The notes beneath the pieces were generated by a model. It was not told the DNA's origin. It did no database searches and saw nothing but the letters and a program-made list of their open reading frames with translations. A stretch of 64,000 nt of DNA from Anaerolineales bacterium (GTDB lineage Bacteria > Chloroflexota > Anaerolineae > Anaerolineales > Villigracilaceae), in assembly GCA_020847435.1 (NCBI GenBank), contig JADLBX010000032.1, forward strand, positions 1 to 64,000, given 5' to 3'. The position numbers were made by a program, and so were the translations under genes. Shown here piece by piece: positions 1 through 64,000 of this stretch (positions are counted from its first letter, which is position 1; each line of letters opens with the position of its first letter).

Positions 1-362
1 ACCTTTGACCCCGCACCTGCGTTCGGGGCAGGTGGAAATTCTCTTTTTCTCTGCCGTCTCGCACCGTCGTGCTCGCGGCACGAACGGTGTGTTCTCTGTG
101 GCGAAAATGACTTTCGCAAGAGGTCTAATATTAGGCGGGGCTTTTTGTAACCAAAAATCCTGACGTGCGTCCTGTTCCTGTGAATCCAAATAACGGCAGG
201 CGGCAAGGGTTATGTACCGGAATAAACCAAACCAGGATATCGTGCGATTGCTTTTGAGGCTGAAATCTTATGAGCAGGAATATCCATCTACGATGTTAGT
301 TTGCCGCAGGAGTAGATTCCATTCACTGATCATGAGAGCGCTGACGCAATGGTTTCGGCGAT

Positions 363-394
363 AAAAAAGGACACTGTGCGTGTCCTTTTTTTTG
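363..394. terminator. Rho-independent terminator-like hairpin
   Basis: AAAAAGGACAC-TGTGC-GTGTCCTTTTTTTT, perfect stem followed by T-run. Confidence 0.75.
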
Positions 395-472
395 TTGGGC
401 AGGTTGGCAGTTTAGCAGTTGCTTTATGAGGTTGGCAATTTAGCAAATTGCCCTACGAGTTTGTTGAGTCGC

Positions 473-1381
473 TTAGGCGGTTGCCTTGCGTTTGAACCAG
501 TTTTCCCACTCGCGATTTTCCCAGAGGACCAGGATCGGCGCGGCGATGAAGATGGAGGAGTACGTTCCGCTGAGGAGCCCGACCAGGAGGATGGAGGCGA
601 ATTCCTGCAAGGTGACGCCGCCGAACAGGATGAGCGCCAGCAGGAGGAATTCGACCGTCATCAACTGGGTGTTGATCGAGCGCTGCAAGGTTTGGACGAT
701 GGAATGGTTGACCAGATTCTCGAAGTCGAGGCGGCGATAGATGTTCATGTTTTCGCGGATGCGGTCGAACACGACGATGGTGTCTTGCATCGAGAAGCCG
801 ATGACTGTCAGGAGCGCGGTGAGGAAGAGCGCGTCGATCTCCCAGCCGAACAATTTACTGCCGTAGGCGGCGATGGCGAAGATGATCGCGACATCGTGGA
901 TCATTGCCAGGATGGCGCACACGCCGTAGCGGAAGGCGTTTTGCACGCCGCGGAACGACCAGGCGATGAAAAGCACCACCAGGATGGACGAGACCGCCAC
1001 CGCCAAAGTTGCCCGCGAGGTGACTTGTTCGCCGACGCTGGGTCCCACGCTGTCGAAGCGGACGACTTCCACTTCGCCATACGCGCCGGTGAGGGCGGTC
1101 AGGATCGAATCTCTGGCTTCGTTGGTCAGGAATTCCGAGCGGATGACGTAACTGCCGGTACTGCTGGTTTGCACTTGCGTATCTTTGATGTTCGCCGTGT
1201 CGTACGTTGCGATGATGTCGCTGGGCGTGGGCGATTGATCTTTGAATTTCACTTCAAGGAGCGAGCCGCCTTTGAAGTCAATCGAAAGCGGCAAGCCGCC
1301 GGTGAAAAGCAGGATTAACCCCGGGACAATGATTAGAAGCGAGATGGCGAACAAATAGTAGCGTTTTCCGAGAATGTTCAT
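473..1381 (-). CDS. secF: Protein translocase subunit SecF
   Basis: ORF trimmed to MNILGKRYYLF start; SecF signatures (IDFKGGSLLEVKF, TVIGFSMQDTIVVFDRIREN); adjacent to secD. Confidence 0.95.
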   Translation of the reverse strand: MNILGKRYYLFAISLLIIVPGLILLFTGGLPLSIDFKGGSLLEVKFKDQSPTPSDIIATYDTANIKDTQVQTSSTGSYVIRSEFLTNEARDSILTALTGAYGEVEVVRFDSVGPSVGEQVTSRATLAVAVSSILVVLFIAWSFRGVQNAFRYGVCAILAMIHDVAIIFAIAAYGSKLFGWEIDALFLTALLTVIGFSMQDTIVVFDRIRENMNIYRRLDFENLVNHSIVQTLQRSINTQLMTVEFLLLALILFGGVTLQEFASILLVGLLSGTYSSIFIAAPILVLWENREWENWFKRKATA

Positions 1382-1389
1382 GGCGGTTC

Positions 1390-2754
1390 CTAAATGCCGA
1401 TCCAGCGTTCGTAGTTTTTCGGTTTGAAAATGTCGAAGGCGAGCGCGAGCAGGGCGTGGGTGATATACAGGGACGAGAATAAGCTGATGAGCACGCCGAG
1501 CGCCAGCGTCAACGAAAAGCCTTTGACGATGGTGGCGCCGAACGCGCTGCCGAACCAGAAGAGGATCACGGCGGTGATGAGCGCGGCGATATTTGAATCG
1601 CGGATGGAGGGCCAAGCCCGGCTCCATGCCTGGTCGAATGCCTGCCTCAACGTCCTGCCGGCGCGGAGTTCTTCTTTCAGGCGTTCAAAGATCAGGATGT
1701 TCGCATCCAGCGCGGAGCCGGTGCTGAGCATGATGCCGGCAATGCCGGGCAGTGTGAGGGTCACGCCGATCCATTTGAAGACCGCGAAGAGGATGAGGGC
1801 GTAGAGCAGGATGGACACGTCCGCCGCGATGCCGGGCAGGCGGTAATAAATGCCCATGAACAGCGCCACGATGATGAATCCGACCAGCCCCGCGACCAGG
1901 CTTTTTTGGAGCGAATCTTCGCCCAGCGTGGGACCGATGATACGCGTCTCGACCACTTTGAGGGGAATCGGCAGTGAGCCATAGCGGAGTTGCACCGCCA
2001 GCGCATTCGCAGAGGCGTTGGTAAAACTGCCGGTGATGGTTCCCTGTCCGCCGGTGATCGCCGTGTTGATGACCGGCGCCGAAATCACGACTTTATCCAG
2101 CACGATCGCCAAAGTCTTGCCGACGTTCGCGGCGGTGTGTTGCCCGAAGATCTGCGCGCCTTCGGAGGTCAGGACAAAGTTGATGCCGATTTCCCCGGTT
2201 TGTGTATCCTGCCCAACGTTGACGCTGGTGAGGTCCTTGCCGGTCATGATCGTGTGGAAGACTGTGCCGCCCTCCACCGGTTGCGCCGGCGTTTCGGTTG
2301 CGCCGGGCAAATAGTCGGTTTGGATCGTCGCGCCTTCTTGCGGAGTGAAGTCGGCGGTGTCTACGAATTCCAGTAAGCCGGTTTGTTGAATGATGTCGAG
2401 GATCGCGTCCGCGTCCTCCGCGCCGGGGAACTCGCCGACGATGCGGCGGTCGCCCGCGACTTGAATGACGTTCTCGCTCACACCGAGGGCATTGGTGCGG
2501 TTTTCCACGATTTCGCGGGCGGTTTCCATCGAATCGCGCGTGACCTGGGCGCTCTCCGGGAGGTCGGCTTCGAGCAACACTTGCAAACCGCCTTGCAGGT
2601 CGAGCCCGAGGCGGGGTTTGACGCTTCGTTCGAAGAGGTTGGCGCTTTGGTCGAACGGATTGGGGACCGAGATTTTATCGTTTAGGTCTATCCACAACGC
2701 TGCCACAAGGACCAGCGCGATCAAGAGTAAACGGTTGGTGAGGTTACGAATCAT
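1390..2754 (-). CDS. secD: Protein translocase subunit SecD
   Basis: [16 protein letters not shown] and [21 protein letters not shown] motifs. Confidence 0.95.
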
Positions 2755-2788
2755 GCGAGATCAGACTCCATCCATAAAAATATGGCGC

Positions 2789-2830
2789 TGGGTTTCGATA
2801 CGAGCGAAAGATCGCCGCTCGACTTGACCA
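2789..2830 (-). repeat. Diverged copy of TGGTCTCGATACG...CTACTCGACCA palindromic repeat
   Basis: TGGGTTTCGATACGAGCG...CGCTCGACTTGACCA upstream of secD; compare 51985-52088, 53432-53476, 57132-57177. Confidence 0.5.
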
Positions 2831-2867
2831 TTGGGCGCCACGCGGCGGTGATTATACTACGAACCGT

Positions 2868-4421
2868 TCAGGGATAGACCCACTCATCGAAGAGCGCGTC
2901 GAGTTCGCAGGCGCAATTTTTTTCCGCGAGCGCTTGCAGAGATTCGGCTGTGGAAATCTTCCACGCGAGGCTTTGAGTGTATTCGCGCATGAACGCGTCG
3001 AAGGCGGCGTCGCCCATCTTTTCTTTCAATGCGACGAAGAACAGCGGTCCGCGCCCATAGACGATGGCGCTGTACTCGAAATCGGTGTACTCGGCGACCG
3101 GTAAACCGATCGGGATTGTTTCGTTGTCAATGTATGCCCAACGCCCCTCCAACGAGGAGCGGAATTCCTCTTCCCCGGTCGCGCCGTGTTCGTCGGAATA
3201 ATATTGCAAGGTGATGAATTGGGTCAACGATTCATCGAGCCATGGGTCGTCCAGTTGGTCGTCGCCGACGAGATTGTAGAACCACTGGTGTCCGACCTCG
3301 TGCGCGACAGTCCCCTCGAAATAGGGATCGTTTTTGCCCGCTTCGTAAACCCAGGAGGTGATGGCGATCATGCCGGGGTATTCGATGCCAAGCGCAAGCG
3401 TGGGTGTGGCGACAATTTTTAGTTCAGTGTATGGATACGGCGCGTACCGCGCGCTGAAATCCTCAACCGCCTGCGAGGCGATCTCCACCGCCGCTTGTGA
3501 ACCCTCGCTCAGATATTGCGGCGCGTAACTGCGGATGGTAACCTCGCCAAAGGTTTGAGACGTCTCCTCGTAAGCGGGGCTCGCGGCTAGATAGAAATCG
3601 CGCGCCGGTCCGCTCGCTACATTCTGGATTTGAACCTGCCCCGCCTCGTCGGCGCCGATCGCCCGCCCGGAAGTGATCACCGTGACCCCCTTCGGCGCGG
3701 TGACGCGCACGAGGTAGAACGACATGTCGGCAAACGCGACATCGCCCGATTGCGGTGGGATTTCCGCGTTCCAGCCTTCGTCGTTGTACACGGCGACCAT
3801 CGGGTACGCGTGCGCGAGGGCGAGAACATCGTCGGCGTACGCGAGCACGCCGTAATTCAGGTCAACGGATTGGGGGACAACGACCGAAAAATCCATGTGG
3901 ATGATCACACTCTCGCCCGGCGACAACGCCTCGGCGAGCGGCACGATCATCAGACTGTTCCGCAAGCCGTAACGCGGCTTGACCGGCGCGTCATCCACGC
4001 GCAGGTTTGAGACTTTCATCCCTCCGCCGAGGATGTTGGGAAACAAGCGAAAATGAATCTCGGTCAGCGGAACGTCTTCATTGTTGGTGTACTTGACCTC
4101 CTCCATACCTGTGACGTTGAACAGGTCGTCGGCGATGTTCAATTGGAGGTGATAGACGCTCGCGCCGCGGAGTTCCTCCAACACGGGTTGCGCCGAGGGG
4201 GCGAGTCCGTCTTTGAAGATGGATAGATCATCCCAGGGCGTATCGAGGATGTTGGGAAGATTCGACGGCGGATGTGTCGCGGTTGGCGGGGGAGGGCTGA
4301 GAGGGGACGAAGTCGGAGGGGCGGGGCTGGTCGTCGGCGGGGGGGGCGCTGTAGGCACGAGAAAGTTGCAGGAAAGCGCGAGCAGGCTCAAGGTCAGAAG
4401 TGAAGCGATAAAGGGTTTCAT
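2868..4421 (-). CDS. M1 family metallopeptidase, lipoprotein
   Basis: HEVGHQWFYNLVGDD (HExxH) with downstream E; lipobox-like LALSC N-terminus (MKPFIASLLTLSLLALSC). Confidence 0.85.
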   Translation of the reverse strand: MKPFIASLLTLSLLALSCNFLVPTAPPPPTTSPAPPTSSPLSPPPPTATHPPSNLPNILDTPWDDLSIFKDGLAPSAQPVLEELRGASVYHLQLNIADDLFNVTGMEEVKYTNNEDVPLTEIHFRLFPNILGGGMKVSNLRVDDAPVKPRYGLRNSLMIVPLAEALSPGESVIIHMDFSVVVPQSVDLNYGVLAYADDVLALAHAYPMVAVYNDEGWNAEIPPQSGDVAFADMSFYLVRVTAPKGVTVITSGRAIGADEAGQVQIQNVASGPARDFYLAASPAYEETSQTFGEVTIRSYAPQYLSEGSQAAVEIASQAVEDFSARYAPYPYTELKIVATPTLALGIEYPGMIAITSWVYEAGKNDPYFEGTVAHEVGHQWFYNLVGDDQLDDPWLDESLTQFITLQYYSDEHGATGEEEFRSSLEGRWAYIDNETIPIGLPVAEYTDFEYSAIVYGRGPLFFVALKEKMGDAAFDAFMREYTQSLAWKISTAESLQALAEKNCACELDALFDEWVYP

Positions 4422-4783
4422 GTGTCCAATCTTGCGAGGAAGTCTAAAGTGTTTGCCAGAACTTCGTCCGCAGTCAGTTGATCTGTTTCGATGATTATGT
4501 TCGCGTGTTCGCGCGCGTGCGCCAGTCGGCGAAGTTGTTCGTGATAATCTTTTTCCTGCCAATCTAATTTTCTGCGTTTTGTGCTAGTCTCGAAAGATGA
4601 ATGCAGATAGATCAACACATCGGGCTTGGTGATGATCTGCCACATGGCTTGTACGTAGGAATGTTCTTGTGCGATGTGGCGGCAACGATAGCCGCGCGCT
4701 TCGAGACCCGCCATCAACGTGGATTTTCCCGAACCGCAAGGACCCACGATGCCGATCAATGGCTTGGTACTTGGAGGCTCCAT
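4418..4783 (-). CDS. P-loop nucleotide kinase-like protein
   Basis: Walker A GPCGSGKSTL; short 121 aa ORF. Confidence 0.65.
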   Translation of the reverse strand: MEPPSTKPLIGIVGPCGSGKSTLMAGLEARGYRCRHIAQEHSYVQAMWQIITKPDVLIYLHSSFETSTKRRKLDWQEKDYHEQLRRLAHAREHANIIIETDQLTADEVLANTLDFLARLDT

Positions 4784-4784
4784 G

Positions 4785-5513
4785 TTAGCGAATCGAAGGT
4801 TCGGGAGGACGTTCGATCGGCAGGCGGACGGTCATGCGCCGCACCGCGTCGCCGGTGCGCGAGGTGGATTTCAGCACCAATACGCTGATGTCGTCGGCGG
4901 GACGGTTGTCGTCGAGGTTGACCGCTTGCGCGAGGAGCGTGTCCGCGAGGTGTTGCGGGCTGGGGTCCTGGTCTTCCAGCACGGAGCGCAGGATCGCGCC
5001 AACGTCCATCGGGATGCCGCGTCGTTCGCCGGCGTGCACCAAGCCGTCGGTGTAAATGACGATCGTCAGCCCGGGTTCGATGGGTAATTCTGTGATGAGC
5101 GGGCGCACGTCGCGTGAAGTTCCCAGGGGAATGCTTTCCGCGCTTAGTTTGTCAATCTTGTCGCCGCGGCAGATGAATAACGGCGAGGGGTTGTTGCGGG
5201 TGAGGACGAGCGTGCGGCTGTGCAGGTCGAGCGAGGCAATGTTCAACGTGCAGATGACTTTTCCATGCTTCTCAGTGAACAGTGCGTCCGAGGCAGCGCG
5301 CGCCGCCGCTCCATCGCGGACGCCTTCCGCAAGCAAGCCGATCACTTTGCGGACGACCATCAGCGAAACGGCTTTCGCGCCGCGCCCGGAGGTCTGCCCA
5401 TCGGCAAGCACGACGGATAATCCGCCATTCGGGCGTTCGACTACTTCGAGCGTGTCGCCGCTCTCGGAGGTCGCGTATTTGTTGACCTTGGCAACCGCGA
5501 TCTGCAATTCCAT
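4785..5513 (-). CDS. SpoIIE/PP2C-type serine phosphatase
   Basis: VVLADGQTSGRGAKAVSLMVV and IVIYTDGLVHAGERRG motifs. Confidence 0.8.
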   Translation of the reverse strand: MELQIAVAKVNKYATSESGDTLEVVERPNGGLSVVLADGQTSGRGAKAVSLMVVRKVIGLLAEGVRDGAAARAASDALFTEKHGKVICTLNIASLDLHSRTLVLTRNNPSPLFICRGDKIDKLSAESIPLGTSRDVRPLITELPIEPGLTIVIYTDGLVHAGERRGIPMDVGAILRSVLEDQDPSPQHLADTLLAQAVNLDDNRPADDISVLVLKSTSRTGDAVRRMTVRLPIERPPEPSIR

Positions 5514-5619
5514 GTCCCCGATTTTACTATGGGATTTGTTGCGGTTCCCTTCGCCGGTGGCGAGGTGAGATGCCTACCTAAGATCTTCTCGAAGCCGCTT
5601 GAAGGAATGAAAGTTTTAG

Positions 5620-5700
5620 AACGCGAATGTCGCGAATGGGCGAATTTCACGAATTTTGAAGATTTCATTCGCCTTATTCGCAAATTCGTAGATTCGCGTT
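5620..5700. repeat. Palindromic intergenic repeat with periodic CGAAT
   Basis: Ends AACGCGAAT / ATTCGCGTT; CGAAT recurs about every 8-10 bp on each arm; same style as 44675-44741. Confidence 0.75.
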
Positions 5701-5841
5701 GGGAATTTTTGGCTTTGAGTAAGCGGTACGTCGCCTGTCTTGTCCTTGACGCACCTATCTCCTGACGCTATAATCTGCCCGCTTCAAGCAAAAATCGTGG
5801 GGCATGTGTCCCCGCAAGCGTAAAATAAAGGAGTACGATCA

Positions 5842-6042
5842 ATGCCCCCACATCCAAAGCGCAAGCACTCGAAGAGCCGCCGCGACAACCGCCGCGCGCA
5901 CGATGCCTTGCAGCCTCGCAACCTCACCGCCTGCTCGAACTGCGGTTCGATGCGCCTTCCGCACACGGTTTGCCCCAACTGCGGATTTTACGAAGGGCGC
6001 GAAGTGGTCGAAGTGAAAAAAGAAAAGAAAAAGGCTGAATAA
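5842..6042 (+). CDS. rpmF: 50S ribosomal protein L32
   Basis: MPPHPKRKHSKSRRDNRRAH...CSNCGSMRLPHTVCPNCGFYEGR zinc-type L32. Confidence 0.95.
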   Translation: MPPHPKRKHSKSRRDNRRAHDALQPRNLTACSNCGSMRLPHTVCPNCGFYEGREVVEVKKEKKKAE

Positions 6043-6047
6043 ACAAT

Positions 6048-6074
6048 ACGGGTCGTGACGCACACGACCCGTTT
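6048..6074 (+). terminator. Hairpin between rpmF and fabD
   Basis: ACGGGTCGTG-ACGCA-CACGACCCGTTT. Confidence 0.6.
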
Positions 6075-6088
6075 GTGTTTAACTCCAC

Positions 6089-7033
6089 ATGAAAATCAAT
6101 CCGCAAACCGCCGCATTTATCTTCCCCGGGCAAGGCTCGCAGGCTGTTGGGATGGGCAAAGACCTCGCCGCCAAATACCCGGTCACAAAACGATTTTTCG
6201 ACGAAGCCGACGCGCTGTTCGGCCGCGCCTTCTCGCAGACGATGTGGGGCGGACCCGACGCCGAACTCAATGAGACGCTCAACACGCAGCCCGCGTTGTA
6301 CATCCACTCGATCGCCGCGTGGATGACGTTCACGCATCTTTTCCCCGACGGGACGCCTGCCGCGCTTGCGGGACATTCACTCGGCGAGTTATCCGCGCTC
6401 ACCGCGTCAGGCGCGCTGCCCTTCGCCGACGGACTCAAACTCGTCCGCACACGCGGCGAATTGATGAAGCGCGCCGGGGAATTGAATCCCGGCGGCATGG
6501 CGGCGATTTTGGGCTTGGATATTCCCACGCTCGAAAAAGTCTGCGCCGAGGCAAGCGCGGGTGGCGAGATTGTGCAAGTTGCAAACGACAACTGTCCGGG
6601 GCAGGTGGTGATCTCCGGTCACGCGCCCGCGCTCGAACGCGCCATGGAAGGAGCAAAGTCGGCTGGCGCTAAACGCGCGAAGGCGCTTGCCGTCAGCATC
6701 GCCGCGCACTCGCCGTTGATGGATTCGATTCAAAGCGAATGGAACGCGGCGGTGGACGCGTGCGCGATGACCAACCCCGTAATTCCTGTAATTAGCAACG
6801 TCCATGCGAAACCAATGACTACTGCCGACGAACTCCGCGCCGACATCAAAGCGCAGATGCAATCGCGCGTGCGCTGGACCGAATCGGTGGAGGCGCTGCG
6901 CGGGCTGGGCATCCAGTCGTACGTCGAGGCGGGAAGCGGGGATGTGCTGTTGGGTCTCGTCAAGCGAATTGATCCGTCTGCCAGCCGTTATCCGCTGGGC
7001 AAGCCGGAAGACTTTGCCGCGTTGGAGGGCTGA
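6089..7033 (+). CDS. fabD: Malonyl-CoA:ACP transacylase
   Basis: FPGQGSQAVGMGKDL and LAGHSLGELSAL (GHSxG) motifs. Confidence 0.93.
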   Translation: MKINPQTAAFIFPGQGSQAVGMGKDLAAKYPVTKRFFDEADALFGRAFSQTMWGGPDAELNETLNTQPALYIHSIAAWMTFTHLFPDGTPAALAGHSLGELSALTASGALPFADGLKLVRTRGELMKRAGELNPGGMAAILGLDIPTLEKVCAEASAGGEIVQVANDNCPGQVVISGHAPALERAMEGAKSAGAKRAKALAVSIAAHSPLMDSIQSEWNAAVDACAMTNPVIPVISNVHAKPMTTADELRADIKAQMQSRVRWTESVEALRGLGIQSYVEAGSGDVLLGLVKRIDPSASRYPLGKPEDFAALEG

Positions 7034-7036
7034 GCG

Positions 7037-7465
7037 ATGGCAGACATCCAAACCCGAATCGAGAACGCGCGTAAGACCGTCACGGGGAACGAATCCCTGC
7101 TCGACATGCTCGAAGCGGAAGCCGCGACGCTGTTGTTGAGCTGGGGCATCGAACTTGCCGGGCAGATCGCCCAATCCACGGATGGGATGGACGACTCGTC
7201 CGCAGAATTGAATTTGGAGCCGCGGCTCAAAGCGCTGCGGCAATTTATGCGCGCAACCGGGAATTGGGCGGCGGGAAAATATGCCGACGCCGCAACCCGC
7301 GCGCAATTGAAAGAAAAACTGCTGGAGCATTGGAAGGCGATGCGCAGCAAGGATGTAAAACTTCCGTCCGCCGATGGATTGGAGGTTTTGCTGGCAACCG
7401 CAACCGGCGCGGCGCAGGGGCAAGCCATCGTGAAGTTGAAAGAGTTGTTGGCGAAATCAGGCTGA
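7037..7465 (+). CDS. Hypothetical protein
   Basis: ORF packed between fabD and PLD-like gene, same strand. Confidence 0.55.
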   Translation: MADIQTRIENARKTVTGNESLLDMLEAEAATLLLSWGIELAGQIAQSTDGMDDSSAELNLEPRLKALRQFMRATGNWAAGKYADAATRAQLKEKLLEHWKAMRSKDVKLPSADGLEVLLATATGAAQGQAIVKLKELLAKSG

Positions 7466-7467
7466 GC

Positions 7468-8670
7468 ATGTCGAGGCGGCGAAGGATTTCGCGCGCCAAC
7501 GCGCTTGGCACGCTCATCGGTTTAATTTTTTTCTGCGGGGTAAGCGCGATCGCGTTGCTGACGGGCGGCGGGTCGGATGTAGGAAACGCAACGCCAACCC
7601 CGCCGATTTTAGAAACGCCTTTGGGGATCGAAACGCCTATCGGTTTGCCGCCGACCGTGCAACCTCCCAGTGGCGCATGGTGGGAAGTTTATTTTACGGA
7701 GCGCTTGAGCGTCAACGACCCATCACAATGGCAAAACTCTGTCGAGGGAAAGTTAATTGAAAAGATCAACGCCGCGCAGAACAGTATTCACCTCGCGGCG
7801 TTTGAATTCGATCTCACCCCGGTCGCCGAGGCGCTGATCGCCGCCCGTCAACGCGGCGTGGACGTCCGCTGGGTGACAGACGACGAATACGGTCTCGAAG
7901 CGGATGAAGAACCGGATCGCGGTCAGTTTGCCATGTTGCAGGAGGCGGGCATCGAAGTCCGCGCCGACGATCGCTCGGCGTTGATGCACAACAAATTCAT
8001 CGTGTTCGATTATCAAACCGTGTGGACGGGTTCGACCAACTTGACGAGCAATGCCATCTTCAAGCAGGATAACAACGCGCTGGCGATCCATTCGCCTGTG
8101 GTGGCGGCGATGTACGAAAAGGAATTTCAAGAAATGTGGGATGGGCAGTTTGGTCCGCGGTCGCCTTCGCAGTTGGCGGAACAGCATACCGTCGTAAACG
8201 ATTCGGCGATTTGGGTGATCTTCACCCCGGAGGACGGCGCGCTCGAACAGGCGGTCATCCCGACGGTGAACGCGGCGCAGTTGGAGATCCGCTTTCTCGC
8301 GTTTAGCTTCACCGATTATCCGCTGGCAAATTCGATGATCCAACGCGCCCAGAACGGCGTGAGCGTTGCCGGTGTGTTCGAGCAAGTCGGAAGCGACACG
8401 GACGCGGCGGAGTTCGATACGCTGTATTGCGCCGGCGCCGCGGTGCGGCGGGACACGAACCCAAGTTTCATGCACAACAAGGTCATTATCGTTGACCGCC
8501 GCTACGTGATCACCGGCTCGCTGAACTATTCCACCAACGCGGAGGAAAGCAACGACGAAAACGTGATCATGCTCGATAACCCCGAGATCGCCCGCCTGTA
8601 CTTGCAGGAATTCGACCGGATCTGGACGCAATCTGCCGACCCCGCCCCGGGCTCGGTGACTTGTCAGTAA
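7468..8670 (+). CDS. Phospholipase D-like (HKD) protein with N-terminal TM segment
   Basis: Two HKD-type motifs HNKFIVFDYQTVWTGSTNLT and HNKVIIVDRRYVITGSLNYS. Confidence 0.88.
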   Translation: MSRRRRISRANALGTLIGLIFFCGVSAIALLTGGGSDVGNATPTPPILETPLGIETPIGLPPTVQPPSGAWWEVYFTERLSVNDPSQWQNSVEGKLIEKINAAQNSIHLAAFEFDLTPVAEALIAARQRGVDVRWVTDDEYGLEADEEPDRGQFAMLQEAGIEVRADDRSALMHNKFIVFDYQTVWTGSTNLTSNAIFKQDNNALAIHSPVVAAMYEKEFQEMWDGQFGPRSPSQLAEQHTVVNDSAIWVIFTPEDGALEQAVIPTVNAAQLEIRFLAFSFTDYPLANSMIQRAQNGVSVAGVFEQVGSDTDAAEFDTLYCAGAAVRRDTNPSFMHNKVIIVDRRYVITGSLNYSTNAEESNDENVIMLDNPEIARLYLQEFDRIWTQSADPAPGSVTCQ

Positions 8671-8772
8671 AACGTCAGGATGAAGTTCACTTCGTCCGTA
8701 ACCTGAATGTGTTAATATAAGCGTCAGGGCTTTTCCTTGTACCCACCAAACTAAACTATCGAGGTGATTTTT

Positions 8773-10419
8773 ATGAATAATCCAAGAAATGGAAGGACGC
8801 CATCAGAAGAGGTCGCGCAGACACGGCGCGCGGAGCGCGATCTTTCACATCACGGTCTGGCAGGTTTGCGAGTCGCCTATTGGAATTTGCCGACCGAAGC
8901 CTTATACGAAGAAGCAATCTATCGCGGGGAGGGGGCGACCACAGCGGGCGGTCCATTCGTCGCCCACACGGGAAAACACACGGGCAGGTCAGCCAACGAT
9001 AAATTTATCGTCAAGCACGCGGATTCGGAGAATCACATCTGGTGGGGAACCCAGAACCGCCCGTTCGACGGCGCCAAATTCGACGCGTTGTTCAGTCGCA
9101 TGACGGAATATCTCAAGGGGCGCGACGTGTTTGTGCAGGATGTGTACGCCGGCGCCGACACAAACTATCGCTTAAATGTGCGCTTCGTTACCGAGCGAGC
9201 TTGGCACAGCATGTTCATCCGCAACATGTTCATCCTGCCGGAGACGGCGGAAGAGTTAAAGAATTTCACGCCGGGCTTTACCATTGTGGATGTGCCGAGC
9301 TTTAAAGCCGACCCAGCCACGGACGGGTCGCGCTCGGAAACATTTATCCTTTTGAATCTCGAGCGCAAACTGGCAATCATCGGCAATACGGAATACGCCG
9401 GTGAGATGAAGAAATCCATCTTCACGCTGTTGAATTACCTCCTGCCGTTGCAGGGCGTAATGTCCATGCACTGTTCGGCAAATGTCAATCCGAATGACGC
9501 CAACGATGTGGCGTTGTTCTTTGGCTTGAGCGGCACCGGCAAGACGACCCTTTCCGCCGACCCGACCCGTCAACTGATCGGCGACGATGAGCACGGCTGG
9601 AGCGACGCCGGCGTCTTCAACTACGAAGGCGGATGCTACGCCAAGGTGATCGGACTCTCGCAATCAGCGGAGCCGGAGATTTACGCGACCACGCACATGT
9701 TCGGGACGATTCTCGAAAACGTGGCGTTTGATCCGGCAACCCGCGTCATTGACCTCAACGACGATTCGCACACCGAGAACACGCGCTCCTCGTATCCGTT
9801 GAACTTCATCGCCAATTCAGTGCCGGAGAAAAAAGCCGGTCACCCGAAGAACATCATCTTCCTGACCGCGGACGCGACCGGGGTCATGCCGCCGATCGCG
9901 CGCTTGTCCACCAATCAGGCGTTGTATCAGTTCATTTCGGGATACACAGCCAAACTGGCTGGCACCGAAGCGGGTTTGGGGAAGGAGCCGGTCGCGACCT
10001 TTTCGGCTTGTTTCGGAGCGCCGTTCATGATGCACCACCCGTCGAAATATGCCGAGTTGTTGCGGAAAAAAATCGAGCAGCACGGCGTCAAATGCTGGCT
10101 CGTCAATACCGGCTGGGTCGGCGGACCGTATGGCGTCGGCAAACGGATTTCGATCAAGTACACGCGCGCGTTGTTGAACGCGGCGTTGTCGGGTCAACTC
10201 GATTCGGTGAACTACAAGACGGATCCCGTCTTCGGCTTCGAGACGCCCGTCTCATGCCCGGAGGTGCCCAGTGAAGCGCTTGACCCGGCATCCTCGTGGA
10301 AAGATCAAGCAGAGTACGACCGCAAGTACAAAGCGCTCGCGCAGAAGTTCATCGAAAATTTCAAGAACTTCGCCGACCAGACGCCGCCGGAAGTGATCGA
10401 AGCGGGACCGAAGGTATAA
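8773..10419 (+). CDS. pckA: Phosphoenolpyruvate carboxykinase (ATP)
   Basis: FFGLSGTGKTTLSADPTRQLIGDDEHGW, MHCSANVN motifs. Confidence 0.95.
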   Translation: MNNPRNGRTPSEEVAQTRRAERDLSHHGLAGLRVAYWNLPTEALYEEAIYRGEGATTAGGPFVAHTGKHTGRSANDKFIVKHADSENHIWWGTQNRPFDGAKFDALFSRMTEYLKGRDVFVQDVYAGADTNYRLNVRFVTERAWHSMFIRNMFILPETAEELKNFTPGFTIVDVPSFKADPATDGSRSETFILLNLERKLAIIGNTEYAGEMKKSIFTLLNYLLPLQGVMSMHCSANVNPNDANDVALFFGLSGTGKTTLSADPTRQLIGDDEHGWSDAGVFNYEGGCYAKVIGLSQSAEPEIYATTHMFGTILENVAFDPATRVIDLNDDSHTENTRSSYPLNFIANSVPEKKAGHPKNIIFLTADATGVMPPIARLSTNQALYQFISGYTAKLAGTEAGLGKEPVATFSACFGAPFMMHHPSKYAELLRKKIEQHGVKCWLVNTGWVGGPYGVGKRISIKYTRALLNAALSGQLDSVNYKTDPVFGFETPVSCPEVPSEALDPASSWKDQAEYDRKYKALAQKFIENFKNFADQTPPEVIEAGPKV

Positions 10420-10421
10420 AC

Positions 10422-10452
10422 ATCAGCCCTCCGAAAAACTCGGAGGGCTGAT
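10422..10452. terminator. Hairpin between convergent genes
   Basis: ATCAGCCCTCCGA-AAAAC-TCGGAGGGCTGAT, 13-bp perfect stem. Confidence 0.6.
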
Positions 10453-10456
10453 CGAT

Positions 10457-10777
10457 TCAATGCTTCTTCAATTGTTTTCTTACTAACCGGTTGAGCAACT
10501 CGAGCAGTTCCTGCATCTTCTCGTCCCCGGGCGCGTCGCCGGTGATGACGGTGTGGCGCCATTTCGCCGCTTCGACGGTGATGGTGTAAGTGAACTGGTC
10601 GGGCATGGATTCGTCGGCGCTCAGTTTTTCGGGTAACTCGGCAAAATCCAATTCGGTGAGCAGGTCGTTGAGCGCCGTTGATTGCTCGTCGGGCAGGTCG
10701 TGCACGTTCAGGTCTGCCGCAAGGCGCATGTTGGCGAACCCGCCGGTGCGTTCGAATTTGATGCGTTCCGCGTTCAT
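10457..10777 (-). CDS. Emfourin-like M4 protease inhibitor
   Basis: Protealysin inhibitor-like small protein (FERTGGFANMRL...LDVHDLP-like layout) directly downstream of an M4 protealysin-like protease. Confidence 0.7.
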   Translation of the reverse strand: MNAERIKFERTGGFANMRLAADLNVHDLPDEQSTALNDLLTELDFAELPEKLSADESMPDQFTYTITVEAAKWRHTVITGDAPGDEKMQELLELLNRLVRKQLKKH

Positions 10778-10846
10778 TTTGATTCTCCTTGCTTCGCCAT
10801 AAAGAACATTGGAAAAAACTCTGTGTTCTTTGAGGCGAGACTTACT

Positions 10847-11986
10847 TCACGCCGCGCCGATAAAGCGCAGCGCGGCTTCGAAACAGCCTTGCGGTTCCGA
10901 GGGCTCGCCGCCGATGGAGATGCCGACGCCCGCCCAGCCGTTCTTGACCGCCTGTTGTTCAAGACTGTCACTGCCGAACAGTTCTCCCGCCGTCTGATGC
11001 GTGAGGTCCGCGCATTGCTGGAAGTTGGAGTTTTCGGTAAGTTTGTCGCGCAGGGTCACGTACCAGATCTGCCCGGCTTTTTCCCAGGCGTTGCCGCCGA
11101 TCTCCATTGCCGCCCGGTAAAAGGCGTGGTTCGGGATTCCCGAATTGATGTGCACGCCGCCGTTATCGCTGATGGTATTGACGTAGTCGCGCATGTGCGC
11201 GGGCTGCGGATCTTTGCCCAGCACGGGATCGTCGTAGGCGGTTCCCGGCGCTTTCATCGTGCGGATGCCGATGCCGTTCACGTTTTCGGTGAGCAAGCCC
11301 GCGCCGATGATCCAATCCGCCTGGTCGGCGGTCTGCCCAAGTTGATATTGTTTGACCAGCGAGCCGAACACGTCGGACATGTGCTCGTTCAACGCGCCGG
11401 GTTGTTGCGAGTAAACGAGTTTCGCTTCGAACTGCGTCACGCCGTGTGTCAGTTCGTGACCGATGATATCCACTGCGATGGTGAAACGGTTGAAGAGGCG
11501 TTCGTCGGCAGGGAGGTTTTCATCGCCGTCGCCGTAGACCATTTGTTTGCCGTCCCAGAAGGCGTTGTCGTAGCCGGTCCGATAATGGACGCTTGAATCG
11601 AGCCGCATTCCGCTGTTGTTGATGGAATTTCTGCCATACACCTCCTTGTACAGATCGTACGTAACGCCACAGCCGTCATACGCTTCGTTGACTGCCGCGT
11701 CGGAGGCAGGCGGGTCGCCCTCCCTGCGGACAATTGAGCCGGGCAAAGAAGAGCCGTTCTTCAGGTCATAGACGATGCGCTCTTTGCCTCCGCCAGCCGC
11801 GAGAGGCAAAGTGTCCGCGAACAAATCTACAAGGCTGGCTCGCATAGCCCACTCCGCCTTCAATTGGTAGCCGACTGCAATGCTGTCCATTGCCTTTTGT
11901 TTTTGCGTCTCGGTGCCGTTGGTGGCAATCTCCTTGAGTATGTGCTCCGGGAGGATACATTCGATGGGGTGGCGCTGGCTGTGCAT
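10847..11986 (-). CDS. M4 family metallopeptidase, protealysin/thermolysin-like
   Basis: VDIIGHELTHGVTQFEAKL (HExxH), NEHMSDVFGSLVKQY; short N-terminal propeptide (CILPEHILKEIA), no signal peptide. Confidence 0.92.
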   Translation of the reverse strand: MHSQRHPIECILPEHILKEIATNGTETQKQKAMDSIAVGYQLKAEWAMRASLVDLFADTLPLAAGGGKERIVYDLKNGSSLPGSIVRREGDPPASDAAVNEAYDGCGVTYDLYKEVYGRNSINNSGMRLDSSVHYRTGYDNAFWDGKQMVYGDGDENLPADERLFNRFTIAVDIIGHELTHGVTQFEAKLVYSQQPGALNEHMSDVFGSLVKQYQLGQTADQADWIIGAGLLTENVNGIGIRTMKAPGTAYDDPVLGKDPQPAHMRDYVNTISDNGGVHINSGIPNHAFYRAAMEIGGNAWEKAGQIWYVTLRDKLTENSNFQQCADLTHQTAGELFGSDSLEQQAVKNGWAGVGISIGGEPSEPQGCFEAALRFIGAA

Positions 11987-12119
11987 GGGAAATGTCCTTT
12001 CATGCTTTTCGAGCGGTTCGATTGTTTGGCAATTTCAGTATACGTCTTTTTGAAACGATTTACAACGGCGGTTTTGAGCGGCGCTCTGTTTGCATTTCAC
12101 TGATCGCTGGTTTGCCTGT

Positions 12120-12617
12120 TTACGCCACGCTCAGTAACGTCTGCTTTTGCTCCACGCTTTCGCCCGCCTTGACCTTGATGCGGCTGACCTTGCCGTCGCG
12201 CGGCGCTTTCAACTCGTTCTGCATTTTCATCGATTCGAGGATGAGCAGGACTTGTCCTTTTTTGATTTCCTGTCCGTCCTCAACCGGTACGGCAACTACA
12301 AGACCGGGCATCGGCGCTTTGAGCAGGAATTCGCCGGTCTCCACCACGCCTCCGCCTGCCGCGGCGCGCAGCCGTTTCTCGCGTTCATCCTCGACCGCTA
12401 CGAGATACAACCGACCGCGCAGAAGCACCTGCCAGTTGTCGTCGCCGCGCGCGATGTATGATTCGTGCGATTTTCCTTCGGCGATCAACGAGTAGACCGG
12501 CTGTCCGCTGACCGACTCGAAATCGATCTGATAGGTCTTGCCGTTGACGGTCACATGCTTATCGTCAACGATGTCAACGATGAATTCCTTGCCTTCAACA
12601 GTGGTAATGTATTTCAT
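12120..12617 (-). CDS. Biotin/lipoyl carrier protein of acyl-CoA carboxylase
   Basis: ILESMKMQNELKAP biotinylation motif. Confidence 0.9.
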   Translation of the reverse strand: MKYITTVEGKEFIVDIVDDKHVTVNGKTYQIDFESVSGQPVYSLIAEGKSHESYIARGDDNWQVLLRGRLYLVAVEDEREKRLRAAAGGGVVETGEFLLKAPMPGLVVAVPVEDGQEIKKGQVLLILESMKMQNELKAPRDGKVSRIKVKAGESVEQKQTLLSVA

Positions 12618-12672
12618 AGTTTCGTTTATCCGCTGCGCTGCGCTTGTCTTGTGTAGATTTGCGATTCGGTTA

Positions 12673-14181
<1,509 letters not shown>

Positions 14182-14193
14182 GACACCTCAGGG

Positions 14194-14282
14194 TGTCATT
14201 GCGAGGAGCGCTCTTGCTCTTTGCGACGAAGCAATCTGCTAACTAGTTGATGATTGCTTCGCAACAAACGCTCGCAATGACA
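14194..14282. repeat. TGTCATTGCGAG...CAATGACA palindromic intergenic repeat
   Basis: TGTCATTGCGAGGAGC...GAAGCAATC...GATTGCTTCG...CTCGCAATGACA. Confidence 0.85.
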
Positions 14283-14284
14283 TA

Positions 14285-15832
14285 TTACAACGGGATATTC
14301 CCGTGCTTCTTCGCCGGGTTCGAATCGCGTTTGTTGCTCAGCATTTCGAGTGCATTGATCAGGCGCGGGCGCGTTTCTTTCGGCTCGATCACATCGTCAA
14401 TGTAGCCGCGTTCTGCCGCCACGTAGGGGCTGGCGAATTTCTCGCGGTAATCGGCGACCAGCTCCGCCTTGCGCTTGACCGGGTCTTTGGCTTTTTCGAG
14501 TTCCTTCCGGAAGATGATGTTCACCGCGCCGTCGGGTCCCATCACGGCGATCTCGGCGGTGGGCCAGGCGAGGTTCACGTCACTGCGGATGTGTTTGGAC
14601 GACATCACGCAATATGCGCCGCCGTATGCCTTGCGCGTGACGACGGTCAATTTCGGGACGGTGGCTTCGCAGTAGGCGAACAACAACTTTGCGCCCGAAC
14701 GGATGATGCCGTGATGTTCCTGATTTGTGCCGGGCAGAAAGCCGGGCACATCCTCGAAAGTGACGATCGGGATATTGAACGCGTCGCAGAAGCGGACGAA
14801 GCGCGCGCCCTTTTCGCTCGCGTCGATGTCCAGCACCCCAGCCAAAACGGCGGGTTGATTCGCCACGATCCCCACCGAGTGCCCGCCCAGCCGCGCAAAT
14901 CCGACCACGATGTTTTGCGCGTAATTCTCGTGGATCTCAAAGAATTGTCCGTTGTCCATGATGGAGCGGATCACGTCTTTGATGTCGTACGGTTTGTTGG
15001 GATCATCGGGGATGATGCTGTCGAGCGCTTCGTCCATGCGCAGGGGGTCGTCGCTTGCCGAGAAGGGCGGGTCTTCCATGTTGTTTTGTGGCAGATAGCC
15101 GAGCAGTTTGCGGATGAGGAACAACGTGTCCGATTCGTTGTCGGCGGCGACGTGGCACACCCCGGACTTTTCGGAGTGGACGCTTGCCCCGCCCAATTCC
15201 TCCTGCGTGACCTCCTCGTGCGTTACTGCTTTGACCACATCGGGACCTGTGACGAACATGTAGGAGGTGTTGCGCGTCATAAAAATAAAATCGGTGAGCG
15301 CGGGCGAGTAGACCGCGCCGCCGGCGCACGGACCCATGATGGCTGAAATTTGCGGGATGACACCCGAGGCGAGCGTGTTCTTCAAAAAGATGTCGGCATA
15401 GCCCGCCAGCGAAACGACGCCCTCTTGAATGCGCGCGCCGCCCGAGTCGTTCAAGCCGATCATCGGCGCGCCGTTTTTCATGGCAAGGTCCATTACTTTG
15501 CAGATCTTTTCCGCGTGCACTTCGCCGAGACTGCCGCCGAAGACGGTGAAATCCTGCGAGAACACGTAGACCAGTCTGCCCTCGACGGTACCCCAACCGG
15601 TGACGACCGAATCAGCCCTGAATTTTTGTTTGCCGAGATCGAAATCGTGCGTGCGGTGCTGGACGAACGGGTCGAGTTCGCGGAACGAGCCTTTGTCCAC
15701 GAGGAGTTCGATTCGTTCGCGCGCGGTCAAGCGTCCTTTGGCGTGCTGGGCTTTGATGCGTTCCTCGCCGCCGCCGAGCCGCGATTTCGCTTTCAGCTCA
15801 TGGAGTTTTTGAATGTTGGTCTGCTTGTTCAT
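14285..15832 (-). CDS. Acyl-CoA (propionyl-CoA-type) carboxylase carboxyltransferase subunit
   Basis: [52 protein letters not shown]. Confidence 0.93.
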
Positions 15833-16241
15833 GTTCCTCGCTCTGCATGAAATATGATTTTGTGATCGGAAGATATAACGCGGCGATGACAACTGCCGGC
15901 AATAGCGTGGCGACGATCAGGACGAAAACGGTATTCGTCTGTGAGGCTTCAAAGAACAACCGCTCGAGCCAATATTGAACATACCATAGAATAGCGGAGG
16001 CGAGCAGGGCGAATCGTATCCAGCGTTTGCGAGCGTGGATGCCCCAGTAGAAAACGCCTCCCGCGACGCACCAAACTATGCCGCAAATGGACAGGTACAA
16101 CGGGCTGAGACGCGCGTTGAATTCGTTCAACACGTCCCACCAGCGGATGGCGGCGGCAAGGCGCACGGCTCCATACGCTGACAGCATTAACACCGCCCAT
16201 AGGAGCAGGGTTACACTGACGGGTCTAGGTTGATTATGCAT
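15798..16241 (-). CDS. Hypothetical integral membrane protein
   Basis: Several hydrophobic helices; adjacent same-strand gene. Confidence 0.6.
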
Positions 16242-16258
16242 TTGCTGGATGATTTTCC

Positions 16259-16287
16259 GTTCGTCCGCAGTTGAACTGCAGACGAAC
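16259..16287. repeat. 29-bp near-perfect palindrome
   Basis: GTTCGTCCGCAGTT-G-AACTGCAGACGAAC, 14-bp arms with one mismatch. Confidence 0.7.
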
Positions 16288-16322
16288 CTGGGTAAGTGTT
16301 GTTTTGGGGAAGAGGCGGGCGA

Positions 16323-18422
16323 TCATTTGTCGTTTCCGTATTTCAGGAGTTGTTTTCCGCCGTAGAAAACTTCGGTGGGGGTTAGGTACGCGTTGAATTG
16401 ACCGTCGTACGGTTGGCGGTCGAGGATGCCCGGGTTTGCCAACACGTAATCCAAGCCGAGGTTATCGAGATATTCGCCGGCGCGTCCCGCTTGCAACGCT
16501 TCGAAATATTCTTCGCTGTTGATCAAGCCGTCCATGTTGACAATGGCGCGCCCCTCGATGAAGTAGCCCACGTTGCCGCCGCCCGTGAAGCCGATGAGAC
16601 TGCCCGGCTCGGTGTTGGCTTCGAGGAGGGTGGCGATTTCCATCATCGGCGTATCGGCAGACCAGCGGTCGTATTGCATCGTGAGTTTGATTCCCGCCCA
16701 ATACGCTTGAACCATGTTGTAGCCGAGGAACAGGACGACGATCCACGCGGCGTATTGGCGATATTTAATTTTTCTCGCGAGCGAGTACAAGATGCCAAGC
16801 GCCGCGCTGAGGATGAGCGTTGCGCCGAGGCGTTGCGTGATCCAGTACCATTCCTTGAAAGCGGAGTAGCCGCTGGAGTGATAATACATGGTCTGCAAGA
16901 CCGAGCCGCAGACGATTGGAATCAGGCTCAAGTGAATCAACGCCAGGCGGCTCTTGCCTTTGTTGAGAAGCGGGAATAGGAAAAAGAAAACGGCGGCGGC
17001 GATCAGCGCGTACCAGTAATACGATTCGATTTCGGCGGTGCGGTTCGAGAAGCGGCTGACGTAAGCGCCGAGGGCGTTCGTGATCGGCGTCCATGCCAAG
17101 CCGTCGCCTTCGAAGTTGACGCCGAAGAAATCGAACGGACTACGCGTCGCGCCGCCGTAGACGCGCGCGGGAAATGATCCCCACCAGCGTTTGATCTGTC
17201 CGCTGACAGGGGAGAATGTGCCGAAGGCGAATTTGCTCCAGAGCATGTAAACGCCCAACAAGCCGAACGCGACGCCGAAGTAAGCGAAGCCGTCTTGCGT
17301 CCATGACTTCCAGTTGCTTGTGAGTTCAGCCAATGGCGCCGCTTCCGCTTTCGGGGCGAGGTTGCGATTACGCAACATGGCGTAGCCAAGCCGTGGAAGC
17401 CCGAAGAAGAGGAGGTTGAATCCGAAATCCAACAGGAGGGCGGAGCGCGGAAAACTTTGGAGAGGGTTGGCGGAGGAAACTGCAAACATGAGAGCGCCGA
17501 CGAGGGTGGACCCAGCCGCAATCGCGAGAAAGAGGCGGGTCGTCAATCTGCGGAGATTTGTCATGGTGGCGCGTTGATACATCTCGAAGAAGAACGCGAT
17601 GGGAATCCGAATCGCCAAACTGAGCGCGACCATTGTGAGCGCGGCGCTTGAAAAATCGTAATATTGCGGCAGGTCGAGGCGGAGAAGAAATGACAGAAAA
17701 ACGGACGCGGCGATGCTCGCGATGTCGAGCGGAAGAAAATAGCGGAGCGGATGACTGCGGAAGACAGCCCACACGCCCGCGAGCGCGACGAAGAAAACAA
17801 GGTCGAGGCGGCTGAGGATGGTCAGCGCGCCAACCAACCCGAGCGCGGCAAATTGTTTTGCGGTAACGGGCGCGGCGCGGCGATGTATTTCGAATTGATG
17901 AATTTTGTAGATCAGCAAAACTATGAAGAACGCGGCAATGCCCGATTCCAATCCTTGCATGTAAAGATTGACGAGGAGGTTGAAATTGAAAAGCCAGTAC
18001 AAAGCCGCGAGCGCGCCGATGGCGGGCGCGAAGATTTTGCCGAGCAAACGATATAAAAGAATCGCCGTCGAGACTTGCAACGCGCTCATCACGAGGAGGA
18101 GAATGCGGAGGGGGAGAACCAGATCGAAACGCGCCAGCGCGAAAATGGGAACGCAGACCAGCGCCCACAACGGATGGTAGCCGTTCGTTTTGTTGACGCC
18201 GTCGAAAGTGGAGCCGTGTCCCTCGCTGATGTTTTGCGCGACTTTAAAATAGTAATAGGCGTCGTCGCGCGTGAACCAACGCAGTGAAAAATTTTGCGCG
18301 TCGGAGAGCGCGGCGTAGACGCTCATGGACATGACGGCGACGATCAAGATGATTTCAAACCACGGGAGTTTTTTTATCACTGAATATCCAATGTGATCTT
18401 GCCGAAGTTCTCGTTCTTCCAC
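16323..18422 (-). CDS. Multi-pass membrane protein, GT39/PMT-like glycosyltransferase
   Basis: Polytopic ORF with acidic DDAYYYFKVAQNISEGHG segment near the N-terminus. Confidence 0.6.
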   Translation of the reverse strand: MEERELRQDHIGYSVIKKLPWFEIILIVAVMSMSVYAALSDAQNFSLRWFTRDDAYYYFKVAQNISEGHGSTFDGVNKTNGYHPLWALVCVPIFALARFDLVLPLRILLLVMSALQVSTAILLYRLLGKIFAPAIGALAALYWLFNFNLLVNLYMQGLESGIAAFFIVLLIYKIHQFEIHRRAAPVTAKQFAALGLVGALTILSRLDLVFFVALAGVWAVFRSHPLRYFLPLDIASIAASVFLSFLLRLDLPQYYDFSSAALTMVALSLAIRIPIAFFFEMYQRATMTNLRRLTTRLFLAIAAGSTLVGALMFAVSSANPLQSFPRSALLLDFGFNLLFFGLPRLGYAMLRNRNLAPKAEAAPLAELTSNWKSWTQDGFAYFGVAFGLLGVYMLWSKFAFGTFSPVSGQIKRWWGSFPARVYGGATRSPFDFFGVNFEGDGLAWTPITNALGAYVSRFSNRTAEIESYYWYALIAAAVFFFLFPLLNKGKSRLALIHLSLIPIVCGSVLQTMYYHSSGYSAFKEWYWITQRLGATLILSAALGILYSLARKIKYRQYAAWIVVLFLGYNMVQAYWAGIKLTMQYDRWSADTPMMEIATLLEANTEPGSLIGFTGGGNVGYFIEGRAIVNMDGLINSEEYFEALQAGRAGEYLDNLGLDYVLANPGILDRQPYDGQFNAYLTPTEVFYGGKQLLKYGNDK

Positions 18423-19423
18423 AGGCGTTCTTGCGCGAGGGCGGCGTCTTTGAGCGGATAGGTTTTGTCCATCACGGGTTGGAGTTTTCCAGCGACGATC
18501 AAATCCATCACCTCTTTGAATTCGGCTCGTGTACTCATCGTCGAGCCGAGGATGCTGAGATGTTTGGCAAAAATGTAGCGATTGTCAATTTCAAATTTGG
18601 GCGAGCCGCTGTTGCCGACGGTGAGCAGTCGTCCGCCTTTGCGAAGGGCGCGCAGACTCAGCATAAACGTCGTACCGACGTTGTCCACGACCGCGTCCAC
18701 GCCGCGTTTGTTCGTGGCGAGAAAAACCGCTTTTGACCAATCTTCTTCTTTCGAGCGATCAACCAGCGCGTCCGCGCCGATGGATTCTGCCAATTCCAAT
18801 TTTTTTGCATTCGATCCGACAACGATGACTCGCGCGCCGAGATATTTTGCGACTTGGACGCTCGCCGTATTCACCCCGCCTCCCGCGCCGACGATGAGGA
18901 CTGTCTCGCCCTCGCGAACTTGTCCACGCGTGACGAGGGAATGCCACGCGGTCTGGTAAACCAGCGCGGCTGCCGCGGCTTGGTGAAAATCAAAATCGTT
19001 CGGAAGTTTGTAAAGTTGTTTAATCGGAAGGGCAACAAATTCAGCATACGTGCCGCGCACGGTCTCGCCGAGCAGATGCCAATCCAGGCACAGATTGTCT
19101 TTGCCAGCGAGACAAAATTCGCATTGCCCGCATCCGAGGTTGGGGTTGATGACGACGCGGTCGCCGGACCTCACCCCCGACCCCTCTCCTTTCAGGAGAG
19201 GGGAGCCTAAAGCGGCAACCTCTCCCGCGCCGTCTGCGCCGGGGATGTGGGGGAGTTCAAGTTTGAGTCCAGCCCAACCGTTGCGGACCATCACGTCCAT
19301 GCGGTTGAGCGCCGCGGCGCGCAAGCGGATCAACGCTTCGCCGGGTTTCGGTTCAGGCGTGGGGAAATCGGCGTATTCGAGAACTTCGGGTCCGCCGTGC
19401 TGGCGGAAGAGGATGGTTTTCAT
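18377..19423 (-). CDS. Zinc-binding alcohol dehydrogenase / quinone oxidoreductase
   Basis: GADGAGEVAALGS; VVINPNLGCGQCEFCLAGKDNLC; VLIVGAGGGVN. Confidence 0.88.
   Translation of the reverse strand: MKTILFRQHGGPEVLEYADFPTPEPKPGEALIRLRAAALNRMDVMVRNGWAGLKLELPHIPGADGAGEVAALGSPLLKGEGSGVRSGDRVVINPNLGCGQCEFCLAGKDNLCLDWHLLGETVRGTYAEFVALPIKQLYKLPNDFDFHQAAAAALVYQTAWHSLVTRGQVREGETVLIVGAGGGVNTASVQVAKYLGARVIVVGSNAKKLELAESIGADALVDRSKEEDWSKAVFLATNKRGVDAVVDNVGTTFMLSLRALRKGGRLLTVGNSGSPKFEIDNRYIFAKHLSILGSTMSTRAEFKEVMDLIVAGKLQPVMDKTYPLKDAALAQERLWKNENFGKITLDIQ
19169..19206. repeat. GC-rich palindromic repeat inside ADH CDS
   Basis: CCTCACCCCCGA-CCCCTCTCCT-TTC-AGGAGAGGGG-AGCC; encoded as SPLLKGEGSGVR. Confidence 0.8.
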
Positions 19424-19445
19424 TTAGTTTCGCTGGGTCGCAATT

Positions 19446-21728
19446 TCATTTCGATATCTCGTTCTGATTGCGGCGGGCAATTTTACTATGCAACCATGAT
19501 AATTGTTTTTTATTTTCAATCGCCAAAATAAGAAGCGATCCTCCAATGCAGATCAGCAAGATGACACGCGCGGGGGAATTCCACAAGTCTTGTACGCCGC
19601 GCCAAAGATTGACGTCCATGGCGGGGTTGAGCGGCAGGTCGGTGACAACGTAGCCGCGAAATGTATTGAAGGGAGCAAACGCAATCTGGACGGATGCGCC
19701 CGGAATTTGACTTGCCAACTGGTCTGCAAGATCTTTTTTCAAAACAAGCACAGCGACGAAATTTCTCCAGCCTTCGAGTTGACTCGGATTTGCGGCGATC
19801 TCTGCCGAGGTCAGGCTGGTCACTTTGTGCGGAGTGAGATTGATCAGAGTTTCATCCATGGGATTGCGCGTCAGCGCGAAGTAATCCACGAGATAGAAAT
19901 TTGTGGGACCTGCGGTTTGGCGCCCGAGCCACGAAATGTAATCGTCGAGGCTGGCTGGGTACGTGAACGGAACCATGAAGAAATATTGGAAGAAACCCGC
20001 GCTGACGATTAAGAATACGAGGCAAGCCTGCACGATAACTTTTTTGCGCGCTGACGTTGCCCGCATCAGCAGGTCGAGAAAAGCGCTCAATCCTACCGCC
20101 GCCAACAGCGCCATCGCAGGGATTACGGCGACAAAATGTGTGGGGCGGGGAGGCAGAGCAGATAACACGCCGAGAAAAATGAATCCTAGGGCGAACCAGA
20201 TCGAAAGGAGGGCGAAACGGAATTTCATCCAATGGACGAGGGTGAACGCAAGACCAAGCGCAAAGAAAACGGAAGCGATCGGTCCCGCCATCCCGTAGAT
20301 CATGTTGTGCTCTTTGTATCCGAGCGGGTCGAAAAGCCCCGCCGTCGAACGGACCAGCCCGCGCGTGAGGATGATCCCATACAAAGTCGGGTCGTAGTAG
20401 ATGTTTAATTGTTCTGTGATCTGGATTGAACGGGCTTGGCTGAGGCGTTCGGGTCCGAATACGAAATTGCCATAGAAGCCGCTGACCGCGCCGGTCTCCC
20501 AAATTTTGAAATGAAGCAAGGTTGGAGTGTCGCCGCTCGCGCTATACAAAATGCGCGGCAAAATCACCGCTGCCGCCGCGACCAGAATCAAACCCAGCCG
20601 AGGAAGCGCCGCTCGAAAATTCATGGTTGAAATTAAAGGCAGCGCGAGTAACGTAACGACCATGACGGTCAGCCCGAGCCACGCGGCGAAGTAGGTGTAG
20701 AAGCCGAAGCCAGCGATCAGCCCAGCCAACCAGAAATAAAAGCGACTGTCCTTTTTTAATCCGAGCGCGAGGAAATATAAGCAGGCGGTAACGGGAAGCA
20801 ACGATTGCGAGTTGTTGTAGCCAAAGCGAGCAAAAGAAAGAAAATATGGATTTGCGATCATGAAAACGGACGCGGCGACTGCGACGCGGCGGTCAAAGAG
20901 GTCGCGCGCCAACAAGTAAAGCGGAACGACGGTCAGCGCGGCGGGAACCACCGACGCGAACCGCCAACCCCACATGTCGATTCCCGCCCAGCGCATAATC
21001 CATGCTTGAACCATCGAACTTGCGACGGGAAAAGTAAATACTCCGAAATCAAAAAAAGACGGCTTATCTTTGCCGAGAGCGATCTGCCGCGCGGTATCCC
21101 AAAATGGACCTTCGTCGGGGAGCCAACCCGCAGGCAGGTCGTTGAGAAAAATGCAACCTGCCGCGAAAGCGAAAGCAAGCAAGGCGAATAGCCAAATTCC
21201 ATCTCGATGCGCGATGTTGAAATCGAGATTGATTCCGTTTTTGCGGTCAACCTTCCACAACAACGCGGAAAGAATCGCCAGACAACCCAGCCAGAGCCAC
21301 GTCAGAATCGACGCGGATTGATGTTGCGCGAGTTGGAGTATAACGAACGTGAAAACGATCAGGCTGACTGCGAGCCACGGCAAGAGTTCTTTGGCTTTGA
21401 AATCTTTTCGTCCGTTTTCAAGCGCGTCAGCGTTCGATTCCGCCCAAGGCGTTTGTTTTGTTAATTTACCAAACAGGAACGCGCCGCCGAGAATCAATGC
21501 AAGACCGACGAGCACGTTCAATGGGCGTTCCAAGCCCAGATACAATTTCGTATTTACGTTGCGCGCGGACTCCGTCAACGCTTGTAATACATCGAAAGGT
21601 CGTGACGCTCGAACGAATCTTTCCCCCGCAAAAACCAACAACAGACTCGCGATCAGCCTGCCGCGTCGGCTCGTTGAACCAGCGAAGACAGACCGCGATC
21701 GGTTTGCAATTGAATTCATTTCAAACAA
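19446..21728 (-). CDS. GT39-like membrane glycosyltransferase
   Basis: Polytopic; PDEGPFWDTARQIALGKDKPSFFDFGVFTFP segment. Confidence 0.7.
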   Translation of the reverse strand: MFEMNSIANRSRSVFAGSTSRRGRLIASLLLVFAGERFVRASRPFDVLQALTESARNVNTKLYLGLERPLNVLVGLALILGGAFLFGKLTKQTPWAESNADALENGRKDFKAKELLPWLAVSLIVFTFVILQLAQHQSASILTWLWLGCLAILSALLWKVDRKNGINLDFNIAHRDGIWLFALLAFAFAAGCIFLNDLPAGWLPDEGPFWDTARQIALGKDKPSFFDFGVFTFPVASSMVQAWIMRWAGIDMWGWRFASVVPAALTVVPLYLLARDLFDRRVAVAASVFMIANPYFLSFARFGYNNSQSLLPVTACLYFLALGLKKDSRFYFWLAGLIAGFGFYTYFAAWLGLTVMVVTLLALPLISTMNFRAALPRLGLILVAAAAVILPRILYSASGDTPTLLHFKIWETGAVSGFYGNFVFGPERLSQARSIQITEQLNIYYDPTLYGIILTRGLVRSTAGLFDPLGYKEHNMIYGMAGPIASVFFALGLAFTLVHWMKFRFALLSIWFALGFIFLGVLSALPPRPTHFVAVIPAMALLAAVGLSAFLDLLMRATSARKKVIVQACLVFLIVSAGFFQYFFMVPFTYPASLDDYISWLGRQTAGPTNFYLVDYFALTRNPMDETLINLTPHKVTSLTSAEIAANPSQLEGWRNFVAVLVLKKDLADQLASQIPGASVQIAFAPFNTFRGYVVTDLPLNPAMDVNLWRGVQDLWNSPARVILLICIGGSLLILAIENKKQLSWLHSKIARRNQNEISK

Positions 21729-21736
21729 CGCTCGCG

Positions 21737-22906
21737 TTATTTGAAACCCAGCTCACTGCGCGAGATGACGTGCCGTTGAATTTCGCTCGTGCCTTCGTAA
21801 ATTTCGGTGATCTTCGCGTCGCGGAAATATCGTTCTACGGGCAGTTCCTTGCTGTAGCCCATGCCGCCGTGAATTTGCACCGCCTGATGCGTCACGTACA
21901 TGGCGGTCTCGCTTGCAAACAATTTTGCCATCGAGGCTTCGAGCGAATAACGTCCGCCGTCCTTTTTGGATTTCTCCTTCGCCATCGCCGCGTTGTAGAT
22001 CAACAGGCGCGACGCTTCGATGCGCGTCTTCATATCTGCGATTTTGAATCCCGTCCCTTGGAATTGACCGATGACTTGACCGAACGCTTCGCGCGACGCC
22101 GCGTACTGTCTCGCCGCTTCATATGCCGCTTCTGCAATCCCCAGCGCTTGTGTCGCGATGCCGATGCGTCCCGCATCCAGCACGGTCATGGCGATCTTGA
22201 AGCCTTCGCCCTCTTTGCCCAACAGATTCTCCGCAGGGACGCGGCAATCCTCAAAGATCAACTCGCTTGTCGCGGAAGCGCGGATGCCGAGTTTCGGCTC
22301 TTTCTTGCCGCGCGTGAGTCCTGGCGTGTTTCCTTCCACGAGGAACGCGCTCACGCCTTTTTGTTTTTTTGCGGGGTCGGTCATCATGAAGACGACAAAA
22401 TAATTTGCCACTGGTCCGCTGGTGACCCACGACTTGCGCCCGTTCAAAATGAAGTGGCCGCCGTCGCGTACGGCGCGCGATCTCATTGTCCCTGCGTCCG
22501 ATCCGCTTTGAGGTTCGGTGAGCGAATATCCGCCGATGGATTTCCCCGAGGCGATGGGCGTCACGAATTTTTTCTTCTGCTCTTCCGTGCCGAACTTCAT
22601 GATGCCGTGACAATACAACGAATTGTTGACCGACATGATGACACCGTGCGACGCATCCGCTTTGCAGATTTCTTCGAGGGCGAGGACGTAGGCGAGCGTG
22701 TCCATGCCTGCGCCGCCGTATTGCTCGGGGATTTCCAAGCCCATGAAGCCGAGCGCGCCCATCTTCTTGATCGTCGCGTGCGGAAATTCTCCGCTCTCGT
22801 CGAACTCCGCCGCAATGGGAAGAATCTCTTTTTGCGCGAAGTCGCGCGCCGCGCTTTGAATCATCTTGTGCTCATCGCTGAGCGAAAACATGGCAAGGTC
22901 GGTCAT
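21737..22906 (-). CDS. Acyl-CoA dehydrogenase
   Basis: GGYSLTEPQSGSDAGTMRSRAVRDG; QIHGGMGYSKELPVERYFRDAKITEIYEGTSEIQR. Confidence 0.95.
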   Translation of the reverse strand: MTDLAMFSLSDEHKMIQSAARDFAQKEILPIAAEFDESGEFPHATIKKMGALGFMGLEIPEQYGGAGMDTLAYVLALEEICKADASHGVIMSVNNSLYCHGIMKFGTEEQKKKFVTPIASGKSIGGYSLTEPQSGSDAGTMRSRAVRDGGHFILNGRKSWVTSGPVANYFVVFMMTDPAKKQKGVSAFLVEGNTPGLTRGKKEPKLGIRASATSELIFEDCRVPAENLLGKEGEGFKIAMTVLDAGRIGIATQALGIAEAAYEAARQYAASREAFGQVIGQFQGTGFKIADMKTRIEASRLLIYNAAMAKEKSKKDGGRYSLEASMAKLFASETAMYVTHQAVQIHGGMGYSKELPVERYFRDAKITEIYEGTSEIQRHVISRSELGFK

Positions 22907-23021
22907 GGAGCCTCCGTCGTGGTGTGTTGCGCGTGATTATACCCTGTGGGGTGGGGGAGATTCCTGCAAAGGTTGGAGGCGAAAATTTGTTATCGTTTTT
23001 ATGATGCTTCGGGGAATTTAC

Positions 23022-23834
23022 TCAATTGGCAAGATCAACTTTTATGGCGCCGAGAAGTTCTTGAATCTGTTCCTCGCTGATCGGGCATCGCACAGTTCGC
23101 TCCGCATTGTTCTGTAGGTAGATTTGAGTCTTATCGAGGTGTTGTTGCTGGAACGCGGCTTGATAAAGCAGGTTTGCCCCGAAACGCGGGTCTTTATAAA
23201 GCAAGAACACAAACGGTTTCATCCAGAAAGGCATACCGTCTCCTTGCGATAGCTTTGTCTTGTTCCCGCTCGGCGAAGCATGGACCACTCTAAACTTGAG
23301 TTTGCTTGAAAGATGATTCATTAACAGCAACCCTGCAAGTTTTGAGTTCAGGTATAAACTGAGCGCGCTTTGATTTTTCTTTGGATTGACAATTTCACTC
23401 ACATTAATGCTTCGAGCAAAATCTAATCCGTCTGTGGCTGTGTTGACGACGAGTGGCACAGGCGTTTGCGTGAGGGCGGGATGCAAACTGTAGGTTAAGA
23501 TGTATGGAGCCAACGCGTTTACTTCAAAGTGCATTTCATTCCCTTGTTTTGAATGCGCAATTTTGCCGAGCATGACTCCCGCGTTGTTGAAGAGGACATC
23601 TACACTGCCAAGCGATTCTCTAATTCTTGCGGCAACTTGCAAGATAGCGGATTGATCGCTGAGATCGGCGGTAAAAACCCCCAGCTTGGTTGAAGGAAAG
23701 GCGTTTTTCAGCCCGCTGATCTGGTCGTCGGTTCTGACAATGACGGCGACGCGATGACCCTCGTCAAGTAGAAGTTTTAGTAATTCCAATCCGATTCCCG
23801 ACGCGCCGCCGGTCAAAACGATGTTTTTAGTCAT
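23022..23834 (-). CDS. Short-chain dehydrogenase/reductase
   Basis: NIVLTGGASGIGLELLKLL; NNAGVM; start trimmed to MTKNIVLTGG. Confidence 0.88.
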   Translation of the reverse strand: MTKNIVLTGGASGIGLELLKLLLDEGHRVAVIVRTDDQISGLKNAFPSTKLGVFTADLSDQSAILQVAARIRESLGSVDVLFNNAGVMLGKIAHSKQGNEMHFEVNALAPYILTYSLHPALTQTPVPLVVNTATDGLDFARSINVSEIVNPKKNQSALSLYLNSKLAGLLLMNHLSSKLKFRVVHASPSGNKTKLSQGDGMPFWMKPFVFLLYKDPRFGANLLYQAAFQQQHLDKTQIYLQNNAERTVRCPISEEQIQELLGAIKVDLAN

Positions 23835-23914
23835 TTTCAGGTCCTGATTAATGTGCAATCTTTCGCTTTGTTGCGGATATTATACATGCTCGTCCCTCTG
23901 ATACAATCAGCCGC

Positions 23915-24805
23915 ATGGACACAAAGCCCTCGCCCGAAGAGCGCGTTTGGTCGGCGCTGGCGCATCTCTCCGCGCTGGCGATGGGTATGGGGTTGATTTT
24001 TCCAATCCTTGGTTGGGCGGAACAGCGGCGCAAGTCGAAGTTCATCGCGTTTCAATCGTTACAGGCGTTAGGCTATCAATCGTTGGGGTACACGATTTGG
24101 ATTATCGGTGGCTTGCTCGTGGCGGTCGTTAGCATATTTTTTCTGCTGTTAAATATGGGTGACGCGTTGCGTTCCGAAGCTGTGCTCACGAGTTGGATGA
24201 TCGGTCATTTCAGTCTAACTTTTGCCTTGCTTGGTTTGTATTTCATTCTCCCCATCCTTGCCGCGCTGGCTTGCGCCCTCGGCAAAGATTTTCGCTATCC
24301 GCTCATGGGGACGCGGCTGGCGAAATATCTCGACTACGCTTCTGAAAGCGGGCTACAAGAAGCCCACGAAGATCGCTGGGTCGCGGCGGCGGGACATTTC
24401 AGCGTCATCATCGCCATGTGGGGATTACTCGTTCCAGCCGCCGCGTGGATTTTGCAAGGCAAGCGCAGCGCGTGGTTAAAGTTTCAATCCGCACAGGCGA
24501 TTGTGCTTCACACGTGCGTCCTCCTATTGGGATTCGTCGCGCTCTTTCTTTACATGTCCGGCTTTGTCGTTTTTATCGCGCTGACTGGAGTCGGGGGCAC
24601 GCCAATGAGTTCTGGCGCTGGTCTTATCGCTGTACTTATCATGTTTGGCTTGATGCTAGTTGCCTTGCTGATTCTGCTTGTCATTCCACTTTTTCACATC
24701 ATGGGACAGTGGGCGGGCTATCGCGTTCTCAAAGGCGACGATTATCGTTATCCGATCATCGGAAGATTTGTTTCGAGATGGCTTTCTGGTGGAAAGGGCG
24801 AGTAG
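23915..24805 (+). CDS. DUF4870-type membrane protein, duplicated domain
   Basis: EERVWSALAHLSALAMGMGLIFP...; second related half EDRWVAAAGHFSVIIAMWGLLVPAAAWILQG. Confidence 0.65.
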   Translation: MDTKPSPEERVWSALAHLSALAMGMGLIFPILGWAEQRRKSKFIAFQSLQALGYQSLGYTIWIIGGLLVAVVSIFFLLLNMGDALRSEAVLTSWMIGHFSLTFALLGLYFILPILAALACALGKDFRYPLMGTRLAKYLDYASESGLQEAHEDRWVAAAGHFSVIIAMWGLLVPAAAWILQGKRSAWLKFQSAQAIVLHTCVLLLGFVALFLYMSGFVVFIALTGVGGTPMSSGAGLIAVLIMFGLMLVALLILLVIPLFHIMGQWAGYRVLKGDDYRYPIIGRFVSRWLSGGKGE

Positions 24806-24811
24806 TGGATG

Positions 24812-24876
24812 TTAGCCACAGAGACCGCCGAGATCATTGAGAAAATCTCTTAACTCTCTGTGGACTCTGTGGCTAA
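24812..24876. repeat. TTAGCCACAGAG palindromic intergenic repeat
   Basis: 12-bp terminal inverted repeat TTAGCCACAGAG / CTCTGTGGCTAA around GAGAAAATCTCTTAA centre. Confidence 0.85.
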
Positions 24877-24905
24877 AAAATTTCCAATTCTCATAGGAGT
24901 TTTTT

Positions 24906-25730
24906 ATGAAAATTCTCATCGCAACAGATATGGAAGGCATCACCGGCGTTACCACATGGGATCAGGTGACGCCCGGTCACGCGGAGTATGCGCGCTTCCG
25001 TCGCTTGATGACGCAGGATGTGAACGCCGCCATTCGCGGCGCGCTCGAAGCAGGAGCAGACGAGATCATCGTCGCGGATGGGCATTGGAATGGCTCGAAC
25101 ATCCTCATCGAAGAACTCGATCCGCGCGCCCGCCTCAACACGGGTTCGCCCTCTCCGCTTTCGATGATGCAGGGCATTGATGAAAGCGTGGACGGCGTTT
25201 TCTTCGTCGGCTATCACGCGCGCAATGGAATGCAAAATGCGATCCTTGATCATACGTGGTCGTCAAAAACGGTTGCGAATCTTTGGCTCAACGAAATTCT
25301 CACCGGCGAATACGGGCTCAACGCCGCGCTTGCCGGTCATTTCGGGGTTCCGGTCATCATGGTCACCGGCGACCAGACCGCTTGCGCGGAGGTTGAAAAT
25401 CTACTCGGCGACATGGAACATGCGATAGTGAAACAGGCGACGGGACGTTTTGCCGCCGAATGTCTGCCGCCGCAGGTGACGCAGGAGCTGATCTTCAACG
25501 CGGCCGCGCGCGCTGTGACGCGGCTTGCGGACGGCGACTCGCCCGATCCCTTCGTCTTGGATTCTCCGATTCGCGCGACTGTCGAATTTTTCACCTCGGA
25601 TATGGCGGATCGCGCCGCCCTGATGCCTGCCTCAAGCCGTGAGGAGACGCGCGTCTCTTTGACTGGGCAAACCATGGACGTCGTCTATCGCGGCTTTCGC
25701 GCGTTGGTGACATTGGCGTTATCTTCGTAA
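24906..25730 (+). CDS. M55 family D-aminopeptidase (DppA-like)
   Basis: MKILIATDMEGITGVTTWDQV; ADGHWNG; YHARNGMQNAILDHT. Confidence 0.9.
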   Translation: MKILIATDMEGITGVTTWDQVTPGHAEYARFRRLMTQDVNAAIRGALEAGADEIIVADGHWNGSNILIEELDPRARLNTGSPSPLSMMQGIDESVDGVFFVGYHARNGMQNAILDHTWSSKTVANLWLNEILTGEYGLNAALAGHFGVPVIMVTGDQTACAEVENLLGDMEHAIVKQATGRFAAECLPPQVTQELIFNAAARAVTRLADGDSPDPFVLDSPIRATVEFFTSDMADRAALMPASSREETRVSLTGQTMDVVYRGFRALVTLALSS

Positions 25731-25753
25731 CGCAAAATGGCATTTTGCGCTAC
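25727..25753. repeat. Short hairpin repeat GTAACGCAAAATGGCATTTTGCGCTAC
   Basis: Palindrome with GTANCGC ends; compare 40013-40035 and 434-456. Confidence 0.6.
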
Positions 25754-25797
25754 TGTTCGCAGTGTGGGATGCTTGCCCGCACCACGAAGTTGAAGGA

Positions 25798-25830
25798 GGC
25801 GAGGCAGTTGTCCCGTCGGCGCGAAGCGGC
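25798..25830 (+). repeat. 33-bp direct repeat, copy 1 (upstream of pot-type operon)
   Basis: GGCGAGGCAGttgTCCCGTCGGcGCGAAGCGG; copy 2 at 30060-30092. Confidence 0.75.
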
Positions 25831-25857
25831 TTTTTATCCCAAATCGGAAATGGGTGA

Positions 25858-25887
25858 TTGACGTTTTGCCGAAAGTTTCCATATAAT
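25858..25887 (+). promoter_or_regulatory. Sigma70-like promoter for the solute-binding protein gene
   Basis: TTGACG - 18 nt - TATAAT upstream of 26017 start. Confidence 0.6.
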
Positions 25888-26016
25888 CAGACGCAACACA
25901 TCCGAATACAGTGTGCGGTGTTATTTTCGGTATCGGATGGAAGGAGGCTGTGCGCGGCAAAGTCCCAGTGTTGTGAAGATTCTTTTTTGACAGTCAACTA
26001 TTTCAAGGAGAATAAA

Positions 26017-27225
26017 ATGAAACTTACGTTGAAGATGTTCCATTTGATTGCGGCGCTCATCGTCGTGAGCATGATCCTCTCGGCGTGCGGTGCGGCGGCA
26101 ACCGAAGCGCCGGCGACGGAAGCGCCCGCCACCGAAGCCGCTGGCAATGAAGGCGCGGTGGGTATCGTCGCGTGGCCCGGTTATATCGAGCGCGGCGCCA
26201 ACGACCCGGCGTATGACTGGGTGACCGCCTTCGAAGCGGAGACCGGTTGCAAAGTGACCGTGAAAGACGCGGCGACGTCGGATGAGATGGTGCAGTTGAT
26301 GAATTCCGGCGAATACGATCTGGTCACTGCCTCTGGCGACTCGAGTCTGCGCCTCGTGTATGGCGGCTCGGTGCAGGAAATTGACGTTACAAAGATTCCA
26401 TCCTATGGCACGGTTGATGAACGTTTGCAGAATGCGCCGTGGCACACGGTGGATAAAAACGGCGACGGAACTCCGGAGCATTACGGCGTTCCGTATCAAT
26501 TCGGGCTCAATGTGTTGATGTACAACACGACCGTATTTCCCGAGCCGCCCACCTCATGGGCTGTTGTCTTTGAGCCGATGGATTTGCCGGACGGCAAGCC
26601 GAACAAGGACCGCGTGCAGGGTTATGTTGGTCCGATTTATATTGCCGACGCGGCTGTGTATCTCAAAGCGCATAAACCGGAGTTGGGAATCACGGATCCG
26701 TATGAGTTAACCGAGGAACAATTTCAAGCAGCGCTTGATTTGTTGAAGACTCAACGCACGATCGCGCCCAAGTATTGGGGCGATTATCTCTTGCAGATCG
26801 AGGATTTCAAGAACGAAGGCTTTGCCGCCGCTCCCTCATGGCCCCTTCAGGTGAACCTCCTGCAAGCCGACGGTCAACCGATCGCCAGCGTCATCCCGGA
26901 TGAGGGCGCGACCGGCTGGGCAGATACGACCATGATGTCGTCCAAGGCGCCGCATCCCAAGTGCGCGTATCTCTGGCTCGAACACTCGCTCGACCCGAAA
27001 GTGCAAGGCGACGTTGCGGCTTGGTTCGGCTCGAATCCTTCGGTTCCGGCTGGATGCACCGCAAGCGAATTGTTGACCGCCGATGGTTGCAAACTCAACG
27101 GCTTCAATGATTTCGACAAGATCTACTTCTGGAAGACGCCGATCGCCGCTTGCGGCAACGGCGAATCCAACTGCGTCACGTACGATCGTTGGACGGAAGA
27201 ATTCACTGCGATTGTCGGACAGTAA
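26017..27225 (+). CDS. potD: Spermidine/putrescine-type ABC transporter substrate-binding lipoprotein
   Basis: Lipobox MILSACG; VGIVAWPGYIERG; upstream of potABC-type genes. Confidence 0.82.
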   Translation: MKLTLKMFHLIAALIVVSMILSACGAAATEAPATEAPATEAAGNEGAVGIVAWPGYIERGANDPAYDWVTAFEAETGCKVTVKDAATSDEMVQLMNSGEYDLVTASGDSSLRLVYGGSVQEIDVTKIPSYGTVDERLQNAPWHTVDKNGDGTPEHYGVPYQFGLNVLMYNTTVFPEPPTSWAVVFEPMDLPDGKPNKDRVQGYVGPIYIADAAVYLKAHKPELGITDPYELTEEQFQAALDLLKTQRTIAPKYWGDYLLQIEDFKNEGFAAAPSWPLQVNLLQADGQPIASVIPDEGATGWADTTMMSSKAPHPKCAYLWLEHSLDPKVQGDVAAWFGSNPSVPAGCTASELLTADGCKLNGFNDFDKIYFWKTPIAACGNGESNCVTYDRWTEEFTAIVGQ

Positions 27226-27234
27226 AGTTTAATG

Positions 27235-27262
27235 CGCGGGGACGAGGAGACTCGTCCCCGCG
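27235..27262 (+). terminator. Intra-operon hairpin between SBP and ATPase genes
   Basis: CGCGGGGACGAG-GAGA-CTCGTCCCCGCG, 12-bp perfect stem, short T-rich tail. Confidence 0.65.
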
Positions 27263-27280
27263 TTCTTTCGAGGATTCTCA

Positions 27281-28327
<1,047 letters not shown>

Positions 28328-28328
28328 G

Positions 28329-29234
28329 ATGTTTCAACGAATTTCCACCTACCTGTATTTGCGCCCGCGTTTGTCGCTGGCTCTGTTGTTGTTGCCGCCT
28401 CTGGTTTGGTTTCTGGTCGTTTACATCGGCTCACTGCTTTCCATGCTGGTCAACAGCTTCTTTTACCTCGACGGCTTCACGGGGCAGGTAGTGCGGCAGT
28501 TCACGCTGGATACCTACGCAAAATTATTCATCCCCACCAATGTGCAAATCCTCTCGCGGACGTTGTTCATGGCGCTGGCGGTCACGCTTGGCTGTATCGT
28601 TCTCGCCTTTCCGCTCTCGTATTACATGGCACGGATCGCTTCTCCGCGCATGAAGACGTTCCTGTATCTTGCCGTCACGCTTCCGTTGTGGTCGAGTTAC
28701 GTCGTGCGCGTCTATTCATGGAAATTGATTCTGGCGCAGGAGGGAATCATTTCATGGTTCGCGCGCTTGCTTCACCTCGACGGCGTCTTGAACTGGTATC
28801 TGAGTTCGCCGCTTCTCGGTGGACCCTCGTTGGGCATTTCACTCACTGGAGTTTTTCTCGTTTTTGTTTATATCTGGCTTCCGTACATGATTTTGCCGAT
28901 TCAGACGGCTCTCGAACGCGTGCCCAAATCTCTGATCGAAGCCTCCAGCGATTTGGGCGCCAGCCCCGCGCAGACGTTTCGCAATGTGATTCTGCCGCTG
29001 GCGTTTCCCGGCGTGGTGGCTGGTTCGATCTTCACGTTTTCGCTGACTCTCGGAGATTTCATCGTCCCGTCGTTGTTCGGGAATTCGAGTTTTTTCATCG
29101 GCAAGGCGGTGCTGACGTATCAGGGCACGTCGGGCAACATTCCTCTCGCCGCCGCGTTCACGATGGGACCCATCGTCATTATGATCGTTTATCTCCTCAT
29201 CGCCCGCAGACTGGGAGCCTTCGATGCGCTCTAA
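28329..29234 (+). CDS. potB: ABC transporter permease (PotB-like)
   Basis: Polytopic; EASSDLGASPAQTFRNVILPLAFPG (EAA motif). Confidence 0.88.
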   Translation: MFQRISTYLYLRPRLSLALLLLPPLVWFLVVYIGSLLSMLVNSFFYLDGFTGQVVRQFTLDTYAKLFIPTNVQILSRTLFMALAVTLGCIVLAFPLSYYMARIASPRMKTFLYLAVTLPLWSSYVVRVYSWKLILAQEGIISWFARLLHLDGVLNWYLSSPLLGGPSLGISLTGVFLVFVYIWLPYMILPIQTALERVPKSLIEASSDLGASPAQTFRNVILPLAFPGVVAGSIFTFSLTLGDFIVPSLFGNSSFFIGKAVLTYQGTSGNIPLAAAFTMGPIVIMIVYLLIARRLGAFDAL

Positions 29235-30054
29235 GCCTTCCGCTCAATCCTCTGGCGAACACGCTCCGTGGTGGTTGAAATTGGGCGCGGTCGGCGCGTT
29301 GCTCTTTTTGCACATTCCGCTGGCGTTGATCTTCCTCTACGCGTTCACCACCGACGAATCGGGCTACACCTTTCCTCCGCCGGGACTCACCCTCAAGTGG
29401 ATTCCGCGCGCGCTCGCCAACCCGGATATGCAAGCCGCGCTGCTGCTCACGGTGAAAGTGGCGGCGGTGGCGACGGTCGCCGCGCTGATCCTCGGGACGC
29501 TTGCCGCGGCGGCGGTTTATCGCTACGACTTCTTCGGCAAGGAAACCGTCTCGTTTATGTTGATCCTTCCGCTGGCGCTGCCCGGCATTGTGACAGGCAT
29601 CGCCATCCGTTCGGCGATCAGCCTGTTGGATATTCCATTTTCGTTTTGGACGATCGTCATCGGTCACGCGACGTTTTGTGTGGTGGTCGTGTACAACAAT
29701 GTGCTGGCGCGCTTCCGCCGTTCAAGCGGCTCGATGGTGGAAGCCTCGATGGATTTGGGCGCGAATTCGTTCCAGACTTTCCGTTATGTGATCTTCCCCA
29801 ATATCGGCACGGCGCTCCTGGCGGGCGGCATCCTCGCCTTTTCGCTGTCGTTCGACGAGGTAATCGTCACTACGTTCACTGCGGGATTACAGCAAACGCT
29901 GCCGATTTGGATCTTCTCGCAAATGTTGAAGCCGCGCAACCGACCAATTACCAATGTGACCGCCATGCTGGTGGTGGTGATCACGGCGATTCCGATTCTG
30001 ATCGCTCAGCGCATCTCCGCGCGCGGTTCGGATTCGGAAGGGGCGACGAAGTAG
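29224..30054 (+). CDS. potC: ABC transporter permease (PotC-like)
   Basis: EASMDLGANSFQTFRYVIFPNIG (EAA motif); overlaps potB end. Confidence 0.88.
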   Translation: MRSKPSAQSSGEHAPWWLKLGAVGALLFLHIPLALIFLYAFTTDESGYTFPPPGLTLKWIPRALANPDMQAALLLTVKVAAVATVAALILGTLAAAAVYRYDFFGKETVSFMLILPLALPGIVTGIAIRSAISLLDIPFSFWTIVIGHATFCVVVVYNNVLARFRRSSGSMVEASMDLGANSFQTFRYVIFPNIGTALLAGGILAFSLSFDEVIVTTFTAGLQQTLPIWIFSQMLKPRNRPITNVTAMLVVVITAIPILIAQRISARGSDSEGATK

Positions 30055-30059
30055 AAGTG

Positions 30060-30092
30060 GGCGAGGCAGGCATCCCGTCGGGGCGAAGCGGA
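30060..30092 (+). repeat. 33-bp direct repeat, copy 2 (downstream of pot-type operon)
   Basis: GGCGAGGCAGgcaTCCCGTCGGgGCGAAGCGG. Confidence 0.75.
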
Positions 30093-30111
30093 AATTCGTC
30101 ATCCAAAAAGA

Positions 30112-30139
30112 TTGACAGCGCGTCGATTCCCATTACAAT
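30112..30139 (+). promoter_or_regulatory. Sigma70-like promoter with no close CDS
   Basis: TTGACA - 16 nt - TACAAT; next CDS starts near 30524. Confidence 0.6.
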
Positions 30140-30361
30140 TCGTCTCATCATCCTACAAGGAGCGTTGATATTCTAGCGACTCGCACGAGTGTGAATGAGT
30201 AACTGCTTGTGCCCTTTCTATAATTTACGCCACGAATAAAATCTGGCTTCCGCCGCCCTCCAATTCAGACTTGGTGAGGCGGCGGGACTGCTTAAGGACG
30301 ATGCAGTCAACACAGTGGTTTAGAGCTGTTGTATTGGCTGTTTTTGATTCTCTGAGATTCG

Positions 30362-30447
30362 TCAGCCACCGAGCTCGCAGAGTTCTCTGAGAAAATCTTA
30401 AAATCTCTGCGCGCTCTCCCGAAGATCAGCGGGACGATGTGTGGCTA
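30362..30447. repeat. Second TTAGCCACAGAG-type palindromic repeat, interrupted
   Basis: TCAGCCACCGAGCTCGCAGAG...GAGAAAATCTTAAAATCTCTGCGCGCTCT-cccgaagatcagcgggacgatgt-GTGGCTAA. Confidence 0.7.
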
Positions 30448-30523
30448 AGAAAAAGTGTTTCACCTTTGGCGCAAGCCAAAGTATCTTTTGGGCGAAATGC
30501 CCTTGTCAAAACGAAAGGAAAGA

Positions 30524-31054
30524 ATGACCGGTCAATTTTATTCCCATCTCAACCCGAAATGTGATGCGGGCGCGTTTGAAGAAAAAGGCGGATACGGCGT
30601 GTTCGCCCGTGAGCCGATCAAGCAAGGCGAGTTGGTCTGTTTGTGGGGCGGGCGCATCGTTGCCGCAGACGAGCTCGACCCCGCGATGGAGTCTTTCACC
30701 CAGCGCATTTTGCAGATCGAGGAGGGTTTTTATATCGAGGCGCCCCTGCCGCTCGAGCCGACGGATTGCTTCAACCATTCGTGCGAACCGAATGTGGGCT
30801 TCACGGGGCAGATCGGTTTGATTGCCATGCGCGATATCAAGGCGGGTGAGGAACTCAATTTCGATTACGCCATGTGCGATGGCTCGGTCTACGACGAATT
30901 CGAATGTCGTTGCGGGAGCTCGAATTGCCGCGGGCGCGTCAAAGGCAGTGATTGGTCCATCCCCGAGTTGTGGGAAAAATATGACGGCTACTTCATGCCG
31001 TATTTGGCGCGGCGGGTAGAGAAACTCAAAGCCGCCGCACGCGTTCACGCCTAA
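30524..31054 (+). CDS. SET domain-containing protein
   Basis: GYGVFAREPIKQGELV; DCFNHSCEPNVGF; GEELNFDYAMCD; post-SET-like CRCGSSNCRG. Confidence 0.88.
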   Translation: MTGQFYSHLNPKCDAGAFEEKGGYGVFAREPIKQGELVCLWGGRIVAADELDPAMESFTQRILQIEEGFYIEAPLPLEPTDCFNHSCEPNVGFTGQIGLIAMRDIKAGEELNFDYAMCDGSVYDEFECRCGSSNCRGRVKGSDWSIPELWEKYDGYFMPYLARRVEKLKAAARVHA

Positions 31055-31060
31055 GGCAAA

Positions 31061-31100
31061 CGGATTGCACGGTACAATTGTGCAATCCGTTTTATTTTTT
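31061..31100 (+). terminator. Rho-independent terminator
   Basis: CGGATTGCAC-GGTACAATT-GTGCAATCCG-TTTTATTTTTT. Confidence 0.85.
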
Positions 31101-31169
31101 AGATCGTGCGGCGCGCCTGACTCTTTTAACCGACTCTGCCGTTTAGGCGCGAAGCGCCCTCCCGTTACC

Positions 31170-32630
31170 ATGGTTAAATCCTTCGCGTTCAAAATTTATC
31201 TCGTTGCTCTCATTCTCCGATTGATCCCCGTCATCGCGGCGCGCGGCTTGGGCATCGGTCTCGACGACATGTTTCAATATGACATGCTCGCGCGTAGTCT
31301 CGCGCAGGGGCATGGATTCCGCTGGTACGCCGAACTCGACCTTCTGCAACTCGCTCCTTTCGTGGACTTCGACCTGTCTAGCGCCAGGGAGTATGATCCC
31401 CTCCTCGGCGTTTACACCTCGTTCCGCGCGCCGTTGTATCCCGCGTTTCTTGCCCTGGTCTATTTTTTCAACGGGATTGACTTCTCCCGTTTCTTCGCCG
31501 CGCGGCTCGCGCAAGCCATCTTCCTTGGCGCGCCGCTCGCGCCGTTGACGTATTGGGTTGCCAAGCGGCTTTTCCCTCTCCCTTTGGGAGAGGGTAGGGT
31601 GAGGGGAGAGTCTGCCGCGCGCATCTCCGCATGGATCGTTGCTGCGTACCCTCTTCTCCTTGTCTACCCCCTCGGTCTCGGCACGGAAAATCCCTTCTTT
31701 GTTCTTCTCCTCGCCTCTTTCCTCTTTCTTCTTGCCTCCATCGAAAAACCTTCCACTTTCAACCTTTTGCTCTCTGGCATTTTCCTCGCTCTCACCGCCC
31801 TCACGCGCTCCGTCATTTTGCTTTTTGCTTTATCCGCCTTCTGTTTGCTGATCTATCTGCATGGCAAACGCGCAATTCTCGCAATTCTCTCATTTGTCCT
31901 CGTAGTCACCCCGTGGATTGTCCGTAACTCGCTCTTGCACGGTAAACTGACTGGCATCGAAACCTCCATGGGCTACAACCTGTATCTCGGCTACCATCCG
32001 CAGGGGAACGGCTCGTTCGTCTTCGGTCCCTCGCTGGATTTACTGCCCATCCTCGACGACGCCGAGCGCGACAAAGTTGGCACGGAAAAAGCTATCGAAT
32101 TCATCAAGGCGCAGCCCGAAAGATTTATTCCATTGGCGATCAACCGCCTCGGCTTTTTCTTTGGGCTGGAGAAGCGCGTGCTGATGTATTTTTACGGGAA
32201 TAATCTTCTCGGCTATATTCCGTTTCCATTGCTTCTAACAATTTCCGCAATCCTGCTCCTGCCGTTCGTGGTCATTTCCACCTCTGCCGCGCTCGGACTC
32301 ACGCTACTACGTTGGAAACCTGAACACATCCTGCTTGCGTTGCTCTTCATTACCTACATAGCGCCTCATGTGTTCATCCTTGCAGAGGATCGCTTCCACC
32401 TCGCGCTCGTGCCGTTTATTGCCATCCTCGCCTCCAATTTTTGGACGAACGGTTTTCGCGCATTGTCTCTTCGTTGGCGCGAATCTTCGGCTGGAAAAAT
32501 CCTCATAATTCTCTCAATTCTCTTTGTTATCCTCCTCGTAACCAATTGGGGAATCGAACTCGTCCGCGACTGGGATAAAATTGCCCAACTTCTCGGTCCA
32601 AACGGCAACCAATCCTACTTCCCGTACTGA
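31170..32630 (+). CDS. GT39-like membrane glycosyltransferase
   Basis: Polytopic; ARGLGIGLDDMFQYDMLARSLAQGHGF. Confidence 0.7.
   Translation: MVKSFAFKIYLVALILRLIPVIAARGLGIGLDDMFQYDMLARSLAQGHGFRWYAELDLLQLAPFVDFDLSSAREYDPLLGVYTSFRAPLYPAFLALVYFFNGIDFSRFFAARLAQAIFLGAPLAPLTYWVAKRLFPLPLGEGRVRGESAARISAWIVAAYPLLLVYPLGLGTENPFFVLLLASFLFLLASIEKPSTFNLLLSGIFLALTALTRSVILLFALSAFCLLIYLHGKRAILAILSFVLVVTPWIVRNSLLHGKLTGIETSMGYNLYLGYHPQGNGSFVFGPSLDLLPILDDAERDKVGTEKAIEFIKAQPERFIPLAINRLGFFFGLEKRVLMYFYGNNLLGYIPFPLLLTISAILLLPFVVISTSAALGLTLLRWKPEHILLALLFITYIAPHVFILAEDRFHLALVPFIAILASNFWTNGFRALSLRWRESSAGKILIILSILFVILLVTNWGIELVRDWDKIAQLLGPNGNQSYFPY
31574..31609. repeat. GC-rich palindromic repeat inside glycosyltransferase CDS
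   Basis: CCCTCTCCC-TTT-GGGAGAGGG-TAGGGTGAGGGGAGA; encoded PLPLGEGRVRGE. Confidence 0.8.
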
Positions 32631-32650
32631 ATCACCGATCACTGAATACT

Positions 32651-33274
32651 ATGAATTTCCTCCTCGGCGAGCGCCTCAAATTCGATTGGAAGATCGTCAC
32701 CATCACGATCGTTTCGACGTTGTTGTTCATGGCGGATTTCTATCATCGCAAATTTCTGTTCGAGCATCTCGGTCATTGGTTTCGAGTCGTTTTGTACCTA
32801 GCCGTTCCGCTGTTCTTTGTGATCGCGGTGTTTTGGGAAAACCCCAAAGCATACGGATTTGGGCTTGGCGATTGGAAAGCGGGACTCGCGATCACCGTCA
32901 TCGGGATTTTGTTCATGGCGCCTGTGATTTACTTTCTCGGAAGCGACAACGCCTCCATGCAGAAATACTATCAGCCGTATGTGAAAGGACTTCCGTGGAC
33001 AACATTTTTCGACCTGATCGGCTGGGAATTTATTTTTCGCGGTTGGATTCTGTTCGGCTATGCCCGCAAATTCGGACCCGAAGCGTTGTGGATTCAAGCC
33101 GTCCCGTTCGCGCTGATGCACAACGGCAAACCTGAAGTCGAAACGCTTTCCACCATCTTCGGCGGTTTTGCCTTTGGCTGGGTGGCATGGAGAACAAAAT
33201 CGTTTCTCTATCCGTTTCTAATTCATTGGTTCATCGCGACGTTTATCATCATGGTCGCGGCTGGGTCCCTGTGA
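32651..33274 (+). CDS. CPBP family intramembrane protease-like protein
   Basis: WEFIFRGWILFGYA; PFALMHNGKPEVE; FLIHWFIATF. Confidence 0.75.
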   Translation: MNFLLGERLKFDWKIVTITIVSTLLFMADFYHRKFLFEHLGHWFRVVLYLAVPLFFVIAVFWENPKAYGFGLGDWKAGLAITVIGILFMAPVIYFLGSDNASMQKYYQPYVKGLPWTTFFDLIGWEFIFRGWILFGYARKFGPEALWIQAVPFALMHNGKPEVETLSTIFGGFAFGWVAWRTKSFLYPFLIHWFIATFIIMVAAGSL

Positions 33275-33741
33275 ATGGCATTGGGCGGGAGGGCCCCGCC
33301 CCTGCGTTTACACTCCGCTCGGCGCGGGAGGAGGATGTCCGCCAAATCAAGGATTTGATTCGCCTAGTGGGAATCAACCCGATGGATTTGGACTGGAAGC
33401 GGTTCATCATCGCGATGGACGCGGACGACCGCGTCGTCGGCACAGGGCAGATAAAGCCGCACGGGACGGAAATCCATGAATTGGCTTCGATCGCTGTGCT
33501 TCCCGAATTTCAAGGACAAGGGATTGCGCGCGCCATAATCGAACGCCTGCTCGCCGACGGGTCGCGGCCGTTGTATCTCACCTGCCGTTCGAGCATGGAA
33601 GCGCTCTATCAAAAGTTTGGCTTTGTTACCCTGTCGTATGAAACGATGCCGCGTTACTACCGGCGGCTGAGCAAATTGGCGAACGCGATGATGACCTTTA
33701 CAGATAGAGACGAGCGAATACTCGTGATGAAGTTGCAGTAA
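33271..33741 (+). CDS. GNAT family N-acetyltransferase
   Basis: LASIAVLPEFQGQGIARAIIERLL; GTG start overlapping the preceding stop (GTGA). Confidence 0.85.
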   Translation: MNGIGREGPAPAFTLRSAREEDVRQIKDLIRLVGINPMDLDWKRFIIAMDADDRVVGTGQIKPHGTEIHELASIAVLPEFQGQGIARAIIERLLADGSRPLYLTCRSSMEALYQKFGFVTLSYETMPRYYRRLSKLANAMMTFTDRDERILVMKLQ

Positions 33742-33751
33742 AATACTCGAA

Positions 33752-34321
33752 ATGCAGACGATGAAATCCATTCTTTACATGACTTCGGGCGTATTATTCG
33801 GCTTGTTCGTCGCCGCGGTCATCTGGGTGGTGGCGCGCAACCCCAGTGGGGAGGCGGTCACTCTGCGCCCCGTGCCGACAGATATGCCGATCGTCGTTCA
33901 CATCACCGGCGCTGTGCCGCGGCCCGGCGTATATGCGTTGCCGCGCGGCGCGCGCGTGCAGGATGCTATTTCCGCGGCGGGCGGGTTCCTTGCCGATGCG
34001 GATAAGACCGGCATCAATCTGGCGCGGTTACTCGAAGACGGCGAGCAATTGGAAATCCCATTGGCGGAGGGCGGAGCGCTGGTGATTGCCACTCCGGAAA
34101 TTGATATCTCGGAACCTTCTGGAACGGAACTGGTCAACATCAACACCGCGACGCAAGCGGAGTTGGAAACCCTGCCGGGCATTGGTCCCACCACGGCACA
34201 AAAGATCATTGACTATCGGGATGCAAACGGCCCGTTCTCCTCGATCGAAGATATTATGAATGTCTCCGGGATCGGTCCGGGCACCTTTGAGCGGATCAAG
34301 GATTTGATCACTGTCGAATAA
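33752..34321 (+). CDS. comEA: ComEA-like SLBB + helix-hairpin-helix protein
   Basis: ITGAVPRPGVYALPRGARVQDAISAAGG; VNINTATQAELETLPGIGPTTAQKIIDYR. Confidence 0.85.
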   Translation: MQTMKSILYMTSGVLFGLFVAAVIWVVARNPSGEAVTLRPVPTDMPIVVHITGAVPRPGVYALPRGARVQDAISAAGGFLADADKTGINLARLLEDGEQLEIPLAEGGALVIATPEIDISEPSGTELVNINTATQAELETLPGIGPTTAQKIIDYRDANGPFSSIEDIMNVSGIGPGTFERIKDLITVE

Positions 34322-34436
34322 GCGCCCCTCCTTGTCCGCGCGTACCAAGACGTTTCAGTTGATCGCAACCGGTAGACCAGGAAAATTATCGTCGTTTCGA
34401 TGAGCAGACACTGCGACTTTGTAACCAATTGATAAA

Positions 34437-34466
34437 AATAACCGGCTTGCCGAACGGTTATTTTTC
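34437..34466 (+). terminator. Terminator-like hairpin
   Basis: AATAACCG-GCTTGCCGAA-CGGTTATTTTTC. Confidence 0.7.
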
Positions 34467-34527
34467 TTTATAATCGTTACGGTTGGTAGATGTTCAACTC
34501 GAATTTGAAAATCCACTCGGAGGCAAT

Positions 34528-36540
34528 ATGAAATCTCGTTTGACCATGTCTGTGCGCTTGATATTCATTGGGATTCTGTTACTCACGTCCATCGCCGCTG
34601 CGCCGTACAAAAAAACATCTCAAACTCCGATGGAAGATCTGCTGGCGGCGCTCGGTGGATCCGAATGTTTCGACGGCTCTGCCTTCACTTGTGTCACCAT
34701 CGAAGTTCCGTTGGATCACTTCACCCCGGCGGACACACGCATAATAAACGTGACCTTCGCGGTTTTGCCCGCTTCCGGTGAGCGGAAGGGGATGTTCGTC
34801 ACCGCCACCGGCGGACCGGGGTATTCGGGAATTTCTTCGGCGGACCCGTACCTTGCCGGCTTCAGCGAGGATATTTTCAGCGCGTTCGATATCGTCTTCT
34901 TTGACCAGCGTGGGCTGTTGTATTCGGGTGACCAAAACTGTCCGGTCGCGGCGAGCGTGTATTATCAGCAGGATGCGCGCGGCAAAACGCCTGCGCAGGA
35001 AGCCGCGCTCAAGCAGTCTGCCAGCGCTTTCAGCGCCGATTGCGTCAACGAGGTGAGCGACCACAGCCTCCTCCCGTATCTCGGGACCAAACAGGCAGTT
35101 GAGGATTTGGAAATTTTCCGCCAGTTGGTCGGCGATGAAAAATTCTGGTTATACGGCGAAAGTTACGGAACGCAATTCGCACAAACGTATGCCGCTTCGC
35201 ACAGTGAACATCTCGCTGGGCTCATCCTCGATGGCACGGTTGACCTCACGTTTGATGGGTTCGAATATTACGTCCAGCAGACACAAGCGTTCAGCGATGT
35301 GTTGACCGAGTCGCTTTCCGCCTGCAACGACGATCAAGCCTGTCGCAAAGACACGCTTGGCAATGCGGTGCGAGCTTACGACACACTTGCAAAGCTCATC
35401 GAAAACCACCCTCTGACTTTTCGCTTCCCGTTGCCTGAGGGCGGATTTGCAAACCGCCAATTTGCTTTCGCCGATCTCGAATACGTTGCCTCAAGCCAGA
35501 TGTACGGCGAATCAGACCGTATGATGTTCACCCGTGCGCTTGCCGCCGCCGCGTCCAAATTGGATCTTGTGCCGCTTGCCCGCCTCCTCTATCTGGACCT
35601 TGGGGTTGACCCGCAAACCCTCGACCTGATCCCCGACCCGACGTATTCGGAAGCCGTCTTTTTCGGCGTCGAATGCCAGGACTATGGCTATCCCGGGCAT
35701 TCCCCGGACGATAAAGCCGACAATTTCATCACGACGCTGGACCCTTTTGAATTTTCCATTCCGCGGCTGTCGTCGCTCCTCTATGCCGACATGCCATGCG
35801 CCTACTGGCCCAACGCCGCCACCGACTTGACGCGCCCGGGCTACCTGTTTGCCGAAGACGTTCCGACTCTTGTGCTGGGTTCCACCGCCGACCCCGCCAC
35901 GCCTTACAACAACGGCGTCAGCGTTTATGAAAATCTCGCCGATGGATACTTGATCACGCAGGAATTCGGACCTCACGTTATCTTTGGGCGCGGTAACGCC
36001 TGCCCCGATGATTTGGTGACCGATTTTCTCGTCAATGACGTTGTGCCTGCCGAGCGCGAAACCGTTTGCGAAGGCTATTTGGTAGACGAGTACGTCCCGC
36101 TTGCGCCGCGGTTTGCCGTCATGTTTGGGAGTCCGCAAAAAGCGCTATCCGCCATGGAAACGGAAATTTACTACCTGCCCGAATTTTATTACTGGGACGG
36201 GGTTTCTCCCACTTCGGTGGGTTGTAACTATGGCGGCACGCTCAGCTTCGCCCCGAACAAAACCGGCACGCGGATCAATTTCACGCTCGACAAGTGCGCG
36301 CTGGCAGAGAACTTCATCATGACTGGTACCGGCTTCAATAACGTCAATACCGATCGCTTCGTGCTGAATGTTTCGACGACCGGGCGATGGAATTGCAAGT
36401 TGAAGTATGATCGCAAAGGTGAGAATATCAAAGTCACTGGTAAGTGCGGCAAGACCACGATCAACGCCAACGATTTCGACTCCGATCACCTTTGGCATAT
36501 CCTCCCGAATATTGAAAATTTCAGCCAAAGCGATAACTAG
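34528..36540 (+). CDS. Alpha/beta hydrolase, tripeptidyl aminopeptidase-like, exported
   Basis: Signal peptide; FFDQRGLLYSG; WLYGESYGTQFAQTYA (GxSxG); TLVLGSTADPATPY. Confidence 0.82.
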   Translation: MKSRLTMSVRLIFIGILLLTSIAAAPYKKTSQTPMEDLLAALGGSECFDGSAFTCVTIEVPLDHFTPADTRIINVTFAVLPASGERKGMFVTATGGPGYSGISSADPYLAGFSEDIFSAFDIVFFDQRGLLYSGDQNCPVAASVYYQQDARGKTPAQEAALKQSASAFSADCVNEVSDHSLLPYLGTKQAVEDLEIFRQLVGDEKFWLYGESYGTQFAQTYAASHSEHLAGLILDGTVDLTFDGFEYYVQQTQAFSDVLTESLSACNDDQACRKDTLGNAVRAYDTLAKLIENHPLTFRFPLPEGGFANRQFAFADLEYVASSQMYGESDRMMFTRALAAAASKLDLVPLARLLYLDLGVDPQTLDLIPDPTYSEAVFFGVECQDYGYPGHSPDDKADNFITTLDPFEFSIPRLSSLLYADMPCAYWPNAATDLTRPGYLFAEDVPTLVLGSTADPATPYNNGVSVYENLADGYLITQEFGPHVIFGRGNACPDDLVTDFLVNDVVPAERETVCEGYLVDEYVPLAPRFAVMFGSPQKALSAMETEIYYLPEFYYWDGVSPTSVGCNYGGTLSFAPNKTGTRINFTLDKCALAENFIMTGTGFNNVNTDRFVLNVSTTGRWNCKLKYDRKGENIKVTGKCGKTTINANDFDSDHLWHILPNIENFSQSDN

Positions 36541-36548
36541 GCGTTCCG

Positions 36549-36585
36549 AAAAAAAATCCCCCGCCACGTGGCGGGGGATTTTTTT
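36549..36585. terminator. Bidirectional terminator
   Basis: AAAAAAAATCCCCCGCC-ACG-TGGCGGGGGATTTTTTT between convergent genes. Confidence 0.9.
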
Positions 36586-39379
36586 ATTTATGCTTGGACG
36601 CCTTGCGCCCTTTCGCCGCTTTCTTTTTCGGCGCCGCTTTGACCGGCTTGTGCTTCAACGCCGCGTGCGCCGCGGCGAGACGCGCCACCGGCACGCGGAA
36701 CGGCGAACAGGAAACATAATTGTTGCCGATGATGTGGCACCACTCGATGGAACTCGGGTCGCCGCCGTGCTCGCCGCAGATGCCCACTTCGAGGCTCGGA
36801 CGCGTCTTGCGTCCCTCGGCGATCGCCCAATCCATCAGTTTGCCCACGCCGCCGCGGTCCAGCGACTGGAACGGGTTCGTTTCGAGGATACCCTGCTCCT
36901 GATACGTGATGAGAAAGTTGCGTTCGGCATCGTCGCGCGAGTAGCCGTAGGTCATCTGTGTCAGGTCGTTCGTGCCGAAGGAGAAGAACTCGGCGTGCGT
37001 CGCGACCTCCGCCGCAGTGACTGCCGCGCGGGGAATCTCGATCATCGTTCCAAATTTGTAATCGAACTTGACCTGCTTCTCGCCCATCACCGCCTTGGCG
37101 ATGCGTTCAAGTCTCGGCTGAATCCATTCAAGTTCTTTCACGGTTCCCGTCAACGGAATCATCACTTCAGGCTTGACCTTGACGCCGCGCTTTGTGCAAT
37201 CCGCCGCGGCTTCGAAGATGGCGCGCACTTGCATTTCCACTATCTCCGGCATGGAGATGCTCAAACGAACGCCGCGCAAGCCCATCATCGGGTTTGACTC
37301 GTGTAAGCGTTTGATGGCAGTGAGCAGGTTCTCTTTTTCTTTCAAGCCAGCCGTCTCGTTCTTCACGCGCATGGTGACGACTTCTTCGAGTAATTTTTCC
37401 TCGTCAGGCATGAATTCGTGCAATGGCGGGTCAATCAAGCGGATGATGACCGGGAAACCGTCCATCGCCTCGAACAGACCGTCGAAGTCTTTGCGCTGGT
37501 AGGGGAGGAGTTTATTCAGCGCGGCTGTGCGTCCCTCGCTCGTGCCGGAGAGGATCATCTCCTGAACGATGGGCAACCGCTCTGGCTCGAAGAACATGTG
37601 CTCCGTGCGGCAGAGACCGATGCCCACCGCGCCGTACGAACGCGCGCGCTGCGCGTCCTTCGGATAATCGGCGTTTGCCCACACCTGCAACCCGCGCGTG
37701 GGATAGCCGCTTGCGCCGTTCGCGCGCACATCTTTGCGGGCGCAGATTTCGTCCGCCCATTTGAGCAGGGTCAGCAACTCGGTCTGCTCTTCCAGTGAAG
37801 GCGAACTGGTTGCGATCTTTCCAGTGAACACTTTGCCGGTCGTGCCGTCCACCGAAATCCATTCGCCCTCGCGGACCACGGTTTCGCCGACGGTCATCTT
37901 GCGGCTTTCCATGTCAATTTTGATCGCCGACGCGCCGACCACGCACGGGATGCCGAACTGCCGCGCCACCACCGCCGCGTGAGACGTGGCTCCGCCCTCG
38001 CTGGTCAGCACGCCCTTCGACGCGATCATACCGTGCACGTCGTCCGGCTTGGTGAACGGACGCACCATGATCGTATCCTGCTTCTCATCTTTCGCCATCC
38101 GCTCGGCGGTATCCGCGTCAAAATAGACTTGTCCAACCGCCGCGCCTGGGGACGCGTTCACGCCCTTCGAGAAGAACTTGCCGGTCTTCTCGGCATTGTC
38201 CATCGCCTGATGATCGAACTGCGGATGAAGCAGTGAATCCACATTGTCCGGTGTGACGCGTTGCACCGCCTGCTCTTTGGTGATCAGCCCCTCCTGCGCC
38301 AGTTCCACCGCGATCTTCACCGCCGATTTAGCCGTGCGTTTGCCGTTGCGCGTCTGGAGCATCCACAACTTGCCGCGCTCGATGGTGAACTCGACATCTT
38401 GCATGTCTTTGTAATGCTTCTCGAGCCGCCCGGTGATTTCCATGAACTGCTTGTAGGCTTTGGGCATCTGGTCGTTCAAATGCTCGATCGGGTCCGCGTT
38501 GCGGATGCCCGCCACCACATCCTCGCCCTGCGCGTTGAGCAGGTATTCGCCCATCATCTTCTTCTCGCCGGTGGACGGGTTGCGCGTGAACGCCACGCCC
38601 GTGCCCGAGTCGTCGCCCATGTTGCCGAAGACCATCGTCACGATATTGACCGCCGTGCCGAGATCGTCCGGGATATTCGTCGCGCGGCGGTAATCAATGG
38701 CGCGCTTGCCCATCCACGATTCGAACACGGCTTTGGTGGCGAACTCCAACTGCTTGTAAACATCCTGTGGGAAATCGAAGCCGACCTGCTCTTTGAAAAC
38801 AACTTTGAAAATCGAAACCAGTTCCCGCCAATCCTCGGCAGTCATTTCGGTATCAGATTTGTAGCCCTTTTTAGTTTTATGCTCTGCCAGCGGATGTTCA
38901 AAATGCTCGTCGTCGAGGTTGAACACGGTCGCGCCGAACATTTCGATCAGGCGGCGATACGAATCCCACGCGAAGCGCGGGTTATTCGTCAGTGTAGACA
39001 AGCCCTCCACGACCTCGTCGTTCAACCCGATGTTGAGAATCGTGTTCATCATCCCGGGCATCGAAAACTTTGCCCCGGAACGACACGAAACCAGCAACGG
39101 ATTTTTCGGGTCGCCGAATTTTTTGCCCGCGCGTTTCTCGGTCACCTTCATCGCCGCGAGCGCCTGCTTCCACATCCCCGGCGGAAACTTTCCCGCTTTG
39201 CGGAACGAGTTGCACGCTTCGGTCGTGATCGTGAACCCCGGCGGCACCGGCACCCCAGCCCGCGTCATGTCGAACAACCCCGCGCCTTTTCCGCCCAGCA
39301 GGGCGCGCACCTCCTCCCACGTCCCCGCATAGTTCTCGGCTTTTGCCGCTTCGTCGAACAAATACACCCAACTCTTCAT
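36584..39379 (-). CDS. ppdK: Pyruvate, phosphate dikinase
   Basis: KGAGLFDMTRAGVPVPPGFTITTEAC; LTSEGGATSHAAVVARQFGIPCVVG; GICGEHGGDPSSIEWCH. Confidence 0.95.
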   Translation of the reverse strand: MKSWVYLFDEAAKAENYAGTWEEVRALLGGKGAGLFDMTRAGVPVPPGFTITTEACNSFRKAGKFPPGMWKQALAAMKVTEKRAGKKFGDPKNPLLVSCRSGAKFSMPGMMNTILNIGLNDEVVEGLSTLTNNPRFAWDSYRRLIEMFGATVFNLDDEHFEHPLAEHKTKKGYKSDTEMTAEDWRELVSIFKVVFKEQVGFDFPQDVYKQLEFATKAVFESWMGKRAIDYRRATNIPDDLGTAVNIVTMVFGNMGDDSGTGVAFTRNPSTGEKKMMGEYLLNAQGEDVVAGIRNADPIEHLNDQMPKAYKQFMEITGRLEKHYKDMQDVEFTIERGKLWMLQTRNGKRTAKSAVKIAVELAQEGLITKEQAVQRVTPDNVDSLLHPQFDHQAMDNAEKTGKFFSKGVNASPGAAVGQVYFDADTAERMAKDEKQDTIMVRPFTKPDDVHGMIASKGVLTSEGGATSHAAVVARQFGIPCVVGASAIKIDMESRKMTVGETVVREGEWISVDGTTGKVFTGKIATSSPSLEEQTELLTLLKWADEICARKDVRANGASGYPTRGLQVWANADYPKDAQRARSYGAVGIGLCRTEHMFFEPERLPIVQEMILSGTSEGRTAALNKLLPYQRKDFDGLFEAMDGFPVIIRLIDPPLHEFMPDEEKLLEEVVTMRVKNETAGLKEKENLLTAIKRLHESNPMMGLRGVRLSISMPEIVEMQVRAIFEAAADCTKRGVKVKPEVMIPLTGTVKELEWIQPRLERIAKAVMGEKQVKFDYKFGTMIEIPRAAVTAAEVATHAEFFSFGTNDLTQMTYGYSRDDAERNFLITYQEQGILETNPFQSLDRGGVGKLMDWAIAEGRKTRPSLEVGICGEHGGDPSSIEWCHIIGNNYVSCSPFRVPVARLAAAHAALKHKPVKAAPKKKAAKGRKASKHK

Positions 39380-39530
39380 TGCAATCCTCCGTACAGTAAT
39401 CTGAAATCGTACGTAGTTTACCATGAAGCCCAAGCGGAGACTTTTGCCCTAATAACGCACTTAACTGCAAGCCTATTGCAAAGTCGTAATTCCGCTATTC
39501 TTCGATATAATGGGGCTGACTGGATAACCT

Positions 39531-39944
39531 ATGCCCACAAAAATACTTGTGATTGACGACGACGCCGCCGTCACCGACCTGCTCTCGCTCTTGTTAAAAT
39601 CGCAGGGCTTCGAAGTTGCCATAACCAACAACAGCGGCGATGGCTTGAACATGATCCGTGAAGATCAACCTGATCTGGTGGTGCTGGATTTGATGATGCC
39701 CGAAGTTGACGGGTGGGAAGTGTGCCGCGCGGTGCGCGCCTTCAGCCAAGTGCCGATCATCATCCTTTCGGCGTTGAACGATCCCTCGATGATCGCCAGC
39801 GTGCTGGACGCCGGCGCGGACGATTACCTCACCAAGCCGACGCCCAGTCGCGTGCTTGTCGCGCACATCAATCGCCTCGTCAAACGAAACGGTTCGCTTG
39901 GACACAACTCGATGGGGCAAGCGCCGCAGATGGCGACGACCTAA
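39531..39944 (+). CDS. Response regulator receiver protein (single domain)
   Basis: ILVIDDDAAVTDLL; DLVVLDLMMPEVDGWEVC; SALNDPSMI; LTKP. Confidence 0.92.
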   Translation: MPTKILVIDDDAAVTDLLSLLLKSQGFEVAITNNSGDGLNMIREDQPDLVVLDLMMPEVDGWEVCRAVRAFSQVPIIILSALNDPSMIASVLDAGADDYLTKPTPSRVLVAHINRLVKRNGSLGHNSMGQAPQMATT

Positions 39945-40012
39945 CCGCTTCTTTCCCCGACGTACGCCTGCTTCACCCATCCCCAGCCTTCACCGCCGGG
40001 GATGTTTTTTTT

Positions 40013-40035
40013 GTAGCGCAATTTGCTAAATTGCG
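40013..40035. repeat. Short hairpin repeat GTAGCGCAATTTGCTAAATTGCG
   Basis: Palindrome; near-identical to reverse complement of 434-456. Confidence 0.65.
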
Positions 40036-40048
40036 TTAGCGCGTGCAA

Positions 40049-40816
40049 CTATCCCGCCAACCGCTTCAACGCCTCGGCGGTTTCCTTCACCGCCTCCATC
40101 ATCGGCAAATGACCCACGCCCTTCAACTCCACGTAATGCGCGTTCGGAGCGGATGCTTTCATTTCACGCCCGCGCTCGACCGAGACCAACGAATCCGCAT
40201 CGCCGTGGACGATGACGACGGGAAATTTGGCGCTCGCCAACAGCGACGATGTGTCCATGCGTTCCGCCATCGCCTTGAGCGCGCCGATAAACGCGGCAGG
40301 CTGTTGTCTTTGCATGATGGCGGTCACCGCGTTTTGATGTTCCTCGCTCGGCGAAAACTTGGGCTTCATCGTTTCCACCACGCCGCCGATTCCTTTTTCC
40401 GCCACCTCCGCCGCAGACTTGTAACGTCCCTCCTTGCGGTCGGGCGGGTCGGCGAGGGTTTGCGTCGAAACAAGTCCGAGCCCGTTTACTCGCTCTGGAT
40501 AACGATTTGCAAACGCCAGCGCGATATATCCGCCCATCGAATGTCCCGCAATTGCGGCTTTCTGAATGCCGAGATGATCGAGCAAGCCAGCGATATCCGA
40601 CGCAAAATCGTTCAGCGTGCATTGCGTATCCACTGTGGACGATTCTCCGAACCCGCGCAAGTCAGGCATGATGAGGTCGAACGTCCCATCGAGCGCTGGC
40701 GCGACAAAATCCCACGTGTGATGATCAAGGGGATACCCGTGCAATAGCACAAGCGGAGTTCCTTTGCCGCGTCGTTCAAAAGCGAGTTCGATGCCGTTGA
40801 TGTTTATTTTTTGCAT
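40049..40816 (-). CDS. Alpha/beta hydrolase
   Basis: LVLLHGYPLDHHTWD; AIAGHSMGGYIAL; VVIVHGDADSLV. Confidence 0.92.
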   Translation of the reverse strand: MQKININGIELAFERRGKGTPLVLLHGYPLDHHTWDFVAPALDGTFDLIMPDLRGFGESSTVDTQCTLNDFASDIAGLLDHLGIQKAAIAGHSMGGYIALAFANRYPERVNGLGLVSTQTLADPPDRKEGRYKSAAEVAEKGIGGVVETMKPKFSPSEEHQNAVTAIMQRQQPAAFIGALKAMAERMDTSSLLASAKFPVVIVHGDADSLVSVERGREMKASAPNAHYVELKGVGHLPMMEAVKETAEALKRLAG

Positions 40817-40835
40817 TTTTTCTCCTTTGCTACTT

Positions 40836-40866
40836 GCTCGGACGGGGTCTCAGACCCCGTCCGAGC
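40836..40866. repeat. 31-bp perfect palindrome
   Basis: GCTCGGACGGGGTCT-C-AGACCCCGTCCGAGC. Confidence 0.85.
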
Positions 40867-40873
40867 GGAAGCG

Positions 40874-41407
40874 TCATTTCCAATTCACCGCCACTTTCAA
40901 TTTACTTCCCATCTTCGAATAATAATTGACGAACCCATTGTCGCGCCCGAATTCGTACAAGCGGCGAGTCACATCCACGTCCGTTTTGCAATACTCGGCG
41001 ACTTTATCCAACTCGCCATCCCGAAACCATTTCACAGATTGCACGCCGTCGGCGGATTTCGTCGCGCCGAGAGTTGCCTTCGCCAGCGAATCCAAACTCA
41101 GGCGGAAACCGAGCGTGCGATAAATATCCTGCAACATGTCCGTTGTGCGGATGGAGCGCAGGTTCTCATTCGGCGCGTAGGGTTGGAGAACCGCGTAATC
41201 GAAGTTGAGGATGTTGAAGCCGATCACGCGGTCGGCGGATTTCAATTCGGCGACCAACGCCGCCGCGTCTTTTTCCCAGTACACGGCAAAATCATTCCGC
41301 GCCGTAGACCACGTCACGCCACAGGCGAGTAGAAGTTTCGATGGGTCCCGTCCGCCGACATCTTCAAATAACTTCTGCGTTTCGAGATCAAAATAGACAA
41401 TGTTCAT
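40874..41407 (-). CDS. Ribonuclease H-like / 3'-5' exonuclease-type domain protein
   Basis: NIVYFDLETQKLFEDVGG; VIGFNILNFDYAVLQPY; EYCKTDVDVTRRLYEFG. Confidence 0.8.
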   Translation of the reverse strand: MNIVYFDLETQKLFEDVGGRDPSKLLLACGVTWSTARNDFAVYWEKDAAALVAELKSADRVIGFNILNFDYAVLQPYAPNENLRSIRTTDMLQDIYRTLGFRLSLDSLAKATLGATKSADGVQSVKWFRDGELDKVAEYCKTDVDVTRRLYEFGRDNGFVNYYSKMGSKLKVAVNWK

Positions 41408-41427
41408 AAATGCTCCTGTCGCCAGCC

Positions 41428-41450
41428 TTGACGCAGTGCAACTGCGTCAA
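41428..41450. repeat. Short palindrome TTGACGCAGT-GCA-ACTGCGTCAA
   Basis: 10-bp perfect arms, 3-nt loop. Confidence 0.7.
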
Positions 41451-41596
41451 GAACAAGAAATCCCAAAGACCCCGAAGGAATGTCAGAACATAACGGACTA
41501 TGTCATCCCTTCGGGATTTGAATTTGCTCGCGTTGTTTCTACAATCCTATCATCCCTTCGGGATTGAGGAAGGCAAATTTAGAAGTGATCTCAAAA

Positions 41597-41680
41597 ATGT
41601 CATGCTGAGCGAAGCGAAGCATCTCTACCACCGAAATAAGAGACTCTTCGGTCGCAAGGATCGCTCCCTCAGAGTGACAT
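41597..41680. repeat. TGTCATGCTGAGCG...CTCAGAGTGACAT palindromic repeat
   Basis: ATGTCATGCTGAGCGAAGCGAAGCATCTC...CTCAGAGTGACAT. Confidence 0.75.
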
Positions 41681-41699
41681 GGTGTTTTTGAGACAGGTT

Positions 41700-43346
41700 C
41701 TAGTTATCTTTGCCTTGCTCTGCCATTTTGCGCGCAAGTGTCAAAGCTTGTTCGCGGGTGGAGATTTCACCGACAGCCTGACCCTCGCGGATGGCTTCGA
41801 GCAACCGACCGACGATTCGCCCCGACTCTAAATTGAGTTCCTTCATCAACTCGTGTCCGTCCAGCAGGCGCGGCGGGGCGACGGTTTCTTCGCGTTTCTC
41901 CCAGTAATTTTCAAGGAAGATGCTCGAAATTTTCAATGCCGAATCCCAGAGTTCAGCCGTCAGCGATTTGTCGCGGGTGCCGCGCAGGTCGGCGAGACCG
42001 AGCAGGACGAGATCCACGCCTGCTTCGCCCGCGTCGCGGAAAAAGCGGTAAATGGATTTACGCGTCGGCTCACGCTTTTTTTCGTTCAGTTGCGTCGTGA
42101 AAAAATGGAAACGCATGTGGTTGAAGACGATCTTCTTGATGCGTTGGATCTCGTCGTTGCTGAGGTTGAAGGCGTGCGCGCGCTTGGATGCGACCTGCGC
42201 GCCTTTCACGTCGTGGTCGAAAAAGCGGATGCGTCCAGTGTAGTCCACGGATTTGGTGGCGGGCTTCTCCACGTCGTGATACAACGTGGCAAAAAACAGC
42301 GCGGCGCGGACGGAGCGATCCGTGTTGAGGGATTCGACGAAATGGGCGGCGAACTTTTCGCGATACTTTCCAAGCGTGGCAATCAACGCGGCAAGGAAAG
42401 GATCGTCGCTTGATTCAGTTTCAAGCGCGGCAAGGATTCCCTCGAGATAGCCCAACACTTTCAACGTGTGTTCCCAAACGTCGAACACGTGCGGAGGAGA
42501 TTGCTCGCATCCCTTCATTGCAGTGAGTTCGGGCAGGAGATGAGGAAACACGCCGAGCATTTCCAGCGCGCGGACGGACGAGTCAGGTTTGGGACCCTCG
42601 AGGATTTTGAACAACTCGTCGCGTTGACGTTCGGGCGAGACGTTCGGCAACAGAGACGCGGCGTCTTTCATTGCGTTGCGCGTGGCGAGGTCAATTTTGA
42701 AATCGAACGCCGCGGCGAGGCGGACGCCGCGCAAAATGCGGATCGGGTCGTCGCTCAACGAGGTGGGTGAGCAGGCGCGGATGATTTTGGAGCGGATGTC
42801 GTCCGCGCCGTTGAGCGGATCAATGATCGAGCTTGTGCGGAGGTCGTACGCGATGGCGTTGATCGTGAAATCTCTCGCGCGCAAATCGTCTTCGAGTTTA
42901 TCGCCGCCGCGAAAGGTGGCGAAGTCGAGGAAGATGCGTGAGTTGTCCGCTTCGGTGACGATAACGCGTCCTGTGTCGCGTTGTTCGTCGAGGATCATGA
43001 AGTTGGCGTCGAGAGCGCGGGCAACGCGTCGGGCGAGGGAAATGCCGCCCGAAGGCGAGGCAAAATCAAAGTCGGGAGAGAAGCGGTTGAGGTACAAATC
43101 CCGCACTGCGCCGCCGACGAGGTAGATTTCCTGATTCGGCAGCGCGTCTCGGACTTTATCCAAAAGAGGCGGATGTGAAAATTGAAGCGGCATGTAAATG
43201 ATTTCGAGTTTTTCTTTGTGACGGCTGGTCTGCGCGGCGTGAAGCGCTTGCTCGGGCGTTCCTCCCTGTGCGACGATTTTTCCGCGAATGCGGGCAACCC
43301 AGCGACCAGCGTAAGCGGTTTGCGAATCGTCTTGCATGTGAATCAA
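41700..43346 (-). CDS. CCA tRNA nucleotidyltransferase / poly(A) polymerase-type protein with HD domain
   Basis: EIYLVGGAVRDLYLNRFSPDFDFA; DLRARDFTINAIAYDL; RILRGVRLAAAFDF; HDVEKPAT. Confidence 0.88.
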   Translation of the reverse strand: MIHMQDDSQTAYAGRWVARIRGKIVAQGGTPEQALHAAQTSRHKEKLEIIYMPLQFSHPPLLDKVRDALPNQEIYLVGGAVRDLYLNRFSPDFDFASPSGGISLARRVARALDANFMILDEQRDTGRVIVTEADNSRIFLDFATFRGGDKLEDDLRARDFTINAIAYDLRTSSIIDPLNGADDIRSKIIRACSPTSLSDDPIRILRGVRLAAAFDFKIDLATRNAMKDAASLLPNVSPERQRDELFKILEGPKPDSSVRALEMLGVFPHLLPELTAMKGCEQSPPHVFDVWEHTLKVLGYLEGILAALETESSDDPFLAALIATLGKYREKFAAHFVESLNTDRSVRAALFFATLYHDVEKPATKSVDYTGRIRFFDHDVKGAQVASKRAHAFNLSNDEIQRIKKIVFNHMRFHFFTTQLNEKKREPTRKSIYRFFRDAGEAGVDLVLLGLADLRGTRDKSLTAELWDSALKISSIFLENYWEKREETVAPPRLLDGHELMKELNLESGRIVGRLLEAIREGQAVGEISTREQALTLARKMAEQGKDN

Positions 43347-43897
43347 TCGTGCTTATATTTTTCCAGATCGACCACGCCGACGAAGGGGAGGTTGCGATAG
43401 TATTCGTCGAGGTCGAGACCGTAACCGAAGACGAATTTGTTTGGGATTTCGAAGCCGCGATAGTGGATGGGGACGACCGCCTCGCGTCGTTCGGGCTTGT
43501 CGAGCAGCGCGCAGACTTTGAGCGTGCGCGGCTGGCGGACTTGAAGCAACTCGAGCACCGAGGCGATGGTGTTGCCGCTGTCCACGATGTCTTCGACGAG
43601 CAGGACGTCTTTGTCGCGGATGTCCATTTGCAAGTCCATGGCGACGCGCACCGCGCCGCTTGACTCTCGTTTGCCCGCGCCATACGACGAGACCGCCATG
43701 AAATCCATCATGTGCGGCGCGGTGATGTTGCGGCTGAGGTCAACGAGGAACGGCACGCCGCCTCGTAAAATGCAAACGAGGAGCAAGTTGCCGTCGGGAT
43801 AGTCCGCGCTGATCTCCGCGCCGAGTTCAGCGATGCGAGATTGGAGTGATTCTGCGTTGATGAGAATTTCGGAAAGAATATCGTGATAATCTTGCAT
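43343..43897 (-). CDS. hpt: Hypoxanthine phosphoribosyltransferase
   Basis: LLVCILRGGVPFLVDL; VLLVEDIVDSGNTIASVL (PRPP motif); KFVFGYGLDLDEYYRNLPFVG. Confidence 0.95.
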   Translation of the reverse strand: MQDYHDILSEILINAESLQSRIAELGAEISADYPDGNLLLVCILRGGVPFLVDLSRNITAPHMMDFMAVSSYGAGKRESSGAVRVAMDLQMDIRDKDVLLVEDIVDSGNTIASVLELLQVRQPRTLKVCALLDKPERREAVVPIHYRGFEIPNKFVFGYGLDLDEYYRNLPFVGVVDLEKYKHD

Positions 43898-44077
43898 ACT
43901 TGTTTACCTGCTCACCTTACGTAGTTTTGTTCGTACCGCGAGACTGCGAAGCGTCTCGCCTTTTCGTTGTTTCTTGCGCAAGAGCGACATAAATGTCGCG
44001 TTACGATTCCCAATTTCATTTATTGTGTGTAGGGTGAGTTACCTGTTTACGTGTCTACTTGTTTCCTTGTTTGCACA

Positions 44078-44647
44078 TCAACGCGGGACTTCGTGGTGCT
44101 CACGACACCGCGCTTCGTACATTTCCGCCGCGCCGACGATCACCACAGGATCATCAAATCTAGCAGGCTTCCCGTTGACAAGTCTCTGCGTGCGCGAGGC
44201 TTCTCCGCCGCAGACCATGCAAATGGCATGGAGTTTGTCCACTTCCTCGGCGATTGACATCAAAATCGGCATCGGACCGAATGGCTCGCCGCGGAAGTCC
44301 GTGTCCAAGCCTGCGGCAATGACGCGTATGCCGCGTGAGGCAAGTTCGCGCGAGACGGGGACAACCTCAGGGTCGAAGAACTGCGCCTCGTCAATGCCGA
44401 CGACGGTTGTGTCTTTGTCTATCTTGCTGAGAATCTCGGTCGCTTTTTCGATGGGGATGGCGTCGAAGTCCGAGCCCGCGTGCGACGTGACCTTTTCCAC
44501 CGCGTAGCGGATGTCAATGGCGGGTTTGAACACCTGCACCTTTTGCTTGGCAATCGTCGCACGGACGAGACGACGAATCAACTCATCCGTCTTGCCGCTA
44601 AACATCGAACCGCAAACTACTTCAATGGAACCGTGAGTGTGTTTCAT
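44078..44647 (-). CDS. tdk: Thymidine kinase
   Basis: [50 protein letters not shown]. Confidence 0.95.
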
Positions 44648-44674
44648 AAATCCTTTGGGTTGTGAAGAACTTCA

Positions 44675-44741
44675 GCCGCGAATCTCACGAATTGGCGCGA
44701 ATTAGGAAGTTTTTTTTCGTGAAATTCGCGTAATTCGCGGC
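44675..44741. repeat. Palindromic intergenic repeat with periodic CGAAT
   Basis: Ends GCCGCGAAT / ATTCGCGGC; CGAAT periodic; compare 5620-5700. Confidence 0.8.
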
Positions 44742-44757
44742 AATGGGTTTAACAAAA

Positions 44758-44785
44758 ACAGGCAGACGTTTTCACATCTGCCTGT
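44758..44785. terminator. Hairpin downstream of rpmE
   Basis: ACAGGCAGA-CGTTTTCACA-TCTGCCTGT. Confidence 0.5.
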
Positions 44786-44862
44786 AAGTTTACCTGAGTT
44801 TATTCAATTCGCAAGGAATTAGACTTATGATGTCCAGCAGATGTTCTGCTGGACAACGCGGC

Positions 44863-45330
44863 TTACGCCGCGGCTTCGGGGAGTTCGTAACCCAGCGAGC
44901 GGAGTTTCTTCTTCGCCGCCGTCAACGACGCCTGACCAAAACCAGCGACAGCCAATATCGCATCATTGCCGCCGTTCAACTTCTCAAGGAACTGACCGAC
45001 GTTCGTGATGCCAGCCGCTTTGAGCGCTTCGGTCGCGCGAGCCGCCAGACCGAGATCCTCGATCAGACGCTCAGGCGAACCTTTCAATTCCTCTTTCACC
45101 TTCTGCTGTTCCACATACGTCTGGCGGACAGACAACTTCTTATAGAAGCGATCCACCTGACCTTCGATGTCGAGCAGGCGTGAAGCCTCGCCCGTAAAGA
45201 ACGGATGGCAGCTTCCGCAAATGTCCACACGGAATTCTTTCTTTGTCGAACCCGTCGTCCACGTGCGGCCGCACGAAGCGCAAGTTACTTTTGCGTCGGG
45301 GAAATAAGTCGGATGAATATCGGGCTTCAT
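44863..45330 (-). CDS. rpmE: Ribosomal protein L31 with C-terminal RpoA-CTD-like helix-hairpin-helix extension
   Basis: L31 part MKPDIHPTYFPDAKVTCASCGRTWTTGSTKKEFRVDICGSCHPFFTG; C-terminal IEDLGLAARATEALKAAGITNVGQFLEKL...LAVAGFGQASLTAAKKKLRSLGYELP. Confidence 0.9.
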   Translation of the reverse strand: MKPDIHPTYFPDAKVTCASCGRTWTTGSTKKEFRVDICGSCHPFFTGEASRLLDIEGQVDRFYKKLSVRQTYVEQQKVKEELKGSPERLIEDLGLAARATEALKAAGITNVGQFLEKLNGGNDAILAVAGFGQASLTAAKKKLRSLGYELPEAAA

Positions 45331-45331
45331 G

Positions 45332-45592
45332 TTAAGCCTCCGCTTGCGCGACGATGTTCACGCGTTTCTGTCCACGGATCACGTCGTACATCACCACGCC
45401 GTCGGCGGTGGCGAACAATGTGTCGTCCTTGCCAGCCTTCACGTTCAGACCAGGTTTGATCTTCGTGCCGCGCTGGCGCACCAAAATATTTCCCGAAAGC
45501 ACAAACTGACCTGCGTAACGCTTCACGCCGAGTCGTTGTGAATTTGAATCTCGTCCGTTGCGGGTTGAGCCCGCGCCTGTTTTATGTGCCAT
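45332..45592 (-). CDS. rpmA: 50S ribosomal protein L27
   Basis: [48 protein letters not shown]. Confidence 0.97.
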
Positions 45593-45601
45593 GGTTACCT
45601 C

Positions 45602-46117
45602 TTACTTTTTCTTGGAATCCGACTTTTTGGATGAAGACTTGCTGGCGGACTCTTTCTTCGCGGGAGCCTTCTTTGCAGGTGACTTAGCCGCTTCTTTCTT
45701 GACTTTCGGCTGCTTCTCCGACTTCGGCTTCATCTCAGCCTCAGCGACCTCCACCTCAGCCGCCTTCTCGACCTTCGGCTCTTCCACCTTGCGTTTCTCG
45801 CCAGGCTTGCCGATGAAGTCCACCATCAACAACGTGTACTGCTGGCGGTGTCCGCCGCGCACGCGGATGCGTTTCTTCGGGCGATACTTGAAACGGTCAA
45901 TTTTCGGACCACGGATATGATCCATGACCGTGACCTTGACTTCGATGCCGCTGACGGTGGGGGTTCCGACCACGACCTCATCGCCGTCTGCCATGAGCAG
46001 GACGCGTTCAAGGTCGAATTTCTTGCCCGCTTCCACGGGCAGGCGATCCACTTCGATGGTTCGCCCTTCGACGGCGCGGAATTGCTTGCCGCCGCTTTCA
46101 ACGATTGCAAATCTCAT
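45602..46117 (-). CDS. rplU: 50S ribosomal protein L21 with Lys/Ala/Ser-rich tail
   Basis: MRFAIVESGGKQFRAVEG...YRPKKRIRVRGGHRQQYTLLMV; low-complexity basic C-terminus. Confidence 0.95.
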   Translation of the reverse strand: MRFAIVESGGKQFRAVEGRTIEVDRLPVEAGKKFDLERVLLMADGDEVVVGTPTVSGIEVKVTVMDHIRGPKIDRFKYRPKKRIRVRGGHRQQYTLLMVDFIGKPGEKRKVEEPKVEKAAEVEVAEAEMKPKSEKQPKVKKEAAKSPAKKAPAKKESASKSSSKKSDSKKK

Positions 46118-46171
46118 TTTTTTCTCCAGTCATTCACTTCGCCAGTCGCCTGCGGGTTTCACCAGAGTTCT

Positions 46172-46192
46172 GGCGGCAGTTGCACTGTCGCC
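46172..46192. repeat. CAGTTGCACTG-core palindrome upstream of rplU
   Basis: GGCGGCAGT-TGC-ACTGTCGCC; compare 47032-47056. Confidence 0.6.
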
Positions 46193-46312
46193 TGACCATC
46201 GCCTGCGAACGGGGAAGCTGGGTTGATACATACAACCGCCCTAGCGAAACCAACTGCTGAGGCAGAAGCGGGCAGATTATACATGCGGGGTGAGGATGTG
46301 TCAACAGGTGGA

Positions 46313-46410
46313 TGTCATTGCGAGGAAGCCCGAAGGGCTGACGAAGCAATCTCCACCACCGTGAGGAGATTGCTTCGTCGCGAAGAGCAAGAGCGCTCCT
46401 CCCAACGACA
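46313..46410. repeat. TGTCATTGCGAG...ACGACA palindromic intergenic repeat
   Basis: TGTCATTGCGAGGAAGC...GAAGCAATCTCC...GGAGATTGCTTCGTCGCG...CTCCTCCCAACGACA. Confidence 0.8.
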
Positions 46411-46433
46411 TGTTGGGGCGGCGACGCGTTGAG

Positions 46434-46489
46434 GGTGCGTCGCACTCTGAGGACGAGAAAACGCCGACCCGTGTGGTGCGACGCACTTT
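46434..46489. repeat. TGCGTCGCAC...GTGCGACGCA inverted repeat
   Basis: 10-bp perfect inverted repeat around about 35 bp. Confidence 0.65.
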
Positions 46490-46522
46490 AGGCGAACCAG
46501 CCTCACCCTGCGAAAGAACCGT

Positions 46523-46990
46523 CTATCCCTTTGGCAGAATCGAAGTTAACGTCCGTGTCACACTCTGCAACGCGCCCGCGTGTCCCTTAATCTTATTCAC
46601 GTCGCCCGTCTTCAATCCCGATTGCACTTCGGTGATCGTCTTCGACGTGGTCGCCTGATTGTCAATGATCTTTTGCGTGATGCTTTCGAGATTGATGAGC
46701 AGTTGCAAAATATTTTTCGGGATGATCGGCAGACCTTTTGCGATGGGGAGCAAGCCGTCGAGGATGTTGTTGGCGATGCCCGCATATTTCACCGTGAGCG
46801 TGTGCAGCGAGCCGATGGAATTGGTGAGTTCGAGGGCGATCTCTTGAATGGCGTCGATCATGTTCTTGTGGTCTTGGATCATTTTGCCGATGTCGTTCAA
46901 CGAGTCGGTGAGCTTGTCTGAAAACTTCACGTACGAAACGGGCGCGGTGGCGGCTCCTACTCGGGCGGTGGGGCGGATGGTGGTGGGCAT
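46523..46990 (-). CDS. Hypothetical alpha-helical protein
   Basis: ORF from MPTTIRPTARVGAA; helical Ile/Leu/Asn-rich content. Confidence 0.6.
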   Translation of the reverse strand: MPTTIRPTARVGAATAPVSYVKFSDKLTDSLNDIGKMIQDHKNMIDAIQEIALELTNSIGSLHTLTVKYAGIANNILDGLLPIAKGLPIIPKNILQLLINLESITQKIIDNQATTSKTITEVQSGLKTGDVNKIKGHAGALQSVTRTLTSILPKG

Positions 46991-47031
46991 GATTTTTCTC
47001 CTGTGGTTTGAATTTGCGCGGCACCACAGTT

Positions 47032-47056
47032 CATGCGACAGTTGCACTGTCGCATG
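47032..47056. repeat. Palindrome CATGCGACAGT-TGC-ACTGTCGCATG
   Basis: 11-bp perfect arms, 3-nt loop. Confidence 0.75.
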
Positions 47057-47183
47057 TGCCTTGAGGCGGCGCAACCGCAACAAGAACTATTTTTGTGAGC
47101 CGCTGATTTTGCGCAACTATACATTAGTTTGGATTTGAACACAACGCATTGACAAACCTTCGTGACTACTGTACCCTCGCTTC

Positions 47184-49280
47184 ATGCCCGATCCTTCGTC
47201 TCCGCTCAGGACAAGCCTGCTTCAACAACAAATAATTGACTCGCCCCTCGACTCGAAACTCTTCGTGTCGGGTCCCGCTGGGACGGGGAAAACCACCGCC
47301 GCCGTCGAACGGATGCGTCACCTGCTTGCTCAAGGCGTGCCTGGCGAATCGATTCTCATGCTCACTCCCCAGCGGACTTTGCAAGAGCCGTATCTCGACT
47401 TGCTTTACAGCCCCGAACGACGCGCGGGCGGCGAGGTCACTCCCGCGACAATTGGCGGTCTGGCGCGGCGCATGTGTGACTTGTTCTGGCCTCTCGCAGG
47501 TGAAGCGGGTAAATTTGCGCATCCCGACCAGCCTCCAGTCTTTCTCACTCTCGAAACGGCGCAGTATTACATGGCGCATTTGGTCCGTCCATTGTTGGAC
47601 GAGGGATATTTTGAATCCGTCACGATTGACCGAAATCGTTTGTATTCACAGATCATTGACAACCTCAACAAAGCCGCAGTGATCGGGTTTAAGCACACTG
47701 AAATTGCCACTAAACTCGACGCGTCCTACTTCGGCGACCCCGCCCAGCGCCGCGTCTACGCCGACGCGCAAGATTGCGCCAACCGTTTCCGCCAATATTG
47801 CCTCGACCACAACCTGCTGGATTTTTCCTTGCAACTGGAAACTTTTGCAAATGTTCTGTGGACTCAGGACATTGTGAGCAATTATCTAAAAGGGACATAT
47901 CGCCACCTCATTTACGACAACGTCGAGGAGGACGGTCCCCGTGCACATGATATCGTCGCTGAATGGAGCGCGGACTTCCAGTCCGCCCTGCTGATCTACG
48001 ATGAAGGCGCAGGCTTCCGCTACTTCCTCGGCGCAGACGTGGAAACAGGCTTTGCTTTGCGAAAACTAAGCAATGAGCACATTCAACTGCAAGAAAGTTT
48101 TGTCATGTCGGAGGATGTCTCAAATTTGAGCGATGGGTTGGTGAATGCGATTTCACTCTCCCCAAATTCGGAGAATTTAGGGAAGGCAGGGGAGGGGTCC
48201 GCTCTTTCCATTGTTCAAGCGCACTTTTATCCTGAACTTCTTGATTCAATCGTCAATGAAATCCAGTCTCTAGTCTCTAATTCTCTAATCTCTCCCTCCG
48301 AAATCGTCATCCTCGCCCCCTACCTCTCCGACGCCTTGCGTTTCTCGATCACGCACAGACTCGAAACGAAAAATATCCCTTGGCGTTCGCATCGCCCGTC
48401 GCGCTCGTTGAAGGATGAACCCGCCTCCCACGCGTTGATCACACTTGCCGCGCTGGCGCATCCGCATTGGAATATCCACCCGCCGAAATTTGACGTGGCG
48501 TACGCGTTGATGCAATCCATTGACGGACTCGACCTCGTCCGCGCGCAATTGCTGACCGACATCGTCTACCGTCAACGTGACATCCAACTCTCAACCTTCG
48601 ACCAGATCAAGCCCGACGTGCAGGAACGGATTACTTTTTCAATCGGCAATCGCTGTTCGACTCTTCGAAATTGGATCGAAGAATATCGTGCCTCGGACAG
48701 CCTGCCGCTCGATCACTTCCTCCGCAAATTTTTTGGCGAGGTATTGTCGCAGGCGGGATTTGGCTATCATCGCAACTTCGACTCGATTCGTGTGGCGGCG
48801 AGTTTGGTTGAGTCGGTGAAAAAGTTTCGCCTCGCTTTAGACCTAACAGGTCTCGGAGACCTGTTAGGTCTAGGACGCGAATACATCCAAATGCTGCAAG
48901 ACGGCGTGATCGCCGCGTCGTATCTCGAAGGTTGGCAGAACGAGGACAAAAACGCGGTTCTCGTCGCGCCCGCGCACACGTTCTTGATGATGAACCGTCC
49001 CGTCACGATTCAATTCTGGCTCGACGCTGGCTCGAGTGGATGGTACGAGCGACTCTCCCAACCGCTCACGCATCCGTACGTGTTGAGTAAAAGTTGGCAA
49101 GATGGTCGCCAGTGGACTGACGCGGACGATGTGCAATACAGCAAAGAAGCGATGGCGCGGCTGGTTTCAGGTTTGCTCCACCGATGCCGCGAACGCGTCT
49201 ACTTGGGAATCGCCGAACTCGGCGAAAGCGGATTCGAAGGACGCGGCGAATTGTTGCGTGCGTTTCAAAAGGTTTTATGA
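47184..49280 (+). CDS. UvrD/AddB-like P-loop protein with degenerate motif II
   Basis: Walker A FVSGPAGTGKTTAAVERM; motif Ia-like ILMLTPQRTLQE; LIYDNVEEDGP where DExQD is expected. Confidence 0.7.
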   Translation: MPDPSSPLRTSLLQQQIIDSPLDSKLFVSGPAGTGKTTAAVERMRHLLAQGVPGESILMLTPQRTLQEPYLDLLYSPERRAGGEVTPATIGGLARRMCDLFWPLAGEAGKFAHPDQPPVFLTLETAQYYMAHLVRPLLDEGYFESVTIDRNRLYSQIIDNLNKAAVIGFKHTEIATKLDASYFGDPAQRRVYADAQDCANRFRQYCLDHNLLDFSLQLETFANVLWTQDIVSNYLKGTYRHLIYDNVEEDGPRAHDIVAEWSADFQSALLIYDEGAGFRYFLGADVETGFALRKLSNEHIQLQESFVMSEDVSNLSDGLVNAISLSPNSENLGKAGEGSALSIVQAHFYPELLDSIVNEIQSLVSNSLISPSEIVILAPYLSDALRFSITHRLETKNIPWRSHRPSRSLKDEPASHALITLAALAHPHWNIHPPKFDVAYALMQSIDGLDLVRAQLLTDIVYRQRDIQLSTFDQIKPDVQERITFSIGNRCSTLRNWIEEYRASDSLPLDHFLRKFFGEVLSQAGFGYHRNFDSIRVAASLVESVKKFRLALDLTGLGDLLGLGREYIQMLQDGVIAASYLEGWQNEDKNAVLVAPAHTFLMMNRPVTIQFWLDAGSSGWYERLSQPLTHPYVLSKSWQDGRQWTDADDVQYSKEAMARLVSGLLHRCRERVYLGIAELGESGFEGRGELLRAFQKVL
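48155..48197. repeat. CTCTCCCC-AAATTCGGAGAATTT-AGGG palindromic repeat inside CDS
   Basis: CTCTCCCCAAATTCGGAGAATTTAGGGAAGGCAGGGGAGGGG. Confidence 0.7.
48839..48871. repeat. 33-bp perfect palindrome (15-3-15) inside CDS
   Basis: AGACCTAACAGGTCT-CGG-AGACCTGTTAGGTCT; 33 nt = 11 codons. Confidence 0.92.
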
Positions 49281-49285
49281 AATCC

Positions 49286-49318
49286 AGGTGACAGTCATCT
49301 TAAAGATGACTGTCACCT
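49286..49318. repeat. 33-bp perfect palindrome (15-3-15)
   Basis: AGGTGACAGTCATCT-TAA-AGATGACTGTCACCT. Confidence 0.9.
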
Positions 49319-49331
49319 ATGAGGAAAATCA

Positions 49332-50345
49332 ATGAACAAAAAACATTTGTTGCTTGCTGTTTCATTTTTCATGCTGGCTTGCGGAGTTGTTGGCGCGCCG
49401 ACGGTTATCCCACCTACCGCGACGAATGCGATTTCAACTGTCCCGCCTGTTGATTCAACGGCTACGACTCCTCCATCCACGGGCGGATCGACAATAGCAA
49501 ACTGTCCGATGTTCCCTGCAAATAACTTTTGGAACGCGCGAGTTGACACGTTGCCTGTGCATCCCGATTCAAACGCGTGGATTGACAGCATCGGGCGCGG
49601 CGAAGGCTTCCACATGGACTTCGGCTCGGGCGAGTGGGACGGGGGTCCGATCGGGATTCCATATAACGTCGTGGTTGGATCAACTGTCCCGTCGTATGAC
49701 GCGGAGTTTTATTATCCCGAAGAATCCGACGCGGGACCGTATCCCATCCCAGAGAATCCAAACATCGAGTGGGGGAGCGATCATCACATTTTGGTCGTGG
49801 ACACCGAGACTTGCACGTTGTACGAAACGTATGACATGAGTTTCGACGGCGCAAATTGGAGCGGCGGCTCGGGCGCGATCTGGGACTTGAACTCGAACGC
49901 CCTGCGCCCCGAAACGTGGACGTCCGCCGACGCGGCGGGTTTGCCGATTCTGCCAGGGTTGGCGCGATACGATGAAATTGCGGCTGGCGAGATTCAGCAC
50001 GCGCTGCGATTCACTGCCGAAGACACGGCGGGATACATTTGGCCCGCGCGGCATCAAACATCCGATCCGCAAAGCGGAATCCCGCCGATGGGCGCTCGCT
50101 TCCGCTTGAAAGCGGATTACGACATTTCGGGTTTCCCGCCTGAGATGCAAATTTTGTTGCAAGCGTTCAAAACGTATGGAATTGTGCTGGCGGATAACGG
50201 CTCGAATTGGTACGTCAGCGGCGCGCCTGATGAACGTTGGGACAACGATAGGCTGCATTTGCTCGATGTGTTGACTGGCGATGATTTTGAGGCGGTGGAT
50301 ACGTCGGTGTTGGTGGTGGAGAGGGATTCGGGTGAGGCGAAATAA
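49332..50345 (+). CDS. Lipoprotein of unknown function
   Basis: Lipobox FFMLACG; complete ORF with SD GAGGA upstream. Confidence 0.7.
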   Translation: MNKKHLLLAVSFFMLACGVVGAPTVIPPTATNAISTVPPVDSTATTPPSTGGSTIANCPMFPANNFWNARVDTLPVHPDSNAWIDSIGRGEGFHMDFGSGEWDGGPIGIPYNVVVGSTVPSYDAEFYYPEESDAGPYPIPENPNIEWGSDHHILVVDTETCTLYETYDMSFDGANWSGGSGAIWDLNSNALRPETWTSADAAGLPILPGLARYDEIAAGEIQHALRFTAEDTAGYIWPARHQTSDPQSGIPPMGARFRLKADYDISGFPPEMQILLQAFKTYGIVLADNGSNWYVSGAPDERWDNDRLHLLDVLTGDDFEAVDTSVLVVERDSGEAK

Positions 50346-50350
50346 AAAAA

Positions 50351-50545
50351 TAACCGCTAAGAGCGCAAAGACCACGAAGAAAGCCAATTAAGATTCTTAG
50401 CGACCTTGGCGGGCTTTGCGGTTCAAAAAAGATTAACCGCTAAGTGCGCGAAGAGCGCAAAGAAAACCAATTAAAAGACCTTAGCGGGCTTTGCGGTTCA
50501 AAACGATTAACCGTTAAGAGCTCGAAGAACACGAGGAAAGACAAG
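50351..50545. repeat. Palindromic AACCGCTAAG repeat units (2 full + left half) upstream of GxxExxY gene
   Basis: Units 50351-50424, 50434-50500, half-unit 50508-50545; ends AACCGCTAAG / TTTGCGGTT. Confidence 0.85.
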
Positions 50546-50554
50546 GAGTTTAGG

Positions 50555-50977
50555 ATGAGCGCTGATATTGAAGCGATTGGGAAAGACATAGTTGACGCCG
50601 CATTTCAAATCCATAAACAATTTGGACCAGGCTTGCTGGAGTCGGCATATCAGGAATGTCATGTATACGAACTTCGGAAGCGCGGAAGGATTGTGCAGGC
50701 AGAATTGGTTTTGCCGATTGAATATGATGGTCAGCAGTTTGATAAGGGGTATCGGATAGATGAATTAGTGGACGATCTCGTTATTGTTGAAAACAAGGCG
50801 GTGGATGAAATTCATCCGATCTTTATGGCGCAACTGCTTACCTACATGAGACTCAAGAATATCAAACTTGGCTTTCTGATAAACTGGAACGTAAAATTAA
50901 TGAAAAATGGAATCCAAAGAGTTGTCCTTGGTCTTGATGAACCGCGCAACCGCGCTGGCTTCATCAAAAAATCTTGA
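50555..50977 (+). CDS. GxxExxY family protein (PD-(D/E)XK nuclease-like)
   Basis: GPGLLESAYQECHVYELRKRG; IDELVDDLVIVENKAVDEIHPIFMAQLLTYMRL. Confidence 0.9.
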   Translation: MSADIEAIGKDIVDAAFQIHKQFGPGLLESAYQECHVYELRKRGRIVQAELVLPIEYDGQQFDKGYRIDELVDDLVIVENKAVDEIHPIFMAQLLTYMRLKNIKLGFLINWNVKLMKNGIQRVVLGLDEPRNRAGFIKKS

Positions 50978-50983
50978 TCTGTT

Positions 50984-51182
50984 CACCGCTAAGTGCGCCA
51001 GGAACGCGAAGGAAAACAAATAAGAATCTTAGCGAACTTTGCGGTCTTGGCGGTTCGTAAAAAACTTTACCGCTAAGCTCGCCAAGATCACGAAGAAAAC
51101 CAATTAAGAATCTTAGCGACCTTTGAGGTCTTGACGGTTCACAAATTAAAAACTTGGCGCACTTAGCGATCTTAGCGGTTAA
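50984..51182. repeat. Palindromic AACCGCTAAG repeat units (2 full + right half) downstream of GxxExxY gene
   Basis: Units 50984-51055, 51069-51141, half-unit 51147-51182 ending CTTAGCGGTTA. Confidence 0.85.
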
Positions 51183-51187
51183 TAATA

Positions 51188-53686
51188 ATGACCTTCACCC
51201 CTCGCCCCTCCCAACAAGAAATCCTCCGCTACAACGGCGGACGGCTCGGCATTGCGGCTGTCCCTGGCGCGGGGAAGACGCACATCCTCTCCGCGTTGGC
51301 GGCGCAGATTATTCAAAGCGGCGCGTTGCAAGACGATCAGGAAGTGCTCATCGTCACACTCGTCAACTCGGCGGTGGACAATTTCGAAGCGCGCATAAAG
51401 CGCTTCTTCGACAATCCTTTGCACGCCCTCTACAAATATCGTGTCCGCACATTGCATGGGCTGGCGCATGACATCGTCCGCGAGAAACCTGCGCGTGTGG
51501 GGCTTGAGGAGCGCTTCAGCATCATTGACGAGCGTGAGGCAGGCTTCATCCGCCGCGAGTCGGTCAATGCGTGGCTGGCGAATCATTCACTGGATGAATA
51601 CCTCGACCCCGCCCTCGATCAATCGAAAATGGATTGGGTCAAGCGTCAGCAACTTCCTGATCTTTTGGACTCCCTCGCCTTAGCCTTTATCCGCTCCTCG
51701 AAAGACCGCCTCTTGACTCCCGAAAGCCTGCGCTCAAAACTGGACGCGTTTCCCACGCCCCTGCCTCTCGCCGAACTTGGCTACAGCATCTACGCGGACT
51801 ATCAACGCGCCCTAGCCTATCGCGGCGCGGTTGACTTCGACGATTTGATTCGACTCGCATTGACCCTCCTCGAAAACGACGAAGAGTATTTAGCGCGTTT
51901 GCAATATCGCTATCCGTATATTTTGGAGGACGAGGCGCAAGATTCGAGTCTCACGCAGGAGAGGATACTTTCGCTTCTCAGTGGTGGTCGAGTAGCCGCG
52001 GAGCGGCGTATCGAGACCACAACGACTGATTTGAATCTAGCCTCTGGTCTCGATACGTCCCGCGAAAAGCGGCGGGACTACTCGACCAGCGAGTTGGGAG
52101 GAAACTGGGTCCGTGTGGGCGACCCGAACCAAGCCATCTTTGAGACGTTCACAACCGCTTCGCCTGAACTGTTGCGCGCCTTCATCCAAAACAACCCAAG
52201 TGTGGATATGCCCGAGTCGGGGCGGTCACAGCCATCAATACTCGCTTTGGCGAATCACCTCATTGATTGGGTGATGATCTCTCATCCCATCCCCGAAGCG
52301 CGGACGGCGCTGTCTGTGCCGCATATTGTCCCTGTGCCAGCGGATGACCCGCAACAGAATCCGCCCGATAACCCTGCGGGCATCAAATTCATCAGCAAAC
52401 GCTATACGCCCGACGAAGAATTGGAAGCGGTGGTCAAATCGGTGAAGGGATATGTCGACTCGATTTGGGATTTCCCCGACGACGACAAACCGACGATTGC
52501 GATCCTTGTCCCGCGTAACCAGCGCGGCGTGGAAGTAGTCAACGCGTTGCGTCAAAAGGGGATTGAGCCGATTGAATTAATTTCAAGCACAAGCGAGACA
52601 CGCGCGGCGGCGGGGTCGTTGAGTTATTTGTTGGCGTATTTGTCCGATCCAAGTTCGGCGCGGAAGTTGTCGAAAGCGTATGAGGTGTTCAGAAGAGACT
52701 GGAGACTGGAGACTGAGGGAGGGCGAAGAGAGGAAGAGAGAATTGGAGAATTAGAGAATTTGACAGCGCGGCGTGAATTGCTTGCGCAGGCGGCGACTCT
52801 GATTCGGAAGATAGGCGATGTGGAAAACTTCGTCGCGCCCCTCACCCTGCCCTCTCCCGAAGGGAGAGGGTATGAGTCCCCCTCTCCAGCGGGAGACGGG
52901 TTAGGGGTGAGGGAGCAGGCGTCCCCTGAGTCTGAAGCGGGCGCCGATCAGGCGCTTCTCCAAGAGTTGGGAGAGTTCCGAGTCGTCGTGCAGAGATGGT
53001 TGAGCGCGGTGACGCTTCCGATTGATCAACTCGTGTTGACGCTGGCGCAGGATGTGTTCACCGAGGTGCATGATCTGGCGCTGGCGCATAAACTGGCGTT
53101 GGTGTTGCGAAAAGCCGCGGACGATCATCCCGATTGGCGACTGCCAGAGTTGACGGCGGAACTGGCGGTGATCGCCAAGAACGAACGGCGCTTCATCGGA
53201 TTCTCGTCGGACGATTCGGGCTTCGACCCCGAACGCCACCGCGGACGGGTGGTGGTGACGACGATGCACAAGGCGAAGGGGCTGGAGTGGGACCGAGTCT
53301 ATTTGATGTCGGTCAATAATTATGACTTCCCGTCGGCGATGCCGAACGACCGTTTTATTTCGGAGAAGTGGTTCGTGCGCAGCGGCTTGGATTTGTCGGC
53401 GGAGGCGTTGGCGCAGTTGACCGCGCTGGGGTGGTCTCGATATGCGCCGCCACCGAACGGTGGCGCTACTCGACCAGCAAATGATGAGTATGACTGGTAC
53501 GAGGAAGGCGCGGCGACATCCCGCTCGCGGCTGGATTATGTGAAGGAACGCCTGCGACTATTCTACGTGGGCATCACACGTGCCAAGCGCGAGTTGTTCG
53601 TCACGTGGAATTCAGGCAGGCAGGGCGATGCGACGCCGTCCTTGCCCTTGTCCGAGTTGATGGGGTGGTGGGAGGAGCAAGGATGA
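51188..53686 (+). CDS. UvrD/PcrA-like ATP-dependent DNA helicase with repeat-derived insertions
   Basis: IAAVPGAGKTHIL; YILEDEAQDSS; VRVGDPNQAIFETF; VVTTMHKAKGLEWDRVYLM; LRLFYVGITRAKRELFVTW. Confidence 0.92.
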   Translation: MTFTPRPSQQEILRYNGGRLGIAAVPGAGKTHILSALAAQIIQSGALQDDQEVLIVTLVNSAVDNFEARIKRFFDNPLHALYKYRVRTLHGLAHDIVREKPARVGLEERFSIIDEREAGFIRRESVNAWLANHSLDEYLDPALDQSKMDWVKRQQLPDLLDSLALAFIRSSKDRLLTPESLRSKLDAFPTPLPLAELGYSIYADYQRALAYRGAVDFDDLIRLALTLLENDEEYLARLQYRYPYILEDEAQDSSLTQERILSLLSGGRVAAERRIETTTTDLNLASGLDTSREKRRDYSTSELGGNWVRVGDPNQAIFETFTTASPELLRAFIQNNPSVDMPESGRSQPSILALANHLIDWVMISHPIPEARTALSVPHIVPVPADDPQQNPPDNPAGIKFISKRYTPDEELEAVVKSVKGYVDSIWDFPDDDKPTIAILVPRNQRGVEVVNALRQKGIEPIELISSTSETRAAAGSLSYLLAYLSDPSSARKLSKAYEVFRRDWRLETEGGRREEERIGELENLTARRELLAQAATLIRKIGDVENFVAPLTLPSPEGRGYESPSPAGDGLGVREQASPESEAGADQALLQELGEFRVVVQRWLSAVTLPIDQLVLTLAQDVFTEVHDLALAHKLALVLRKAADDHPDWRLPELTAELAVIAKNERRFIGFSSDDSGFDPERHRGRVVVTTMHKAKGLEWDRVYLMSVNNYDFPSAMPNDRFISEKWFVRSGLDLSAEALAQLTALGWSRYAPPPNGGATRPANDEYDWYEEGAATSRSRLDYVKERLRLFYVGITRAKRELFVTWNSGRQGDATPSLPLSELMGWWEEQG
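51985..52088. repeat. Two inverted copies of TGGTCTCGATACG...CTACTCGACCA inside helicase CDS
   Basis: 51985-52019 (minus orientation) and 52045-52088 (plus orientation). Confidence 0.9.
52838..52915. repeat. GC-rich palindromic repeat inside helicase CDS
   Basis: CCCCTCACCCTG-CCCTCTCCC-GAA-GGGAGAGGG...GGGTTAGGGGTGAGGG; encoded APLTLPSPEGRGYESPSPAGDGLGVRE. Confidence 0.85.
53432..53476. repeat. TGGTCTCGATATG...CTACTCGACCA inside helicase CDS
   Basis: TGGTCTCGATATGCGCCGCCACCGAACGGTGGCGCTACTCGACCA. Confidence 0.9.
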
Positions 53687-53745
53687 ATGCAGAAGGATGA
53701 AGGGTGAAAACGGGATATAATGCCGATAGATAATGAGAGGCGCCA

Positions 53746-53982
53746 ATGAATAAAACACTCAATCAATTATCTCCTGATGAGTTCGAAGGCTTGGTCGAGC
53801 GCGCTGTGGACAGACGGCTCGAAGTCTGGATGACTCAATTGATGGACGCGCTCACCAGCATTGACGAACCTGCCAGTGAGTTTCGCCCCGAGTTTGCCGA
53901 CTCCTTGCGAAAAGCGATCCTGCAATCGGAGGCGGGCGAGGGCATGGATTTGAAATCCTTCCGCGCCGAGATTGGGGAATGA
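53746..53982 (+). CDS. Small antitoxin-like protein (orphan)
   Basis: 78 aa MNKTLNQLSPDEFEGLVERAVDRRLEVWM...; layout typical of small antitoxins; no adjacent RelE/PIN toxin recognised. Confidence 0.5.
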   Translation: MNKTLNQLSPDEFEGLVERAVDRRLEVWMTQLMDALTSIDEPASEFRPEFADSLRKAILQSEAGEGMDLKSFRAEIGE

Positions 53983-53994
53983 AGAAGGGAAAGT

Positions 53995-54087
53995 GAGTTG
54001 TTCGTGATATGGAATTCAGGCAGGCAGGGCCATACGACACCGAGTTTGCCGCTGAGTGAGTTGATGGGGTGGTGGGAGGGGATGTGA
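53995..54087 (+). pseudogene. Duplicated 3' end of the UvrD-like gene
   Basis: Encodes ELFVIWNSGRQGHTTPSLPLSELMGWWEGM*; compare UvrD C-terminus ELFVTWNSGRQGDATPSLPLSELMGWWEEQG*. Confidence 0.9.
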
Positions 54088-55100
54088 AGTTGTCGCCCAA
54101 CAAAAATCATGTACAATTACATCCTGTGAATGGGTTATATGACTTTCGGTTAGCAGACGTTTCAATTGACACACTTGTTGCTGTCTTAGAAGCAGTTGCG
54201 TCCCATAAAACTGATGATGTTTTGCAAGTTGCAAATTTCGCAGGTCTTGCCAGATCAACGGTATCACGAGCTCTTTTAACTCTACAATCTTTGAGGTTGG
54301 TCGATAAAGATGAAGCAAACTCTTATTTTTGTTGTGTGCCGCAGGTGCGGCGCGGCATGTCAAATAGTGAAATTAGATTTTATCTTAGAAAAGCTTTGAT
54401 TTCCTATAGACCATTTGAAGCTGTCTGTGAGGGGCTTGCACTTAATGAATCGTTGAGCGTGGCAATAAGAAAAGCATCTGTTCTTTTGGAGATTAATGAT
54501 GAAGGCGAGGAAAGATTCAACATATTGATGAAATGGGGGCGCGATCTGGGTGTTCTTACTCAAGAAAACGGAGATGTAGGGCTCACAATAGATATTGGAA
54601 CTATCGAGTCGTCAGCTGAAACTTCAATTATTACAAATGAGGATATTGAGTCAGAAGTTAAGGCTCGTTTATATATTTCTCTGAAACTTGGAAGAGAACT
54701 TTACAATATTCTGGCGGAAAACGAAAGATTGCTATTAGCACAAGCTGTGCTAAAATTTGCATCAGACCCAGATGATGCGATAGAAAAATCGGGACAAGCT
54801 CTCGAGAATTTCTTGCGTGAGGCTGCAACTGCAAAAGGCTTGAGGCAAGAGGCGTCCAAACTAAATGGATCTTCTCAACTAGGTAATTTACTTGCTAGTC
54901 AAGGTTTAATACATAGCCATCATCAAAAAACAATAGATGCAGTAAGTATGTTTAGAAATGCAAAGGTGCACAACAAGGACAAAAAGACGTTGACTCCTTG
55001 GGAATTGACACCTCTAGCTTCTTTTTCATCTGTGCTAGGAGTGCTTCTAACGCTGAAATCTTTGCATGAATATATGCAGAATGGGAGACAAATATTATGA
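54084..55100 (+). CDS. wHTH + C-terminal HEPN-like protein (putative toxin/defence protein)
   Basis: wHTH FAGLARSTVSRALLTLQSLRLVDKD; helical C-terminus with RNAKVH (R-N-x-x-x-H) at 54954-54971; GTG start overlapping UvrD-remnant stop. Confidence 0.6.
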   Translation: MKLSPNKNHVQLHPVNGLYDFRLADVSIDTLVAVLEAVASHKTDDVLQVANFAGLARSTVSRALLTLQSLRLVDKDEANSYFCCVPQVRRGMSNSEIRFYLRKALISYRPFEAVCEGLALNESLSVAIRKASVLLEINDEGEERFNILMKWGRDLGVLTQENGDVGLTIDIGTIESSAETSIITNEDIESEVKARLYISLKLGRELYNILAENERLLLAQAVLKFASDPDDAIEKSGQALENFLREAATAKGLRQEASKLNGSSQLGNLLASQGLIHSHHQKTIDAVSMFRNAKVHNKDKKTLTPWELTPLASFSSVLGVLLTLKSLHEYMQNGRQIL

Positions 55101-55801
55101 GTCAGACAAAATCTTCAAAACCTAAAAGTCCACCTGTCCCATCTTACACGCTGCGTGATTCTTTAGAAGATGCAAAGAAACTTTACAAGAAATACAGTCA
55201 TGCAAGTTTTTCAAAAGCGGAAATAGCTAGCGCTCTGAATATGTCCTCAGGCTCGAGTTCTTTTGCAAAGAGGCTGTTTGCGCTAACCGAATATGGATTG
55301 ATTGAGGGAAGTGGCGACAGCTACAAAACAACAGGGCGATTCTCTGTTTTGAACTCGAACAAACCCGAGTCTTCAACCTTCAAGAAAAATGCATTTGATG
55401 CTATTCAGTCATCTGGCGTTTTCTTAGAGTTATTAAATGAATTCAAAACCAAGCTTCCAGATCAAAATGCTGTAGCACAAAGACTTGAAACTCAAAAAAA
55501 ATTTAATGCCGAAAGAGCTAAAGAAGTCGCCAGTGTTTTGGAAAAATCCCTGCAGTTTGCTGGTGTACTTGATGGAAGTAATAATGTTGTTCCAATAAGA
55601 GACGGTGCTGCTAATCCGAGTGACAATGATCAAGGTGGTCATGGTGATGAAAGCGAAGATGATCACCCGCCAGTTGCGTCGATGAGAAAAAGCGAAATAC
55701 CGCTTGCGAACGAGCGCACCGCAGTTGTTTCTTATCCACATGACTTAACAAAAGATGAAGCAACAAAAATTGGGCGTGTTCTCTCTGCATTAGTCGATTA
55801 A
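55097..55801 (+). CDS. wHTH protein, putative partner/antitoxin
   Basis: ATGA overlap with upstream gene; ASFSKAEIASALNMSSGSSSFAKRLFALTEYGLIE. Confidence 0.6.
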   Translation: MSQTKSSKPKSPPVPSYTLRDSLEDAKKLYKKYSHASFSKAEIASALNMSSGSSSFAKRLFALTEYGLIEGSGDSYKTTGRFSVLNSNKPESSTFKKNAFDAIQSSGVFLELLNEFKTKLPDQNAVAQRLETQKKFNAERAKEVASVLEKSLQFAGVLDGSNNVVPIRDGAANPSDNDQGGHGDESEDDHPPVASMRKSEIPLANERTAVVSYPHDLTKDEATKIGRVLSALVD

Positions 55802-55985
55802 CCCATTTCGGGGAATCAAAACGGTTTCGAGACATTACGTCCGCGCTGGGCTAAAGCCGCTCGCTCAGTGCGTGGAAGTCACTTCGACAGGCTCAGTGCG
55901 GCGCCTGCGGGCTGATTGGCGAGTCCGCTTTGAGCGGACTTTCATGTACTGAGGCAGGGATTTATCCCGCCAATACGAAGAACGA

Positions 55986-56023
55986 AAAACGGTCTCGGGA
56001 CATTACGTCCGCGAGACCGTTTT
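55986..56023 (-). terminator. Terminator of deazaflavin nitroreductase-like gene
   Basis: AAAACGGTCTCG...CGAGACCGTTTT, 12-bp stem; T-run on minus strand. Confidence 0.75.
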
Positions 56024-56025
56024 GG

Positions 56026-56442
56026 TTAACTCACCTTGGTCAAAACAATGACGGGGATTTTCCGTTCCGTTTTTTGACGATACTCCGCAAACGCTGGCAT
56101 CATCTCGATCATCTTTTCGTAGAGGCGAGTCCGCTCGGGTTCTTCTGTAACCGTTGCCCGCGCTTGGAATTTTTTGACGCCCGCTTCCACGGTCACTTGC
56201 GGATGGGCAAGCAAGTTGTAATACCAGCTCGGGTTGGTCGGCGAGCCGCCTTTGGATGCGATGATCACATAGCGCTCGCCGTCTCGGACGTAGGCTACGG
56301 GATTGATGCGTTCCTGTCCGCTTTTGGCGCCGATGTGGTGCAGGAGCAGTAAGGTCTTGCCTGCAAAATTTCCGCCGACTTTTCCGTCGTTAGCGTGGAA
56401 TTCGTCAATGATTTTTTGGTTTCGTTCGTTTGGATTGGTCAT
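56026..56442 (-). CDS. Nitroreductase/deazaflavin-dependent oxidoreductase family protein
   Basis: TLLLLHHIGAKSGQERINPVAYVRDGERYVIIASKGGSPTNPSWYYNLLAHPQVTVE. Confidence 0.9.
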   Translation of the reverse strand: MTNPNERNQKIIDEFHANDGKVGGNFAGKTLLLLHHIGAKSGQERINPVAYVRDGERYVIIASKGGSPTNPSWYYNLLAHPQVTVEAGVKKFQARATVTEEPERTRLYEKMIEMMPAFAEYRQKTERKIPVIVLTKVS

Positions 56443-56545
56443 AGATTTTTCCTCTCAGTCGTTGTTCTGACGTTCGTTTGTCGATGTGGCTTACAAATGC
56501 CTAGCCGAACGGAGGAGGGGGAGAAGCGCCGCTTCGTGACTCAGG

Positions 56546-58228
56546 TCAACCTCCGACCTTCGCCGCGTAGTCGCTGTAGCCGCCGATGAATTCGGTGATG
56601 TGGGAATCCTTTAGCTCGAACACGCGGTTGACGGTGCGGTCGAGAAAATATCGGTCGTGCGAGATGACAAGTACGGTCCCGTTGAAATCTTCCAGCGCGT
56701 TCTCCAACACTTCGGCGGAGGCGATATCGAGATTGTTCGTCGGTTCATCCAGCAACAGGAAGTTGGCTCCCGATAGGACGAGTAACGCCAACTGAAGCCG
56801 ACTCCGCTCGCCGCCCGAGAGTGAGCCGACCCTTTGAGTCGCTTGACGATAGGTGAACAGGTAGCGGGTCAGAAAAGAAACGGCGCGTCCTTCGCTCATG
56901 TTGCCGCTGAGTCGCACCGCGTCCATGACTGTCTGATCAAAATCCAGCGTCTCATGCTCTTGCGCGTAATATCCCACCTTCACGCTCGGACCGAGTTTGA
57001 TCTCTCCGCTGGTCGGCGATTCTTTTTCCAGAATCAAACGCAATAACACAGACTTCCCCGCGCCGTTCGCGCCGATCAACCCCACGCGCTCGCCATGCCG
57101 AATGAGGAAGTTGAGATCGTTCAATATCGCTGGTCGAGTAGTCCCGCGATGCTCGTCGCGGGACGTATCGAGACCAGAGGTTGGATGTGCAAACGACTTG
57201 CTCACCCTCTCAAACTCCAAGACCTGATTCGACCCGCGCCAACCGTTCAACGCCAAATCCATTTTTCGGCGTTCCGTCACGGGCTTTTCGATCTTATCCA
57301 TTTTGTCCAAGCGCTTTTGCATGGACTTGGCTTTCTTTGCAAATTTCTCGTTGTCAAACACTTTGCCCCACATGGCAAAGCGTTTGATGGCGGTTTCCAA
57401 TCTGCCGATCTCGCGTTGTTGAACGCGATACAACTCCTCCTGTCGAGCGAGTCGTTCCTCTTTATCAAGGATGTATTCCGTGTAATTTCCGATGAACGTT
57501 GTGATTTTGCCGTCTTCGATCTCCGCGATGTGACTCGCCACCGCGTCGAGGATGTATCGGTCGTGCGAGATGATGACCACCGCGCCCGCGTAGTCGTTGA
57601 TCAGTTTTTCCAAATACGCTTTGCCTGGCATATCGAGGTGATTGTCTGGTTCGTCGAGCAACAGAACAGACGGACGCGCCAGTAACAGCCGCGCCAACCC
57701 GATCAGTTTTTTCTGCCCTCCGCTCAAGGCGTGGATGGGTTTCTCGAAATCCGATTCGGGCAGACCTAGTCCGCGCAGTGTTTCCCTCGCGCGTGATTCG
57801 TAATTTGCTCCGCCGAGCGCTTCAAACTCTCCCAACAATTTGTGTTGCGCGTCGAGGGCGCGTTCCAATTTTTTGGAATCGCCATAAACGGCGGGGTCGG
57901 CGAGTTTCGATTCAACGAGATGCAACTCCGCTTCCACCTCTGCCACGCGTGGATTTCCCTCCAGCGCGAGCGAGAGCGCTGTCCGTTGCGGGTCAAATTC
58001 GGGATGTTGAGGCAGGTAGCCCACCGTCACACCTTTGGCGCGGACGATCGTCCCGCCTTTTTCTGGTGCGTGTTCGCCGACGATTATCTTAAGCAACGAA
58101 GACTTCCCCGCGCCGTTCGGTCCGATCAGCCCGATCTTCTGGTCGTGCTGGATTTCCCAACTCAAGTCGCGGAAGATGGCGTGCGCGCCGAGAATAAGGC
58201 TGGCGTTTGAAATTGTGATTGAAATCAT
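56546..58228 (-). CDS. ABC-F family ATP-binding protein
   Basis: Two ABC domains: GPNGAGKSSLLKIIVG/LSGGQKKLIGLARLLL and GANGAGKSVLLRLIL/LSGGERSRLQLALL; DEPDNHLD and DEPTNNLD. Confidence 0.93.
   Translation of the reverse strand: MISITISNASLILGAHAIFRDLSWEIQHDQKIGLIGPNGAGKSSLLKIIVGEHAPEKGGTIVRAKGVTVGYLPQHPEFDPQRTALSLALEGNPRVAEVEAELHLVESKLADPAVYGDSKKLERALDAQHKLLGEFEALGGANYESRARETLRGLGLPESDFEKPIHALSGGQKKLIGLARLLLARPSVLLLDEPDNHLDMPGKAYLEKLINDYAGAVVIISHDRYILDAVASHIAEIEDGKITTFIGNYTEYILDKEERLARQEELYRVQQREIGRLETAIKRFAMWGKVFDNEKFAKKAKSMQKRLDKMDKIEKPVTERRKMDLALNGWRGSNQVLEFERVSKSFAHPTSGLDTSRDEHRGTTRPAILNDLNFLIRHGERVGLIGANGAGKSVLLRLILEKESPTSGEIKLGPSVKVGYYAQEHETLDFDQTVMDAVRLSGNMSEGRAVSFLTRYLFTYRQATQRVGSLSGGERSRLQLALLVLSGANFLLLDEPTNNLDIASAEVLENALEDFNGTVLVISHDRYFLDRTVNRVFELKDSHITEFIGGYSDYAAKVGG
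57132..57177. repeat. TGGTCTCGATACG...CTACTCGACCA repeat inside ABC-F CDS
   Basis: TGGTCGAGTAGTCCCGCGATGCTCGTCGCGGGACGTATCGAGACCA; encoded GLDTSRDEHRGTTRP. Confidence 0.92.
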
Positions 58229-58230
58229 AA

Positions 58231-58263
58231 AGACCTCACAGGTCTGAGAGACCTGTGAGGTCT
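58231..58263. repeat. 33-bp perfect palindrome (15-3-15) abutting the ABC-F start codon
   Basis: AGACCTCACAGGTCT-GAG-AGACCTGTGAGGTCT. Confidence 0.92.
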
Positions 58264-58663
58264 CCCAAACAAATATTAAACAAAAAACGCCGCGACGCTC
58301 CTGCGCCACGGCGTGATAAACAAAAACATCGTTTAGTCAGTAGGCGCGATTCGAGGAAGCCGCGCGCGCTCAAATCCACGCACACCGATGCAAAGGAAGG
58401 AGTTGCCTGATCTTTCGTATCGCATGGCGCGGATTATAACAGTCCCTGCCCAATCTGCAAACATTCTGATAAAATACCGCCCGCACGTCATGAACCTCGG
58501 AAGGCTCTCGAAAGCCCTCGGTCGTATCGGCTGGGGCTTTTTTGTTGAAAAGTAAACAAGAAAACAAGTAGGCACGTAGAAAAGCAAATACGAAGTACGC
58601 AATACGCAATACTCTGCCCGACTACCAAACCATCCAACTACCAAACAAAAGAACTATCAAACT

Positions 58664-60523
58664 ATGCAAACTACCCGAACCGACCTCCGCAACATCGCCA
58701 TCATCGCCCATGTTGACCACGGCAAGACCACCCTCGTAGATGGACTGCTCCGTCAATCGCACACCTTCCGCGACAACCAGCAAGTCGCCGAGCGCGTCAT
58801 GGATTCCAACGACCTCGAACGTGAGCGCGGCATCACCATCCTTGCGAAGAACACCGCCATCACGCTCAACGATCCCAAGACCGGCAAGCCGGTCAAGATC
58901 AACATCGTGGATACGCCCGGTCACGCGGATTTCGGCGGCGAGGTCGAACGCGTCATGAACATGGTGGACGGCGTGCTTCTCCTCGTGGATGCGGCGGAGG
59001 GTCCCATGCCGCAGACTCGCTTCGTCCTCAAGAAGGCGCTTCAAATGGGGCATAAAGCCATCGTCGTCATCAACAAAGTGGATCGCAAAGACGCGGAACC
59101 CTCACGCGTCCTCAACGAAACGTTCGACTTATTCATCGAACTCGGCGCGACGGAGGAGCAGGCAGACTTCCCGGTCATCTACGCCATCGGGATTGACCAA
59201 CGCGCTGGGCTTACCATCGAGCTGGGTCCCGACCTTCAGCCTTTATTCGACGTGATTCTGAACCACATCCCCGCGCCCACAGTGGACGCGGAGGCGCCCT
59301 TGCAAATGCTCGTCACCACGTTGGGCTACGACGATTATCGAGGCGTGACGGCGGTGGGACGCATCTTTGCGGGCAGGATCAAAGCCGGGCAACGACTCGC
59401 CCGCCTCACAGTGGATGGGCGCAACCTGCCTGAATCTGCAAAATACTTGTACACCTTTCAAGGTTTGAACAAAATCGAAATTGAATCTGCCGACGCGGGC
59501 GACATTGTCTCGCTTGCCGGCTTGGAAGAGATCGGCATCGGCGAGACGCTTGCCGACCCGGCGAACCCGGTCGCTTTGCCGACCATCAAAGTGGAGGAGC
59601 CGACCGTGCGCATGACGTTCGGCGTGAACACCTCGCCGTTTACCGGGCGGGAGGGCAAGTGGAGCACGTCGCGCAAATTGCGCGAGCGTCTGTTCGAGGA
59701 ACTTCGCACGAATGTTTCGTTGCGCGTGGAGGAAACCGATTCAGCGGAGAACTTTTTAGTCTCCGGTCGCGGCGAGTTGCACCTCGGCATTCTGATCGAA
59801 ACGATGCGCCGCGAAGGCTATGAATTTCAAGTTTCGCGTCCCGAAGTGATCTTCCACAAAGCGGACGACGGCGCGTTGCTCGAACCGTTCGAGGAAGTGC
59901 ACATCGAGACCAGCGCCGAGACCGTCGGCGCGGTGGTGGAGATGTTGGGGAGCCGGCGCGCCTTAATGACCGAGATGCAGGACGCCGGGCAGGGGATGAC
60001 GCGCATGGTCTACATCGCGCCGACGCGCGGCTTGCTCGGTTTCCGCTACCAATTCCTCACCTCCACGCGCGGCGCGGGCGTGATGCACACGATCTTTCAC
60101 GGGTACGATGAAATGGCGGGACCCATGTCCACGCGGCAGACAGGCTCACTCGTCGCGTGGGAAGCGGGCGACTCCACTGCCTACGCGTTGAAGAACGCCG
60201 AAGAACGCGGCACATTGTTCATCGGACCGGGCGTCGCCGTCTATGAAGGCATGGTGGTCGGCGAAAACACGCGCGGGCAGGATATGCCCATCAACGTCTG
60301 CAAGAAAAAACATCTGACCAACATCCGCTCGGCGGGCGCGGATATGGAAATCCGTCTGACGCCGCCGCGGCGCATGTCGTTGGACGAGGCGGTCGAATAT
60401 CTGTCTGACGATGAACTGCTGGAGATCACGCCTGAGTCGTATCGCATCCGCAAGCGCATTCTCGACACCGAAGGACGCGGCAAGCAGACGAAGAAATTGA
60501 AGGAGCAAATGGGCGAGGGATGA
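58664..60523 (+). CDS. typA: Translational GTPase TypA/BipA
   Basis: [58 protein letters not shown]. Confidence 0.96.
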
Positions 60524-60547
60524 TCCGTTTGCACGCGCGGCAATAAA

Positions 60548-60580
60548 AACACGCCTCATGGATATTCCATGAGGCGTGTT
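60548..60580. terminator. Hairpin between convergent genes
   Basis: AACACGCCTCATGGA-TAT-TCCATGAGGCGTGTT, 15-bp perfect stem. Confidence 0.8.
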
Positions 60581-60602
60581 GCTTTTGATCGCTTTTACTG
60601 CG

Positions 60603-61436
60603 TCATGGGCAGGATGAAAGGCTCGCGTCTTTGAGGACCGACGCGCCGTCTTCGTTGTACGATTGCACGCCGTAGGTGTACGAGACGTTACCGATAACCA
60701 ACGTTTGAGTGAAGACATCGGTGTACGATTCGCTGTTCGGACCGAGCGTTGCAAGTAAGACGCCGTCCTTATATACATAAAACCCGTTCTCGTTGGTGGA
60801 CTGATCGCTCCAGGTGAAGTTCACCGTCCATTCCCATTGCAGGATCCAAATCTGCCCGACCTTTTTCGATTTGTTCACACTGGTGCAGGCTAAGCCCAAT
60901 TGTTTCGGCGCGGCTGGCGCGGCTGGGGCGGAGGTGGCTGTTGGAGGTAGCGGCGGCGGGACGCCTTCCGGCAGCCCGCTGGTTTCACCCAGCACGGTCG
61001 CGTAGGCTCCCCAAAGCCAGCACGTTGCGCCGAAGCCGCCGGGATATTCGATGATCCAATAATTGTTGGGCGTGTATTTTCCAACGACATTTGCGGTCTG
61101 CCCAACTTTGAATAGCGTGACGAATTGATATGCCGCATTGGGACCCGTGCGGCAGTTTGTGTCGGACGAAACGCTAACCGTTGGCGCGGTGGAGGGCGGC
61201 GTGGGCGAAGGTCCCGGCGTGACCGTTTCGGTGGGGACGACCGCAGTCAGCGTCGCGGCTTGGATCGTTTGCACCGCCAGCGTCAGCGCTTCGTCAATGT
61301 TGAACGTGACCGATTCCTCCGTTGCCGGCGCTTGTGTCGGCTCGGGCGTGGATTGGCTTGCCTGCGGCAGGTTGCAAGCCAGCGCGGCGAAGCCCAGCGT
61401 GCAAAGGGCGAAAAAAATTCTCTGTGTGATTTTCAT
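60603..61436 (-). CDS. SH3-like domain lipoprotein
   Basis: Lipobox FAALAC; DTNCRTGPNAAYQFVTLFKVGQTANVVGKYTPNNYWIIE. Confidence 0.75.
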   Translation of the reverse strand: MKITQRIFFALCTLGFAALACNLPQASQSTPEPTQAPATEESVTFNIDEALTLAVQTIQAATLTAVVPTETVTPGPSPTPPSTAPTVSVSSDTNCRTGPNAAYQFVTLFKVGQTANVVGKYTPNNYWIIEYPGGFGATCWLWGAYATVLGETSGLPEGVPPPLPPTATSAPAAPAAPKQLGLACTSVNKSKKVGQIWILQWEWTVNFTWSDQSTNENGFYVYKDGVLLATLGPNSESYTDVFTQTLVIGNVSYTYGVQSYNEDGASVLKDASLSSCP

Positions 61437-61498
61437 AATTCTCCTTTTGCATATTGTCACACAGGAGCGAAAAGGCTCACATCCCCGTAATGGACTTG

Positions 61499-62287
61499 TT
61501 ACGAACAACCAAACGAATTTGTCGACGCGCCCTCGGCGCCGCTCGCGTTATAGGCTTCCAGCCGATAACTGACATTTTGCCCGGAGTCTATCTTGTATTT
61601 GTCTGTGTACGCGGTGGAGTTTGCCGGCAAATCGGCGACCAGTTCTCCGTTGCGGAAGAGGCGGAAGCCCGTCTCGTTGTTGGATTTATCCGACCATTTC
61701 AGCGTCACCGTCAAATCAAAGCCTGAGCCGTTGAATTCGCAAAAATAATCCCAACTTTGGAATGACGGCGCGTTGGGCGGCGCTTTGGTCGCGGTCGGCG
61801 GCGGCGTGACGGACGACACTGCCCAATAACTTCCGCTCACTTCAACGAACTCGCCCCACAGCCAGCATTGACCCGTCGGGCTTTCGGCGGATTTCACCAG
61901 CCAATAATTTTCGAGTCCGTAGCGTCCAACGATCTCCAATTTTTTATTCGGCAGATACGTGAAGATCACTTCGTAATCTTGCCCCGGACCCGCGCGGCAA
62001 TTTGTCTGCTCGCGCACGACAAGCATCGGAGTTGAATACGTCGGTGTGATCGTTTTTGTCGCGGCAAGCGTCGGCGTTTTTTCGATGATGAAATTCGGGA
62101 TAGGGGAAAACGTCGCGGTGATGGGGACGTCCGCGCCGTTGCGTCTGCCCTCGATAAACGTCGCTTCGATCGCCGTGGCGGCTTGCTCGTCCGTCGTCAG
62201 TGGACGCGGCGCCGTCGGCAGGTTGCAGGCAAGGATCGCCGCGACCAGCGCGAGCGTCGCAGCGACAATGAACCGCTTCGCCCTCAT
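61499..62287 (-). CDS. SH3-like domain lipoprotein (paralogue of neighbour)
   Basis: Lipobox VAAILAC; QTNCRAGPGQDYEVIFTYLPNKKLEIVGRYGLENYWLVK. Confidence 0.75.
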   Translation of the reverse strand: MRAKRFIVAATLALVAAILACNLPTAPRPLTTDEQAATAIEATFIEGRRNGADVPITATFSPIPNFIIEKTPTLAATKTITPTYSTPMLVVREQTNCRAGPGQDYEVIFTYLPNKKLEIVGRYGLENYWLVKSAESPTGQCWLWGEFVEVSGSYWAVSSVTPPPTATKAPPNAPSFQSWDYFCEFNGSGFDLTVTLKWSDKSNNETGFRLFRNGELVADLPANSTAYTDKYKIDSGQNVSYRLEAYNASGAEGASTNSFGCS

Positions 62288-63642
62288 TTGATCTTTTTGT
62301 GCGCGCGTCCGCCGACTCGGAAATATTCCACGCGTCCTTTGGCGTCGCGGATCACGTCTGCCAGCGCGCCGTTGAAGGGTTCGTCCAGCCCGATGAGATT
62401 ATCGCGGTCGTAGAACGCGAAGCGCATCGGCGCGAGCGCGGGACCTGGAGGCGTATCGGGCGTGGGGAATCCCCCGAGCGGGATGTGATGATAGACGAGA
62501 TATTTTCCCTTCACTTTGAGGTCGAAACATTCTGTTCCGATCTTGTAGCGCCCGATGAGTTCTTTTCCATCTTGCGGATTCTTCATCGGCTTCGGCGATT
62601 TGAGTTTGATTCCGAAATACAAGTCGAGCGCCCAGCCGAAGGTCTGCGCGGTGATAACGCCGCCGTTATCGTTGTTGGTGAGGATGGCGAGGGCGAAATC
62701 TTTTTCGGGGATGAAGAAAAAGTATGCCTGCTGTCCGTTTGTCGCGCCGCCGTGCGCGTACGCGGTGAGATCGTCCGCATAGCGGATGAACCACGTGATA
62801 CCCATGTCGCCGCGTCCGCCCGCGTTGACCTGCTTGACGCGCATGGCTTGAAGCGATTTGCGTTTGATGATTTTGTTTCCATTTCCCATGTGGAAGCGTG
62901 CATACTTGAGCAAATCCCTCACCGTGCTGACCACTCCGCCCACGCCATTGCCCGCCCGCCCGATCGCCCACGGACGCGCAACCTGAACCTTTCCGTTCAC
63001 GATCTGATGACCGACAACGAAGCGATGCGTGAACAAAACATCGCTTGGATAAAGAAACGACATGTTCAAGCCAAGCGGGTCGAGAAGCATTTCTTGCAAC
63101 GCCTGCTCGTAGGGTTTTTTGGTCACAACTTCGATCACGCGTGAGGCGACGTTGAAGCCTGTGTTGTTGTACGACCAAATTTTTCCCAGCGGTTGGATTT
63201 GCGGAAGGTGTGCAATGTCCTTCACCATTTTATCGAGCGCGTCGTCGCCGTTGCCGAAGTCGTTGAAGTAATCGCCGACCCAGCCGCCCGTGTGCGTGAG
63301 CAAATGCCGAATTGTGACTTTCTTCGCCACGTTTTCGTCGCTCAGTTTGAAATCTTTGATGTACTTCCGCACGGGCGCGTCGAGATTCACCTTTCCTTGC
63401 TCGGCAAGCGCCATCAACAATGTGCCCGTGAACGTTTTGCTGATCGAGCCCGTTTGCATCAAGGTGTCGGCTGTGACAGGCAATGGATGTTCGACGCTTG
63501 TTACGCCGAATCCTTGCGCCCATTCTTTGCCTTTGTGGTAAATCCCAATCGAAACGCCTGGCACGTGCAGGCGTTTCATTTCTTTTTGAATACGAGAACC
63601 GATGGTCTTGAAATTTTCGGAGGATGATGTTTTTGTTTTCAT
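62284..63642 (-). CDS. Serine hydrolase, beta-lactamase/class C PBP family
   Basis: GSISKTFTGTLL (SxxK); WSYNNTGFNVASRVIE (YxN); AYAHGGATNGQQA. Confidence 0.88.
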   Translation of the reverse strand: MKTKTSSSENFKTIGSRIQKEMKRLHVPGVSIGIYHKGKEWAQGFGVTSVEHPLPVTADTLMQTGSISKTFTGTLLMALAEQGKVNLDAPVRKYIKDFKLSDENVAKKVTIRHLLTHTGGWVGDYFNDFGNGDDALDKMVKDIAHLPQIQPLGKIWSYNNTGFNVASRVIEVVTKKPYEQALQEMLLDPLGLNMSFLYPSDVLFTHRFVVGHQIVNGKVQVARPWAIGRAGNGVGGVVSTVRDLLKYARFHMGNGNKIIKRKSLQAMRVKQVNAGGRGDMGITWFIRYADDLTAYAHGGATNGQQAYFFFIPEKDFALAILTNNDNGGVITAQTFGWALDLYFGIKLKSPKPMKNPQDGKELIGRYKIGTECFDLKVKGKYLVYHHIPLGGFPTPDTPPGPALAPMRFAFYDRDNLIGLDEPFNGALADVIRDAKGRVEYFRVGGRAHKKIK

Positions 63643-63654
63643 GAATCCCTTAGC

Positions 63655-63730
63655 GCCGTACCGCAAGATTTATCTTGCGATTCATTGATTTATCATGTAG
63701 CGGCTGGCGCAAACTGAAGTTTGCGGTACG
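63655..63730. repeat. Two small hairpins with inverted GTACCGCAA ends
   Basis: GTACCGCAAGAT-TT-ATCTTGCG ... GCGCAAACT-GA-AGTTTGCGGTAC. Confidence 0.65.
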
Positions 63731-63748
63731 GGCGAACTGCGCGGCGAA

Positions 63749-64000
63749 TTACTCTCCGCTTCCCTCCATCCACGTGGACTGGTACTCGGGCTTCTCGAAT
63801 TCGAGCGCGTCCTTGGTGAGATGCAGGGGATAGAACGTATCCACCATCACGGCGAGTTCCTGCGTTTCTTTTTTGCCGATGCTGGCTTCCGTCATCCCAG
63901 GTTGCGGACCGTGCGCCAAGCCGTAAGGGTGCATGGAAATGTCCGAGCGGTCAATGCCTTTGCGCGACATGAAGTTACCTTCCGCGTAATAGATCACTTC
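63749..64000 (-). CDS. hmgA: Homogentisate 1,2-dioxygenase-like protein, C-terminal part (runs off window)
   Basis: MSRKGIDRSDISMHPYGLAHGPQPGMTEASIGKKETQELAVMVDTFYPL. Confidence 0.75.
   Translation of the reverse strand, partial: EVIYYAEGNFMSRKGIDRSDISMHPYGLAHGPQPGMTEASIGKKETQELAVMVDTFYPLHLTKDALEFEKPEYQSTWMEGSGE

Follow-up and report, generated by a model that had tools for sequence, protein, structure and literature searches.

Closest described systems

Ribosomal protein L31 clamps the two halves of the ribosome together. The C-terminal part of bL31 lies on the head of the 30S subunit next to uS13, uS19 and uS14 and the helices h41/h42, where it follows the movements of the head, and subunit association depends on its last residues (PMC9966373, PMC7530986). 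The zinc-type protein (bL31A, encoded by rpmE) usually comprises about 70 amino acids. The C-terminal domain of the RNA polymerase alpha subunit (alpha-CTD, PF03118) has a five-helix fold, and its UP-element contact set is made up of R265, N268, N294 and K298 together with G296, S299 and E302. In the Escherichia coli domain, N294 inserts into the minor groove (PMC7822876). Small extra C-terminal domains are also found on NusA, namely AR1 and AR2, which have been described in E. coli and other gamma-proteobacteria.

Two NCBI annotation models are related to the modules discussed below. Positions 1316-1370 of PRK14906 (RpoC) match the alpha-CTD module found in the fusions of bL21 and bS16, so that an alpha-CTD-like stretch in beta' is already part of an annotation model, and the match of PRK12278 (L21) to the bL21 fusion ends where the module begins. 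Both models differ from the case reported here in that they concern host proteins other than bL31. A literature search, which covered few subscription papers, yielded no paper or annotation model on a bL31 with an alpha-CTD. The fusion of these two parts, each already known, is real, conserved and apparently undescribed.

The fused rpmE gene and its neighborhood

The window, i.e., the whole stretch of 64,000 nucleotides of an Anaerolineales contig (JADLBX010000032.1) that was analyzed, contains an rpmE open reading frame on the reverse strand (44863-45330) which starts with ATG and encodes 155 amino acids, compared to the about 70 of a usual bL31. Residues 1-66 (45133..45330, reverse strand) constitute a complete bL31, recognized by Pfam (PF01197, residues 1-65, E = 7.4e-24) and, in agreement, by NCBIfam (TIGR00105). 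The four cysteines read off the sequence (C17, C20, C38 and C41) form a zinc ribbon of the CxxC...CxxC type and, together with the L31 profile, place the protein among the zinc-type bL31 proteins. The first zinc knuckle (residues 14-22, 45265-45291) is CxxC in the genus of the window and CxC (CACG) across most other members of the order. Whereas other bL31 proteins end at this point or bear a short charged tail, the protein continues with a charged helical linker (residues 67-88; 45067..45132, reverse strand), delimited by alignment and an AlphaFold2 model, and with a folded alpha-CTD-like domain (residues 89-150; 44881..45066, reverse strand), delimited by PF03118, a PDB profile search, fold searches and about 100 homologs. 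The helices of this domain span residues 90-93, 97-105, 111-119, 122-126 and 133-145, and the reading frame closes with PEAAA and a TAA stop codon (44863..44880, reverse strand).

A further difference from the bL31 genes known so far is that the fused gene closes a tight rplU-rpmA-rpmE run as its third and last member, without a separate 5′ UTR. Directly upstream lies rpmA (bL27; 45332..45592, reverse strand; PF01016, 5.7e-34), whose TAA is separated from the rpmE ATG by 1 nt, and the Shine-Dalgarno sequence GGAGG of rpmE (45337..45341, reverse strand), 6 nt upstream of the ATG, is located within the final rpmA codons. The bL21 encoded by rplU (45602..46117, reverse strand; PF00829, 1e-29) carries no alpha-CTD module; it has a C-terminal tail of 70 residues that is rich in Lys, Ala and Glu and contains no recognized domain. 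On the other side follow a thymidine kinase (44078..44647, reverse strand; PF00265, 8e-55) and a phosphoribosyltransferase-like reading frame (43343-43897), the latter named by sequence inspection only. Separate translation of the tail, which the first-pass annotation had listed as a finding that would speak against a fusion, is unlikely, since the sole ATG in the reading frame is the start codon. No internal GTG or TTG with a Shine-Dalgarno sequence was found at codons 56-100 of the window gene, for which a separately translated tail was thus rejected; among the fused homologs, 6 of 104 possess an internal start preceded by a Shine-Dalgarno sequence.

Identity of the tail domain

The first-pass annotation had proposed that a zinc-type L31 continues here into an RpoA-CTD-like domain, and this is borne out by the presence of both Pfam domains in one reading frame. 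RNA_pol_A_CTD (PF03118) matches residues 83-144 with E = 3.4e-7 and 30.3 bits, the curated cut-off being 23.8 bits, and the tails of relatives reach up to 42 bits. An HMM built in this study from RpoA sequences only gave 54.9 bits for the tail and 6.3 bits for the best of 2000 residue-shuffled copies, which places the match far above chance. The suggested comparison with RpoA-CTD profiles had the same outcome: a profile built from 13 L31 tails matched RpoA throughout in a search of the PDB (50 distinct sequences at E<=0.01), with the alpha-CTD of Thermus (1doq, 5.1e-10) as best match. A generic HhH look-alike was ruled out on these grounds and by the fact that Pfam HHH_5 gave no match to the L31 tail.

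Structure prediction is in line with this assignment. Modeled alone with AlphaFold2, the domain adopts a five-helix fold (pLDDT 81.6, pTM 0.65), for which the best Foldseek matches are RpoA-CTD chains, with those of E. coli, Synechococcus, Thermus and Caulobacter among the top ones and TM values of about 0.7-0.9 to free alpha-CTDs; owing to the small size of the domain, the corresponding E-values reach no better than about 2e-3. Identification as an alpha-CTD is accordingly based mainly on sequence, and the evidence fully bears out the structural reading, according to which this ribosomal protein carries an HhH-type nucleic-acid-binding domain in its tail. The model of the whole protein consists of the L31 ribbon, a long helix (residues 55-81) and the alpha-CTD helices, its mean pLDDT of 75.5 and pTM of 0.39 making the relative placement of the domains unreliable. 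With the alpha-CTD of RNA polymerase the domain shares the sequence family, the fold and the positions R265, G296 and S299, but it lacks the alpha N-terminal domain and is joined to a ribosomal protein instead. A separate RpoA with its own alpha-CTD (70.9 bits) is encoded in the same genome, which rules out that the genomic RpoA-CTD was lost or replaced. These matches also carry a caution for genome annotation, as an alpha-CTD match need not mean RNA polymerase.

Origin of the domain

The distance between the positions G279 and G296 is 21 residues in all 56 Anaerolineae RpoA sequences and 18 in every one of 28 RpoA sequences from other Chloroflexota and 13 from other phyla. Among the L31 tails, 81 of 99 share the span of 21, and the others have 22-23. 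In a tree of 113 rows, which is based on just 78 columns and has several long branches, the Anaerolineae modules cluster within the Chloroflexota RpoA (support 99/97). All non-RpoA members, that is the L31 tails and the modules of NusA, bS16, bL21, RpoC, the kinase and the XRE-type protein introduced below, form one group (100/98), and 32 of 33 L31 tails fall into a single clade (97/98). A long-branched outgroup RpoA (L225) also lands in the non-RpoA group, probably as a misplacement. Given the 78 columns of the tree, the 3-residue insertion is the firmer evidence, and both together point to an origin in the Anaerolineae RpoA lineage; as far as can be judged from the sequences, the L31 domain arose as a duplicate of the alpha-CTD from an RNA polymerase of Anaerolineae. 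The data do not support a recent, straightforward copying of today's RpoA-CTD: the identity to the RpoA-CTD of the own genome is only 34%, and the tail groups with NusA-type modules. The position of N294 is occupied by glycine in 95 of 99 L31 tails and in two sets of NusA modules (27/29 and 7/10), whereas all 56 Anaerolineae RpoA sequences have asparagine. It is possible that the module reached L31 via NusA rather than directly from RpoA.

Distribution and selection

The fusion was present in all relatives checked in the survey of rpmE that had been suggested for related genomes. Within the own genus, family and order of the window, an L31 reading frame of at least 142 codons was found in 60 of 60 genomes, and each of the 30 that were read out encodes an alpha-CTD-like tail. 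An assembly or binning artefact was rejected, as the 60 relatives with the long frame include single-contig genomes (G012 and G025). Across the class, the alignment extends through the tail in approximately 32 of 150 genomes from about 12 families; in the remaining ones the protein stops after L31 or has a short charged tail. The matches listed by name belong to Anaerolineae, Anaerolineales and Anaerolineaceae, including Leptolinea and Pelolinea, and those listed also comprise a few Ardenticatenia MAGs. A survey of the phylum Chloroflexota found no L31-alpha-CTD fusion outside Anaerolineae.

Synonymous differences approach saturation in a comparison of seven close relatives, and non-synonymous differences per site amount to 0.07-0.23 in the alpha-CTD part compared to 0.06-0.14 in L31. 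The alpha-CTD-like domain is under purifying selection and is maintained. The locus is a clear example of how a domain of RNA polymerase was recruited onto a ribosomal protein and retained across a large bacterial group.

Nucleic-acid-facing residues and a putative rRNA-gripping arm

The expectation of an UP-element-type domain held for some of the contact residues only. In the window protein, R98 (R265), G132 (G296) and S135 (S299) are kept; N268, N294, K298 and E302 are replaced by E101, G130, A134 and A138, respectively, so the protein does not possess the UP-element contact set and the case for DNA binding of this type is weakened. Among 99 L31 tails, R265 is retained in 91, N268 in 16, N294 in 3 and K298 in 72, the own clade of the window being further changed in that both K298 and E302 are alanine. 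L31 tails thus differ from the alpha-CTD of RNA polymerase by the loss of N268 and N294, by a variable K298 and, additionally, by a strongly basic last helix. Basic residues were gained at K304 (96/99), K305 (88/99) and R308 (92/99), and the net charge of the last helix is +4.4 in L31 tails compared to +0.1 in RpoA and −0.7 in NusA modules of the same order. The charge of helix 1 falls from +3.0 to +0.7 in L31 tails and the domain taken as a whole has almost no net charge (+0.4), which would leave RNA binding to one face. The residue pattern as a whole fits a switch from promoter DNA to another ligand, probably RNA, and the loss of N268 and N294 combined with the gain of the basic helix favors a grip on rRNA over a role at promoter DNA or in coupling to transcription.

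On this basis, we give about even odds (a probability of roughly 0.5) to the reading that the tail of L31 extends the intersubunit bridge B1 at the head of the 30S subunit by gripping rRNA. By analogy with other bacteria, the C-terminus of bL31 would be located on the 30S head at uS13, uS19 and uS14 and the 16S helices 41/42, and the linker would keep the alpha-CTD-like domain there. The domain, which would no longer act as a reader of promoter DNA, might then grip 16S rRNA via the retained arginine of the R265 type and the last helix, which has become basic (KKxLR). As an added RNA-binding arm, it might strengthen or limit the bridge B1b/B1c while the subunits associate and the head rotates. 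The universal presence of the fusion in the own order, the low non-synonymous change, the kept R265 and the basic last helix lend it support. Against it stands that the window protein itself lacks K298 and E302, and R265 might just as well be conserved for contact with a protein. The fusion offers a testable system for the effect of extra domains on intersubunit bridging.

The retained R265 and the descent of the domain from a DNA-binding one would also suit a regulator, i.e., a free bL31 which, off the ribosome, binds its own mRNA, the rplU-rpmA-rpmE promoter or other DNA. In gamma-proteobacteria, bL31 is an autogenous translational repressor; the repressing part of the E. coli protein is, however, its N-terminal segment (PMC10931766). 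As N268 and N294 are lost, along with K298 and E302 in the window, and as rpmE comes last in its run and has no 5′ UTR of its own, such a function appears improbable.

Related modules across the class

Paralogous PF03118-type modules occur in the class on NusA, bS16 and bL21, inside beta', in a kinase, in an XRE-type protein and in multi-repeat proteins. Nearly all Anaerolineae NusA proteins read out have a C-terminal alpha-CTD-like module (L259, L261, L272-L279 and L280-L309 from class and order), one of them with two such modules in tandem (L274). In the order of the window, the NusA modules are strongly acidic and divergent. In the genome to which the window belongs, the assembly of which is incomplete, no NusA was found. 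The modules resemble AR1 and AR2 as small extra domains at the same place of NusA, yet differ from them by scoring as alpha-CTD (PF03118) and by arising from the RpoA lineage of the class itself.

The related module on NusA makes the main rival explanation, a coupling of transcription and translation, less arbitrary. Here the L31 domain would dock on NusA, NusG or RNA polymerase and so tie the polymerase to the leading ribosome, or it would compete with the polymerase's own alpha-CTD for NusA. In E. coli, the alpha-CTD binds the NusA N-terminal domain and AR2 (PMC7171158), and NusA is able to link RNA polymerase and ribosome (PMC12297416). The Anaerolineae NusA module and the L31 tail belong to one sub-family, in the clade apart from RpoA (100/98), and the RpoC insertion is a member of this non-RpoA group as well. 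These points have to be weighed against the position of the bL31 C-terminus by uS13, uS14 and uS19 in known ribosomes, against the related modules at other ribosomal sites, namely those of bS16 and bL21, and against the literature search, in which no paper linking bL31 to coupling was found among the sources covered (few subscription papers). The L31-specific basic shift suits RNA, although it is compatible with binding to the acidic NusA module. Both variants of the coupling explanation are consequently regarded as possible but rather unlikely.

For the rRNA-gripping extension of bridge B1, the fusions of other ribosomal proteins are of importance. At least eight genomes from several families of the class encode a bS16 with a C-terminal alpha-CTD-like module (L263, L264, L312-L314, L317, L321 and L322); L31 was read in six genomes with a bS16 fusion and lacks the module in every one. 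One bL21 (L262 in genome G064) carries a C-terminal module as well (PF03118, 6.5e-14), and this genome also contains a bS16 fusion. The positions of bS16 and bL21 on the ribosome differ from that of bL31, and the location at the bridge may therefore not be the decisive feature. In beta', an alpha-CTD-like insertion is located at about residues 722-816 of the two RpoC sequences read (L270 and L271), and RpoC reading frames of 1477-1560 amino acids with an alpha-CTD-like hit were found in around ten genomes of the class among the matches listed. It is conceivable, albeit doubtful, that the modules on NusA, bL31, bS16, bL21 and beta' form a class-wide docking code linking RNA polymerase, NusA and ribosomes. 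Lineages would then place the ribosomal module differently, on bL31 in some and on bS16 or bL21 in others, an arrangement we consider just as doubtful. The relatives on NusA and ribosomal proteins offer a way of testing whether domain-based transcription-translation links beyond NusG and NusA exist in bacteria.

Modules in a deoxynucleoside kinase, RpoC, XRE-type and multi-repeat proteins could, on the other hand, reflect an easily spreading domain, with mobile alpha-CTD-type modules being fixed as neutral or stabilizing caps that have no specific partner. This seems quite improbable for L31, where retention throughout the order, low non-synonymous change and the L31-specific conserved K/K/R argue for a specific function. 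In the kinase (L266), the PF03118 domain lies in the middle, between two stretches matching dNK (PF01712), which possibly represents a mobile module or a MAG oddity. Contamination of MAGs could explain single odd cases of this kind, but not the recurrent ones. The XRE-type protein (L265) carries an alpha-CTD-type module, and four large proteins (L258, L267, L268 and L269) start with two or three alpha-CTD-like repeats, the first of them also containing a stretch that resembles sigma region 4.

Follow-up and report, generated by a model that had tools for sequence, protein, structure and literature searches.

Does a small nuclease-like gene that lies among palindromic repeats belong to these repeats, and do the two move as one? 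The question is raised by a locus in the window, the 64,000-nucleotide stretch of an Anaerolineales genome (GCA_020847435.1, contig JADLBX010000032.1, positions 1 to 64,000) that was analyzed here. A first-pass annotation had described a GxxExxY gene bracketed by palindromic units, with split half-units at the ends, and had interpreted it as cargo inserted into a unit, the nuclease-like protein and the repeat moving together.

A GxxExxY gene in the loop of a palindromic unit

On the plus strand, the locus consists of two units, a left half-unit, the GxxExxY open reading frame (ORF), two further units, a right half-unit, and the ATG of a UvrD-like gene. Coordinates and a repeat search of the window bear out this order, which the first-pass annotation had given, and yield the following features:

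49332..50345, plus strand: lipoprotein-like ORF, upstream neighbor outside the element; no family match
50351..50423, no strand: palindromic unit 1 (left), complete; three inward CGCNAAG-type words per side and an AT-rich loop
50433..50498, no strand: palindromic unit 2 (left), complete; from direct and inverted repeat analysis and word reading
50507..50548, plus strand: left half-unit, serving as left arm of the unit that contains the gene; third copy in direct-repeat family D1
50543-50548, plus strand: AAGGAG Shine-Dalgarno motif at the end of the left half-unit; from sequence reading
50555..50977, plus strand: GxxExxY protein gene, 140 aa, PD-(D/E)XK nuclease fold; from TIGR04256, PF13366, conservation, dN/dS, AlphaFold2 (AF2) model, and fold matches
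50982..51055, no strand: palindromic unit 3 (right), complete; from word and repeat reading
51066..51139, no strand: palindromic unit 4 (right), complete; from word and repeat reading
51153..51182, minus strand: right half-unit, serving as right arm of the unit that contains the gene; pairs with the left arms as inverted repeats I1-I5
51188..53686, plus strand: UvrD/PcrA-like helicase gene, downstream neighbor; host gene of the slot, outside the element

Each half-unit comprises three 7-nt words of the CGCTAAG type; the five left-arm copies were detected as direct repeats, and the inverted arms around the gene are 84% complementary over 31 nt. The left and right halves add up to one unit, which places the GxxExxY gene in its loop. 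The edges are as previously proposed: the left half-unit carries the Shine-Dalgarno motif of the GxxExxY ORF, and the right half-unit stops 5 nt before the UvrD-like start codon. The lipoprotein-like ORF is conserved upstream of the UvrD slot across the genus.

The GxxExxY protein is a predicted nuclease

The window protein matched TIGR04256 with 126.7 bits (cut-off 35) over model positions 3-116 of 116 and PF13366 (PDDEXK_3), the sole Pfam match of this gene, with 122.6 bits (cut-off 22); judged by these profiles, it is a full member of the TIGR04256 GxxExxY/PF13366 family. Among 175 family proteins, E29 and D69 are invariant (175/175), E79, K81, Q93, and N110 are conserved in 174, and E79-x-K81 and Q93-xxx-Y97 form further conserved motifs. 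The set E29, D69, E79, K81, Q93, and Y97, which follows the RecB/Cas4 pattern, is conserved in 172-175 of the 175 proteins, and the E ... D ... ExK ... QxxxY active-site set of the RecB/Cas4 type is present in full. The window protein retains an intact RecB/Cas4-type active site and is a predicted nuclease.

The AF2 model of the window protein (pLDDT 92.6) has Cas4 SSO0001, LHK-Exo, and lambda exonuclease as its nearest folds in a Foldseek search, with modest scores; given E-values of just 2e-3 and weaker, the kinship to Cas4 and lambda exonuclease is one at the level of fold and motif. A sequence search of solved structures with the window protein matched no significant chain. The best viral structure match (TM 0.74) is an unnamed protein, and the next (TM 0.65) is the PD-(D/E)XK nuclease of Halogranum tailed virus 1.

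A dN/dS of 0.03-0.04 against orthologs in the same slot shows that purifying selection acts on the gene. GxxExxY genes share the strand of their neighbors in 94 of the 95 cases where the neighbors agree, compared with 223 of 256 for control genes and 59 of 75 for the small ones among them, a bias expected if the GxxExxY gene depends on transcription of the host operon. Eight GxxExxY genes were found on plasmid records and none in phage records. Cultured bacteria with such a gene include Flavobacterium, Runella, and Bacteroides finegoldii.

Inverted arms bracket GxxExxY genes in many phyla

In a controlled survey, we aligned the 250 nt upstream of each gene with the reverse complement of the 250 nt downstream and called a bracket when a score of 28 was reached. 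In material consisting mostly of metagenome assemblies, with loci biased to high-scoring genes and gene starts assigned by rule, inverted arms bracketed 74% of the 95 unique GxxExxY genes from the same bacterial family, compared with 4.6% of mismatched flank pairs and 1.3% of 385 neighboring genes. Among 80 GxxExxY genes from many phyla and from Methanosarcinales archaea (named genomes), 62.5% were bracketed, compared with 8.2% of mismatched flank pairs and 2.8% of 397 genes. Because mismatched pairs score low, the left and right arms match one another gene by gene. Two of the three top-scoring control genes look like four-helix-bundle genes that are bracketed themselves. Bracketing of GxxExxY genes is real and general; the earlier claim would have been overturned by a lack of repeat association in GxxExxY genes elsewhere, and both samples showed the association. 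It is not specific to the AACCGC(T/A)AAG palindromes that had been proposed for such a survey: the GxxExxY copies in this genome differ in their word.

Repeat words change along the protein tree

An arm is a run of the word C[AG]CN[AG]A[GT], which is directed toward the gene on either side, with about three words per arm and a spacing of 8, 9, or 10 nt (86, 254, and 98 cases, respectively), that is, roughly one DNA turn. A word label could be assigned in 124 of the 175 genes, compared with 7 of 175 in reversed sequence. When mapped on the tree of the 175 proteins, which rests on few alignment columns, the word class required 40 changes and the last letter of the word 3, compared with 73 +/- 2.5 and 22.4 +/- 1.1, respectively, for shuffled labels. 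With one protein retained per 60%-identity cluster, the signal persisted for the full class (P 0/500) and for the last letter (2 changes vs 7.9); with 55% clustering, it was gone except for the last letter. Copies within one genome sit in different clades and bear the word of their clade-mates in other genomes. Thus, the word tracks the GxxExxY phylogeny. Part of this signal is due to common descent, since the gene and its word are in physical linkage. Yet the word is kept while the proteins diverge to 60% identity, which is unexpected for unselected non-coding DNA and suggests that its upkeep reflects selection on recognition.

Repeats and gene copies in this genome

A search of the 3.05-Mb genome gave 114 matches to the half-unit pattern ACCGCNAAGNNCGCNAAG, in excess of chance (0 matches to the reversed control pattern). 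Gene-less units are far more numerous than GxxExxY genes and are scattered genome-wide. The nine distinct complete solo units that were measured span 61-71 nt, and a typical one has an AT-rich loop between arms of three words each, with TTA immediately outside.

This genome encodes six GxxExxY genes. Four of the five besides the one described above are bracketed, each by words other than those at its locus:

L001: bracket of the CACAGAG type
L002: bracket CAGATGAACGCAGAT
L003: bracket CGCTAATC
L005: bracket CACGGA
L006: no bracket; words on the right side only

Up to 14 divergent GxxExxY copies were found in one genome.

In 57 solo CGCNAAG units from this genome, G061, and G058, the arms are complementary at the free positions in 10, 10, 4, and 3 units, against an expectation of 17, 22, 15, and 16 of 57. 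This reduced pairing, of which units of other words gave no clear sign, could stem from avoidance of perfect hairpins or from founder copies. The ACCGC unit also occurs in this genome within a composite repeat, TTGAGGGCGGACAGG ... CCTGTCCGCCCCTGAA, present in at least five near-identical copies (L334-L338, L340). At L340, this unit is split by an insert of ~150 nt that carries a CACGGAT-type palindrome and has imperfect inverted ends of ~14 nt (AGACTGTTTCTTAA / TTAAGAAACGCTCT) and a 5-nt CTAAG duplication.

Site comparisons across the genus

Eighteen genomes of the genus were compared. The UvrD-like gene flanks the slot in seven genus genomes examined besides this one. Gene and units occur together in this genome, G073, and G061, and both are missing in G058, where the gap is short, in G065 and G066, which have a RAYT-type gene accompanied by palindromes of its own, and in G068, which has a reverse-transcriptase-like ORF. 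Accordingly, units are present in 3/3 genomes with the gene and 0/4 without it; G072, which has a 72%-identical GxxExxY gene before UvrD, is outside this unit tally. Between RuvC and RuvA, gene and arms are found in this genome, in G061, and, with a frameshifted gene, in G065; in G037, a right arm remains together with the C-terminal end of the GxxExxY reading frame (L273), and the remaining genomes have nothing or a different palindrome. Gene presence in this slot requires four changes on the flank tree, and three bearers have non-bearing sisters. The CoA-transferase slot contains the gene with CGCTAATC arms in this genome, G017, and G037, and in G066, both arms are kept around a remnant of the end of the gene (L279). 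The GntR/DapE slot holds a solo CACNAAG unit in G058, a CACNGAG element in this genome, and a bare gap in G069.

Arms and gene are therefore one unit, jointly present or absent at given sites, and the contents of the intergenic gaps turn over quickly. Because L273 and L279 keep the tail of the gene beside or between the arms, the gene-less state there arose by deletion, and gene-less units can derive from a gene-bearing element. Old slots with repeated loss account for part of the presence pattern: among 88 gene pairs with at least 70% identity, 24 share both neighbors and 48 share none.

The two halves of the earlier interpretation fared differently. That nuclease gene and repeat belong together is supported by the bracketing across phyla, the match between word and tree, and the UvrD slot. 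Insertion of the gene into a pre-existing unit found no such support: the empty sites with one intact unit that had been suggested as a check were sought at the UvrD, RuvC/RuvA, CoA-transferase, and GntR/DapE slots, and no intact unit of the same word, free of any gene remnant, was found there, L273 and L279 being deletion remnants. Nor did the compared sites include a clean insertion of a gene-bearing element with target duplication. Four loci in three genera (L103, L106, L107, and L124) encode GxxExxY proteins with ~95% amino acid identity and share the exact ends GTCTTAACC...GGTTAAGAC. We rejected these as fresh jumps because nucleotide identity is just 81-85% where alignable; with this divergence, and with all four located just upstream of the start of a leucine-rich-repeat-type ORF, they show the ends of the element and not recent movement.

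Unit numbers were also compared with gene content. CGCTAAT units number 14, 7, and 5 in the three genomes that encode their cognate gene vs 0-4 in the 15 others (P 0.003). For units of the window word, number tracks gene presence poorly: the medians are 36 with and 19 without the cognate gene (P 0.07), and two genomes without that gene contain 115 and 72 such units; thus, the window's own units persist without the cognate gene, as REP-like relics would.

A proposed nuclease-plus-repeat element and its alternatives

The recurrence of the gene-in-palindrome arrangement suggests a class of mobile elements, so far undescribed, that combine an enzyme with a repeat. The window copy is probably a member of a family of small elements that consist of a GxxExxY nuclease gene and inverted word arrays and work in a REPtron-like manner with an unrelated nuclease. 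The broader proposition seems to us evenly balanced: that GxxExxY genes are a new, very widespread class of self-propagating elements, in which the PD-(D/E)XK nuclease recognizes its own periodic word array and maintains gene-less palindromes, with clade-specific words coexisting in one genome. Under both, the words would be recognized directly and movement would be driven by the nuclease. Recognition of the word at the DNA level appears to fit the sequence patterns best. The nuclease would bind its own word at several positions on the same face of the DNA and cut or nick at a unit, most likely when replication or repair has left the DNA single-stranded or its strands separated; repair of the break would then place copies of units, or of the entire element, in gaps between genes. 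We infer this step from recognition to copying, a cut followed by repair from another copy. The element would survive only where genes stay unbroken and transcription of the host operon reads it, and gene-less units would be dependent relics. L006 and L345, which have no bracket, are counterpoints to the mobile-element interpretation.

It is rather unlikely, in our assessment, that a RAYT or DDE transposase spreads the units in trans, with GxxExxY carried as a passenger and kept because it benefits the host or the repeat. In its favor, each of the 41 genomes searched has RAYT-like Y1_Tnp genes, and in two relatives such genes fill the UvrD slot; the composite repeat in which the ACCGC unit travels, the CACGGAT-type unit inside the L340 insert with its inverted ends and duplication, and the great excess of gene-less units over genes also agree with this scenario. 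Against it, the word tracks the GxxExxY protein tree, and the RAYT in L256/L258 is accompanied by palindromes of another kind. In addition, four-helix-bundle genes are bracketed by a different style of repeat, without the word, indicating that cargo and repeat are matched.

Strong purifying selection, same-strand placement in operons, long-term retention of some slots, and arms that abut the start and stop codons would all suit a non-mobile protective or regulatory module, in which a nuclease useful to the host in defense or DNA repair reads the units as landmarks and is autoregulated by its own units. We nevertheless consider such a module distinctly improbable in view of the patchy presence between sister species, the decay to pseudogenes and remnants, the many divergent copies per genome, and the dispersal of units genome-wide. 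Very improbable, and already weakened, is the possibility that the arms form a transcript stem around the gene, processed or terminating, as in 23S rRNA intervening sequences: the gene-in-arms layout resembles such a sequence with its S23 ORF (PMC4990558), and the arms fit 5' and 3' untranslated positions, but among mismatches between the arms, G.U is not more common than A.C (138 vs 156, P 0.32), the free positions of CGCNAAG units match below chance, the opposite of stem selection, and gene-less units are spread genome-wide.

Relationship to known systems

The closest parallel to the proposed nuclease-plus-repeat element is the RAYT/TnpA-REP system, or REPtron, in which nuclease and palindrome co-evolve (PMC8266576). 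In both cases, a small nuclease gene lies between inverted palindromes that are also found alone in many intergenic copies. However, the enzyme of REPtrons is a HuH Y1 transposase, whereas that of the window is a PD-(D/E)XK nuclease, and the RAYTs in these genomes are separate genes; REP is one stem-loop after a conserved short motif, whereas an arm here is three short words at 8-10-nt spacing. That the GxxExxY nuclease may process its cognate palindrome has indirect support from the co-variation of word and protein. Because its enzyme is unrelated to RAYT, the GxxExxY element is not a member of the REPtrons, although its mode of action may be similar.

The 23S rRNA intervening sequence, the ORF of which encodes the S23 protein (PMC4990558), likewise has a single small ORF inside inverted arms and looks selfish, but it differs in rRNA context, protein family, and repeat style: the loci fetched by the time of this comparison contained no 23S signature k-mers, the neighbors in the window are protein genes, and profile searches did not identify the window gene as an S23/four-helix-bundle ORF. 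Cas4, lambda exonuclease, and RecB-type nucleases are fold neighbors that share the ExK and QxxxY motifs, from which the window protein is set apart by its size (~140 aa) and the lack of a significant sequence match to any solved chain. In comparison with MITEs and classical DDE insertion sequences, the arms act as inverted ends (the four copies with exact shared ends), but no gene-bearing copy had a clean target duplication. In comparison with homing endonuclease genes, which reside within their own recognition site, the gene lies inside a unit, but the compared slots gave no intact empty unit of the same word free of gene remnants.

In open PMC papers, we found no link of GxxExxY or PF13366 to repeats, no earlier description of a GxxExxY/repeat element, no published role for GxxExxY (papers that name it do so in passing), and no relevant account of the repeat words themselves. 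Periodic inverted words like CACAGAG, CGCGAAG, and CACGAAT occupy intergenic regions in many bacterial phyla, and we found no account of their origin; linking them with the large GxxExxY family provides both with a directly testable explanation. If this explanation is correct, a second, unrelated enzyme joins the "nuclease plus cognate palindrome" lifestyle of RAYT-REP, and the family constitutes a naturally occurring set of small proteins whose 7-nt DNA specificity shifts.

Other genes and repeats in intergenic slots

Some of the slots described above have other occupants. In four relatives (L262, L266, L267, and L274), the RuvC/RuvA gap contains another palindrome family, TGTCATTGCGAGG...GCAATGACA, and in L256, L258, L261, and L295, the same slots appear from their sequences to be filled by a RAYT-type gene with palindromes or by a reverse-transcriptase-like or LAGLIDADG-like ORF.

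Four-helix-bundle (TIGR02436) genes from the same genomes reached a score of 28 in 12 of 19 cases, compared with 2.3% of mismatched pairs. Their brackets (L155/L118, L150/L087, L132, L130, L133, and others) contain GGTTAGA, AGTGGTA, or GTTGACG with a period of ~7 nt.

On a plasmid of Sphingomonas parapaucimobilis (L345), a GxxExxY gene is located between fabD and fabG without an inverted bracket, with words on the left only and a 2-nt gap to fabG; this is possibly a settled copy.

Follow-up and report, generated by a model that had tools for sequence, protein, structure and literature searches.

The question raised by this locus is whether a palindromic repeat pair, which lies in frame within a helicase gene between the conserved motifs II and III, was recruited as a functional part of the protein, as proposed in a preliminary description of the DNA, or is a tolerated and replaceable insert. 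The locus was analysed within a 64,000-nucleotide stretch of an Anaerolineales (Chloroflexota) genome, here called the window.

The helicase gene and its palindromic insert

The UvrD-like SF1 helicase gene (positions 51188-53686, plus strand) encodes 832 amino acids in a reading frame that runs unbroken through the repeat. Its product matches the Pfam families UvrD-helicase (PF00580) and UvrD_C (PF13361), and among known folds in PDB it matches UvrD/PcrA first, followed by AdnAB and AddAB. The core is under purifying selection (dN/dS of 0.05-0.13 in close pairs, with the variable places left out). Its operon partner, an AddB-like gene, lies upstream (47184-49280), an arrangement found in the loci of many relatives.

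The insert comprises two copies, in opposite orientation, of a single palindromic repeat, TGGTCGAGTAG-hairpin-CGTATCGAGACCA, termed here family A, with the GTAG tags outermost as in REPIN-like dimers. Its limits, set from the conservation of the flanks, are approximately 51982-52091, corresponding to a protein insert of about residues 267-304. The left half-unit, GGTCGAGTAG-tip-CGTATCGAGACC (51986-52018, minus strand), has 4 bp of tip pairing next to the arms, and the right half-unit, GGTCTCGATACG-tip-CTACTCGACC (52046-52087, plus strand), has a tip of 6 bp; a spacer of 27 bp separates them. The outer arms TGGTCGAGTAG are identical at 51985-51995 and 52078-52088, and the arms are common to both copies, but the hairpin tips differ (CCGCGGAGCGG vs. 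TCCCGCCGCTTTTCGCGGGA). The combined structure folds far better than shuffled sequences (z = -6.0), and a search of Rfam gave no match at E up to 1 within 50300-54200. The distance from motif II (DEAQDSS) to motif III (GDPNQAI) is 56 residues in the window and 17-20 residues in orthologues free of the insert, in agreement with the earlier statement that a short linker is the normal state. Assembly error as the source of the insert was ruled out, as open-frame inserts are present in many independent assemblies.

The AlphaFold model of the helicase is moderate overall (mean pLDDT of 73, pTM of 0.58), with values below 50 at residues 268-304, 510-517, 554-585 and 750-769, i.e. at all four insertion-prone places, although some other stretches also score low. 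This suggests that the four places are flexible, with poor alignment there also contributing to the low score, and it agrees with the proposal that the insert forms a loop. We infer that this loop is exposed on the protein surface, that the insert is translated and that the helicase carrying it functions normally. The second variable place (about residues 507-524; 52706-52760, plus strand) has inserts of at least 8 residues, of several repeat types, in 40 of the 71 orthologues; in one locus (L050) tandem MSLRGTKQSPDE repeats make up a 108-residue insert at one point. The third place (52838-52924, plus strand) contains in frame a repeat of another family, C (CCCTCTCCC..GGGAGAGGG..GGGGTGAGGG), which encodes approximately PLTLPSPEGRGYESPSPAGDGLGVRE, and the fourth (53433-53475, plus strand) contains in frame a single family A half-unit encoding WSRYAPPPNGGATRP.

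In the neighborhood of the helicase, a GxxExxY (PDDEXK_3) gene (50444-50977), in the interval 50344-51185, is bracketed by copies of a AACCGCTAAG..CTTAGCGGTT repeat, and in many relatives this interval is occupied by a GxxExxY or a Y1 gene. An 84% copy of the helicase gene's end is located downstream of the helicase (53995-54079) and looks like the remnant of a partial duplication; G012 and G019 also have similar C-terminal helicase fragments close to the gene. The synteny shared by G012 and the window is too short for use as a control.

Family A across the genome

The arm motif GGTYTCGATACG occurs in 125 copies in the genome, while the reversed pattern used as a control occurs in none, which argues that the insert is not a product of chance and bears out the earlier description of a dispersed, presumably mobile palindrome. 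We collected 115 half-units from the window and from stretches around repeat copies. The arms GGTCGAGTAG and CGTATCGAGACC are near-invariant among them (the search pattern itself required part of the arms), and the GTAG positions, located between the conserved outer arm and the hypervariable tip, are conserved in 98-100%, a percentage biased upward because part of the flanking arm was required by the search pattern. The ends of family A are GTAG and CGTATC, and a near-invariant outer YGNT precedes GGTCGAG in all copies. Inverted dimers with spacers of about 50 bp and GTAG outermost are numerous.

The tips exhibit a different behavior from the arms. Among 108 intact copies there are 99 different tips, 72% of which form a stem of at least 4 bp, as compared to 20% in shuffles. 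In 92 distinct tips of at least 11 nt, the four positions adjoining the arms are Watson-Crick paired in 85-95% of cases, with 3-4 pair types at each position, while random re-pairing of the same letters yields 29-57%; the tip sequence thus changes while its pairing is kept. The two helicase copies, alike in their arms and unlike in their tips, show that the repeat is not a fixed unit of 44 bp. Some tips in G000 (L133-L192) contain sequence resembling family B, another of the repeat families described below.

Approximately 17 of the 115 half-units are located in coding-like ORFs and about 98 outside them, with coding status assigned from ORF length, codon score and Pfam domains; at an assumed coding density of 85%, this depletion from coding sequence is extreme. 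Four coding half-units are located in the window, three of them in the helicase gene. The ten other host ORFs that were scanned all possess Pfam domains, and the hosts of in-frame copies include TrpA, PyrD, Mfd, EutA, a chorismate-binding/aminotransferase protein and PKS/NRPS. Within the window, the gene for an ABC-F ATPase (56546-58309, minus strand) contains a family A half-unit in frame (57132-57175, minus strand), and at one point of this gene five relatives have inserts that differ, including family A and a C-like one. Such sharing of a slot indicates that the pattern extends beyond the helicase.

Turnover at the motif II-III slot

In distant orthologues the slot is empty, with a linker of about 20 amino acids (17-20 residues); a homologous protein segment lacking the palindrome was looked for in these orthologues, and only the short linker was found. 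Of the 71 orthologues that were aligned, 41 have an insert of 8 or more residues at the identical point. According to the DNA sequences, at least five types of repeat occupy the slot: family A (GGTCGAG/TCGATACG), family B (CTGAGCGGAG..GTCGAAGGG), family C (CCCTCTCCC..GGGAGAGGG), family D (GGGGNNACCCCGCCCCTAC) and a G/C-run type (F); nested inserts also exist, e.g. A inside B in L074. Of the four families checked for copy number in congeners (A, B, C and D), A, C and D are multi-copy and B is weakly so, as judged by its 12-mer.

On a helicase tree calculated without the variable places, with the final slot labels assigned by hand from the sequences, the slot state changes at least 32 times over 67 labelled rows, counts in which gain and loss are not separable and some of which lateral exchange of alleles may account for. 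Taken separately, the distinction of filled from empty slots requires 13 changes and the states among filled rows require 22. Sister pairs with 93-97% core identity differ in slot state: the window (A) and L062 (B) share 96% core identity and have unrelated repeats in the slot, L034 (A) and L035 (C) share 95.5%, and L029 (no insert) and L038 (D) share 97%. Such sisters with unrelated repeats indicate that repeats keep landing harmlessly, rather than that one element was tamed, and the finding that close relatives have other repeats there, or no insert at all, speaks for a tolerated, replaceable insert and against the claim that the palindrome was domesticated, as the element has not been kept.

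Among the genes compared, none shows the pattern as strongly as the helicase does at this slot. For the AddB-like partner, 11 inserts were counted over 27 proteins, with at most 3 at one point, as compared to 41 of 71 at the helicase slot (Fisher p = 3e-5). The insert totals are 111 in 71 for the helicase, 31 in 23 for Mfd and 10 in 17 for ABC-F; some of the inserts counted are not repeats, and the sets differ in breadth.

We propose, with a probability of roughly 0.8, that a REP dimer entered this UvrD-like helicase of the AddAB/AdnAB type in frame, at a permissive loop, and was tolerated there, and that the slot has been refilled by different families. On this view the genomes in question are heavily laden with several families of REP-type palindromes, selection purges most of the copies from coding DNA, and the survivors gather in a few flexible loops that tolerate extra residues; collected in this manner, they would fill, empty and refill the same slot with different families across species. 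Tolerance rather than benefit, i.e. neutrality, would govern the outcome, and an HUH (Y1) transposase of the TnpA-REP/RAYT kind may provide the mobility. Tolerance under a heavy repeat load accounts for most of the pattern, but alone it leaves unexplained why the helicase has far more inserts than its AddB-like partner.

HUH (Y1) genes are present in the genome, and its RAYT-like proteins include a 213-aa MPETIYYRRKL type (L206). Neither at the five listed Y1 loci of this genome (a draft, 88.6% complete) nor at 16 loci from relatives were family A hairpins found to flank the Y1 gene, and none of the Y1/RAYT genes examined in this genome has family A repeats on its flanks. In 13 loci (L010, L012, L015, L016, L020, L021, L023, L024, L027, L030, L032, L038 and L077), the helicase has upstream of it, in the same orientation and mostly within a few hundred bases, a gene for an IS200-like Y1 transposase of about 136 amino acids. 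Co-evolution of this gene with the helicase was rejected, because their identities are uncorrelated (rho 0.17, p 0.14), and a dedicated pair is not supported.

The sister species with A and B inserts have the right-hand flank GAGTTGGGAGG in common, which, at the level of sequence, suggests in-place replacement or gene exchange beyond independent insertion alone. The apparent swapping might largely reflect lateral exchange of helicase alleles between species instead of repeated new insertions: the window resembles L009 in the spacer of its A dimer, and L010, L051 and L062 have similar B inserts, while the window groups with L062. Exchange alone could not produce five families, however, and many mixed pairs belong to groups that are distinct and well supported in the core tree, so that we regard this account as possible but rather doubtful for the bulk of the changes.

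Somewhat less probable, and in our opinion unlikely, is that the slot is a true DNA target, in which HUH transposases guide repeats to a short Ser-Gly codon sequence and precise excision and re-insertion cause the swaps. The outer YGNT before GGTCGAG could indeed come from the AGTGGT/TCTGGT codons of the loop, A and B have the same boundaries in close relatives, and HUH enzymes of this type select cleavage dinucleotides via GTAG (PMC8266576). On the other hand, the conserved YGNT may be just an extended stem of the element, the unrelated families C and D, with other ends, use the same slot, and with a native loop of 2-3 residues position alone cannot separate targeting from tolerance.

It is very improbable that the swapping is adaptive or directed, with the loops of AddAB-like helicases forming a fast-changing surface by HUH-mediated exchange of REPs at a fixed site; if true, such a surface could act, e.g., against phage inhibitors of RecBCD-type enzymes. 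A single domestication of the palindrome as a functional surface loop, with which the open frame, the low model confidence of the loop and purifying selection on the protein would agree, is the least credible account, being largely refuted by the swapping of families between sister species, some of which have no insert, and by inserts unrelated in sequence and length.

The slot offers a natural series over dozens of species, in which one protein loop carries different mobile repeats or none, so that one can measure directly, in a conserved enzyme, how far new protein segments are tolerated and how fast REPs are gained and lost. The case also calls for caution, as additional stretches of Anaerolineales proteins may derive from repeats instead of being functional domains.

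Relationship to known repeat systems

In its layout the insert corresponds to GTAG-tagged REP dimers, i.e. REPIN-like, non-autonomous palindromic elements. GTAG REPs have the tetranucleotide at the foot of a stem-loop with compensatory changes, form head-to-head dimers 20-100 bp apart and are mostly extragenic (Di Nocera et al. 2013, PMC3733652). Family A likewise has GTAG at the foot of the palindrome, compensated stem changes, high copy number and a mainly extragenic location, and, as in REPINs, two REPs are inverted around a spacer. It differs in that its GTAG has a conserved outer arm on one side and a hypervariable tip on the other and in that no flanking RAYT was found at the Y1 loci examined. 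With the TnpA-REP/RAYT and IS200/IS605 HUH elements, family A shares hairpins, which in those systems are substrates recognised as single strands, and GTAG, which guides cleavage there and through which the cleavage dinucleotides are chosen in the cases studied (PMC8266576); in contrast to them, no cognate transposase is linked to family A here.

The likeness to Rickettsia palindromic elements drawn in the preliminary description holds as a concept, since in both cases palindromes are inserted in frame, and tolerated, in many conserved genes. The Rickettsia elements examined end in CGTC (PMC3733652), a tag absent from family A, which has GTAG/CGTATC ends and belongs to a different phylum, and we claim no relation in sequence.

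In-frame REPs are already known; many lie in genes for replication and repair, UvrD/Rep helicases among them, and in two recB genes of Xanthomonas different REPs occupy approximately the same site (PMC3733652). In the limited library consulted, where absence is not proof, we found for Chloroflexota GTAG repeats as such, but no report of the same-slot pattern. The helicase slot shares with the known GTAG REPs and REPINs the occurrence of some copies in frame in repair genes, and departs from them in that one slot receives at least five repeat types over dozens of species, with turnover between sisters. What is new is this clade-wide turnover of multiple families at the same slot, together with hairpin tips that are hypervariable yet base-paired.
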